This document shows positions 1 to 64,000 of a stretch of 64,000 nt of DNA, one piece after another. The DNA is from Tetrahymena thermophila SB210 (taxonomy: Eukaryota; Ciliophora; Oligohymenophorea; Hymenostomatida; Tetrahymenidae): assembly GCF_000189635.1 (NCBI RefSeq), contig NW_002475939.1, forward strand, positions 1 to 64,000. Reading direction: 5' to 3'. How positions within the stretch are numbered: position 1 is the stretch's first letter; the number at the start of each line of letters is the position of its first letter. The position numbers were made by a program, and so were the translations under genes. Under the pieces are notes generated by a model that saw nothing but the letters and a program-made list of their open reading frames with translations, did no database searches and was not told the origin of the DNA.

Positions 1-1223
1 GTAAGTTTATTTTATTTACTTGATGATATGTATTCTGAATCTGGTTTACTTTCGTGGTATTTATAAACTTCTAATGAAACTACTTTTTAATCACTATCAG
101 TAGATCTGAAACATAGGTCTAAGTTCTAAAATTCATCTTATGCCTTTAATTCAATCTTTCCTTCATTTATATTTTTTTATAAATCTATCTCTTTCTTTGT
201 TGTAGACTCAATCACCTAAACATATTTTTAATAATAGGTAGGTAACATTAAAGTTTGATTGATTTTATGAAACAAAATGCTATTACATAAATTTCGAAGT
301 TATTTTCATTTTTTCCAGAAACTTAGTAAGTAATTTTCGAGGCTTCTCTAATTTCTAACTTAACTTAATAGCAAACGTACTTTGAACCTACTTTAAGGTA
401 AATGCATTAAACATTTACTATAAATAATAAGGCTAAAACAAATCCTAAATATTTCATTTCTGTCAATTTTAAATATCCTTTTTTAATATCAAAAATCTTT
501 TGTTCCCAAAATCTTTGAAATAAAGAAACTAATAAAAAATAAATTAAAATTGATTTTTAAGATATACTTTAAAATGAAAACATCTGGATTCATATCAAAA
601 CAGTATTTTTCCTATCTTTATATTAATTATTATTTGATACAAAAGTATTTTTAATTAAATTGATTTTAATTAAAAAAAATTAATAAACTGAAATTTTTAT
701 TAAATCCAAATAAAATATTTATTTTTTTTCAATTTAAAAAATAAAATTATTGTAAATTTAAAATTAATAAATAAAATGGTGAATTTATAATGAAATATAA
801 TTCAATAGCGTTTAAAATACATATAAAATAGTTAATTTGACATTTAATAGATTTACTTAGAAAACTAAAAAAATTTTTATTTTTGCGCAATTTTCAAAAA
901 GAAAATGCATACTTGAAAGATTAATGGAGAACTGGATGATTTTAATTTTTTCTTGTTTTTTGTCAGTTTGCTTTCTTTTAGATTGAAAAAATTTCTAAGT
1001 TTTTAGTGTTTAAACAATTTAACCAAATATTCGTTGAAATGATGAATCAATTTTTAGACAAGGATTAAAAGGCATATAAAATATCAGAAAATCAACCGAT
1101 TTAATAAATAATTGAATTCCAGCATATTTGAAAAAATAAAAAAATAATTATAAACTAAATAACGAAAAAAAAAAAACACTAAAATTTAAAGAAAAAAAGT
1201 AAACTCGCTCAAATTGTTATAAA
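1..1223. other. AT-rich non-coding stretch upstream of the CDK gene
   Basis: No reading frame with coding character was found on either strand. The sequence is AT-rich with A and T runs, typical of ciliate intergenic DNA. It begins with GTAAGT, which looks like a 5' splice site, so the left edge could lie in an intron of a gene outside the window; this cannot be settled here. The last few hundred bases should hold the promoter and 5' UTR of the kinase gene. Confidence 0.6.
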
Positions 1224-2371
<1,148 letters not shown>

Positions 2372-3247
2372 AAAACAAAAAATAAAATAAATAAATAATA
2401 AATATTTACAAAAGAAAGCAAATAAAAATACTTATAAAATCTTATTACACAATTAATAATTTAATTAATAGAAAATATCTAATATAACATATAATTAACT
2501 ATCTGAGTACATCATTTATATTAAAATATAATTGTCCATATACTCTTTATATATTTATCATTAAAAATTATTTCCTTAGGCTGTAAAAAACAAACAAACA
2601 TTAATTACATAAAAACTAAAAAAACAAAATTTGTAAAGTAAATTTTTAATTGAAATAAACAAATGCAAATAAATAAATAAGGGAAGATAATTTTTTTAAC
2701 TTACTTGCTACTTAGCTAGCAAGCAGATAATTAATTAATTAATTAATAAATAAATACTGTGAAGTAATATGGAGAAATGGGTATGATATAAATAATAAAT
2801 AGAATAATTAAGTAGATAAGTAAGTGTTATTTTATAGTAGTAGTTGATTAGTTAATTGGAAAGCATTTAAGAATAAGAATTGTATAAATTAATTAGTTAA
2901 TTATGGCTTAATATTTCATATGGAATTTTTAATTTATTAGAAGAATGGATAGTTGAAATTTATTTCTTTATTTATTTATTTATTTTTGTGTGTTTTTAAG
3001 TGTTTTTGCTTGGATGAATTGCTCAGAAGAGAGCTAAGATTTATTCCTTATACTTTTTATCAAGCTCTAAATTTTGGCTGAGGGTAATTAGTTATTCTTT
3101 AACATCGCTCATGTTTTCCTATTTTCCATATAAATTAAAGTAAATAAATGAGTCAAAAAAAAAGGAAATTAAATTCTCTTTATCAGAGAGAGTATGAAGC
3201 TATTATCTTTTGTCAGTCCCGAAAGATGGTATTTATGAACAATTTAA
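2372..3247. other. Tail-to-tail intergenic region with simple repeats
   Basis: Region between the 3' ends of the kinase (+) and the next gene (minus). It contains an AATT-type simple repeat around 2729-2747 and a small hairpin (CTTGCTA at 2704-2710 with TAGCAAG at 2717-2723). The part from about 3000 to 3247 is less AT-rich and is probably the 3' UTR of the minus-strand gene. No coding frame was seen. Confidence 0.55.
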
Positions 3248-3294
3248 TCAGAAATCATATTCATAGTTATGCATCAGTTGAGATAATAGCTTCA
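3195..3294. repeat. 14-bp perfect inverted repeat bracketing a terminal exon
   Basis: TGAAGCTATTATCT at 3195-3208 is exactly complementary to AGATAATAGCTTCA at 3281-3294, leaving a loop of 72 bases. On the minus-strand transcript the 5' arm covers the predicted 3' splice site (intron ends at 3290) and the first codons of the last exon. The 3' arm lies in the 3' UTR beyond the stop. Folding would hide the acceptor site and loop out the exon. Confidence 0.7.
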
Positions 3295-3849
3295 CAAGAT
3301 GTTTAACATAAATTTTATATAATTTTTTATTATTTAAATGTTTACCTATTTTAATAAATCATCAAGTCTTTGTTTCTTGTCATCGTATATTTCAATTGTT
3401 TTTTTAACATCCTTAATAATTTAGTCTCTTTTTTAAATTATATCAGGAGTAAGTTGAGCATTCTTGAAGCTGGATTCTTCTTCTTGTTCGACAGGAGGTT
3501 ATCCCAAAGCTTCAGTGTTATTGGAAGCAATGTTAGCAATCAACAAGTCAGTTTCTTCTAAAGTATTTTTCAACATTTTTACAGTCTCGTCGAGAGGGGT
3601 AAAATCAGGGAGAGGCTTTTCAATGTCTACTTCTTTTAAAAGCTTGGCGATCTCGTTTTCGGATTCATTTTTAGGAGGTTCAGGACCCTTAGAGTTTTTG
3701 TTGCCCTTTTTGTTGTTTTATTTGTTTTATTATTCTTGATGATTATTTTCTTGGGCAGAGATATTTGCAGGATGATTTATGTATTATTCTAATCTCTTTT
3801 CCTCCTTAGATTTAGTGTTGTTTTTTGGGTTAGTCTTCTTAGGAGCCAT
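3248..3849 (-). CDS. Small acidic, charged, helical protein of unknown function
   Basis: I do not recognise the family. Two exons, 3849-3346 and 3289-3248, with a 56-nt GT...AG intron give 181 aa. The N-terminus is Lys/Asn/Gln-rich and looks disordered (MAPKKTNPKNNTKSKEEKR). The C-terminal half is acidic and probably helical, with heptad-like leucines in the segment IEIYDDKKQRLDDLL just before the splice site. If the intron were retained, translation would continue on a different tail to a TGA within the intron, so two C-termini are possible. The start is the first ATG of the open frame. No signal peptide or membrane segment is seen. Coding is supported by codon use and by the in-frame TAA codons; the exon 2 junction is inferred. 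Confidence 0.75.
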
Positions 3850-5457
3850 TTGTTATTCTTCTCAATAATACTTCTGAGCTTGCAAGAACTGCTCTTTTTT
3901 ATATCTTTGTTTCCCTTTTTTTATGGGATTTAGATATTTTAATTTTGTTTTGTTTTTTTAAATTAATTCAAATTATTATATTTCCTCTCGGTTTGGTAGT
4001 TTATAAAGTTAACTAATAAGAAAAAAAAAAAATATTTAACCTTGAATTTCAATCCCACGATAAGAATCTTTGTTAATTAGCAATAAAAGTTAATAATTGC
4101 TTCGTATTGCTTATTTTAAATTTTTAAATATTTCAATTTTATTCATAAAAATATATTTATTTGATTTTATCTAACTAACTAAATAAATAAATATTTAATT
4201 TAATCGAATATTCTTTTTAATCACAAGATATTTTTTTGAAAAAACAAACAAACAAACGATTTTTGTTAGTTTCTTTTTGTAAAAAGTATTTAAAGTTTAT
4301 TTTTACTTTTTAAAATATATATATAAATTATAAATTTTATCTTTTATTTAAAAGTAAAAATAAACCAATATATTAATTTTTATTTAAGAGGTTTTTTTCA
4401 ATATAAAATTATTGTGTCTATTTTTTATTAATTAAGTTAAGAAATAAAAACAAATATTTTTTCGTAATATTCTTTTCTTTTCAAAAATAATAATTAAAGT
4501 TTATTTATTTTATAAGAAATAATATTAATTTATTCATCTATTATTGTCTAATTCATATTAATTACTTAGATTAAATCCATCAATATTTCTTTGATTAGTA
4601 GTTTGCTGTGGTTGTTTCTAGTTTTCAAATTTAAAAGTATTTCTTTTATAAAAATAGAATTAATTTATTTTTACTATTATATATTTGTTTGAAATTACCT
4701 CTTAATTGCTTTGATTAAATTTATTAGTATATATTTGCTAATTACTTAAAATAAACTAATATATTATATAAAATATAATTATTATATGTTTTATTTTTAT
4801 TCTTACATTTTTTAGAAATTATCTTTTTAAATTGCTTTTTGTTAAATTTATGAGAATTTATTGGCAAATTATTTAATTTCTTTTAATTAAAATAAATTTG
4901 TTTATTTAATAATAATAGAATTATGGTACATTTTCTTTTTATTTTCATCTATTTTTTTAGTTTCTTTATATTAATTAGATAGGTCTGTCAAATTTTTGGA
5001 AACATTAATTTATTTTAAAAATTAACTATTTGATAATAATTTTAGTTCACAAACTAATTTTATTTTTAGCAATTAAACTACCTATAAGTTTGTTAAAAAT
5101 TTTCACTTTTTTTTGTATTGGATTTTTATAATTTTATTTTTTTAAATTATATTTTTTCAAATTTAAAAGTATTTTATATATTAATTTTTTTTATTTAATT
5201 AGAAGTTTTTATTAAAATTTATTTATATTAAATTTAACTATTAGATACTATGTTTTGAATTAAAAAATTATCTTTAAACATATATTGACAAAAAAATATC
5301 TACATTTTTCTTTAAAAATTAGAAATATAAATATTTATTTAATAAATAGTTTTTTATTTTTTATGTTTAATTTAACTAGATATTTATTTAAACAAAATTT
5401 TTTATGAATAGATCCTTTTTAAAATTATTTTTATTAGGGTATTTGCATATGTTAAAG
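3850..5457. other. Very AT-rich intergenic region
   Basis: No gene was recognised in this 1.6-kb stretch, which is made mainly of A/T runs. It should contain the promoter of the minus-strand gene ending at 3849 and the 3' UTR of the RING gene that ends at 5458. Confidence 0.55.
4295..4365. repeat. 16-bp perfect inverted repeat
   Basis: GTTTATTTTTACTTTT at 4295-4310 is exactly complementary to AAAAGTAAAAATAAAC at 4350-4365, with a 39-base spacer. It is AT-rich, so it could have arisen by chance or slippage. It lies upstream of the gene ending at 3849. Confidence 0.5.
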
Positions 5458-6390
5458 TCACTCTTATAATCTTAGTATTATATTATCCCTGCAAAAGGGG
5501 CACTTTGAATTAGATTAGAACCATAGCTTAATACAATCATAATGGAAATAATGCTTACATTTAGGAAGAACAATTACTATTTCATCTATTTCATATTCAA
5601 TCAAGCATATTGAGCATTTATCTTTGTCCCCTAAGCTCACACTTAAAGAATTCATAAACACATTTACAGATTTTATAGAGTGCTAAGATTTATTTACTGG
5701 ACTTACTGATGTAAATTTATTTGCTTAGATAAGGGAATTATTTTTAATCTAAAAGCTATTATTATTATTATTATTATTATTTATATTAATGTTATTGTTA
5801 TCTATATTATTGAAATCATTTTATTAGTTTTTAATTGTCTTTTCTTTTAAATTGCTTTATTAATTTTGGTTCTGAGCTTAATATTGCTTTTAAAAATTTT
5901 CATAAGTAATAGATTCAAGTTTTTCTAATTCATGATCGCTTAAACCTCTATTAATGTTTAAATTTTGATCCCCAGATAAATCCACCATTAGTACAAAGCA
6001 AACAAATGCAAATAAGATTACTGAAAGTATTAAAATGCATATCATATTGATCCAAAAAACAAAAAAAAATAAATAGTATGATATCGTTTCATAAAAATTC
6101 ATATATTTTAATGGGTAATTATCACCCTCAAGCATATTTATGAGATAAATCAAACTTTAAAATAAACAAATTTCATATTCATATTAACTAGAGTTACGGG
6201 CCATCCGAATAAATATCAGGCAGTTATCTATTCCTAATAAAAGAACAAGCGAATTACAAAACATTAACCTATCTAATTAAATTGCTGACTCTTCCCAGTT
6301 AGAATATGCAAATGAAATATAAATCAATGGTACACAAATCCTGCAGATGAAGCTTAATGCCAGCTGCATAATTTCTGAAAAACTTTTCAT
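5458..6390 (-). CDS. Multi-pass membrane RING-H2 E3 ubiquitin ligase
   Basis: Single-exon gene, 310 aa, from the ATG at 6390 to TGA at 5460-5458. Hydrophobic segments lie at about residues 9-28, 44-63, 75-88 and 106-140, so it is probably anchored in an endomembrane by about four helices. A cytosolic Asn/Gln-rich linker follows, including an Asn run encoded by the ATT repeat near 5761. The C-terminal RING-H2 finger has the spacing C259-x2-C262-x15-C278-x-H280-x2-H283-x2-C286-x10-C297-x2-C300, which binds two zinc ions and recruits an E2 enzyme. The order (membrane helices, disordered linker, C-terminal RING-H2) is shared by many plant and ciliate ligases. The substrate is unknown. Confidence 0.9.
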
Positions 6391-7500
6391 TCTTTAGTTA
6401 GGAGAAAGCTAAAACTCAATCTTCTTTTCCCCCTCTTTTTTTCAAAAATTATCAGCAAATACAACTACTATAATTCGCTCTCTATTTTTTTGGTTAATTT
6501 GCTAAATAAAAATTTGTTGTAGTAATATTTGCTCCTACTTGATAAATTTTACATGTAAAACTCTATTAAAAATAATACAATTCCCTTTTATCGTCAAATC
6601 CTATTTTGAAATATTAACGAAAGTAAAACAAAAACTCATGATTAAATTAAGATAATTTTCTATCAATAGAAAAAATGTAATTTTGAAGGATTTTTCTGGG
6701 CGCTAGGTAAATCTTGTAACTAAGTAAAAATGGCTGCATTTACAAAAATGCATATGTAACAAAAATATTTATGAAAATAACTAATATTTTCATTTCCTCT
6801 TTTAAAATTTATGTTTAATACTGTTATTTTTTAATTTTTGTTTTGAGAGATTCTATTTATCAAAATTTAATTATTCCTTTGCTTTTATTCCATATTACAT
6901 TTTTAACAAATATTTAATTTAATTTTACTGCTGATTTATATCGATATTTTGAATTTAAAGAATCTGATTTTATAAGATAGCCTTAGATGAGATTATTGAA
7001 TAATCTTTTATAGAAATATTTACTCTTTTTAATCATTGAAACTTACATAAGATTTAAATTTAATTTGAAAAAAAATTTATTAATTTAATATAATAATGTG
7101 TGTAAATGATTATCAAAATCTGATAATATGATTAAAAGAGTAAAATAAAGCAAATTAGTAAAATTAAATACTCTATTTAAAGATGGAAAACAATAAATAA
7201 AAATTTAATATATAGTTAGAAAAGTATATTTATTAATTTCCTATATATTTTTGGAAAATTATTAATTAATTTAGTATTGGATGCACTTGGTTTATTCTTA
7301 ATTAAATAAATTTAGTTTTATTAAATCATATGTTTGTTTGTTTCTTTCAGCCATTTTTATAAAATAGTTTTGTTATTTTGATAAGAGCGAATAAAATTTA
7401 TATAATTTATTTTTTATTCATTCTTATATTTATCACTTTTCTTGTTTTATAATTATTATAAGAATCCTATTCAATTTTTTTAATTGTAAGTTAATATTTC
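6391..7500. other. AT-rich intergenic region
   Basis: No coding frame was recognised. It separates the start of the RING gene from the 3' end of the next minus-strand gene and presumably holds the RING promoter. Long T and A runs dominate. Confidence 0.55.
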
Positions 7501-9747
7501 TCAAACAATTTTGAATTCAAATTAAATAGAGTCAAGTTATTTATGATTACCATTATCATTGAATTAAATAATTCTATGACTCTTAGCAAATACGTTTTTA
7601 AGGTTAGTTGCAGGGGAAATGAAAGATGAATTCAAAGGTTAATTAGAAGATACAGCAGGTTCAGGATATGATTAAACTAGCTAAACATGGCCTTAATCTC
7701 CTCTGGCAAGATGAACATCTTGAGCTATATAGCTGTCATCTATATGATAGAAATGATTTTATCTAATAAGCTCTGACTCTAATTCGCATTTGTTTTAAAT
7801 CTAATTACTATTCTAATCTATGTATTCTGAATTTATATACTTAAATTAACTGTTATCTTCGTAAATAGATTAGCCTAAAAAGTCATTGCTAAAATAACCT
7901 TAATTAAAATAGGATTTTTCCTCATACTGATTATAGTTTTAATTGATCTAATTATCACATTAAGATTAATTATTATTATTTTACTATTTTTATTAATCTT
8001 AATTGTATTCTATTTGCATTTGCTAGTGACCTATGAGAATTTACTCATTATCTTTCGTTATTTACTTGCGCTTTTATAAATTTTAGCGGTCTTTCAAATA
8101 TTTATTTTTACTTTTTTCATAGTATTTTTCCAAAAACTCCTCACTTTGTTTTGTATAATTTAGCTCTTAGACTAAAGATTTTAAGTGAGAGTGATATTTA
8201 TCTTATTTACGTAACGTTATGATTTGCTATATCATGTTTGGTTCTACATCTATTAAGCCAAACGCCATACAACTTATTTCATTATAATTATCAATTGGTA
8301 GTCTTAAATGAGGAGGGTATTCAATACATACTGGTAAAATCTTTAATTTTGAGTAAACACGAATATTATCCAAAGTATAGATTTCAAAATCTGATTGAGC
8401 TCCCTTAAACCTACCTTACACAATCGATAGCATGCGAACAAGCATCATTTTAAGACGAGATTCAAAATTGTACAATTCAGGTTTTCCTTGACGAAAAATT
8501 ATATTAGTGATTGTTTATTCATCTGTGCCTAGAAGCGCTAAAAATTGTCTGCTATAACCAACTTCATAAGCCTCAAACGTAGAAGTAACATAATTAGTTT
8601 GAAACTTTTGTACAAAGTACATTTAATGCTCATCAATTTTTTCTAAAAAGAGATTCACTTGTTCATCAAAATATGCCCTACGTTTCGCTATAAGATCCTG
8701 AGAAAATCCAGTTAGTGTCCTTGCATTTTTTATTTATAAATGAATGAGTTTTGTGATCTCTTAGTACTTCTCTATTAATTTTCCAACTAAATGGATATTT
8801 TGATCAGGATATTCGATAAGAAGCTTTGAAAGAAAGTTAAAGTCAACCAAAAACTCATTGCTTGAAGCTTGGAACATTGACAAGCATCTTGTTTTTTTAT
8901 TATATACAACTCTTTGAACAGGCTTATATAAATTAATTATACAATCTAAATTATCATTATTGTTAATTGATGAGAAATCCATTTCAATTAAGACATCTCC
9001 CATTAAAAAGTAGGACTAAGCACTCTAAGGCATAGTATAAGGAACTTTCAATTTCATACTGCACTTTTAACTTGACTCCCTTTTTCTATAAATATCCACA
9101 TATGAAACTTTGGTTTATTTTACTCCTGCATCCTTGCTTTTCTTTTATTTAGATATTTTCTTTTTCTTTTTACACTCCAGCTATTTTTCAGATATATTTT
9201 AGCTGGAAATATCAGTTTTACGTTACGAATTAATTGATTGTTAGGTAATACTTAATTGGTTAGTACTACTAAGTTAAGTGTTTTTGAATTCATCATTCTG
9301 CTCTTCACTTGAACTTTCATAACTTTTCAAAAAATTGCTCTCTTCGCAAGAGTTTTGATTTAGTGTCTATGAGTGAGTGCGAAATTCTTAGTGATTTACT
9401 TAACTCTTACTGCTTTCATGCTCATAATTTTGATTATTGCTGTTATCGTTATCTAAATTTTCTTAATTCTATTATTCAATTTCTTCTTCTACTTCTTCAT
9501 TATTTTATTAATCTTCATTATCTTCACATTCTTCTTCATCATCTTCTTCTTCTCCATCATCATTATCATCAGATAATTCTTCTTCTAATTCTTCGTCATC
9601 AATTGGAACGAACTCGTATAATTCATCCTAAATTTCTCTTAATTCTTATTCTGTCAAAGAACATTTGGATTTAATATCTGATTAAAATCCACCTAGAATA
9701 TTTGAAATTGGAAGATTGAGATTTTCGATGTCAACTCTGTCATCCAT
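7501..9747 (-). CDS. Acidic protein of 748 aa, unknown function, possible PAS-like segment
   Basis: Uninterrupted frame from the ATG at 9747 to TGA at 7503-7501; I do not recognise the protein. Residues about 50-100 form a strongly acidic Glu/Asp block. Residues about 105-230 are Ser/Gln/Asn-rich and end in a Lys-rich basic patch (CKKKKKISKQKKSK) that could be a nuclear localisation signal. Residues about 235-530 form the only clearly folded part, with alternating hydrophobic patterns. Within it, the stretch SRQFLALLGTDEQTI followed by GKPELYNFE (about 395-430) recalls a PAS-type core as found in some transcription regulators; this is a weak resemblance by eye. The C-terminus is Gln/Asn-rich. 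The plus-strand His/Leu-rich frame over the acidic block is only its antisense. A nuclear regulator is a plausible guess. Confidence 0.85.
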
Positions 9748-11272
9748 TTTTTGAGTGAGAATTTTATTATTATTTTTTTAATTCTTGTTACAAACGAATA
9801 ATTAAGTTGAAGTTGATATATTTAATTCAATCCAAAATCTCTTTTTATATCTTTAATTATATGTTCTGATTTTTAATTGGGTTTCACTTTTTTTTTAGTT
9901 TTTTTTGTTATTGATAAATTTTGTACAAAATCTTTTATTATGTTTTAATCTGCGCTCTAATTATACCCTTCATTTAGAAAGAAGATTTATTTATAATACA
10001 TCAAATTTATTTTTTTTCGCCATATGTTTGATTATTAGTTTATTTGATAATTGTTAAATTATAGCCATACTTTAATATGTTGGATTTTAATATTACTTCT
10101 TTTTACAATCCATTCTATTAATATTATTTCTATCCCAGCAACACCTCTTTAAAAATCCTAGATCAAATATACTTAAAATAAGCTTAAAAAATAGAAAGAC
10201 AATAAATTAGGTAAGACTAAATCTAAAGATAAATTATCTTATTTATTTCTTTTGTTTTTTGATCCTCAAAAAATAAATAATCATATTTTCCAATTATTTT
10301 TCTTTTTTTTCTAAAAGAAATCATTTTTAAAATTATATAAAAATAAAGACTTAAAAAATGTGATAATTTCAATAAGGGAATAATAATCACTTCAAAAAAT
10401 TTTCTTTATATTAATGTAATATATTTTAAAAGAAAGATACCCTATATCACATAAGTTAAGTATTTAATAGAACAAGTGTAAAGTATAAATTTAGAATTAA
10501 GTAACTCTTAATTAATTAATAAAATCTTTCAACCTATTAACATAAATATAATCCAACAAAAGTACTTTTAAGTATTTGTAAGATTTTGTCATAATTATTG
10601 TAAAATCTAGTTAGCTATCATTTGCTCTTTATATTTCTTTCAAAACACTTTTATTATAAAAGAAATATTATGAAGAATAATTGATTTGTAATAAAATTTT
10701 TTACTACTTTATTGATTTTGATAAATAATTTTCTATTTTTTAAATGCATCTCTTTATCTGGATAATAAAAATGCTATCAAATATTTGCATATTTGATTTC
10801 TTTCAATTTTCTTATTTCTCCTTTTAAGTCTAAAAAAAAATAAAAATATTTGATTTACATTTATTAAAAAGTTTTTATTTGATAATTAATAGACCTTTTG
10901 ATATTTAAGGTAAAACAAATGGGTATTAGTCAAATCTTTTAAAGATTAAAAATATATATATGATTATTATAACAATTAAACCTCATTCAAATTAAAATTA
11001 TTTAATTTATGGGACAAAGTGAAAAAAAATAAAATAATTTCACTCAATTCATAGCTGGAATTTTAAAATTAAATTGTTTGTAATCTTGATTATAATAAAT
11101 AAAATTGATAAAACTTAATTAAACTTTTATCTTATGTTTGACTCTTCATTTACACTTATAGAAATCAAATATTGCTTAACATAAAGAACAAATAAAAGAA
11201 AGTCAATTTAATTTTTCATAAAATAATAAATATACAGAATAAATTTATGATGAAAAGAGACAAGCTATGCTA
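9748..11272. other. AT-rich intergenic region
   Basis: No gene was seen. The stretch contains the promoter side of the acidic-protein gene and the 3' flank of the first thioesterase gene. Short poly-A and poly-T tracts are common. Confidence 0.55.
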
Positions 11273-12948
11273 TCAACTTGAGTGCATGCAATTTTGAACT
11301 CTTCTTTAAGAGTCAAGGTAGATCATAGCTTCAGTATATGTTTCTGGGAACACTTTTGTAATTTTAGCATCTTTTTCAGCAACAAATGTTAGATGCAAGT
11401 CATTTGTTTTCAATCTTTCTTAACTTTTATTAACTTTGAAGCATTCAACTACTACGTGAATAACATTATCTTCACTAATATATCCGATTTTTGCATGCAA
11501 TTCCAAAATACTTCCTAAATCTACACCATTTATGAACTAAAAGTCATCTATTGCATATACTTCTATTCTTTATTTATTAGTATGGAGATAACCACACAAC
11601 CAACCTAATTCATAGGCTTCTCTCATGATATATCCTCCAAAAATATTTCCATGAAGGTTCTAATCCTAATATATCAGTTTTTATTAAATAGTTAATAAAT
11701 TGTTTGTACAAGTGAAGAGTAAACTAATCTAAATAAAAAATAAATATCATAATTTTTTTCTCAATAATGAACTTATTTGTGGGTTTGATTCAAATAATAT
11801 CTAAAAACTAATTTGCATAACCTAATAAATTCTTAATACATAAATATCCTCTTTTCATAAAAATAGGGAAAAGACCTTTAAAATTTATATTTTCTTCAAA
11901 TCAAATCAAAAATATTTAACTATAATAATAATCATTAAATATAATTTAATATCCTATTTCATATTTTTGTGGCATAATTAAATTAAAAGAAAGTTCAGTA
12001 ATATACCTGCTTATGCATGATTAACTTTTTAGATATATGAGTGAGATTGATTTATTTTTTATCCTTTTTTGATTCTTCTGAAGTAAAGAAATTATGAACA
12101 GTAAGACTTTCGTTATATGATGGAGGTTATTTCTTTAGAGAAGTAGCAGCTGCATTCTTTCTTTTTGTCTGATTTTAAATACCAAGCTAATATAGAATGT
12201 TACAATTTCTTACACTTTTCTCTCCATCAAATTTGAATACAGGTACTTGATGAGCTGTCTTATTATGACTTTCTTTACTTCTTGCTACTAATAAGAAGTT
12301 AGCTTTAGCTGCTAATTCTAATTAGTTACGGCTATTAACTTATAAGAGATCTAGCTATACTTCGATCGAACTTTTACCTGTATGTGTTGGATATCCCCTG
12401 ACAATAATATCTCTATCATGATGGATTCTTCTATAAAACTGTATATTATCGACACAAGCAGCCATTATTGTTGCTTATTGCATATACACATATTTATAGG
12501 CAACTGTTGTTGCTACGTAATCATAAAGTTCTAAAATACGACCAATTCTTATTGATTTTGTGTTCAATAATTCCATAAATCTTCGTATAATTTCATTTGA
12601 AGAACAGGGTAGCTTAACTTCGTAATAGCAATTACGAGGATAATTAACTTTTTCATCAGATACTTCTTTATTTATAGCTTCATACACTCCTATTTCATAA
12701 AATGCAGATGGGAAATAACTCTATACTACCCTATCTGTCTTTTTCTCTTCCTATGTTAACTCTCTTTTTTCATTATCAAGAAGAGTAAATCTAATTGCAT
12801 CATGAGAAAGTTGGTTTAATTGGTTTTTTAAATTGATCGCATCGAAAACCTAAGAGTATTAAATTCCATTCAAACCACTTAAGTATCTCTTGCTGTGATA
12901 CAAAGTAGATTGAATCAACTAAGATTAAAACAATAATTTTTTTATCAT
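11273..12948 (-). CDS. ACOT9-type acyl-CoA thioesterase, tandem hotdog domains (copy 1)
   Basis: Hydrolyses acyl-CoA to free acid and CoA, probably in the mitochondrion. Two exons, 12948-12007 and 11665-11273, with a 341-nt intron encode 444 aa, close to animal ACOT9. Residues 1-25 are basic, amphipathic and free of acidic residues, as in a mitochondrial presequence. The first hotdog domain has SIRIGRILELYDY and the motif AACVDN; ACOT9 has the equivalent GRILEDLD. The second domain has LHGNIFGGYIMREAYELGW, the typical HGNIFGG hotdog helix. The intron falls just before this motif. The next gene upstream (13521-15163) is a diverged tandem copy. Substrate chain length cannot be read from sequence. 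Confidence 0.93.
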
Positions 12949-13520
12949 ATTTTTGTTTATTTTCTTTTGAAAAACAATAATTTTTATCTTCTATTTTTAC
13001 TATATGAATGGAATAATGTAAATCTTATTTCTGATTAAATCATTTTGATAATTGCAAAATACCTTGTGTTTAATCAAAATAAAAATACAATAATGATGCA
13101 TTATTTACTGAGAATTCATGATAAAAAATTGTTACTTTTTTAATGTTACTTCAAAAAAGGTTTAATAAAAAACTTTGTTAACTAAATAAGCAAATATAAA
13201 TATTTCTTAAAAGTTTTAGAAAAATATTTTTAGGACTAGTAAGTAAGAAAATACAATATAAAAAGCAAATTTATTTGACAAACAAAGACTAAAAATATGT
13301 TTCTAACTTATTAAAAGTAAAAAAATTGTTGATAATTTTTTACAAACAATTTATTTTTAAAAAATAAAATAAGAAGTAAAAATGTTAATATATTTAATAC
13401 TCTAAATAATTATAAATTATTTAATTACAAGTTTCATTAATAAAAACATAAATTTTATTTTATTAAATTATTTTAATAATATATTTCATCATATAAATTA
13501 GAGAAAATGTAGCTTAGATT
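12949..13520. other. Spacer between the two thioesterase genes
   Basis: About 570 bases of AT-rich sequence with no coding frame. It must contain the promoter of copy 1 and the 3' UTR of copy 2, which are transcribed in the same direction. Confidence 0.6.
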
Positions 13521-15163
13521 TCAAAATAGCAATTTATCCAATCTCCTCTTGCAATCTAGATATATCATTGCTTCTTCATAAGAATAAGGGATAACTTTAG
13601 GTAGTTAAACCGTTTTAGGGGCTACTAGGGTTATATGAAGATCATTAGATTTAGTTCTACACTTATTTGTATCTACAATACTGCAGTTTACCACAACTTA
13701 CATAATATTTTTCACTACATAACCTAATTTTGCCTCAAAATTAATAATTGATCCTACAGCTACGGGTTTTAAAAATTGGAAATCATCTACATGGCAAGTC
13801 AAAGGGTAATCTCCTTTTGAATGTATTAAAGCTGCAAGCCATCCCATTTCCATAGCTTCTCTCATCTATATTATAAATGACGTTAGTATTTTTTTTTTAT
13901 AAAATAAATATAGAAGTAATAATTACCAAGTGTCCACCAAAGATATTTCCATGAATATTTCTATCTTGTTTATGCATCAATAAGTTTTTATCAAAAGTAG
14001 TAGCTGAAATTTAGATAGATTGTTGGTCTTTTTGTTCTGCTAAAAACTAGTTTTTATTTGAAAAGAATTGGTGGATCTCAAATATTTCTTGCTAGTTAGG
14101 TGGTTTATTTTAAAGGGATTCTAACTTTTCTTTCTTTCTTTTGATTGTATTTTTAACTCCTAAATGTTCTCTTAGTTAACATTTTTGTATATCCTACTCA
14201 CCTTCGAATTTAAGAACAGGAACTTGGTAGCTTTTTGACCTATCATTAGCATCTCTAGCAACCATTAAAAATAATGCACTTGCTTTCAAGTCTCCTTCTT
14301 AAAATAAATCGAGCTAAATTTCCATAGAAGATGTACCAGCATAAGTAATGTATCCTGTTATTAAAAATAAATAAATAAAATTTTATTTCAAATGAATAAA
14401 AAGGCTCAATTAAGTGTGTTATTTATTTTTTTTTAACACAGGAGTAAATAATAATAAGAAGTTTATGATATAAATAGGAGATGTTGTATGCTAAATTATT
14501 TTACCTTATACTTCTAAATCTTTATCATTTTTCATTTATGAATAGAAATTCATATTATCTACACAAGCGGTGACATTAGTAACATGTCTTTGTCCAATAT
14601 CTGTATAACAATGTCTATTTTATAAAATTTTATAAATAAAAATCTTTCAGGCATCTAATGAAATTAGAATAGAATATAATAAAGTAGGTAGATATAGATT
14701 TTTACCTATATGATATATATGCTGCTATGTAATCAAGAACTTCGAGAATTCTACCATATCTCAACCCATCAGAGAAGTAGTTAGTAAACCTATCTCTAAT
14801 CATTGTATTTTTTTCTAATGGGAATACTACTTTATAATAAGAGTTTCTAGGATAGCTGACATTCTTATCTTCATGGTTAATATTTTTGTGCTCATAAATC
14901 TTTATATTAAAATCTTCATTCATAGTTGTGAAGAAATTTTTAATAATAGGCTGTCTTCTATTTTCTTCTTCATTTAATAATCTTAAGTCCTCGTCCTTAA
15001 CTCTCATTACTATTTCATTGTGCTAAACTTTGTGCATGTTGCTTTTAAGCTACAAAAACTAAATTTCTTAAGAGTTAAAAAATCTCTTGCTCTAAAACTA
15101 GAGGGACTTGAAACTCTAGCTCTATTTGTATAAGAACTAAGTACCTTTAAATAATGCTTTCAT
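13521..15163 (-). CDS. ACOT9-type acyl-CoA thioesterase, tandem hotdog domains (copy 2)
   Basis: Paralogue of the gene at 11273-12948. Four exons, 15163-14706, 14614-14505, 14354-13927 and 13865-13521, encode 446 aa; introns are 91, 150 and 61 nt. The N-terminal 40 residues are rich in Lys, Arg, Ser, Gln and Phe without acids, consistent with a mitochondrial presequence. Domain 1 shows LRYGRILEVLDYIAAYISYR and TACVDN; domain 2 shows IHGNIFGGHL followed, across an intron, by MREAMEMGW. It keeps the same domain order as copy 1 but has two additional introns within domain 1, and its last intron interrupts the HGNIFGG region at a different point (after GGHL). The pair probably arose by an old tandem duplication. 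Function as acyl-CoA thioesterase is well supported; substrate is unknown. Confidence 0.93.
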
Positions 15164-16052
15164 ATTAATTGAATTTGCAATTATCTTTTAAATTAATTTA
15201 TTAATTAATTACTTATTTTATATTTATTTGATATCTAAGCATCAAAAATCTAATGTTAAAATATACTTGATTCTCTTCTATACTATTAATAATTGCGATT
15301 CTGATGGTAAAAATTTTCATCTTGATCCATATTATTTGGAAAGAATAGGTCATTAACATTCCAGATAATTTCTTTTAATAAATTCAATATAAAAAATAAG
15401 ATCTATACTATGAATAAGCTCAGTTGTATTTATTAATTTACACTTCTGATTATTCATAATTTACTTTAATACCATATTGTTCTATGCCAATAGTGTAATT
15501 AGTAAATAATATGATTGCAATAAATTTACTTTTTGCAAGTGCAGATTTTAAAATGAAATATTTTCATTTTATTTATTTTTTTAAAGATTGGAGTAGATAA
15601 AAATTGAAAGAATTTTCAAGAAATTTTAGTATTTTAATTCTAAATTAATTAAAATAGAATATAAATTCTTATCAAATTTAGTAACTTTGTTGATAAAAAA
15701 AAAACAATTCAACTTTTATTTTTAAAATATAATTTTTCATTTACTAAAAAGAATTTCAATTTTTCATAATTTATTTTCAAAGAATGAAAGAATATGTTTA
15801 CAATTTTTGATAAATAGATTTTACAGAATTTTGATAACGTTTTTAAATTAATAAATAAGAAAATTTTATTATATTTTTATTTATAAAGTATTTTGAATTA
15901 GTTAATTAATTTATCATAGTTTTTGATTTTAAAGCTCAGGAGATAGTTATGACTATAATTTATTTTTATTAAGAGTTCTTTAATTATTATTATGTTTTTT
16001 TATCAATGTATTTTAAGAGTTATCTTTTGAAATTACTTGAAATTGAAGGAAC
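15164..16052. other. AT-rich intergenic region
   Basis: No coding frame seen. It lies between the start of thioesterase copy 2 and the 3' end of the flavoprotein gene. Confidence 0.55.
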
Positions 16053-17330
16053 TCACATGTATGCAATTCTTTCAGAATCGTAGCCCATCTTTAAAAGAAG
16101 CTAATAAACCTTCTCCTTAAAAGGTCTGGGACCTTATAGCATTATTACATAATTTTCTCTAGGACTGGGTAGTGTTTGGATGATAGATCTTTCGCAAACA
16201 TCACCATTAAATCCATAGTAATCTGATTTAGCCTTTTTTTAAATGAATTTTGAAGGTTAATAGATAATCTCTACCAGAAATTAAAAATATATTAAATTAA
16301 TAAAAAATTTACATTTTGTAAAACTGTAGAGTATTTCATGTTGTGAGATAAGAAAAATCTGGTCATTTCGTCTAATAATATTTCATCTTGCTTTAATATG
16401 AAGAAATTAAGATTAGAAATATTTTTATTTTTTGATGGATATCAAAATAAGAGTATATATTTAAAGTTGTAATTTACTATTTTGTGATTATGAAATAGAA
16501 GATTTATCTGTGTAGGATCACGTGCAGAGATGACGCCTTAGATTAATTAAGAGAACGTAGTTATAGCACTGTTATGAGCAATTATACCAATTTTATCAAA
16601 TCTCCCAGTTTTGAATTCAGAATTAAAGCTAATAAGAAGAATAAAAATAATATAAGTATTTGATTTTTACCCACTTTAAACTATTTACTTTTTTTTAAAT
16701 GTGAGGTTTCCTAGGCCATGATATATATATTAAGTGTAGGGATCTTCGATAACTACTTTTGCCCCATCCTAATTTAAAACAATTGTTTTAGATTAAATTA
16801 CTTTTTTCTTGATAATTTCAAAAATGTGGACAAATTATTAATTGCATTTTATCTGTCTATCAAAATCCACAAATTAAGAGAAAGCAGGGAATGAGTTAAC
16901 AATTAATTGAATATATTTTGAATGAATTTAAGTTATAGATTACCTTTAATTAAAGTAATTGAGGTACCATTGGATTCGAGTTCTCTGCATAATTTGATTT
17001 ATCTAAATCTTTGACAATACAATCAAAGTATCCTTTTGAAAAAGGATCACTTACAAGACTGTAATATCTTGAAATTTAGTTTTGTTTTTAAGAATTTAGA
17101 GTAAGTTTCACAGCTTGTCCAACTTTTGTTCCTAAGTGCTAATCAGGATTATCCAAAACTGTTTTTAAAAAAATTTCATTTTATAACTCATTCAAATTAT
17201 TTTAGTAGTATGTGCTTACAGAAACGAAAGTGGTAGTGATCTTCATTTATTTTGAATTTCCCAGCAAATTTAGCATTTACTTTTTAATTTTAATGATTAA
17301 GAGCACAATCAAATTAGTTCAAAGTGACTT
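16053..17330 (-). CDS. NADH-cytochrome b5 reductase-like flavoprotein, 5' end unresolved
   Basis: Member of the cytochrome-b5-reductase/ferredoxin-reductase fold, which normally passes electrons from NAD(P)H through FAD to a haem protein. Exons in order of transcription: about 17330-17220, 17158-16944, 16768-16671, 16628-16478, 16390-16313 and 16268-16053. The FAD half contains HYHFRFF, KVGQAVKL and RYYSLVSDPFSKGYFDCIVK, matching RxY(S/T)xxS of the family. The NAD half matches in pattern through FDKIGII, LLFHNHK-type strand, QDEILLDEM, GFNGDV and YVIMLQGPRPF. Two hallmarks are altered: GGTGITP is replaced by AHNSAITTF and CGPP by QGPR, so nucleotide binding may be weak or lost. No ATG is found in frame at the left, so at least one 5' exon is missing from this model; 17330 is only the approximate limit. 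Confidence 0.82.
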
Positions 17331-19204
17331 TTTTTGTTAATATAATAAAAAGATTAAGAGTTTAATTCCAAAAAAGATAAATTTATTTAAAGAATATCTT
17401 CAAATAAAAAGTTTTCAATATTTTTGCAATAAAAAATAATTTTATTTTGCTATCTAAAAGATTATGATATCGATATTTCTTATAAATATAGTTTCATTAA
17501 ATTTCTTGTTATAATACACTTTAAGTATAAGATCCACCAATTTAATATCAATTATTAAAGTTAAGTTGTTTGATTTCCATTTTAAATTAAAGTTTTATCA
17601 TTAAATTTACATAAATTTCTAATGGTTTAAATAGATCTGGACATTTTTTAGGTTTTTGAAGAACTTATTACTCAATGTTAATTTTACTTTATAAATTTTA
17701 TTCTATTACTAGCTTTTGGATTTTTTTCCAAATATTTTAACAATTTTTATACATAATTAACAATTATATGGTTATATTTAGTTTGATCTTTAATTTAAAG
17801 GCAGTATATTTTATAAAATCAAATCAAAATTATTAGTTTTTATTTGAAGTAATCCTTACTAAAAAAATTCTTTTACATCAAATATCCTATCTTGTTTTCT
17901 TATATTATATTCAATTAAAAAGAAATCTATTTTCGACCTGAGAAAAATTGAATAATTAATTAGTTCTATAGATTTATAATGATTGTTGAGATACTTGTTT
18001 TATCATCTTATTTTCCATATTAACTATTTCAAATATTGGATATAAATTAAAATAATAATTTACTTTCAAAAGAAATTTTCTTCATTTCACTTTACAGTTA
18101 AGAAAAATAAACAAAATTATAAGCTTAAAACCATTATAAATGCTTTTTTGAATTTTAAATTAACCTTCTTAAGTCTTTGGCTAAAGCAATAAACACACAA
18201 TCTCTCCTCTTTTTAATAATAGAGGAGATTTTATTAAAACAAGTAATAAAAAGAATGCAAATATTTTATATGAATATTTTCTTTAAGTATTCAAGAAAGT
18301 GTTTAACCTAATTAAATGGCCTTAAATATTTGAAAAGTATAATTGGAATTATTTTGTAAAGTTTTTAATAAAGATGAATTAACATTTTAAACAAATGTTT
18401 CAAATAGTTTTTGACTTACTCAGTCTCAGTAAATAGACAAAATTATTAAAAATTAATGCATCACAATTAATCTAAATATTAACAAGTTAAATAGTAAACA
18501 ACATTCACTTTGCGTAATATAATTGTATTAATTTAATTCATTAATAAAAGAATAATCTTTACAACTTAGAAAAAGGAAAAGCAAAAATGTAATTAAATGA
18601 ATAGTAAAAATGATTAAGTTTTTAATGATACTTTTAGCTAAAAACATATAAAAATAATTGTTTACCACAAAATGATTGACTTATTCTTTCCTAATTAATT
18701 TAAAAAATTGATAACTTAGATTAATTTATATACTGAAAAAACCTTTTTTTTGTAAAAGGATTAATTTTGTAAGAAAATTAAAATTTGCAAGCCTTTTTTG
18801 ATTTACATCTTCTTATTCTTTTATATTTCGCAATAATATTTGTGAGAATCAAATAATTTATCTATTTAGATCTGTCTACTTTAAGAGTATTTTACAAATT
18901 TAACCTCTAATTTAAATAAAAGTTGGATTTTTAATTTAGTTTATAAAATAATTAAATAAATTTAAAAATAGAAATTTTATTATATTACATTTAATTAAAA
19001 TAAAAATTTGTAAACATTATTTTTATTTAACATATTCATGTCTCTTTATTTGTTTATTTATTAGTTTAATTACTGTTTAAACTTAATTAACTCTATTCTT
19101 TACCATAAATAGTATAGTTTGTATTCTTTTATAACAATAAATTAGTAGAATTTAATTTCGTGACGCTTAGAAAAATAAAGAACGCATAATACATAATTTT
19201 TTGA
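17331..19204. other. AT-rich intergenic region, probable divergent promoters
   Basis: Lies between a minus-strand gene and a plus-strand gene. The first few hundred bases (to about 17600) probably contain a small 5' exon of the flavoprotein gene that I could not place. No other coding frame was recognised. Confidence 0.5.
18203..18228. repeat. Short hairpin TCTCCTCT/AGAGGAGA
   Basis: TCTCCTCT at 18203-18210 pairs with AGAGGAGA at 18221-18228 across a 10-base AT loop. It stands out for its C/G content in otherwise A/T-only surroundings. It could be a structured RNA or protein-binding site, but no function is shown. Confidence 0.5.
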
Positions 19205-21195
19205 ATGGCAAGCCTCATACACTCCCGAAAAAAGATATTATCTAATTTTTAACTTAAAGAATGCCAGACAAAATTCAAAAAACCTGATTCAGATACTATT
19301 GTGTCTTTTTTCCCTCTTACTTCTGTATAAATAGATGGTAAAGGGATAATCTCTGATAGAAATGTAAAGTAAAAGGATTTATATGGTAAAAGAGATTTAT
19401 CTAATGCAAATGAAAAGCAAATTTTTGATAAGAAGAATTCATTTTCTGAAAGAAGAAGTTATTTTGATGAAACAAACTAATCGACTGCTTAACAATCAGA
19501 TTTAATTCTTAAAAAATCAATTAGCTAATTAAATATAAGTAAAATATAGAGAACTTAAGAAGACAGCTTTTTATCTCCTGCTTAGTTAAATGAGCAATTC
19601 AGCTATCCAAGCCCTATTTAAGATGGTAGTAGCAGGAAAAATGTTATGAAAGATAGAGTAATAGAAAGTATTTCTATTGAAGATTAATATGAAGATATCC
19701 AAAATTTATCAGCAATTCATTCTCCAATCAAAGAATAAAGTGAGTTGTAAACAAACAAAAAAGTTCTACCTAAAATATTAAACTACTAAGACCTTTTACA
19801 ACTAAAATAATTTGCAAGAAAAGACAACTCTTCATTTTATGGCTAAGACACACACTAAACAAGTATTAGCAAAATCAGTCAACTTTCTGGTAAAGACTCA
19901 TTGCCAATCTTAAACAAAAAAATAAACGAAAATTTAAAACAGACATTACCTAAATAAGAGAAATTTTTAATAATTGAAGAATCAACAGATAATTTAGATT
20001 AACTAAAAAGTTATATGTTAAAACAATAAGTAAAGAATAATGCTAATATATTACCCCTTATATCTTAAAACTAATATTATACTAATTAAGAGCTAGTATT
20101 AATGAAGAATGAAAAAGACCCAAAAAATGAAAATTAAAAAAAAAAGAATAAAAGAGTATAAAAATAAATGAAATAAATAACTAATCCTAATGATTTTCTC
20201 ATTGATTAGTATTTATTAAAGTTAAACCAACATAATTAATAAAAAGAATAATAATCAAAAGATGTTAACAGTTTTTTTAAAAGTATTGAAAACAATAAAA
20301 GAAAAGAGGAGGATGAAAAAGTTAAAAAGTTACTTCTCTCAAAGCCTAAAATTGTTAATCAAATAAGCATCTACTAAACTTATAATGAATGTAATTTATC
20401 TATTTTGATTATCAATTTAATAAATTTAATAAATTAAGCAATTAAATTATTTACTTACTATATAATAATTTTAACAAATTCAAATTCCTTAGATTTAAAT
20501 TTATTTTGTTACTTTTATTAGTGGAAGATGCAGACAAAGAAAAAGTAAAGAAAATGCTTCAAGGAATTTAAGAAATAATAAAATTTATATAGAAGCTTAA
20601 CAACTCTGGCTAGGATAGAAACTACAATTTAAAAATATTTAAAAAGCTTATCCTTTAAAAAAAGAGCTTGAGTTAAATTTTTTTAAATGAAACAGAAAAC
20701 GATTTTACTAATCCTTTAAATCTAGAATCAATAGAAAATAAGATAATAGTAAAGGAGTCATAAGTGATGAATAATTAAGTAACAATTGAAAGTAAGTATA
20801 ATTTAACGTTGCTAAGAGATATTTAAGACCTAATCATGAGATTTTAGTAGTATTTTATGGAGTAAAAAATATTAACTATTGATTTAATTGAAGAAAATAT
20901 TATAAAAGAACAAAAAATAGTTTTAAATAAAGCATAAAAATTAGAAATGTAAAACAGGTTAGAGCCTAGTTTTTTTGCTTACAATTGTATCAAGTAGCTA
21001 TCAAGTGAAAGTATTGCTATGCTTTAAAAAAACAATATTACGAATTCTATCTAAGAAGCCATTAAAGGAGATCACTCAATCTCTAAATTATTCAAAGATG
21101 AAAATATCCATATGTACAATAATATTTCTAGAAATATTACATAACTTCACAGAAAATTGTTAGAGTCACGCAGAAATATATTTTTCTTTAAATGA
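19205..21195 (+). CDS. Gln/Lys/Ser-rich protein of 619 aa, unknown function
   Basis: I do not recognise this protein. Two exons, 19205-20390 and 20522-21195, with a 131-nt GT...AG intron and exact frame closure. The N-terminal about 390 residues are low in hydrophobics and rich in Ser, Gln, Asn and Lys with acidic patches (SIEDQYEDIQ, LIIEESTDNLDQL), so probably disordered. The part encoded by exon 2 is more regular and helical, with repeated Leu/Ile and charged residues (KVKKMLQGIQEIIKF, YNLKIFKKLILQKKSLSQIF, SRNITQLHRKLLESRRN). No signal peptide, membrane segment or metal-binding motif is visible. The start is the first ATG after an AT-rich leader. Confidence 0.82.
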
Positions 21196-22635
21196 AATCT
21201 AAATATATTATAATAAATGGCTTAACTAAAATACCAAAATAAAATTTTAGTTATTAAAAATGTATTTTTAACATATTATTTAAAGATAAATAAATTTTTT
21301 TATAAGATTTATAAATAAATAAATGAAAATGTTTTAATTATCTATTGCTAATATTTGAATATAAAAAATTTAATTATTAAAATAATTAAATTCATTTTTA
21401 TGTTTTGTAAATTTGCATTAAAATAAATTCAATAAATTTTATATACATTTAAAACAGTTTTATATTATTTAAAATATAAAAATTTTATTTTAGTTTAAAG
21501 GGAGAAGTTTGAAAAGATCGATTATTTAGATAATTTTACTTATCAAAAATATAAGGTCTTTTGAACTTTAACAATATAGTATATAATTGAGTTTTTATTA
21601 AGAGAAAAATTTATAATTTAATTTTTTCTTATTTGATTAAATTTGAATTTTTTTAGAGGAAAAAGGCATGAAAAAAATTTTCGCAACTCAAAATAAATTC
21701 ATAAATAAAAATGAATTTCCAAACAACTCAAATTTTTTAACATTTCAAATCCTGGTTGCGTGAATGCAGATTTAGTTTTTAAATTCAGCAATATCATCCT
21801 TAAGCTGATGATCTGCCATGCCTTTTTGCTAAGCTCAAATGTCATCTATTCATTTAAAATATTATGATAGATTGACGACAAGATATATCAAAATCTCCCC
21901 TCTTTTATTTAATAATGAAATTTTTCTTATATATTGTTTAACTGATAGCTGATTAGAACCGTATTAAGCTTGTCATTTTATTATCTATTCATATTTAAGC
22001 TGTCGAAAGAGATTCATCAAAATTAATCCATTCCTAGGCATAAGTTTTTTAAAGTGAAAAAAAGAAGAAGATATGAATAACAAGCTTAAAATTCTAAATC
22101 ACTCTCAGAAAACATATATAAATTTCTCTCTTGATATATAAAAATATTTTTTTATTAGGCAATCGAAGAGAAGCAACAAAAGTGACAAGAGAAAAAAGTG
22201 GCTATTCAAAGAAAAAAAGAAAAAGATTTAAAAATAAAAATAAAATTAAAAAGCAATAATAATTATTAAATAAATAAATAAACAAAAAACTTAATTAATT
22301 AAAATATAATAAAATTAATAAATAAACAAGAAGAAAATTAGTAAAACAAACAAGATAAATTAAAAATCAATAAATATTCAAATAATCAATTTAAATTCAC
22401 ATTATATTCCAATTTCATACCATTTATTATTTTAGCTTTTATTTTATTTTAAATATAAAATTTTTGATTATTTTCATACAAATATTTTAATTTAAAATTT
22501 CTAATTTATAAATTTAATTTTTTTGTTTATTTTTTCATTTTGCAATTTATTTATTTTATTTATTAATTTATATAGTACATATATATATTTATAAAATAAA
22601 TGCTAATTTAGTATTTAGGTAACAAATAATTGTAT
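21196..22635. other. Intergenic region with a less AT-rich island near 21740-22060
   Basis: Most of the stretch is A/T runs with no gene. From about 21740 to 22060 the composition is richer in G and C than the surroundings, yet no long open frame covers it. It could be a gene remnant, an unrecognised RNA gene or part of the 3' UTRs. A short calmodulin-like frame is described separately at 21745-21819. Confidence 0.5.
21745..21819 (-). pseudogene. Possible fragment: 24-codon frame resembling the start of calmodulin/centrin
   Basis: The frame from ATG at 21819 to TGA at 21747-21745 reads MADHQLKDDIAEFKNQICIH and four more residues. The first part resembles the conserved calmodulin opening MADQLTEEQIAEFK in length and in the IAEFK core. 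No EF-hand loop (DxDxDG) and no splice donor leading to one follows. It may be the stump of a lost gene copy or a coincidence. Confidence 0.25.
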
Positions 22636-23081
22636 TCATTAATAATCCTATAACATATTTTTAATTTATTCACTCTCAGCTAGTAAGGCAACTGATAATC
22701 TATCTGTTGTTTCTTTAATCTTTAATTTTGAAATAAAAGCATTATATTTATATGTTTATTATCATTATTATTATTATTTAGAAATTTGCAAATTACATTA
22801 AACACTGTTTATTCAGATTCTTACAACAACTTCTCGTAATCTTAAAGTCTCTTTTTTAGGTCTTAAACTATTACTTTCTTCTATTTTATAACTGCTTCCT
22901 TTTACTGAATTTCTGAATTCTTTTGGTCAAGTAATTTTTTTTCATTATTATACCTTTGAAAAATGTTCTCTCTCTCTGACTTTAGAGTTATAACAGCTTT
23001 AAAAAAAGATTTATAATAATTGAACAAATAAATTTAAGCTTTTTTACTTTGCTTTAAATTTGCTAAAGAATCGTAATCCAT
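22636..23081 (-). CDS. Small coiled-coil protein (122 aa)
   Basis: Two exons, 23081-22797 and 22719-22636, with a 77-nt intron. The protein is almost entirely helical and charged. After MDYDSLANLKQSKKAQIYLF comes a long coiled-coil-like stretch (about residues 35-95) with regular Leu/Ile/Val spacing, for example VIVQDLKKRLQDYEKLLQES. The short second exon ends ETTDRLSVALLAESEQIKNM and a few more residues. No catalytic motif, signal or membrane segment. Its neighbour on the same strand (23824-26610) is a larger coiled-coil protein, so both may belong to a cytoskeletal, ciliary or basal-body assembly; this is inference from form only. Confidence 0.8.
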
Positions 23082-23823
23082 TTTTTATAAAAATATCTAT
23101 CAAATCTTCTTATATAATATACAATAATGAGTAAATAATTTAAATAAATATTTCAAAAATTAATTAATTTTCTGTAGATCTTAGTAAATAATTTTTGCCT
23201 TTATCTTTTTATAAGTTATAATTTAAAATTCCTTTCAAAACAAATCAAAAATATATTCAATTTTTTTTCTTAAAATATTTTTTTTAAAATTAATAAAATC
23301 AATCTTAAAATTGATTTTTCTTAATTAAAATAATCTGTTTTACTTGATTATTTTTACTAATTTACTTTAGTAATAACCTAAAATGATATAAAAAATGAAT
23401 TATTTAATTTAAATTGTAATTTATTTTTAAAATATAATTCAATATTATGACTTAATTTGAATTATAATTAATTTTTAAAACATAATTTAATATAACTAAA
23501 ACTTAAAAATTTAAAATGGTAAGTAATACAGTTTTTTAATTTAATCAAATAAATAATAAATATATTATCTATTTTTAATCATTATTTTTTTATTATTGAT
23601 GATTTTATTCCAAGATAACTTCAAGAAATTTATTTAATTGTTGTTCTGTTTATAATAATTGTTATTAAATATATTTAAGAATAGTTTTCTTTTGGCTTTC
23701 TTTAGATTTACTCTTAATTTAAACCCAGTAAGGTAGTTTTTACTAGTGGTAAATAAATGAATATCAAAAGGAGTTAATTTAAATTTGTCAAAAATGAATG
23801 CCATTTTATAATATTAGATCAAA
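23082..23823. other. AT-rich spacer between two coiled-coil genes
   Basis: No coding frame was recognised. It holds the promoter of the small coiled-coil gene and the 3' flank of the larger one. Confidence 0.6.
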
Positions 23824-26610
23824 TCAATTCACGGCATTTACGATTTTAATGTCAGAAATATCCTTTTATTTTTAATTATATTATAGGAATAGAATGCTGC
23901 TTTTATCATTTTAGCTTTTAATATTTTGTTGGACTTCCATCATTTATTAAAGCTCATCTTAAAACTTTTACTAATTTACATAATCTAGTGTGTTGCTAAA
24001 GCACCTTTTAAGTTTTCTTTAAGATGAAGCTGTTGATGCTGTATTTTTTAATGCATTTATTGCCTTTGCAGGAAATTCATTCATTTCAGGGTGATGATTT
24101 TCTGCTAATTTATCAAATTTATTTTTTTCTAATTATTAATACAAGTCTTTAGCCATCGATACCATAAAATCTTTAGCATCTTATTTAGAATATGCTCCAT
24201 CTATTATTAATTATTATTTTCTTTCGACCTCAAACTTATAATCATCCTAATTAACCTACATAAGCGATTTTTAAATTTGTGATGGCATTCTTTGGATTTG
24301 TGAAAGACATATGTTTTGTTGCTAGTTCTTTATCTTCATGATTCTTTCTGCATCATAGCTATTATCATTCTATTTTTATTAAAATATAGTTAGAATCAAA
24401 ATATAAATTAAATAACCAATTTTATATATTTTATTTTTAAATACTAATTATCTATTAATTACATCTGATTGTAAAATAGAGCGATTTGGGGATTAAGGGC
24501 TCTTTCTACTCGAAATCATTTCTACATGTTTTCTATAGTATTCTTTGTAAAATTCAAAAGCATTCACAATTTTTGTCCACTTTTCCTCAAATAGTTGATG
24601 AGAATTTATCAGAATTTCATTTGTTGATTCTAGTTCCAATGTTTACCTTTTTAGAGATTCATTTTAGATGGTTAGAGTTTTATTAAGAAGCATTTCTCTA
24701 CTCAAATTTCTTCTAGCAATATCAATATCTTTTTCTAATCTAATTTATAATTAATAGATTATTATATATTCTTAATCAAAAACCTAATTTACTTTTTTAT
24801 TTTCTCAATGTATAATTGAATATTTCCTTATTGTGCTTCTTTTAATTGTTGTTATTGAGTAGATTTTTTGGCATTCAATTCCATAATTTATTTAGCTTTA
24901 GCTAAGTTCAATATAGGTATTGCCATTTTTGGGGCGTTTACTTTGTTTTCTTCTCCTGTTGCCATAGGTGATTTTTCTTATACTTTTTTTTCACATTTAT
25001 CTGGAAGCTGGTCAAACGAATAGTCCTCAGCTTCTTCATCACTGTCATCAGGATTCTTAGCCAATTTTTAATGGACTATACATAAAAATTTAAAAATAAC
25101 AATTTATTTTTTATTATGTAATTAATAGCTACTATTAAAAATATTTAATATATTCCCTAAAATTTGCAGAAAATTAAGTTTGAGTTTAAAAATAAAATAT
25201 GAATACAATTAATTAGCATTTAGGCATTCGGAGCAGGACCTGAAATAGCATCAAAATTCATTCTTCCGCTTGTGTGGGAAGCTTGTAATGCTGTTTTAAG
25301 CTTGACAACCTCTTGGCTAAGAGACTATAGTAAATTAAAATAAAAATTAAAAAACTAATAGTGATATTCAAGTTTTTTAAAAATTAAATGGGAAAAAAAC
25401 AGTAATTAGTACCATATTTAATCTGAGTAGATCTTATCTATCACTCTTCAATTCATCAATACTTTTTTTTTATTTAGCAATAATTGCATTTAGTTTTTCC
25501 ATCTCATCATGCATTACTTTTGTTTGCTCATTTACACTAATCACCTTTAAATAAATATTTAAAAATAAGAATCTTTCTATAAATGTAAATTATTTATTGT
25601 ATGAATATAATAATATTGATTATTCATATAATAGTACTATAATTTAATCCAATTTAGTTCTATTTAAATATATCTATTGACCTATCAATATGTCTATCAA
25701 CTGAATGATATTTAAATATCACAATAAAATGATTTGCTATTTAATTTATTTTTTTCATTCTTTCTTCTTTAGTTGACCATTTTATTATTTTTTGTTTTCT
25801 ATTTTATTTTTAATACTTTTTATAAATCTAAACAAAGCTACTCCTTCCTAGCTTTGTATTGAAATTAGGCTTTAAATTTTCAAAATGTAACAAATGTACT
25901 ATTTATACTTCATATTTGTATTCATGTAATTAAAATTTAATATTCCTTTATTACATCTCTGTATTTTATGACGATACCCGCTTCTTCATCATATTCTGGA
26001 GTGCATCTTTCTAGTTGATGAATAGTTTTTTCACTCTCTCTCAGCTTTTGTGTTAATCTTTAAACTTTTTCTTCTAGCTCGATTATCAATTCTCTTTCAT
26101 GCTTCTGCGATGCTTCAGATATTTATTCATTTATAAATGCCTTTATATTTAATAAATATATATCTATAAATAACTCAAGTAGAAATGAAATACTTTGCTT
26201 TATGCAATATTTCTTTCTTCTGTCAATTTTTCTATTTTTCTTGAAAGTACAGAATTTTCTTCATAGAGTGCATGCAAAACCATATTTAATGCTTTTGGGT
26301 TATCTCCACTTTAAGATTGGCCACCACGAGAGTCTGTTGTTTTAACTTTTGTACTTTACACCTATAAGTTATCTGAACCTGGTGAAGTATTTCCAACTCC
26401 ATTAACTGCAATCTTTAAGGCTTCTTTATTTAGCCGAAGCATGTTTTATAGTTCTTAAATTTCTTCTTTCAGTTAGATGTTTTCTTACGAAAGGTATTCA
26501 ATCTTGGTAGATTTTCTATTAAGATTACTAGATTTTAAGTTACTTGCCTAAGTATATTATTCATAAGTATCTTGCTTGGGATACATGGAAGTACTAGCAC
26601 TTACATCCAT
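23824..26610 (-). CDS. Coiled-coil protein of 658 aa
   Basis: Seven exons: 26610-26194, 26140-25955, 25544-25413, 25324-25207, 25075-24793, 24739-24445 and 24369-23824; introns are 53 to 410 nt and all phases agree. Unknown family. Coiled-coil segments occupy about residues 40-70, 115-240 and 320-420 (for example LIIELEEKVQRLTQKLRESE and LSRDMLL-like heptads). They are split by an acidic patch (NPDDSDEEAEDYSFDQLP, about residue 290) and a Ser-Pro cluster (SSRKSPQSPNRS). The C-terminal exon is less regular and Gln/Lys-rich. No signal, membrane or catalytic motif. A structural or scaffold role, perhaps at cilia or basal bodies, fits the form but is not shown. The ORF-level evidence is the continuous heptad pattern across six splice junctions. 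Confidence 0.85.
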
Positions 26611-27533
26611 CTTTTTTTATTTTGAAATATTATAACTAATATTAAAATTAATGTGCTAACTTATTTATTTTTTTATATGTTGAACGTTTAATGTAGTAAA
26701 TTTTAACAAATTAAATTATTAACTTTTTTAATTACAAATTAACTCAATTCTATTTGTTATAATAATAAATGCATTTATTACAATTAATAAACACCTTTTT
26801 TTTTTCTTTTTTATTTCCGTAATGATTATCTAGTATTCATATACTATAAATAAGTATATTTCTGAATTTTTACTTTTTATTTATTAATTCAAAAACTTAA
26901 TTCAAAAAATTTAGTTTTAAGAATCTAATTTGATACTTTAATTTTAATGGAAAAAAAGATGATACTTACAACCAATAAAAATTTGTCAAAAAACTTATAA
27001 TATATATGATATTAGAAAAAAGTAATAAGTACTTTATTGTGTTCTATTATTTTTACAAATTAAAAGTGTTAGTTATCATCCACCTCCTAATAACTCATTC
27101 CAAAATTTATTATCAAAAGGTATTAAAAAGGTATTGTAAATGAACTAAAATTTTAGCTAATTTGCATAAAAGTTTTTTAAAGATTGGAAATTAATAAATT
27201 TTTATTCAGTTATTAATATCTAATATTCTTTGAAAATTTTTATTTTGTACTATTGTTACCATAATTTATAGCATTTATCTAATTAATATCTACTACATAA
27301 ACTAGTTTTGTTTAAATGTATATGTATTCAAAAAAAACAGTCAGTAGATATAAATATATTTTTAAATATTCACATTATTTATTAAAAAATAAATATATTT
27401 TTAAGTTATATTTAATTTGTTTACATTATTTTACATTCATATATACACATTAAAATTCGTTATAATTAATACTACTAATATATATTACTTAAGTATTTCA
27501 TTAACCAAATTTTCAAGCTTCAAATAATGTAAG
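26611..27533. other. AT-rich intergenic region
   Basis: No gene was seen. It contains the promoter side of the 658-aa coiled-coil gene and the 3' flank of the IQ/ankyrin gene. Confidence 0.6.
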
Positions 27534-30500
27534 TCAATTAAATGAATTTACATTTTTATCAGTAACTATTTTTTAAAAATTGCTTTTAAGTTTATTCGCT
27601 TAAAATTATGCTTCCCCATTAACAAATTCATTATATTTATTTTTTTTTTCAAGTAAAGCATTGTTGTTAAATGAGTTTAAATAACCTTTTTAGAAGCTTT
27701 CCTCGTCTTGTCTCACATTTACAACTCCTTTTTGTAATCCTAGAAGTGAAAGTAATTTTTAAGATCCTAATGCCAGTGGGGTTTCACCTTTTTTGTTTAG
27801 AATGTTTAGATCTCCTCCATGAGTTTATATAAGCATTACACCCTTTATTAAAAAAAATATTATTGGTTTAAATGTATTAAAAAATAATTTTTATTTATAA
27901 TTTAAATCAAATTAAAAATTTTTTATTTATTTAAATTTTATTGGAGTTTATGAAAGAAAGCTAAATTGCTACTTCTAATTTATTTGCCTAGAATGCAAAA
28001 TGAAGAGGTGTCCATCCATTGATATTTCTGAGATTTGGATTGGCCTTTTTACTCAATAACCAGGAAGCAAACTAGAAATGTGAGTTTTTAGCAGCTAAGT
28101 GCAATGGTGTATTGCCTTACATATCTCTTACATTAAGATCATTTTCATAGAATATAAATCCACTGTTAATAATTAATTATAATTTATTTTCTGCAGCAGC
28201 TGCTAGTAGTCTTTATTATTTTATTGTAGGTCTTTAATAGTTTAATGGAGGATCTAAGTCTTTCACATTTGGTATTTTTTAAGGGGGAATATTTGGTATC
28301 ATTTCTGAAGACAGTGATGAGTTATTTATTTCTTATTATTCAGATGAGTTATCATGAGAAGGTTAAAAGGTGTTTTCTATTTACTTGCTGCTTTATAAAC
28401 AGCTAATTTAATTTTGAGAACTAACCTTATCAATAGCTTTTTGACTTGTTTGAGCTGAAGATGTAGGTGTTTAGAATAAAAATTGAGATATTTATGATGA
28501 AGGGAGAGTTGAATTATTATGAGAAATTAGTTAAGAATAGGAACGATCAATTTTATTAAAGTTCTGTATACTTTCATTTTGCTTTTTATTGAAAGCATCT
28601 GTAATTTTGGATGTAGCAGCTTTTTATTAAAGATTTTTGTTACTTAGAAGTAAATTTTCTTTAGGCGTTTTGGGCATAAGTAGTTCTTTTAATGCAAATT
28701 GTTAAATAACATTTTTTGTATCAATATATTTATTTATTTTAACAGCTGAAGATGGTATTTTAAAAAGTAAACTAGCTCTCTTTTGCTAGTATAAGTTGTT
28801 GTTAAAAGTTTATTAATTTATTTTAATAGTAGGAGATTGTTAATGATTATTGCTTCTTTAAAAGTTTATGTCACACTTATCTCCTGTCTCATCCTCGTCT
28901 TCATCAGATTTAACACTTTATTTGCTATTCAAATAATCTTTATTATTATTTTCTGCAAAATGAGATGATAAATTAGCAAATGTATGATCTTACTTTTTGT
29001 TAGTAGAAAATTAAGTAGAAACAGCTTCGTTTCCATATAAATTATCATGATATTCGCTTTTCGCCTTGTTTTAAATGAAATTTTGAGATGCACTCTATGC
29101 TTAAATTCTTTTATAAGTTTCAGCCATTTCTTGCTACATTTTTAAGTAAGAAGAAAAATAGTGATTACTACCTTGATTAAGCTAAATAAATTTTTGATTA
29201 TTATGTCCTGAATTACTTCTTAAAGCTTAATTTTAAGGTGATTTGCTTTAATTTATCGGAGTAGATGGATTTATGTAAGTAATCTTTTCAATTATAGGAG
29301 AAATGTTTTCAGTCAATGGAGATTTATTTTAATCTTAATGATTTTAATTTTGAGGTACAAGAATATTTAAACTCGGATTTCGAGTATGCTTTTAACTCAT
29401 AAATGTGAAAGACCTATCTCCTCCTTTAGCAGATATCATTGAATTACTTCTGCTCATATTACGTAAAAAGCTACCCCTGACTTACTACGAATGATGTTTT
29501 TTAGATATTTAAAGTTGTATATCATCTATGCTTGGTTTAGCAGGATTAAAAGTATCTTTCATAATTAAATGTATTTGATTTGGATTCATTTATATTTAAT
29601 CTATAATGTGTTTATACTGATAATCTTTTTTGATCTGATTAGCCCTTAAGAATTAAACTAGCTACTTCCTTTTCAAAAAAGCTCTGAATCTTTTCTAGAT
29701 TATCAAAATGGAGCGCATTTCTTATTGAGTCGCAATATTTTTACCTGTAGCTCTGTACCTATCCTTTATATTTGAAATTACATTATTTTTTAAGTTAATT
29801 TAATAAATATCAAAAGTTATTTACATATATTGTTAATTGATTTTGCTGTTTTTAAGGCCCTCCAGAATAAAATGTTTTAAAGTTTTGCTTTTCTTTAAGT
29901 AAATCAACTGTTTTGAGGTTAAGCTCATATTTTTCAATCTCTTACTTTTTAATTAAACTTTTTTTTGTTGAATTATATCTTTTTTATTCTTGCTATTCAA
30001 TAGTCAAATCTTTCCTTAAATCTTCGTCTGAGCTCGAATTATGTTTTTCTATGAAAATCTTAGAACTTGGGTGATATTTTCTTCTCTTCATATTTTTGAT
30101 AAATTCATCGTTTGTATAAGAAATGGGCTTTGATAACTTTTTGAACCTGATGGCTTACTTGTCTGATTCTTATTTTTCTTCTTTTTCCTACTTTTTACGC
30201 TGGATATATCTCTTAAACTCATATTCATTCAATTTTCCAACTTTGTATATTTTTTATATTGTGTCTTTTTCACTTGAATTTCCAAGCAGATATTAGTTTA
30301 AATACTCTGCACCATGAATATTTTCTGGTAATTTATCTGCAAACTTTTACTCTTTTTCCATTTTATCTAATAAAACTGTAAATATCCTATAATATCTCCT
30401 GTAAAATTTAGCATTCTAAATCTTTTTTATCTAATTTTATGCTTTTTCATATTAATCTCTAAGCCATTCTTGCTATTACTCTTATTTTTAATTTATAAAT

Positions 30501-32633
30501 TTTTATCTTGCCTTTTTGATAGCCTACTTAGCATCTTCATAGTTACTTAAAATTTACTCTGCTAATCCTAGCTCCATCTATGAATAATAAATAAAATAAA
30601 TAAAAATCTGATTGAAATATAATCATTTTAGTAATTTATTTTTACATTATCAATAAGATCTGGATTTACAATATTTACAGCCTTCTACATAAAATCCTTA
30701 TCAACACAAGAATTTAGAAGCTCACTAGTATTAGCTAAAAATTTTAATTCATCTTCAGTTAACCATTCGCCTCCTTAATACCTATCTAACAGAGTATCTA
30801 TGTTAAATTTAATAAAAAATATTTTATTTTTTTTAATATTTTAAAAATTCCTTTGAATAAACGAACATATTTTATTTGTTTAATTAAAATCTAATTAGCA
30901 AAATAATTGTTTAAAAATATTTTACCTCTCTAAATTGATTTTTTATACTCTAAAATATACCTTTGAACAAATGGCAGAAACCCAACATCATTCCAATTAG
31001 ATGAAACTACTTCATTTGAGTATATGAATTTTTTTTGAGATCTATATTTTTAGAATTCATCTTCTCTCTCTTAAGTCCAATAATTTTCTTCATTCATTTC
31101 CTCATTTTAAAATCCTTTAATTCCAGTTGTCTGATTAAGTAACTGACTTTAGTTTAATTTATTTTTATTGCTAGAATCTTATTCATATGGATATACGAAC
31201 ATTTTATCTTCTGAATTGCTACGTTTGCTTTTAAGTTTGTTAATTTTAGATGTTGGATGCTTTTCATCTGGATATTTAGTAATCCCTAATCTGCTTAGAT
31301 ATAGTTTAATTTTGTGATTTCCATAGGTGCTCATATTCTTAAAAACCTCTTTAGAAGATATAAGTTTGAGATTTTTTAAATCACTGAAAGTCTTGTTTGC
31401 ATCATCCAATTTTCCTTCATCTTTTAGATTCTGTTTTTTTTCAATAACCTCTTAAATTTTTAGCAAGTTTTCATACTTTATTTAGATATTTAGGTAAAAA
31501 ATTGATATTCAAAGAAAAATTAAAAAAAAAATACTTCTATTAATTTTTCTACTATCATTTATCTGAGTTTCTTTTTTAGGGTATCATGAGATGCTTTTAA
31601 TTTAAGCCATGTAAAATGATCTGCTTAGACAGATTTAATTTATTACTTAAACTTAGATTCTTATTTTAAAATGGTAGCTTCTTTTTAATTTGTTTTTTCA
31701 TCAAAATTTTATAGAAGAGTATCAACTTTTTTGCACATTGTAGAATAAATATAGTCCATTTTACTATCAAATCCTTTAAGATTATTTATAACCACAGTTG
31801 ATAAATCAAACATTTTTAGAACGCTTTTTTAATCAAAAAATAATTTAATATAGCTAAATGTAAACAATAATTTTAGAAATATATTCAGTTAATAAATACT
31901 ATATTAATTTAATGCTGATATTGCATTCAATCAATATTCGCACTAGAATTAGTTACATAATTGCATTATTATAATAAAATATCAGTGAATTTGCGTATTT
32001 AAAATAAAATTTATAGATTTACTTTGAAGATATTGGAATATCGCAATCCATATTAATTTTAATATGAAACTTTTCTTCGATTGTTTTAATTATCAGAGAC
32101 TAGAAAACTGTCGCTATAAGTTAATTACCAAAGTACTAAACAACAGGATTCTCTTTTTAAGTATTTTTTTGAAGCATAAGCTTAAATTTTTAATCTATCA
32201 GCCCATTAAGAGGTTAGTCTTTTTTAGAATTTTGATGAGATTAATTTAATGTTACAGTAAGAGGTTCTTCAAAACTCACTAAGCTTTAAGTTTTAAGGTG
32301 CTTTTGTGATTTTTGTTATTTGAGTATACCATTATTTTATTGAGGAATATTATGTAAAGTGGTAGTAACTGTATTTGAAAAAAGAGAATCTTATGAAGCA
32401 AATTTTTAATGAATTGTTTTTCTTCTCTGTGGCTTACTTTAATCCTTTTAATTACTCTTTAATGTCTCAGGAAAAGTTTCTTGCTAAAATTTTAGAGAGA
32501 AATTCTTAAATTTTTATTCAAATTGATCAATGTTCTCTAAATCGAAAGGATCAAGAGGTCTAGACTAAAAATCCTGAAGTTTCTATAAAGTTACAGCACT
32601 TTTATAGTGGAATACTGGTTAGTTTATTGACAT
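27534..32633 (-). CDS. IQ-motif and ankyrin-repeat protein (1478 aa)
   Basis: Seven exons: 32633-32023, 31823-31553, 31475-30926, 30797-30646, 30577-29825, 29763-27973 and 27842-27534, all GT...AG with matching phase. Residues 1-200 are Gln/Ser-rich; about 200-780 are charged and helical with long Lys/Gln/Glu stretches. An IQ motif, IIQKRFRAFLKRKQL, lies at about 800-815, predicted to bind calmodulin or a calmodulin-like light chain. A disordered Ser/Asn-rich linker follows. Near the C-terminus are ankyrin repeats, two of them clear 33-residue units (GNTPLHLAAKNSHFQFASWL and GWTPLHFAFQANKLEGVML), with a weaker one before and a partial one after. An intron splits the second clear unit exactly where the repeat requires. 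The first exon could instead run on to a TGA at 31833, giving a separate 266-aa gene; the fused model is preferred because that extension is intron-like. Confidence 0.82.
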
Positions 32634-34219
32634 TTTTAATCTTTTAAATATTACTTATATATATAAATGATAAATAAAGTATGAAAAAAATATCAAAGTG
32701 TTATTATTAATAATAGTAATTAGATTTTATTGATAATTATTATATGTGTGGTTTGACAAATTCTTAAATTTAAAGATTGATAAATAATAGATACTAACAA
32801 AAAATACGTATTAATTCATTAAAATTAATCTATCTCATGTAAAAATATTTAAACATTTTAAAGATTCATTAGCACTTACTATATTTATTTAGTTAGATAA
32901 TTCATTCTAAAATAGATTATGTTTTTTTTTACAATTGCGATAGAAAAACTCTACTTTTGTTATGTTTCTCTTTAGAATCTTGTAGAAATAAAAATCATTC
33001 ATTACAGATACTAATTAAATTTATTAATTCAATCTTGAGATATTTATGATTTAATTAATCCATTATTTTTAGTAGTTTATTATGAAATTTAAAGCAAAAA
33101 ATTTTTTAATTTAAAATATTCTAAATAACTCAACATTTAATAAACAATTTTATTTTTTTAATTTTAATACAAACAATTATGTTAAATTAAAATTAATTAA
33201 TAATGATATTATTAATATCCTAAAAATTAATAAACATTGCCTTTTTTTGGCAAATTTATTTTTCAAAAAATTATGTAATTTTTTTTTTAATGCTAAATAA
33301 TCTAAAAAGACAGAACTATACCTTATATATGTTTTTCTTTAGAGCCATGTAAAAATAAAAAACGTAATTAACAAACATAAATTAAATTTATTAATTATAT
33401 CTAGAAATATGTATCATTTATTAAATTAAATTTAACTTGTGTTAGTTATTATTTCAAATAAATGCAAATAAAAGTAAATATTTTAAAATTTAAATAAATT
33501 ACAATTTTTAAAGATAGATTATTTATTTTTAAAATCTTATAATTAATCTAATGAAGTAAATTAAAGAATAATTAATTTAAAATAATAAAAATAATAAAAA
33601 TAAGACAAAGTATTTTCAATTTGCCTTAATCATGAAAAAAAAAATAAAAACTGCATATTTTTTATCTGTTGCTTATTTGTGAATTCAAAATCAACTATGA
33701 TTAAGATTTAAATGAATTCCGTACATTTTATAGTAATAAAAGCTGTTTTTTTAAAATGAAAATTGAAAGGTTGGTTTAATACCACAAAAATAAACTGAAA
33801 TAGATAAGTAATAAAATGTGAATTAGAAACTGATTGTGGAACTAAAAGTATATTACCATAAAGTTGTAAATAGGAGATTAAATTCAATATCTTATTAGAA
33901 AACAGGTGAATAAAATTAATAATAAGCATAATTGTTCAGTGATATATTTCTGTTTGTTTGTTTGATAATACAAAAATAGGAATTTTGATGAAAAACTGTG
34001 ATAGTTTGAATCATTCAACCATTCTTTAATTATTAAAATGCTTGCTAAAAGCTATACGGGATTAGTGTGCATTTTTTAATTATTGATAATTCGATTTAAA
34101 AATATTAAGAAAAGTAAAGAAATAATATTTAATACTTGAGCTCATAATAAAAAGAATTAAAAGATAAATAAATTTTTATAAGTAGTTAAATAAAGGAGAG
34201 AGCTTTTAGTTAATTAGAA
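32634..34219. other. Divergent intergenic region with a diverged direct repeat
   Basis: Separates the IQ/ankyrin gene (minus) from the FBPase-like gene (plus), so it should carry both promoters. It contains two related copies of a roughly 115-base sequence (listed separately). A 99-codon minus frame at 33630-33929 was considered and rejected. Confidence 0.55.
32938..33420. repeat. Diverged direct repeat, two copies of about 115 bp
   Basis: Copy 1 is about 32938-33052 and copy 2 about 33308-33420. They share an ordered set of blocks: a GA-AGAA start, TATGTTT(C/T)TCTTTAGA, a TGTA-AAATAAAAA block, ATTAAATTTATTAATT, and a final GA-ATATTTAT/ATGTATCATTT segment. By eye they are roughly 70 percent alike. 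This could be an old local duplication, a small non-coding RNA pair or a regulatory duplication. Confidence 0.5.
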
Positions 34220-36314
34220 ATGGGTGCAGCTTGTTCGTGTAAAGGTAAATTATAAATTTGAGATAAATATTTTAAACAGAAAATTTGTTTAAAATGAAAA
34301 GACCATTTTAGTTTTAGTTTAAGTAAAATCTTAAATTCATGGAAATTAAGTTTTTTAAAGCTAAAGATTGCCCAAGCCAATATTTATTTTAATAAAAAAG
34401 AAAAGGATGATAAAAGCGAGATTTAGATCCACTACACAACAACGACTGATAGAAAGGTATCAATCAATCTTACACTTTTTTAGTTTTATTTATAGGCGTT
34501 TACATTTAAATCCTCCTTTTAAATGTAATTAAAATGTATAGAGCATTTGTTTATTTATTTATTTTAAAATATCCTCAGAGCCAAATAAAATATTTTTCAT
34601 TCTTTTATCAGTAATCTTAAACTTATTTATCCCCTCTTCGCATTATTTTAACAGCTAACAAAATTTTTATTCTGAAATTAATGGAAATCAACTTTTTAAA
34701 AGAAAGAAGTCATTTTAGTTACTTTAAAATATAGCCTATTATTGTTATTATATTTTAATTTTCTATAAATATGACTTAATTATTAATTGATTTATATATA
34801 AATCAAGGAAAGCGCAGATAACAATAATAGTTAGAAGAAAGAGGTGAGGATAAATATTTTATTTAATTTAAGAGTTTAAAGAAAATCAATTTGGCTTTTA
34901 TAATTCACTTTGAATTTTATAAATAAAAGAACATCTTTAACTTCATTTTATTTGAATTATTTCTTTTTATTTTATAAAAACAGCAGCGTTTAATTACTAA
35001 TCAATAATTGACTAACTAATTGTTAATTTATAACAAATTTAAATAATACTATATTAATTTTTTTATTATCATACCCTAATGGGTTAAAAGAAGGGAAGTA
35101 GCGATGAAGAAATTAATGAAGAAGAAGAAGAAATTAAAGATTTACCTGTGCCTGATAATTAGAAAAGCGAGTTTTAAATTAGTAAAGAGTAATAGAATGA
35201 AGGTTTTACGTACTTGCCATTTTAGACCAAGAATAAGGAGTGTGTAACTCTTACAAAGCATTTACTCACTAAAAAGATATCGACTTATTTAAAAGATTCA
35301 TTTTTAGACTTTACTTTGATTTTGTCATAGCTGTAGCAAGGTTTTATACAAATTTAAGATAGGATATCAAGGAGACATTTTTATTACACAGGGGAGAAAG
35401 CTAGAGACAATAAGCTTCTGTTAGATGATTGCTGTCAGCTTTTTGAAGATGTCCTTAGAGAAAGTGAATTATGTTGTGTGACCTATTGCATAAAAAGAGA
35501 TAAATTAGAAAAATATATTGGTGAAAATTCATCAAACGCTAAATATGTTATTATGTTTACAGGATTAGATAATTAAGTAGATCCAGAGAATAACTGTGGA
35601 TCTCTATTTGCTATTTGGAAGAGAAATACAACCAAATTTCGTCCACTTTCAGAAAAAGAAGATATTTTATAAAGTTGTAGCAGTATTATTGCCAGTGGTT
35701 ACTGCATGTATGGTTAATGTATGAACCTTATTTTAGCAATTAACACGGATGTTAATGGATTTTCATATGATGTAAGTTAAAAAGAATTCATTTTGACCCA
35801 CCCTAAAATAAAAGCAGCTCAGAGAACAGGCATTCTTTCAGTAGATACATCGAAAGAGTCAGGTTGGGAGCCTCCCATAAAAATATTTATAAACCGTAAA
35901 TACCAAAAAAAAGACAAAAAGCTAAGTCTTAGATATACAGGATCTCTTGTCGCTGATGCTCATAGAACACTTTTATACGGAGGTATTTTAATGTATCCTC
36001 TGACTAATCCAAATTCTGAAGGAGATGTGAGTTTGATTGAGGCATTCATCCTTGGTTATATATTTGAAAAGTCTTGGGGGAGAGCAAGTCAAGGAGAAGG
36101 TGGTTCTGTTACTTAGATGAAACTGTACAACTTATAATAAAAAACACAATTTTATTGTGGAACCTCTGCTGAAGTAGTAGAATTAGAAAATGTATATTTA
36201 TCAATAGCACGTCGCCAATCAATAAATAAATCAATAGCTTCTAGATTTTCATCCAACCAAAGCATAGGCTTAAATGGTTCTCTAGATTTATCAGTAAAAA
36301 GTGTACATTCCTGA
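34220..36314 (+). CDS. Fructose-1,6-bisphosphatase-like pseudoenzyme with N-myristoylation signal
   Basis: Four exons, 34220-34244, 34401-34456, 34808-34843 and 35091-36314, give 446 aa. The first exon encodes MGAACSCK: Gly2 fits an N-myristoyl acceptor and Cys5/Cys7 could be palmitoylated, so membrane attachment is predicted. Residues 9-85 are acidic and extra to the family. From 90 on it aligns with class I FBPase: VTLTKHLL (91-98), KYVIMFTGLD (to 199), SGYCMYG, FILTHPKIK, RYTGSLVADAHRTLLYGGIL (from 320) and YIFEKSWG. Known catalytic residues are lost: the SEED glutamates (Glu97/98 in the human enzyme) are absent, and DPLDGSS is TGLDNQV, keeping only the second Asp. Residues about Arg320/Tyr321, which bind substrate in the family, remain. 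A regulatory or scaffolding role at a membrane is likely; catalysis is unlikely. The last about 40 residues are a Ser/Asn-rich tail. Confidence 0.92.
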
Positions 36315-37384
36315 TAGAATATTAAAAAAATCAAATAAATAAATAAATAACTTGTTTACAAAACTTTCTTAAAATTTTATTCAAATTCTATTAACCAATA
36401 AAATAAAATTTATTGGTATAAAATAAAAATATCATAGCTAATTATGATCAATTTTTATATTATGTCGGCTTTTTCAATTTATTCATTGATTACAATTAAT
36501 TGATACTAGTATACATAAATTGATAGCCTTACTTTAGTAGTTTAAAAAAACAAAAATGAATTAGAAATTAATTTTATCTTCTTGAAAGTTTGAAAGTGAA
36601 TTAAATTAAAATAAAACTAACAAACTATTTAATTAACTATTAAAAAATATTAGTAATCAGTAAAATAATAATAAAAATGACAATTTAAGTAAAAACGATA
36701 GTAATAATCTTGACAATAAAATACAAAAAATCTTTAAAAAACTCAATAAATATAAATATAATAAAATAATCAAGTTATTTTCCAATACATAAATACATAC
36801 AATAAATATTTCTTTCTCAATACTTTTATATTCTAAATTTATAATGAGAGTGAATTAAATAAACTTCTTATTAACAAATAATAATTATATTAATTATCTT
36901 ATTTAGTTCATTTATTTTTTATAAAAATATATTCAGTGTTAAATATACTCTTTCTTTAATACTTTTCATTTTCATAAATATTCAAACTCATTCTTTTTAT
37001 TTTTTTCTTACTTTCTTTTTAAATGTAAATTTATATTTATTTTTTAATTAAGCTATAAAAAAATTTTGATTCAATTTTTTTGCTAAAAACTTGAATGAGA
37101 TTGTTGATTATTTTATTAAAATCTTTTAAATATTAAATTCATTTATAGAATTAAAGACTTTTTTCTTTTATTGCAAAAATAATTAAATAAATATTTAAAA
37201 ATCTCTAAAATTATTCATGTGATGTAATAATACTTTCATGATTTTAATAAAAACTTATAAATTTCATACTAATTAAAAATAAATTAAATTTAAAAACTTA
37301 TTCAGTGTGTTTAAATTATAAATATTGAGAATATGAACTATTTATTATACTATTTTTAGATAATAATTGCTTTTGAGAAGACTG
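36315..37384. other. Tail-to-tail intergenic region
   Basis: Lies between the 3' ends of the FBPase-like gene (+) and the giant LRR gene (minus). Extremely AT-rich with no coding frame; only 3' UTR and polyadenylation signals are expected. Confidence 0.6.
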
Positions 37385-40300
37385 TCAAATTCCTTAAAGA
37401 TTGGACTTTTCACTTAAGCGGGATAATTCTACATAAATACTGTTTTTTTAATTCCTGAGTTTTTAAAAAGTACTGTTGTTGTTTTGATTACTAATATTAT
37501 TTGGTGTGTTAAGATATTATATGCTTGATTTTTTGTTTTTTAAAGTTTTTTATTATAAAGTAGTATTCTTTTGAATTGTTTATAAATTTTTTAGACTATT
37601 TTTTTAGAATTATGATGTAACGGCAAAACCTCTTTCAGTTTGTTTAGTGTGATTTATGATATTATTTTATAAAGTATGAAGCGATTAACCAAAATTAAAC
37701 GGTAAATTCGCAAGATTTGATGTAAAATATTGAGGAAAAATATATTTAAATTATTAGTTAGCTTAGTATTCTTCCATTTTATACTTTGATATAAGCTCAA
37801 TTTGCTTTTTAGCTGCTAATTCATTGAAATCTATTTAAGTAATAGATGATGGTCTGATTGTTAAAAACGTCAAAAACGATAAAAAAAACGACAGGATACT
37901 TGTCGTCATTGAAATAATGACTGTCGTATTTAGTTATGATCCAGCACTCTTTTATAAAAAAAGAATCTACAAAATAATCTAAGGAAGATTCTTAAGTAAG
38001 AATTTTTGCATATAATTTAAGATATGACTATTTATAGATTAGTTTCTCCAACCTCTAAAAATGCACCAGTCCGGTAGATGCTTAACGTTGTAAGGACACA
38101 TTTAATCTAATACTTCACTTAAAGCGCTACATTCAGTTAGAGCTGCTATTTTATAGTATTATATAATATTATCGGTGTTCAAAACTCTCTATATTTTTCT
38201 CTTCCTAAATAAGTATCTCAAAAAATATATGTAATTTAACATGAGATTAAAAGCCAATATTCCAACAGAGATGTATGCATATAAGTAATACCTATTTTTT
38301 ATTTTTGTAATAATTATTTTAAAATTAATCTAAGATATTTTGTTTTGTCGACAAAAATAATTTTACTATTTTTAAAAGCATGCTACTATAAAAGAAACTT
38401 CACTAAATGTATCGTAACGAGCAATAACACTTTAAAAAAGTTATATGCCACATCGCAGAATTTTGTAGTTAAACATTTTTATATTCATTAAAAACTTTTT
38501 TAATGAATTCGATATTTTATTAACTATTCCCTTACTTTTTGTCACGTATAATCCTGGTATTAGATGAGAGACATATCTCAAAAGTCCTAAATACAAAAGA
38601 AGTTCTACCATAAAGCTCAACCCTGCAAAACCTGCAAAAATAAAATAAGCTATTGGAGAAATTTTACCACTTGGATTGTGAATATCAGAAAATAAAGCAG
38701 GAGAAAACTGTGTAAACAATTACAATATATTTATAATTATCAATATTTCTTTAAATCCAATACCATAAACTTTCTAATTTATAATATCATTATTCAGTTA
38801 AATTACCTATTTTTAATTTTTTTATAAAATTAAAAATAAAATAAAAAGAAATTTTAAGCAAAAGTAATATAAAAACTTTATTAAAATAAAATGAAATTTA
38901 ATTTAAAATAGATTAATTATTTTATTTAAAATATTCAATTAATTACCTGCTGATCTAGTTAATAAATAGTTTCTTTACCAATTATTAAATCTAATATTGA
39001 ATAAACCATTTTTTTTATAAAAAATGTAAATCTATTTATCTTTTTGCTTGGATCCATTTAGTAAGCTTTCTCAATTAAAGAAACTGCAATTCCATTATTT
39101 AAAGCAGAAGTTTCATTATAGTCTATTTCACAGCTTTCAAAGTAGTATGAATCATATAAAATACTGTAGAGCGCTTTTAGGAAATTTAAATTAGATTTTG
39201 GTTTTGTTCTTATAATAGTAGGAGGCATTATAAGAAGCTTTTAAATAAGTTCTCTTTCATTTAGATAGTAATATGAAGGATCTTCTTAGTTAAATTCGTA
39301 CTCTAATTGGATTGATTTAAGAGACATTATATGTTGGCAATAAGATTATATAGAAAGAATAAATGTTCCATCTTTAATGCATTCAAATCCTGGATTCAAA
39401 GCGCTAGATGGGAAGATTAAATGTTCTAGCTGATTTGGTATAAATTCTAATATTTTAAAGAAATTAGCATTCAATATAATAGTATGTAAGTAAGTGCTAT
39501 CAGGCTTAATTGGTAAAACACTCCTGCATGTCTTAAGGAAAAGTTCATTTACAAATAAAGTCGTCATACCATAATTTGTAAATAGTGATTCTAATTTAAA
39601 AAGTTTGAAATTTTTATTAAAAGAAAAGCAGTAAGCAAGTAGAGGCATCTCTTCTAACGACTCCCTTTTTACTATCAATGTCTTTTTGTTTTACATAAAC
39701 CAGTAAATTTTTTCTATACATGAAGATAAATCTAGCTAAGAAATAGATAATTTATCTAGATAAAAAGTGTCTGATAAAGTTTAAAGAGTATCAGGATCTC
39801 CAGTGTTTTAGTTAATAGGTGAAGTAGCTTTACTTTTATTTATGTTTTCTTAGGTTGTATTATTTTTTTAATTAGTTGGTAAAATACAACTTAATCTATA
39901 ATTTGTGTTAACTCTGAGCTAAACTTTAGAGCATTTTCTTATAACCTTTCTAAAATACTCTAACTTTTCTTGCCTACATCCTTAAACAAAAATACTGATT
40001 TCTTAGAAAGATGGTAGCTTGTTTGCACTATTTTCTAGGTCTAGAGCTTTCTGATTATTTGAATTAAGATTTAGAAAGTTTGAAAAAAAATTTGCAATTG
40101 TTGAAGATGGATTCTTTTGTAAGTCAGGCTGAGTGGGAAGAGTTTCCTACTCTTTCAATGAATAATTTGTAAAGAAGTTAGTTTATTATATTTCTTGTTC
40201 ATTGTTGCTATCAAATTTTTTAATTTATGCCGTAACATCATCTGACTCTTTTCTATATGGCAAGATTTGTTTTAAGCCATTTTATAGATTTTATTAAGGC

Positions 40301-43300
40301 TAATTATTTTGTTAGTTTTGGCTACTTGACTGCTGATTTATTTAACTGCTCTATTTATTTACTAGATCTTCACTGTTGCTATTTGAAGAGCCTTCAATTT
40401 TCAACAAATTAAGTTAGAATTACTTTTTATCATTGAGAGTAGTATTAGTTCCATTAGGAGAGTTATTCAATGAGTTTTGTTTCTCTAAAGTATTGTTCTA
40501 GCGGTTATATGTTTATATATTTGTTTTTTCAATTTATTCTGAGCCTCTTTTCTATAGCTTACTTTCATTTTCAAAAATATTTTTATAATTGCCTGCTACA
40601 AAAGGCTTTTTAGAGGCATTAGGGCTGTTAAAATGTGGATTATAGCTCTAAGCAAACAAAGAAGGAGATATATCAAATATATGGCTTTTTTAATTCATTC
40701 CTGTGTTAGGAGAATCAAGGTTATTTCCAAAATTTGAAATTGAGTGTGCGCTAGGATTTATTTACAAATTTTAGAACTGTTAAGGTCTTCTTTTTGATTT
40801 TGGAGATTAAGAGGGTATTGCAGATACGTTTACATTATTGAGCTCTGTTAAAACTTAATTTTAATCAAATTTTTGTAAAACATTTGATATGGTTTCTATG
40901 TAAATTGATGAAATAACATAATTGGGATAATAAAGATCTAAAGTTTAAATTGTTTAATAATTATGATATATTATGTTTTATAAAAGTTTTGTCAAAACCA
41001 TTTAATCATCGATGACATTATATGACAAATCTACTTGCTAAATATTTCTATTACAGTCAAAAAATTCAATAAGAGCTTTAGCTCTAGCATTGCTGATCAT
41101 GGAATATTACTCACTTCCACAAATTTTAAGGCGTTTCACACTTTTGCATTAAAATATACTTTCTAATAGGAGATGTAGTGGACTTGTATTGATCGAATTT
41201 TAGCTGATATCTACTTCCTCAAGCAATTATAAATTTTCATGATACTCATCAAAAATTTGACTAAGCATTTCTACTCTTTCATCATCTAAGACCTGCATTT
41301 TAGGAGAACCCACTAGGCCAAGCTTTTTCAGAGATTAAAAGCTCCCTGCAAAAATTGTTTTTGTAAAATTCTCCAATACGTTGGGATTTATTAATGCAAT
41401 TTCTGTTATGATGACTTCTTGTAAACTAGGGAATATTTTTCCACCAAAAGTGTTTATAATATCTTAATAGGAAAACGTTTACTCGTTATTTTCAACTTCT
41501 TCATGATCAATCATCATCTGCTTTTAATAGCTAGAATGGTGTCTCTTTATATCTAAAGTCCTTGATTTGTTTATCTATTTTAACTTAACAGATTTGTTCT
41601 CTAATAAGCTTTTGAATAAAATATTGAGAGGCCCTGCATCTATGTCATTTAATGAAATGTCTAAAATTCTAAAGTAGCATTAAGAACCACTAGTTCCTAA
41701 AGCATTGTTAATTGCAAAATTTCTATTTTTATTCTTTTAACTAGCTAACATTTAAGTAAAATTAATTGTTGTCAAGTTTGATGATATAGAGCTAGTGTTT
41801 TTTGTAGCAAGGCATTACATAGCATTTGCAACAGCTTTTGCTTTCTCATTTTCTATCATAGAAAATGATTAATACCCTCTCAATCTAAGTACCTCTAAAT
41901 GGTTGCAATTAATTAAGATACTGCTAACCAATTCTCCTAAGACACGTGCACTAAGAGCTACATTACGAGATAGATCTATTTCTTTGATATTCTGTATGAA
42001 GTCTACGTTGTCTTCTAAAATGTTAATAAGAATTTCTGCTTTCTCATTTGTAAGCATAACATGTGAGTTAGAACCTGCTAAATTTAAGCATTCTAATTTA
42101 CCACAATTAAATATTAAAGAAAGAATTAATTTTTTAAAACTCTCAGTTGGCATTGCTAAATTTTAGGAGAAATCTAAACATCGAAGCTCCTGACATATTC
42201 CTTAATCTAAAATTTTAGAAATTTCTTCTGCTATTGAGTCATTTATCATTGATTCCTTTTCTTTTCCTACCATTCTGATAAGTTATAAATTAGGAGAAGA
42301 CTCAAATATATTATTTAATAACAAACCAAGATCTGATAATGATTTCTTGGTAAATAGGCAATTAAAGGAGATATCAATCTCTTTCATACTCTTGACCTTC
42401 TTTTTAGAAAATGCTTTTGCTAACAAACCAACATTCCAATCAGTTATCATATTTTTTCCTTCGTCATTTCTTCCACGAATATAAAGCTTTTAAATGGATT
42501 ATTCTTAAGTTCTCAACAAAGCTTCTACAAAATTAGCTAGAGAGTTTTAAATATTCTAGTTAATTTAATGGTTATTTTGAGGAGCTTATTCAATTTCTGT
42601 GTTATAAGAAATATCAATAAGTTTTAATTGATTCTTCTTAACAAGCTTCATTTCATATAAAAGTTCTGATAAATACTCCAAATCGTTTTACTTTAGTACA
42701 GAATACTTTCTTTCTTCAGATCCTTTTAACAGTATTTCTGTAATATTAGGAGATTTAACTAAAATAGCACAAATAAAAGTAATGTAATTCTATTATATGC
42801 TGCCACTTAAATCTAATACATTTAGAGAATTTAGATTTAGGTCTTCATCTGCTAGAATAAGACTGCAAGCATGCCCAAATATTTAGCTAAAGTCAGTAAA
42901 TTGTTTCCTCTTCTTTTTTCTCTCATCACTTCCATTTCCATAGATGTTATGTATATTGCTATTGCTATCTTCTCCAGTTCCATTATTCTGGTTACTATCT
43001 TAGTCATTCATGCCACTTGTTTCTTTTTACTTTGAAATTTATTAAAACACATCTTATTTATCATACTAGCTTGGAGGTTAAGAAACACACTCAGTAATAA
43101 AAATATTTACTAGCTTTAATTCTTTCAAAGTTTAACTATTTCTTCTTAAGATTGTATAAAGGGATTCGTCTGTAAAAATATTTCCATCTAAAATTATCTG
43201 CTAAAATCCCATTTAAGAATTATCATTGTGAAGAGCTTCATCTAATGCACAAGCCATCCAACTGTTTTTAATGACATTTTTCCAAGATAAAGTCTTTTTC

Positions 43301-46300
43301 ACATTCTACCTCATAAAGCTTGTTATCATTTAAACAACTAAATCTTAAGTAATAAAACTCTCGTTTATTTATAATCCATCCAATTCTATACAGCATTATA
43401 TATTACTCTCTTCTAATTTTCTCAAAATCTCATTTATTTCAATAATAAGCTAGTTATCTTTGATGTCTAAATTTTTTATAACTACTTTTTTGGATGAAAA
43501 AAGAACTGCCTCAAGTAAATAACAAAAGTATTCTTACTAAATTTATCTATTAAATAAATAAATAATTTATAAGAATTTCTTATTTAAAAAGTAAAATTTA
43601 AAATCAAACTATTTCAGAAGATATTGTTAGTATTTTAAATTAATTTCTTTTAATCTTCTTAAAAATATAAATTTATATTAAAAAACTAAAGATTTTTTGC
43701 TTTTAAATTAAATACATGATAGAGTCTTAGGAAAGCTTAAAAGATATCTCAAACACCTCGAAGGTTTTGTTAAACTCTTTGATTTTACTTGATAAAGTAA
43801 AAGCAAAATTCTCATTATACTAGACTAAGATAACTTCTTCAAGCCTCTTACTCTAACAAATATAATCAATTAAATAGTTTTCTGTATGCTAACTGCATTT
43901 TTTTAAATTAACTCTAGTCAAATCTAGCTTTAAGTTGTAGTCCTTTTAAAGATAATGATTTTTTATAATAGCTGTTAAAGAATCCTCATTTTCAGCTCTG
44001 AATAACTCATCACATTCAATTTAGTAAAAATCTTACACTTCACCTCTGAGTTTATCAACACTCTGAAATTAATAAAACTATTTACTTTTTTTTCTTGCCT
44101 CTTTTTTTGAAAGTTTTTATTGAATTTGCTGCAACAAGCTATTTTTTGGTTCTCTTTCTTTATTTAAATCTGGATCAAATTAAATTTTTTTCTTTGTTTT
44201 TTAACCATCCTTTTTGAGTGCAGCCTTTTATATATTTTATAATTACATATCTTATTCTTTCTTTTTAAGTTCAAGTTTCTTTTATTATTTATTAAACTCT
44301 CTTTGGTTTTAATTATCTCTTATTTTATGTCTGTAATCGTGAGAGTTAATCATTTTCTTTTTTTAAGTAAAGTCCTCTTTTTTATATTATTATGCAGTTT
44401 AAATTTTTTCTGTTTCATAAACAGAATTAATATTCCCTTCTTGCTCTGCTTCGATATTACAAGTAGATATACTTAAATCATTTTGATTGGTTTTTTTGGG
44501 TAAATTATCGTTATTCAGTTAAGCAGCATTAATATTTTCTAATTACTGCTTATTAAATCCAAGCTAAGTATTTTTTTTAGGGCTTTCGTCAGTAAATTAA
44601 TTCTGCAAATTATCAGTCTTTTAAATAGAGATAGATAAATTGTTTTTAAAATTACTGTTAGTCTCTCCCTCAATCACTGCTTAACTCTCTACTCTTCTTC
44701 CTATATTTTAATCCTTTTTAACTTCTCCTTCTTCATTTTAATTATTCATTAAATCTACTATTTATAGTAGCTTTTTTTGATTTTAATCCTTCAGTAAATC
44801 TTATTCATCTATCTGTGTTAAGTTATTCTATGTTGTTAAAATAATTTAAGTTTAATTGCTATTAGGAACCAAATTAGAAGCAGGTTTAGTATCTTTATTT
44901 TTATCAATTTTTCCAACATTATCTTTTTAAACTTATTTAATTTAATCATTTTTTATTTGAACTTCAATTTCTTTTTTTGGGCTCTTTTCTTTTTATTTCG
45001 TTTTATCATTCTATTTTTTCGCCATTTTTTCGTTTTTTTCATCAATAATAGATTAGAATTACTTCATTACTTTAAGGTATGACTACGATTTAATAACATA
45101 ATCATTATCAAAAATTTAAAGAGAATTCAAGCTTTTAAAATCTAAAATATCTAAATTTTTGCTATGTAGTAAGAAACAGAATTCTGTTTCATTCATGTGA
45201 TTGCCTCCAAATACTATTTACTATAAATGGTTTTTATTCCACCATAGCAAATTTTTAACTATAATTAAATGGTCAATTAGAAGAGGCACATTTACAAAAC
45301 ATATACTTTTTAATTTAAGATTTCTTAGCTTAGAAATGACTATTTTGAAAATGCTTAAGTTCGGCTTATACAAATTTATAAATGTTACTTCTTAAATAGA
45401 ACTTTCATTATATTACAAAGTATCTAATGTATATTATAATCCCTTCTTACTATTAAATGTATTTTCATCAATTGTATAGCCTCTAGCAATTCTATTTTGT
45501 TTAAATTAAATAAAAACTTAATATAAATTCTAAAGGTCTAAAACATGCTTCTTTTTTCAGATTGTTTTTTAAATTATTGAGAAAAACAGAATATTTCAAT
45601 CATTCTAAATTTTTTATACTTATTTAGTTAGAAAATTTCAATAATTAAATCTGCAAATACTCAAAATAAATGTTTGTTAACTAAAAAATATATCTGATCA
45701 ATTTATGGTTGGGTAGAAAATAAATTACTCAAATAGGAAGTTAAGGTTATTTCTCATTAGTATATGAGCCATTAATTCTTCTTCTAAATCTAATAAAGCA
45801 TTCTCATACTTGACTTGCTCCCACTTTTACTGCTAAGCATCCATAATCTTGAGTGGTATTAATGGTTACAGAGAAATATTAATTTAATTTATTTAAGGAA
45901 GAATTTGTGGCTTCAAATAATCTTCAAGAAAAAGTATTCTTACAGCTTAGTCTCTCGAAAGAATTAACTTTTATCTGATAAATTGCATAATAAAATTTCC
46001 TTAATATAAAGTATGAAGTGAGTTTTCTGTATGTAACTAGACCTAATTCAACTCTATAACTCTAATATCCCTCCTTTAACTATAAATAAATCTTTTAAGC
46101 ATCATAATATTGAGAACGCTTTTTGAGCAACCTAATATTTTGATTATTATTTTATCTTTGAATCCTGGTACCTTCTTACAGAGCATATTTATAATATGAA
46201 ATACATCCATTTTACAATTCATTATTGTTATATCAGTTACAAATTTATTACTCTCTGTATTCATAATTGCTTTCTTTATATTTTCTATTTACTTTTCTCT

Positions 46301-46730
46301 TCTCTATTTTTCTTTTTATTTATCTCCCATACTATCGCAATTAAACCCAGATATAATGATCTTAAAATTGTTTGCCACTATTGTATTTAATAATTTTTTT
46401 TTCTTTACTAAATATATAAGCAATATGCTAATTTTTTACCTAACTATACCTAAACGTGGTCTTCCTGCTGCATTAGCTCTGGCATTTCTACATCTTAATT
46501 ATCTTTTTTAAGTTGATTTGTAAATCATTCAATAATAAAATATTAAAATTTCTACCTTTTCTACTAAATGCTTTTATTGTCTGCATCACATTTTTTTCTA
46601 CTTTAGTAGGAAAAAACTTTTCGGCTAAAGTTATTTCTGCTAGCGGAGTCAATTTCTATAATGGATTCACTATACCTGATACATAACTTTTTTCACCAAC
46701 TGATTAAGATTCCTCATCAATTTTTATCAT
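37385..46730 (-). CDS. Giant leucine-rich-repeat protein with C-terminal membrane domain (2861 aa)
   Basis: Six exons: 46730-46556, 46502-46440, 46377-45729, 45491-43716, 43546-38947 (4.6 kb) and 38707-37385; phases agree at all five introns. LRRs of the long ribonuclease-inhibitor kind run through much of residues about 100-2400 (for example LDLSGS, IDISFNCLF, CLNLAGSN, EIDLSRNVALSARVLGELV, VDLSYNVIDD). They are interrupted by disordered inserts: a Lys/Gln-rich block starting at AKKQNDKTKQKEKSPKK (about 450-750) and a Ser/Asn/Gln-rich block near 40700-39800. The last exon encodes membrane helices at about 2439-2464, 2562-2586 and 2683-2705, plus the amphipathic NLPQIILQILFLQ (about 2661), which recalls the (E/N)xPQxxxQ signature of XK-related and many ciliate membrane proteins. 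No signal peptide at the N-terminus, so the LRRs are probably cytosolic. Could be two adjacent genes, but no start-stop pair is seen between them. Confidence 0.78.
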
Positions 46731-47334
46731 GTTTTTAATTTGTTAAAATTTAATTTGTAAATGTCAAAATAATTTTTTATAAAATTTAGATATTTTGATA
46801 AAAGGAAAAGGTATTAATTAGGTCTATCAAAAATTCTTATTAGCCATAAACTTAAACATTTCAAAAAAAAATATTAAATTTCGAATTGCTTATTTAAAAT
46901 GTGTAAAATAGCTAAAAATTTTGGTTTAAGATAAATAAACACGATCTTACAATATTGTTAAAACAAATTTTTGGTATTTTTTTCAAATACAAAACAAATT
47001 TAGACAATTGATTTTGAAATTTATATCATAGTAAAACTTAAGAAATTATCAACAGTAAAAATTTATCCTGTATTAATGACAAATAAATATCTTTAATTAA
47101 AATTCTTTACTTTTTATGTTAATAAAAGTTTGAAATTGAAAATTAATTTTTTTATAATTTAATATTAATATAAAATAATTGATTTTATTTAATAAAATAT
47201 TTATAAAAATATTTGTGATTATCAAAAATAAAATTTATGATTCCTTTTAAAGATTTAACACAGTTTTGAAAAAATTATTTATTTTTATAAAAACATCAAT
47301 GTAATTATTTATATTTAGCTTATTAATAATTATA
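46731..47334. other. AT-rich intergenic region
   Basis: No coding frame recognised. Promoter side of the giant LRR gene and 3' flank of the RING receptor gene. Confidence 0.6.
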
Positions 47335-49557
47335 TCAATTTTCACTACCAAATAATGAGTCTGCCTTTTTGAATTTAGATAATTGATTTATTTTAAATTC
47401 ATTTTAGTTTATTTTATGATTTGAATCCAACATAGAATTAGCTTATGATAAAATACTACCTCTGTTTTTTAGATGAGAGTTAGTTCTCTCTCCTGTTTAA
47501 GTAGGATTTTCAGTAAACATAGTTACCCCTTAATACTCACTCTAGATTAGGTTATTAATTGGAGGTATGTGAGGATCTGATTTTATCTTAAGAGATGCAT
47601 CAATTGTATTATCAAAACTCTATACTTACTAAAGGGATATATTTTATGGAGAAAAGCTATTTTTTTTAATTTGAGGAAGTTAAGATTGTGTTCTCTTCCT
47701 AGATAGCTTTTTATTGTGAGGTCTAACTGTAGTTATAATATCACTTAGCTCAATAGCTTTTTATTCTAATTAAATTTTAGGAGGAGAGACTGATTTCTTA
47801 CTTAACTTGCTGGGAGAATGAAATCTTTAAGAGAGTTTAATGGGTGAATTAGATTTTTTCGATATTTTACTTATATTAATACTTATATCCACATCAATTT
47901 ACTATATGTAATCCTTATTTTTTTTAGGACTTTTCAAAATTTACATAAGTTAACTTTAATCTTTTAGGCCAATTTGTTATGGATTTGTTTACTTCACAGC
48001 CATTGTTCTAGGAGTTAGAATGTTTCTACATTATGGACAATTTTTTTACTTTTTAATCCATTCTTACAAGCAATCCGCATGGAAATGGTGAGAACAATAA
48101 GTTTTTCTAATATCTTCATCTAATTCAAATTCGCAAAGACAGACAGGACATGCTGGTTCCTCTTCTTGTCCTTATTACAATTGATTTTTAAGCTCCTAAG
48201 TGTATTTGAAAGGTGGTATCAAGTCTAAAACATTGTTCAATTCTTCTTCTTTTTTAGATTTTTTTTTCTTCATATTAGAAATTGCGATGTTGATTAATTA
48301 AGTTTTTCTATGCAAATAAATAACGAGTATTATCAGAATTAATATAAGTAATACCAAAATAACAGACATAACAATAATTGTATCTTTTGATGATAGAATA
48401 TTAACATCTTATAACTATTTCTAATGTGGTCCTTCATCTTTCATTAAGAGAATCATGTCATATTCTATGATATCATTGTCTCTCTAATATTTCCACTCTT
48501 AACGAAATCCAAAAAGTAACTAAATTTAATTTTAAAGGTTAATCTAATTATTAAAATTAGTTGTTTAATGTTCTTGATTATTTTTCGAAGTGTTGCTTTC
48601 ATCATTAAGTAAATTCCTTTGAATGGATTTAAAACTTTGTAAAAATATTTCCTCACCATCTATAAGCTATTATTCAGTAAGTCGAAAAGATTCTGTTGAA
48701 AAAAAAGTATCTGCAACAGATAAATTTGAGGAATTTTGATTTTCAGATGTGAAATAGATATTTAAGAACCCAAGATCATCATTTTCTGATATTTTGTTTG
48801 TTGAGAGAGTTTAGTCTCTCTTTTATATTTATAAATAGAGATATCCGTTAAGCTAATTTTATATTTAATAATAAAAAGCTGCTTTTTATTATTTAGAGAA
48901 AGTAGTTTTCCATGTAAAATAATAAGGAGAATTATTACTCTACTCTCTATAGAAATCTAAATTTAAAGATTATCTTGAACAATCAAAATCATAGTAGCCT
49001 TTAAAGCATTAACACTTACCTGTATTTTAGTTACAAATTCCTTAACTATTTTAGCTAAAGCAATCAAAAGGACACCTCTTTTGTAATCCACTATCTTAGA
49101 TCCCAAATTTCAATGTATAACTTAAATTTATTACATTTTAAGTGGCCTAGAATATGGTAAGATAGAGAGGATTTTATTCAATCAAGTATGATTTTTCAAA
49201 ATCTATTCTATAATACTTCTTTTTCATATAAAACCCCCTCTTATCAATAAAATCAGCTTCGAAGTGATTGGTTTTATTATTAAATTAAAGAGAGAATGTC
49301 TAGCTCAAAGCAAATAGTATTTAAATATCATCTTATTCAAATCTGTTAATATTCAACTCCATTTCTATAAAGTATGATCCATACTACTTGCTAAAAATAT
49401 TAGGATCTAATTGGTAAGTTTTATTTTATTAGGTAGTATTTCCTTCAAATAATTCGTTATTCAGCTGACTTAGTGATAAATATTCAGCGCTTTAATTCTA
49501 ACATTTTATGCAATTAGTAATAATTGCTAAAAAAATGAGCAAGCTTAAAATTTACAT
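47335..49557 (-). CDS. Type I membrane RING-H2 ligase with EGF-like ectodomain
   Basis: Intron-free frame of 740 aa. Residues 1-19 form a signal peptide (MQILSLLIFLAIITNCIKC). The ectodomain to about 390 contains one EGF-like module at 162-193 with six cysteines (CPFDC, ICNQNTGKCQC, GYYDFDC). A single helix, IIVMSVILVLLILILIILVI (about 391-412), crosses the membrane. A cytosolic RING-H2 finger follows: C470-x2-C473-x14-C488-x-H490-x2-H493-x2-C496-x10-C507-x2-C510. The remaining 230 residues are a Ser/Lys/Pro-rich tail with several SP sites (SPIKLSQRFHSPSK, SVSPPK) that could be phosphorylated. The order resembles PA-TM-RING ligases of the GRAIL/RNF13 type, which act on endosomal and surface proteins, but an EGF module stands where the PA domain would be. 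Confidence 0.92.
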
Positions 49558-50555
49558 TATAGCTCTTTTTATCTTATTATTTTAGAAATTATTAATTAAA
49601 ATTCAATACATATTAGCTAAATGAATCTGTGTAATTACTAAAAATCATATATTCGGTAATTTACTTTGTAATCCTTAGCTTTATTTATTATCAATATTGA
49701 CCTCATTTCAAATGAGAGGTAACAACTTGAACATTTCCTAATTAGGTATCAGGTAAAGTTGAATATTATTATAAAATTTAATTTTTTTTTATTTTTAAAA
49801 ATCTTAATCTTAATTTGATCTCAATACATACTATAACTAATCAATAACACATTTAACATCATTTTTAAAATTCTTAAAAAATTATATAAAGTATTTATTC
49901 TATTTTTTATTAATCTTATTTATAAAATTGAATTACTAAATTACTTCAGTAACAATCAATTTAGTTTATTTCATATTTTTTTCTTAAAATATTCCTACTA
50001 AATTTTCATTTCCAAATATTATTTATTTTTTTATTATTATTTCTTTGATATCAACAGTAGAATATAAAATTTATATGAATTCTCAGGATATATTAATATT
50101 TATTTTTATATTAACATAAATTATCAATAAATTAATAAACTGATTATAACATTTTTTACCTAAAATTTTATCAATATAAAATATTTGTTTAGAAATCTAA
50201 TCATAAAATAGGCGAAGCAATTTCTAATTTTTTTTTTTAACTTAAATTATTAAGAAAAAATCTTTCTATATTTTATTATATTTACCATTTGATTATGATT
50301 TTTCTCTCTAAGCAGAGCATTTAGATTTAACAAATTTAATTACATTTTAATATATAAATAATTTTTATATTTAAAATTTATTTGAAACTGTAAGATGCGC
50401 TTTATTAATTTTTAATAATTTTAATTCATTCAAAATAATTTATTTTTTTGTATTGATTGATAATTTTAAAGTTTTTCATATCATAAATATAAAAAAAATA
50501 ATATTTAAATTTTTAAAAAATAATTCTAAAAAATAAAAATAAATTTAGTTAAAAT
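49558..50555. other. AT-rich intergenic region
   Basis: No gene was seen. Contains the promoter side of the RING receptor gene and the 3' flank of the giant surface-protein gene. Confidence 0.6.
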
Positions 50556-53500
50556 TCATATTAACCAAAAAATAACAAAATTAATATCAAAATACAAGAA
50601 AGTTAACTAATATTTTAATTTATATAAAACAGACTATTAGTTTTATAATATTTGCTGTTAGGGTTAAATGTCAATTTGATTAGTTTTTTTCATTAATTTA
50701 TATTTCTTCATTTTCTTCTACAATAATTTTATATTATATTTTTATAATAGATTGTTTTCAATAAAATTAAATTTACTTGTGGAACTCATCTATACAAAAG
50801 AATTAATTTCAATTACTCTATTTGGACTATTATGACTAATATTTGGAGTAAAAATGCTTTACTTTTCCATTTCTAGTAACCTGAATTAGAAATTATCTAT
50901 ATAATTATAAATAATTAATATAGATTAAAATTTTTTGATTTTATTACTTCTCTTTTTTTCTGTGTTGTTGGCTAATCTTGTAAAATATTTATTTTAAAGC
51001 TATAATGGCGGTACTATTTCTGAAGGAAGTATCTCGGAATTTACTATAGAATCAGATTAAAAGTTATCAATTAATTTAACCAATTGGGATTACAATGGTC
51101 CTCTTACAGAGTTATTAATGGTTGATTATCTAAGAAATTTAGAAAAATGTGTTTGAAACTATTAATTATCTTTTTTCTGCTTTTCTATTCCATAAAGTGC
51201 TAATAATTTTATATTTTATTTTAATTTTTTTAATTTTTATAGAGCTGCCATTGATATCTTTGGCTAAATAACAATAATAGTAAAAATATTTGGGAATAAA
51301 ACCTTTGCTCTGAATAGCATCTATTGAAAAATATTTCTTTTTTTTCTCTCTGAAGGAATAGGCTTAATGAAAATATATATCACTAGCTTTAGAGCAAAGT
51401 ATGAGTTGACAGTGTATATAAATAAAGAAATAATTTATCCTATTATATTATAGATTAAAATAATTTCTTGGTAGAGTAGGCAAAGGTTTATTGTTAATAT
51501 TGATATCAGTATTGATTGAGACTCTAAGTAATTATGATTTTAGTTCTTATATGGCTTTAGCTTCATCTATAAAGAGTAATAAGCAATTAATACTGAACTG
51601 TTTGTACAAGCCTTTAATAAATGTTAATATAAAAATGTATTTCTATTAAAATTAATTTTACATTTATAATGGTATAATCTTACAAAAGTATAGCAGTTAT
51701 CATAACTAATGATTTAATACAAAGGCGTATTATATCCCAGAAGTAAATCTTTTCTCTATAATCTTCAAACAAGAATTTGTAAATACTTTACTAAAATTTC
51801 TTTGAATGATTCTTCTTTTATTACTTTATTTTGAGCAATAAAGCAAAGGGGAAAATTATAACAAATATAAATGCAAAAGGTAGAATGGCAAAATATAAAA
51901 ATTTCCCATGCTAATCATACTATCTACAATCTAAGGTTAAATCTATTTAAGTATATTTTTGATCCCCAATTTATCTACAGTTAGCTGATTTTGCAATAAA
52001 TGTTACAATTGAAGGGAAAAAAAATAAGTAAGTGTATATAAGTGAAGTCATGTTATATCTGGAATTATAATTTTTACACTTGCAGCACTTTCCTCTTAAT
52101 TTATTGAAAGTAATATATAAAAGTGTCAATATTAAAGGAGTTATAATTGATATGAGAAATTAAAAAAACCAGTAAGGAACGACTGCTTGAAGGTTCAAAG
52201 GATATAAGCAATCAAAAGCAAAGCTAGAAATCTATAAAGGATTTCCTACAACCTAAGAACTATAATTAAAAAAGCTTGGAAACTATAATTTAAAAGTACT
52301 AGCTATCGAAAGTACTTAGAAATGGTCTATCAGTATCTTCTAATATGCTGGATTTGCTGGGGCTAATTCTAAATTAATAGCAAATTATTAATAAAATTTA
52401 ATTTAAATAAATTTACCAGATTTGCTAAAATAAATAAATCCACCTAGTTTTAAATAATAAATTGTAAGATATCTTTCAGCCTAAGCAGATATTCTTGACA
52501 TAGCAAGGAAAATTTAAAAAAACTAAAATATCAAGAAAAATAGTGCATTAAAAATAAAAAAGTAAGCTCTTGAGCTGCATTTTAAGCATTAACTAGATTG
52601 AAATGCAATTGAATATCTATCTTGCCATATTTTTCCTAAAAAATCACACTACTAGCATAAAGGTCCTATATAGCCTTCTATGCATCCAAACTATTGTAAA
52701 ATCAAACAAAAAGTAATGTATTTTATTTTAAAATCATAATAAAAATATAATAAATAATTAGAATTGAATGTATCTAAAAAATAAGAAAAATTAATTTTCT
52801 CAAATTATTTTATAAATTTAAATCAAATTTTTATGCTAATGCAAGTGTTGATTTGTATATCAAATATTCTAAATTCTTTGAGGACTTTAACCATTTCTGA
52901 AAAGATTTTAATTTAATCATCAAAAAAAAAAAAATTTTACTTTAGATAGAGGATTAGATTCTTAGCAAGAAGTGGATTCCTCATTACATTATACAATAGT
53001 ATCGCTTAAGTTATTCTTCCTCCAAAATCCATTTTTAAGGGAAATATTTGAACCTTAGCAACTTTTTGCAGATTCAGGACAGATTTAGCATTGCCAATCT
53101 TTTTGGCTTAAAGAATATTTTCCATCAGGACACTTCTCACAAATTTACCTATTTAGAATATCCAGCTTGATTTCTCCTAGGATGCAACTTCTAAATTCAA
53201 TAAAAAATAACAACTATATCTAAGATTCTTTTATGTACATAGAACCTTAAGATGTTTGGAGCTGACTTAACAAATTTGAATTGATTTTAAAACTACTGTT
53301 GCTGTTAGGCATATAAGTTAAACTTACATTAAAACTAAACCCATTATCTTAATATTTAGATACTAGCCCACCTTAAAATAAAATATCTTATTTATTATTT
53401 GAATTGCTAATTTGCAAACTAATTCCATCAAGCTCTTTTCCTAATTAACTAGCAAAGTTTAAGTAATTTAATTAAGTCAAATTCAAATAATTTTATTCTT

Positions 53501-56500
53501 CATCTAAAAAATTAATATTCTTAAGCATTAGTTATGATCCACTTTGAAAATTTTTGATGGAAATAGTTTTATCTAAATTCAAATTCATTTCATAATCGGC
53601 ATCATTATTTTAATAGGGGGAAATTTCCATGCCTCTTAATGTAGAACCTAAATTTTTTCCATAGTAAAAAGCAGTGTTATTCTAAAAAATATTCTTTTAA
53701 AATATTGACTAATCAACTACTGAATCAGGTACTATTGTTTCATAATACATACCACCACCAATACCTGCTCTATTATTAAATATTTTTGAATCCTAAATAA
53801 TTAGGTTAACTTTACTTAAAAAAATTGCTCCACCTTTTCCTTAGGTTGCCAAATTGCTAGAAAATTAATTTTGAGAAGTAATATTAAGGATAGTACAAAT
53901 CTAGACTTAATCACTGCTGTAATAATAAAGAGCACCACCATTTAACATTAAACTTTAATTTTCAGTAAAAGTAGAATAAATTATTTAAGTGTTTATTACA
54001 TCAAATAAATATAGAGCTCCTCCATTTCCTTTTAAGCAAACATTTTCTTAAAACTAAGAATATTAAATAATCAATTGTTTCATATTTAAAATAGAAATTA
54101 CTCCTCCATTAATTACTCCTTTGTTATGAGAAAAAGTGGAGTTCTGAATTACTAGAGATGATGTAAGTTATAAGAATATAAGTTGAGTGCTACATGAATT
54201 TTACACTGCAATAACTTCTTAGAAATATATTGTGTTATCATGAACTTAATTGAAAAACTCAATTAAAGGAATTTGGTTGTTTTTAAAACTTGTTTATTTT
54301 AGAGTTGATTCTTCAAAATTTTAAATGTATAAAATTGGTTTAGTGTCATTTGATCTTATATTTATGAATTCTGTCTCCTCAAAAAGAACTCTTTTAGCTT
54401 ATATACTCATTAAATTGTCTTAACTTTACTTAATTGTAAAAAATTATGATTTAATCATAAGTAAATTATTCGAAGAGATATATAGCGTAATACTTTACGA
54501 ATCTCTAACAATTAGATTTTTGATTGTAATATTTAAACTTTGATATACGACTTCAATTGTTAAATCAGATACGTCAATTACTGACATAGACTCTGAATTA
54601 GTTACTAATACATCATATAAATTAAGGATTTAGCAACCTAACTATTAAACAAAGTAGCCTCCAACAATTTTATTTAAATTAACATTCTAAATAATTGAAA
54701 ACTTAACCATTATTTAAGTAATTATATTTTAAATTATATATAATTTATCCAAATTTGTGAAATTAAGTTAAAAGAGCATTACATTATTTAAGCATAGTAA
54801 GTTGTATATTTAAGAGTTGGTACACGTCATATTTACAATAATCACACTTGACGAGTTAACAAACTCCAAAATTGAATGAGAAGTAAAATTACTATTGTAG
54901 ACTTGTAAATTTTCAATAACAATATTGGTACAATTTTAGAAACTAATCATATCTGTGAAATTATTATAATTTAAATTGCTTATAGTTAAGTTTTTTATTA
55001 TTAATGTTTCTATATTATTAAATTGAAGAGGTACTTATATTTCAGTAATATTTATGTTCATCAAATGAAATTTATTTATATTTTTTTTAGAGTTTATTAT
55101 CACTACTTAATCTCCGAGTGTCTTTATACCTACACTATTAATTAATACATTTGTAATAAGTGAATTATCAAATATACTACCATCTTTCAACAAAACAACG
55201 CTACTGTTTGTCTAATCACTTTAAGAGAAATAATATAACTTAACCCCTTATTGGTAAATATTTCCATAAAGAGGAGGTGCTTAGAGTAATTAACCATTTT
55301 AATATTAAATTCTAAGCTCCCTCAAAAATTAATTTGAGTAAGCTATATTTAATTGAATATTCTTTTGTAAAAAGTTATTTTATATGGTAGAATCAGATTG
55401 CTAGTATTGATAAGTACATATTTATGAATTTTGTTATAGTGACACTCTATAGTAAACTATATCAATCAAACCTAAAGCTATAATTTCTAAATATCTATTA
55501 GAATTTACATCTCTAATAATATCAAAAGAAAGAATTTTTAATAAGTTTTAATCCTTAGAGAAGAGAATAACTGGAGTAGATGAATTCTATGAAAGAGATA
55601 CAACCTAGAACAAATTATTCTAAACCAAAATAAAAATATCTTTCTAGTATGTAAACTAAACTCTGTGAAGACTTTAAAGAGTAATTTAAGGATACACTCT
55701 CTTCAAATTGATTCTGTTGTAAATATCTAGCTGACTATTACAGAAAACATAAATAAAGAAATCGTCAGATAAAATCTTGGTCTATATCAAACAGGGATTG
55801 CTAATTACACTTATTTACATGAGCTAGTAATTAAAGATATATGTAATACCTTAGTTACCAACAATAAATATTAATTATCGTTAGCTTTCAACATAAACAT
55901 TAACTACCAAATAATCAATATTAATTGAGTGTTATATATTTTAACTAGTAGTATTAAATATTTTGATTTGAGAATCATTCTAAACTATAATTAAACACAA
56001 GTCATCATTCAAGTTATCATATTCATTTGTGTACTGATTTAATGGGATGTAACTATAATTTTAAAGCTAGCTATTACCTTTTTAAAGTTTTATAACTAAT
56101 GAAATATCACTAGTACTGATCTATTAGCTAATTAGTTGATTATTAGTTTTGTAGGTGTACAAAATATTTTAAGAATAATAAATTAAATTATCGTTTTGTA
56201 TAAATCCATTAAAATATATGTTCTGACCATTATTTGATTTGTTTAAAATAAATTGTAGTTGAGTTGTATTAATAGTATTCTTTAAAGATACTTGGTAGAT
56301 ATTATTTGAATTATTTTCAACAATTAATAAAATATTAAGATTTTTATTATAATAAATGCTGTGAATTGAGAGTTTTATATATGCCTCACTTATTTTCACA
56401 ATTTTTCCTTTAATTATATCAACTGATGCATACAAGATATAGTTAAAATTTTAGTAAATAAACTGATTGACTGATGTCTTTAGTAGCTGAGCATATTTTA

Positions 56501-59500
56501 ATAATTAACTATCAATTTAGTTTACTATATATATATCTTTGAATTAATTAAATTGAAATAGAGATAGTGCCCTATTTCTTAAATTGTAAATTAAGTAGTA
56601 GTTATTATCAAAGGCTATATTTTAAATTTCTAATAGTTACGTCTAGAACAAATCTTCGCTGTAGATGCTTAGTTATAAGTCATACAAAATTATATCCTAG
56701 GTATCTTTGTAAACTGTTAATACATTTAATTATTAATCTAAAGCAATACTGGTAATTTTAGAAGAATAATTTAGATTATCGTAAATGACATCTAAAAATT
56801 TTAAACTTGGAAATGAGTGACAATAAATAAATTATGAGTCGTAAAAGAAAATAGCATTTTTATTGTTATCGATTACGAAGCCATATAATTTCTAGTATTG
56901 TAGCAATTAGCTAGTGAAATTATTTTACAGATATTAATAAATTATGAGAGATGGAGATTAATCTAAAATAATAATTTGCTAGTTGCTCAAATCGACATAT
57001 ACATTTTAGATATCAAAATAATTAGCTGTATTAGTTAAATACTTTATTTGAGCATTTAAAGCATCAAATATCTTTATGCTTCTTGTCTTCCCATCTATCT
57101 ACAATATATAATTGTATTGATAGTCATATTAGAAAACAGTGGAATCCTAATTACAAACAGTAAATTACTGTGAAGTTGTTTTTTCTTGTACTTATATAAA
57201 TTAGTATTGGTAATCAGCAGGATAAACTAATATTTTTCTGTCAATATCATAATAAGGTTTACAGCCTTCTATATTCATCTACTATATATTCTAAATTAAA
57301 ATTAAACAAAATATAATTTTTAAAATATGATCCTCTTTTGAAATTAATATTTACAAATGTTTGATTAGGATTTAATTCTCCTGAGCTTATAAAATATTCT
57401 AAAATAGAAGGAGAATATAAAACAATCAGATTTTTTTTGCAGAACAGCATTTATTTTAAAGATAAATATGGATTTTATAGATAATTTATAGCTTTGATTC
57501 TCTAAGTCATGTACTAATTTATTTTTAAAAATAAAATTAAAATTAAGAAATTTTCTTTAATTTACATTAAAAACATAAAGTTTTTGTGTATCTGTTTATA
57601 TAATAACAGTTTGCTACTCAGTACAAATCTAGAGAGAACTAATTGAAGAGAAAGTCTAGATAGTTTTTAATTGCTGTTAGCTAGGTAGCGATGGATCAAA
57701 TAGGTAGAGTTTATCTTCATAATCACTAAAAACAAATTTATCTAAATTTTAATCAACAACTATTAATTTAAACTGATAATTAAATTAATACTACTAAATA
57801 ATTTTAAGGTTCATTAGTTTTTTTTTAATTATTTTTTATTGAGACTTACTGTAATAATAAACTATGTAATTTTAATTATCTGCATAGATAATTTATGAAT
57901 CACTACCTAATTACGAATAACTATAAGGACTATTTTCAATATTTCTAATAACTTTAGGAATAAATATAATACTATCAATTATAGTTGTAAGTGAATCTGT
58001 TTCTGTTTTGCTGTAAAATATTTTAAACAAATTAACGGTTGTATCTAAAATTTTTATTATTTTCATATATTTGTGGTGTATTATCTGAAAACCGTAGCAT
58101 GCCAATTCAAAATTTTATCCAATAAAATATAAAGAATAAACTTAATTTGGATTGTCTTAAGCATTTACAAAAGTCTAAATTGTAACAACTTAGAGAAGAT
58201 TTAAATCGAATTTAAAGAAAGATTATTTATTACAGAATAAAACATATCCATCTCTACTTTTGTAGTAGAAGAATAATGTAGGAGAGCTTAAGCGAAGGCT
58301 TATAACTTATTAAACTGATAAATCAGGATTTAGTTGAATTACAGAAGAGCTGTTAAAAAGATATAGAAAATTTTGTGATACCCCAGAAAAAAGTCCTGAC
58401 TCAATATCTTACCCATAATCATCATATGATAATTAGTTAGGAGAAAATGTAAGAGTTTTCAAATTAAAAGCAACTATGTATTGATAATTTACAAAAAGAT
58501 AAATATAATCCTGAAAAACAATTTCATATTCATTGTTGTAAATTTACTCTTGAACATATTAGATCCAGTAATAGGAATAATTTTAAAATAATTGAACAAC
58601 AGTTCTTTTGTTAATGTCATATAAATAAAGAATCATATTGTCATTATCAATTCCTAATATTGCATCTTCAATTTAGATTGAGTAATTTATATAATTAGAA
58701 GAAGGACCATTTGAAAAACTGCTTACCCATTCATTTTATTATAAATCAAATAGCATGTTATAGCTAGTTACAAGTATTAGATTATTTTTAGAAATGTAAA
58801 TACTTCCAATCACACTAATTATTGACACAGAAGAAGGAATATTTAATTTTGTGATTACTTTTTTTAACTTTAAATTATAGATTACAAGAATGGTTTGACT
58901 TATTATATTATTATATTATATTGTGATTAGATCGTTATTATTAATTACCTACTACATACTTTTACAACTAAGTATTTAATTGTCCTCATTTAAATATTAT
59001 TCGTTAATCCAAATATTTTTGTACATTTCAGCTTGTTAGTAAAATGGTAGATATAGCTATGTCTATTGATAAAAGCAAAACTATTCGTTTTATACTACCA
59101 CAAATGAAAGAGTATTTTGCTAAAAAACTTAATTATAAACTCCAGTTTTTTGATTTCCTAAACTATTATCAAAGAAATTTGTATAGCCTTCAGTTGTAAA
59201 AAATTAAATATTCTATTAACTAGAGTCACTACTGATAGTTGCTTCAACCATATAAGAAGCTTTTTATTTGTAAATAGAATAGTTGAAAAATATGTATAGT
59301 TGTTAATCTATTAGATACACACTATAAATTATTATTTAAGAAAATTTGTTGGACTAGAAACAAGGAAAACTAGATGATTGCAGTTAAGATTGTTAAAAAA
59401 AGCTATCATTAATAGTAATTAAGCAAAATTAACTAGATTCTCTAATTAAAGCATAATAATTATTTTACCCATAATTTAAGGCATAAATTCCATTATAAAT

Positions 59501-61407
59501 TTTAGATGAAGATATTATTTTAGTCTTCATAGTACAATTTGTCCAATCATTTGATATTTCATAAACAAGTGTATAACCTTGACTTTAATAAGTAATAAGA
59601 AAATACTTATTTTATGGAATAAATAAACTCTCGTTATTATACAAAAGTATAGATGAAATTGTAAACAGTTATGTTAAAGTAAATGTCTCCTACAATTAAG
59701 TTAGCTTATAGACTTGAATATTTTACCCTACTAGGCATGCAAATAATCCTTAATTATCGTTTACAATAGAAACTTTAAAATATCTTGGTATATTTATTAT
59801 CTATTATAAAAGACTTCCATCTTATTAAATCTTGAGGAGATAGGTCTATTATAAAAGAAAATATATTAAAGCTAAAAATAAATTTTAATTTATTTATTTA
59901 ATATATGTTAATATCAATAGGAATTCTATTTTTAAATTTAAGTATAATTATTAAAATATTTTGTATCATAATAAAATATTTTATTATTTAATACAAATAT
60001 AAGCCAATTTACTTTTTTTAAATTATTTGATGTTAAAAAATATATTTTTCAACAAAGTTTTTTTAATAAATTAATTGATTTTTAATAAATTATTTTTTTT
60101 AATATTCCCTATTTTATTATTTTTTCAAATTTTGAATAAAATAAATGTCTAAAATTAGTCGATTATAATAAAGCAAATCAATAAAAATGTAATTTGATTG
60201 AATTGGAAAAAAAATTATTATCAAAATTTATTTAAATTATATGCTATCCTTTTTCATTAATTTGTTTATTAAAAAATAATATCAAATAACAAATTTATTT
60301 CGAGCATTTAATTTTTTTCTAATAGCTTACTTTCTTTTGATTTATTTAATTGTCTATGCATATAAATATGATAAAATTAAAATTTGTATATTAAACAAAA
60401 TCTTTAAATATAAATTACAAATTATTTACCTTGCTTTATGCAGAAGAATAATAAATTGCGGCTCTCATTTAGTAGCTTATTGTATTTATATATACAATCT
60501 CATTTTACAAAACAATTTATATGCTTTATTTAATCAGGTCTACTAACAAAATTTAGTTTAGAGTAGTTATTTTATAAAATATTGCATTTAATTTTAGATC
60601 GTAATAAGAGAGAGTAAGACTTGACTTTTGAGAAATATCAAATTGTTAAATTATGGATTCTTTTACTAAATCATAAATAATGATTCTTTATTTGCTTGTG
60701 CATGATACTACATCACCATTCTAAAAAAAGATATCTGTCATTTATAAATTCTAAGAAAATTCATCAGGAGAAATAAGATCAAAAATTTACAATATTTGAA
60801 GAGTAGAACTAGCAAAATAAAATCTACAAGGATATTCATATAGAACAACTTTTTTATTGGAGAGCATAAATGCAAAAGAAATACCATTTTAAATTTAATA
60901 ATTTTGATACTCATTTACAATATTACAATTCTATATACTTTAACATATTTTAGTTGAATAATTTTCGATCGTATTATTTTCACAATTAAAAACACACTAC
61001 TTTGTATTGTAATTAAAAAACAGTTCATCTTAACACTTTTTTTCCTTTATATAGCACTACCCATCTTGCTATAGCTCCGAATTTGCATCACATTTAATGC
61101 ATTTACCTATATAATTACAAGATATACAACCTGATATCAAACAATCATTACAGGTCATGGTTTATAAATCCTAATATGATCCTTGATTACATTTTGTTTA
61201 ACAAATGTTATCATTTGGTTGTAAAAAAAGATTGTTTTAACATTTAGAACATTAATTTTATTGCTATCCAAAGCATGACGCACATGAAGAATCACACTAA
61301 ATACAACTCTATTACAGGTAGTCATATGTTTATCCCTAAGTTTAGCAACTTTAGAAATAAAATAATCTAATCTATATCAAAGCTATTAAATACTTAAAGT
61401 ATTACAT
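50556..61407 (-). CDS. Giant cysteine-rich/beta-rich surface protein with polytopic C-terminus (3283 aa)
   Basis: Six exons: 61407-60430, 59845-57566, 57513-57355, 57290-52941, 52690-51662 and 51611-50556; introns 584, 52, 64, 250 and 50 nt with all phases matching. A signal peptide (MQYFKYLIALIQ...) is followed by a furin/TNFR-like Cys-rich region (about 20-160, repeated C-x2-C). Residues about 170-1800 are beta-rich with repeated short hydrophobic strands, perhaps propellers. About 1870-2470 are Asn-rich with regular ITNVTCTNSQIY-like strands and GGALYLF, GGALYYY, GGAIFLS and GGGMYYE turns, a right-handed beta-helix (pectin-lyase-like) pattern. A second Cys cluster (CEKCPDGKYS, CQICPESAKSC, GFWRKNN, then GYIGPLCQQC across an intron) precedes about seven membrane helices and a Gln/Lys-rich cytosolic tail. 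This plan matches a large family of ciliate transmembrane proteins. Ligand and role are unknown. Confidence 0.85.
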
Positions 61408-62966
61408 ACTCTTATTAATTTATTTTTTAATTATTGTTTGAAAAATAAATTTTGCAAATAAAATTTCTACTTTTATAAGAATTAAGACCAAAAAGTTGGT
61501 TTTATATTTAAAATAATAACTTTTAATTTGATTTTTTATTAGATGAATTATTTTTTATTGATTGTTTTAGTTTTTTAAATTCCAATAACAAATAAAAGTA
61601 GTACTAATTTTAAAAAATCTGTAAGCTAAATTTTTTTGAGTGAAGATTTAAAGTAGTAATAAAACATAGCCACAAAATATTAGTAATATTCAAGTGTATT
61701 TCATCTTCTATATATATATTTTTTTTTAATTATCGATTTTCATTTGTTAAGAATAAGAAAATCTAAGAAATGTAAGAAATATATTATCATTTTAGGTCGC
61801 TTCACTTATTAACAGTTATTCATTAAAAAAAGATAATTTGAAGAAGAAGAAAAAAATAAATATTCGAGTATAATTTAAGCATTTATATAGTAAAATATTT
61901 GAATTTATTTACAAATAAAAACTAAAATTATGAAAAATTGCTTTCAAAATAAAATAATTATGTTGGAATTCAATGATTCAAAATTATTTACAATATTTTC
62001 ATTAAAATTTTAAAAAATTATATTTTTTTAGATAATTTTTTATTTCTTTGCTTGAAATAAAGAATAAATTGTATTATTATTTATTATTAGTGTAATATAA
62101 ATAATACAAATTTGATATATTTTGTATATTATATGGAAACAATAATATAGAGTCTATAATATTTCTGAAGAATGAGTTTTTCTGAAAATTTTAAAGATAT
62201 ATTTCTAAACTTTTATTCTAATTGTTTTTTAGATTAAATAATACATATCTTGAATTAATTCAATTTTTATTAAGATAATAATTTTTTTATTTTCAAGTAA
62301 AACTTATTTAAATATTGTAAATTTGAATTGAAATTCAATTTTTTTAAATCAATATCCACTTTGTATTATAATTATTTAAAACCTAGAAAAAATATTCATA
62401 CTTGATTAATATTGAGTTTGAAAGATATTAATTTAGTTAGTACTTTATTTTAAAATTGAATTGAATTATTAAACATATTTATCTTAAAAATATAAGAATA
62501 CTTTTTTTTTTAGTTATAATATTTATATTTGAATAATTATTATCATATTTAAACTAAAATCCCATAAAGATACAAAAAGTATAACTATTTAAATAGAAAT
62601 GTTTAATAAGTTATTTAGTTTGAAAAATGACAATTAAATAATTGAATAAACAATTGATCACACTTAAAAATATATTCAGAAAATGATGATGACATTTGCA
62701 AGATTAATAAAATTCATTAAAAAAATAAAAGTGTTTTATTATTAAGCTTTTAAAATTTTAGGTAATCAAATTTGTTATTTTTAAAATAAAAAACTCTTTT
62801 CCTAAAGATTTTTAAATATCCTATATTTGTGTATATCTAAGCTATTATTATAATCAAATGATAAATATAAAGAAAATTTATTAAAAACATTATCTATCCA
62901 ATTTAATTCCAGTATTTTGAATAAGTGATACATTTAAAAAAGACCTAAAAGAAACATATACAAGAG
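61408..62966. other. Divergent AT-rich intergenic region
   Basis: Lies between two genes transcribed away from each other, so it should carry both promoters. No coding frame or RNA gene was recognised. Confidence 0.6.
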
Positions 62967-63599
62967 ATGAAGCAAATTAGAGCTTTAATATTTATAATAG
63001 CAATTTTATCTTAAAACTATATATATGTTTACTGTGCTAGCACAAATTAGCAAGGAGAAGATGAAAATATGAAAATAATAAAATAGATTATGGACAAAAT
63101 ATTCTAAATGAAGAAAACCCTCAACAATTCTACTTAGTAAAAGTAATCATCTCCAAATTAAATCATAAAGTTGAATATATTAAATATTGAAAATAATCTA
63201 AATTCTGTATATCTTGGACCAAGATTATAAGAAATTTTTTTGGCTCTTCATACAATTTTAAGTGAGGACACTATTTCTTATGATTCATTTAAAAGCTGGA
63301 CATATGAGTATGGAATTAATTTAGTTGGGATGACAGGAGGAGCTTTATTAGCCCTCTAGTTATGCGAAATTTTGTCTATTACTAATCCTCACTTAAAAGT
63401 TATTTCTATGATTAGCATGGCTTATGTTGGAGATAAGACAGTGGATTTATTAAAACGTTATGATCCTAATTATGTTTTAAAAAAAGAAGATATTTTAAAT
63501 ATTATCGAAATGGACTCTGCCCATTCATAAGCAATAATTAAATACATTAAGGAGCATTATTTAGAAATATCTTTGTACTATATAAATTAATACAAATGA
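62967..63599 (+). CDS. Small secreted or lumenal protein (210 aa), unknown function
   Basis: Single exon, ATG at 62967 to TGA at 63597-63599. Residues 1-24 form a signal peptide (MKQIRALIFIIAILSQNYIY, cleavage probably after VYCA). Residues about 25-65 are Gln/Lys/Asn-rich. The rest is mostly helical and contains SVYLGPRLQEIFLALHTIL, a Trp/Tyr-containing segment (FKSWTYEYG), a hydrophobic glycine stretch (INLVGMTGGALLALQLCEIL) that could be a buried or membrane helix, and a helical C-terminus. Only two cysteines occur in the mature part, so disulfides would be few. I do not recognise the family. No GPI signal at the C-terminus. Confidence 0.8.
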
Positions 63600-64000
63600 A
63601 ATTATGGATTATAATTCTATAAACATTAAAAAAAAATACTTATCATTAAAAAAATAATAAGAAACATAGTATTACATATTAAATAGACATTTATAGACAC
63701 ACACATTTGAAAAAATTTATAAAATTAATTTTATTCTCTTTAAAAAATTAATTTGGCTATGATAAATAAATATTATTTAAAATTATTTTTCAATAATTTT
63801 CTTAAAAAGTTTAATCTATCTAGATTAAATGAGGTTACATTTTATATTTATCTATTTTTTTTGAAATTACAAAATTTTTTATTGCTTAATTTTCATTTTT
63901 TAAAATCATCTTTAAAAAAAGATAAAGTCTAAAATTTATTTTCTGTAAAGAATTTTTTTATTTTTTACATTTAAATAAAAAAATATAAATTAATCATTAA
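63600..64000. other. AT-rich flank
   Basis: Downstream of the secreted-protein gene to the window edge; no coding frame seen. Confidence 0.6.

Follow-up and report, generated by a model that had tools for sequence, protein, structure and literature searches.

In the 64,000-nucleotide stretch of Tetrahymena thermophila DNA analysed here (the window), positions 34220-36314 of the forward strand hold a ciliate gene whose product, hereafter the window protein, is a full-length class I fructose-1,6-bisphosphatase (FBPase) homologue in Pfam and PDB searches. Telomerase exons of the host genome match the T. thermophila telomerase of PDB entry 6d6v without a difference over 198 aligned residues, which identifies the species. 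The genome (101 Mb in 445 contigs) was read with TAA and TAG as Gln, and under this ciliate code an uninterrupted open reading frame of 411 amino acids extends from 35079 to 36314, ending at a TGA stop. Both FBPase domains are present near full length and score above their curated cut-offs. The N-terminal domain PF00316 (35247..35804) aligns from 2 to 191 of its 191 profile positions, at E 4.3e-19 and 69.3 bits against a cut-off of 34.8; the C-terminal domain PF18913 (35820..36197) aligns from 3 to 126 of 127, at E 1.4e-22 and 80.3 bits against a cut-off of 27. An earlier sequence-only reading had described a strong class I FBPase pattern here, and the motifs that it quoted, RYTGSLVADAHRTLLYGGIL (35931-35990), VTLTKHLL and FTGLDNQV, are all in place. 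Of the 42 distinct PDB sequences matched at E 0.001 or below, almost all carry the name FBPase or SBPase, and the top match is 5oey (E 7.9e-37). Against the NCBIfam class 1 equivalog the best score was 157.4 bits with a cut-off of 368, a cut-off that also lies above the 281.7 bits of the canonical T. thermophila paralogue on contig C13, scored as a partial protein of only 245 residues. From 35232 onward the coding score of the frame is +0.25 bits per codon (other frames -0.09 and -0.18), and the FBPase domain is free of introns, compared with two in the C13 gene. An AlphaFold model built from six sequences was poor (pLDDT 52.9, pTM 0.56); the homology nonetheless suggests that the family fold is kept.

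Two other regions of the window, both on the reverse strand, drew attention by eye. At 11998-15241 neighbouring frames look alike and are perhaps a tandem duplicate; the first hits 4HBT, a thioesterase family, at E 9e-6, and the second (13786-14646) had no Pfam match at E 0.001. At 38938-45556 two long frames of 1660 and 650 amino acids appear leucine-rich-repeat-like, and neither had a Pfam match at E 0.001.

The metal ligands of class I FBPases are Glu97, Glu98, Asp118, Asp121 and Glu280. The window protein was aligned with C13 and four bacterial FBPases, and a second alignment added pig FBPase, whose numbering is used throughout. At the five ligand positions the window protein carries Ile, Lys, Thr, Asp and Glu respectively: in the alignments with C13, pig and the four bacterial FBPases CIKRD (35487..35501) replaces the SEED glutamates (Glu97 to Ile, Glu98 to Lys), and FTGLD (35556..35570) replaces FDPLD, changing Asp118 to Thr and keeping Asp121. 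Two residues are missing at 122-123, deleting Gly122 and Ser123, and elsewhere in the site Asn212 and Lys274 have both become Asp. Arg243, Tyr244, Leu248 and Tyr264 occupy the corresponding positions, as does Lys215, a change from the Tyr of pig that means little because C13 already has Asn there. In the catalytic loop (50-72) 10 of 23 positions are gapped and the rest is unrecognisable, only one of 13 aligned residues matching C13. Depending on the alignment, position 68 is Asn or Glu and position 74 Leu or Lys, with two aspartates nearby and Asp74 retainable under another local alignment, and we therefore do not count Asp68 and Asp74 among the firm losses.

A yeast Fbp1 mutant screen (PMC5349122) also names Glu98 and Asp118-Ser123 as site residues and reports that single changes at Asp79, Glu109, Asp131 or Ser133, the equivalents of mammalian Asp68, Glu98, Asp121 and Ser123, each abolish activity. 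Of these positions the window protein keeps Asp121, has an alignment-dependent residue at 68 and lacks both Glu98 and Ser123, which makes FBPase activity very unlikely. The earlier proposal of a catalytically dead protein, made from the absent SEED glutamates and from DPLDGSS reading as TGLDNQV, agrees with the alignments: the loss of Glu97, Glu98, Asp118, Ser123 and Lys274, together with the degenerate loop, strongly supports inactivity at the level of sequence.

Searching the T. thermophila genome with both Pfam domains found four FBPase-family loci; querying with the window protein recovered three of these (the C280 locus not among them) and no other. The C13 gene, with SEEED and DPLDGSS, is a canonical FBPase, and the genome thus holds an intact-looking copy beside the window gene. 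The C280 gene is SBPase-like, with SEEQ and DPLDGSS, and a T. thermophila SBPase is named in PMC3503850. Compared with canonical class I FBPases (pig and human FBP1, yeast Fbp1, C13), the window protein is homologous in both domains over about 295 residues, but it lacks Glu97, Glu98, Asp118 and Lys274, has a degenerate loop and bears an extra acidic region at its N-terminus and a tail at its C-terminus.

The fourth locus, overlooked in the sequence-only reading, is a second degenerate FBPase at L012:2247-3569 (G000 contig C54, about 56746-58068). Its metal motifs read FTSLDVDHL and DTKDDE, with no SEED pair and no Asp118, and its residues are Thr97, Lys98, Thr118, Asp121, Asp212, Arg243, Arg248, Phe264 and Asp280, with Lys and Arg at positions 68 and 74; none of the 10 aligned residues of its loop matches C13. 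Lys98, Thr118, Asp212, the shortened loop, the motif NNCGSLF and a Ser-rich tail are common to C54 and the window protein, whereas the C54 gene differs in having an intron inside the domain and in that an MG start was not found in L012:1401-2330. Upstream of the C54 FBPase, on the same strand, lies a cyclophilin-type ORF (PF00160, E 2.6e-28; L012:1-1350). Its donor at 1351 scores 7.4 bits and matches, in phase 0, the FBPase acceptor at 2247, which scores 9.3 bits, so a cyclophilin-FBPase fusion is possible at this locus.

Two scans of a genome-contig collection found no relatives, nor did a scan of a viral-contig collection with an alignment of the two paralogues, and no orthologue from another ciliate was found in these two collections. 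Besides a few fragments, pattern scans of the viral contigs yielded five full-length bacterial FBPases (L014-L018). All of these but L017 entered the alignment and the tree; the fragments did not.

In the resulting eight-row tree (window protein, C54, C13, pig and four bacterial FBPases) the window protein and C54 are sisters with 100/100 support, and these two with C13 split from the pig and bacterial rows at 96/92. The window protein is about 34-35% identical to both paralogues and sits on a long branch, as does C54, so that the tree taken by itself might be misleading. The pairing agrees, however, with the shortened loop and with counts of shared-residue columns using pig as outgroup, which number 25 for the window protein and C54, four for the window protein and C13, and three for C54 and C13. 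Given the fully supported clade and the 25 derived residues, catalytic loss probably predates the duplication; a single loss before the split, followed by retention, is what these sequences suggest, with the window gene probably a maintained pseudoenzyme and not a decaying gene. Pseudoenzymes as such are well known, and the features found here are loss of catalytic residues, a family fold kept by homology and an intact-looking paralogue in the same genome.

Conservation is uneven along the protein. Identity to C13 is 20/40 over residues 161-200 (22/40 for both C54 and pig) and 18/23 over residues 243-265 (C54 17/23, pig 20/23), falling to 4/19 over residues 266-285 (C54 1/13). The best-conserved segment, RYTGSLVADAHRTLLYGGIL at 35931..35990, holds the subunit-interface residues Arg243, Tyr244 and Tyr258, which are among those given for muscle FBPase in Table 4 of PMC4822563. 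When 20 interface positions from that table were mapped by pig numbering, the pig residue was kept at five in the window protein (Gly168, Asp187, Arg243, Tyr244 and Tyr258), seven in C54, 16 in C13 and six in L014, and since L014 is a bacterial FBPase with intact motifs the count speaks neither for nor against pairing. The conservation of 243-265 itself suggests that the window protein may still pair with another subunit.

The N-terminus of the window protein is predicted to be assembled from short upstream exons. Comparison with the PDB telomerase fixed the exact position of 17 of the 18 telomerase junctions tried; 16 of these 17 introns start with GTAA, and 12 end in TAG, four in AAG and one in CAG. 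Splice-site matrices were built from the 17 verified introns and three introns from the C13 and C54 FBPase genes, and every ATG in 34101-35232 was scanned as a possible start. The top start was 34220, whose best model reaches 55.1 bits and whose four-exon model reaches 54.0, followed by 34294 (35.2 bits), 34407 (30.7 bits) and an unspliced, single-exon start at 35079 (30.1 bits), which was set aside as the only start on this score. Predicted exon 1 (34220..34244) encodes MGAACSCK plus one base, ATGGGTGCAGCTTGTTCGTGTAAAG followed by GTAAATT, and its donor AAG/GTAAATT (10.4 bits) is the best of 19 listed for the region. Exon 2, EKDDKSEIQIHYTTTTDRK (34401..34456), has a GTATCA donor of 4.6 bits and an uncertain acceptor, 34302, 34377 and 34401 all being in phase with exon 1, and the longer stretch 34361-34456 has a coding score of 8.1 bits in frame (other frames -2.0 and -7.1). 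Exon 3, ESADNNNSQKKE (34808..34843), is in phase with both neighbours and scores 8.6 bits as coding (other frames 1.7 and 3.5), with an atypical donor, GTGAGG, of 2.7 bits. Exon 4 (35094..36314, with the TGA at 36312-36314) carries the end of the acidic linker, the whole FBPase-like domain and the C-terminal tail. Two alternative last-exon starts score close to it, 35091 at 53.7 bits and 34984, combined with different linker exons, at 53.5 bits; 35094 is preferred over 34984 because 34986-35096 shows no coding signal.

Six models from 34220 fall between 53.0 and 55.1 bits and differ in the linker, whose exons are tentative. The acidic region of about 80 residues described earlier corresponds in the preferred model to an extension of 88 residues, 22 acidic and 12 basic, its exact content varying with the linker exons. 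In dinucleotide shuffles 7 of 200 (highest 61.5 bits) and 72 of 1886 reached at least 54 bits, so the gene-model score is modestly unusual; 12 of the 1886 had a top multi-exon model opening with Met-Gly and a small residue at position 6, and in none of the 1886 did such a model also reach 54 bits.

The N-myristoylation consensus is an initiator Met-Gly with a small residue at position 6, and the MGAACS start of the best gene model has both; Cys5 and Cys7 might in addition be palmitoylated. The genome encodes an N-myristoyltransferase (NMT; PF01233, three matches on C280, best 3.4e-27). The pattern MGxxCSC, picked post hoc, has seven matches in the 101 Mb genome and two in the reversed control; five of the six others, read without splicing, meet a stop after 3 to 29 residues. 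At the sixth, on C82 (L050:1501), MGNACSCDDD opens a 196-residue frame that looks like a real start and possibly belongs to a dual-acylated protein. As no MG start was found for C54, an anchor may not be a trait of both degenerate copies. On this evidence the window protein very probably gains a Gly2/Cys acylation signal from its predicted first exon, and a membrane anchor is probable. The MGAACSCK start of the sequence-only reading therefore stands as the sequence at 34220 and as the best-scoring start, although it is a prediction through introns and not a direct reading, whilst the membrane tethering drawn from it is something that we infer, plausibly, from the start model and the NMT gene.

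At the other end of the protein a Ser-rich basic tail opening YLSIARRQS (36195..36311) is absent from canonical C13. The C54 tail, opening YLSIRRKNS, is similar in kind, both being Ser-rich and beginning YLSI. The RRQS of the window protein resembles a basophilic kinase site (RRxS).

On balance we favour, with somewhat more confidence than doubt, a reading of the window gene as a non-catalytic FBPase pseudoenzyme, probably acylated, that acts as a membrane-held binding partner. Counting against it are the kept Asp121 and Glu280, the weak exon 2 and exon 3 donors and the failure to find an MG start for C54. The last two, together with the 72 of 1886 shuffles that match the model score, would equally suit a soluble pseudoenzyme, non-catalytic and lacking a membrane anchor, whose real start lies elsewhere or is an unacylated 35079. 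We judge this unlikely, though a serious contender, as none of the other listed donors (19 in all) scores as high as that of exon 1, its start leads the others by about 20 bits, and the fallback start at 35079 would itself open with a Gly2-type sequence, MGQKKGSS. The latter fits the PROSITE myristoylation pattern.

A membrane-held sensor of AMP or a sugar phosphate, as the sequence-only reading had also suggested, seems to us improbable. Lys112, Tyr113, Thr31 and Asp29 of the AMP site align as in C13, as do Arg243, Tyr244 and Tyr264 of the 6-phosphate site, and to this extent the idea keeps some ground. Ligand sensing is nevertheless less favoured because Asn212 is Asp, Lys274 is lost, Arg140 is Lys and Gly28 is changed in both alignments; residue 27 is alignment-dependent, and C54 has Ile31 and Phe113.

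It is very doubtful that the window protein is still a phosphatase, perhaps for another substrate, with metal held by Asp121, Glu280 and acidic residues elsewhere: those two ligands, Arg243, Tyr244 and Tyr264 are kept and there are acidic residues close to the SEED and Asp74 positions, but the SEED pair, Asp118, Ser123 and Lys274 are gone, the catalytic loop is degenerate, C54 likewise lacks the SEED pair and Asp118, and the yeast screen (PMC5349122) found single mutants at the Glu98 or Ser123 equivalents dead. A decaying pseudogene without function, to which the long branch and the 34-35% identity to both paralogues might point, is just as improbable given the uninterrupted 411-codon frame with coding-like codon use, the local nature of the degeneration (161-200 and 243-265 being about as conserved as between pig and C13) and the 25 derived residues common to the window protein and C54.

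Under the favoured reading, of a lipid-anchored pseudoenzyme, an FBPase related to the canonical copy would have given rise to the window gene, the metal site being lost before the split from its C54 sister and the gene then being kept. The first exon would supply the Gly2/Cys acylation signal; a linker, acidic and probably disordered, would come next, and the FBPase fold with segment 243-265 could pair with itself, with C54 or with active FBPase, or dock other proteins as a scaffold. The Ser-rich tail may then serve as a phosphorylation switch. A bolder form of this idea, in which dead FBPases form a small Tetrahymena family of regulatory or anchoring subunits and the dual-acylated window protein recruits active FBPase or C54 through 243-265, is speculative and we would not bet on it. 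If true, gluconeogenic control, or an unrelated signalling scaffold, would be placed on the membrane by a pseudoenzyme.

Among the matches listed in our literature search, titles and abstract openings describe neither a dead FBPase as a protein in its own right nor this Tetrahymena gene, and the portions seen of PMC6957481, PMC3503850, PMC7232342, PMC12911363 and PMC8836295 make no mention of an inactive FBPase. Automatic annotation elsewhere could well have labelled the window gene as FBPase, and caution is warranted in that FBPase-labelled genes in T. thermophila may not be gluconeogenic. Two dead copies in a genetically tractable ciliate, one of them probably lipid-anchored, would offer a clean system for studying the FBPase fold minus catalysis. 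A possible parallel is parafusin/PRP1, phosphoglucomutase paralogues linked to exocytosis in alveolates; PMC5705807 reports that the lytic cycle of the parasite does not depend on PRP1. The likeness is one of outline, a sugar-phosphate enzyme family with a membrane-side role in alveolates, but the enzyme family is a different one from that of the window protein. Another comparison is with the non-catalytic functions of mammalian FBP1 and FBP2, in which the FBPase fold is used for protein partners; these proteins are still enzymes, whereas the window protein lacks the catalytic residues and is encoded by a separate gene.
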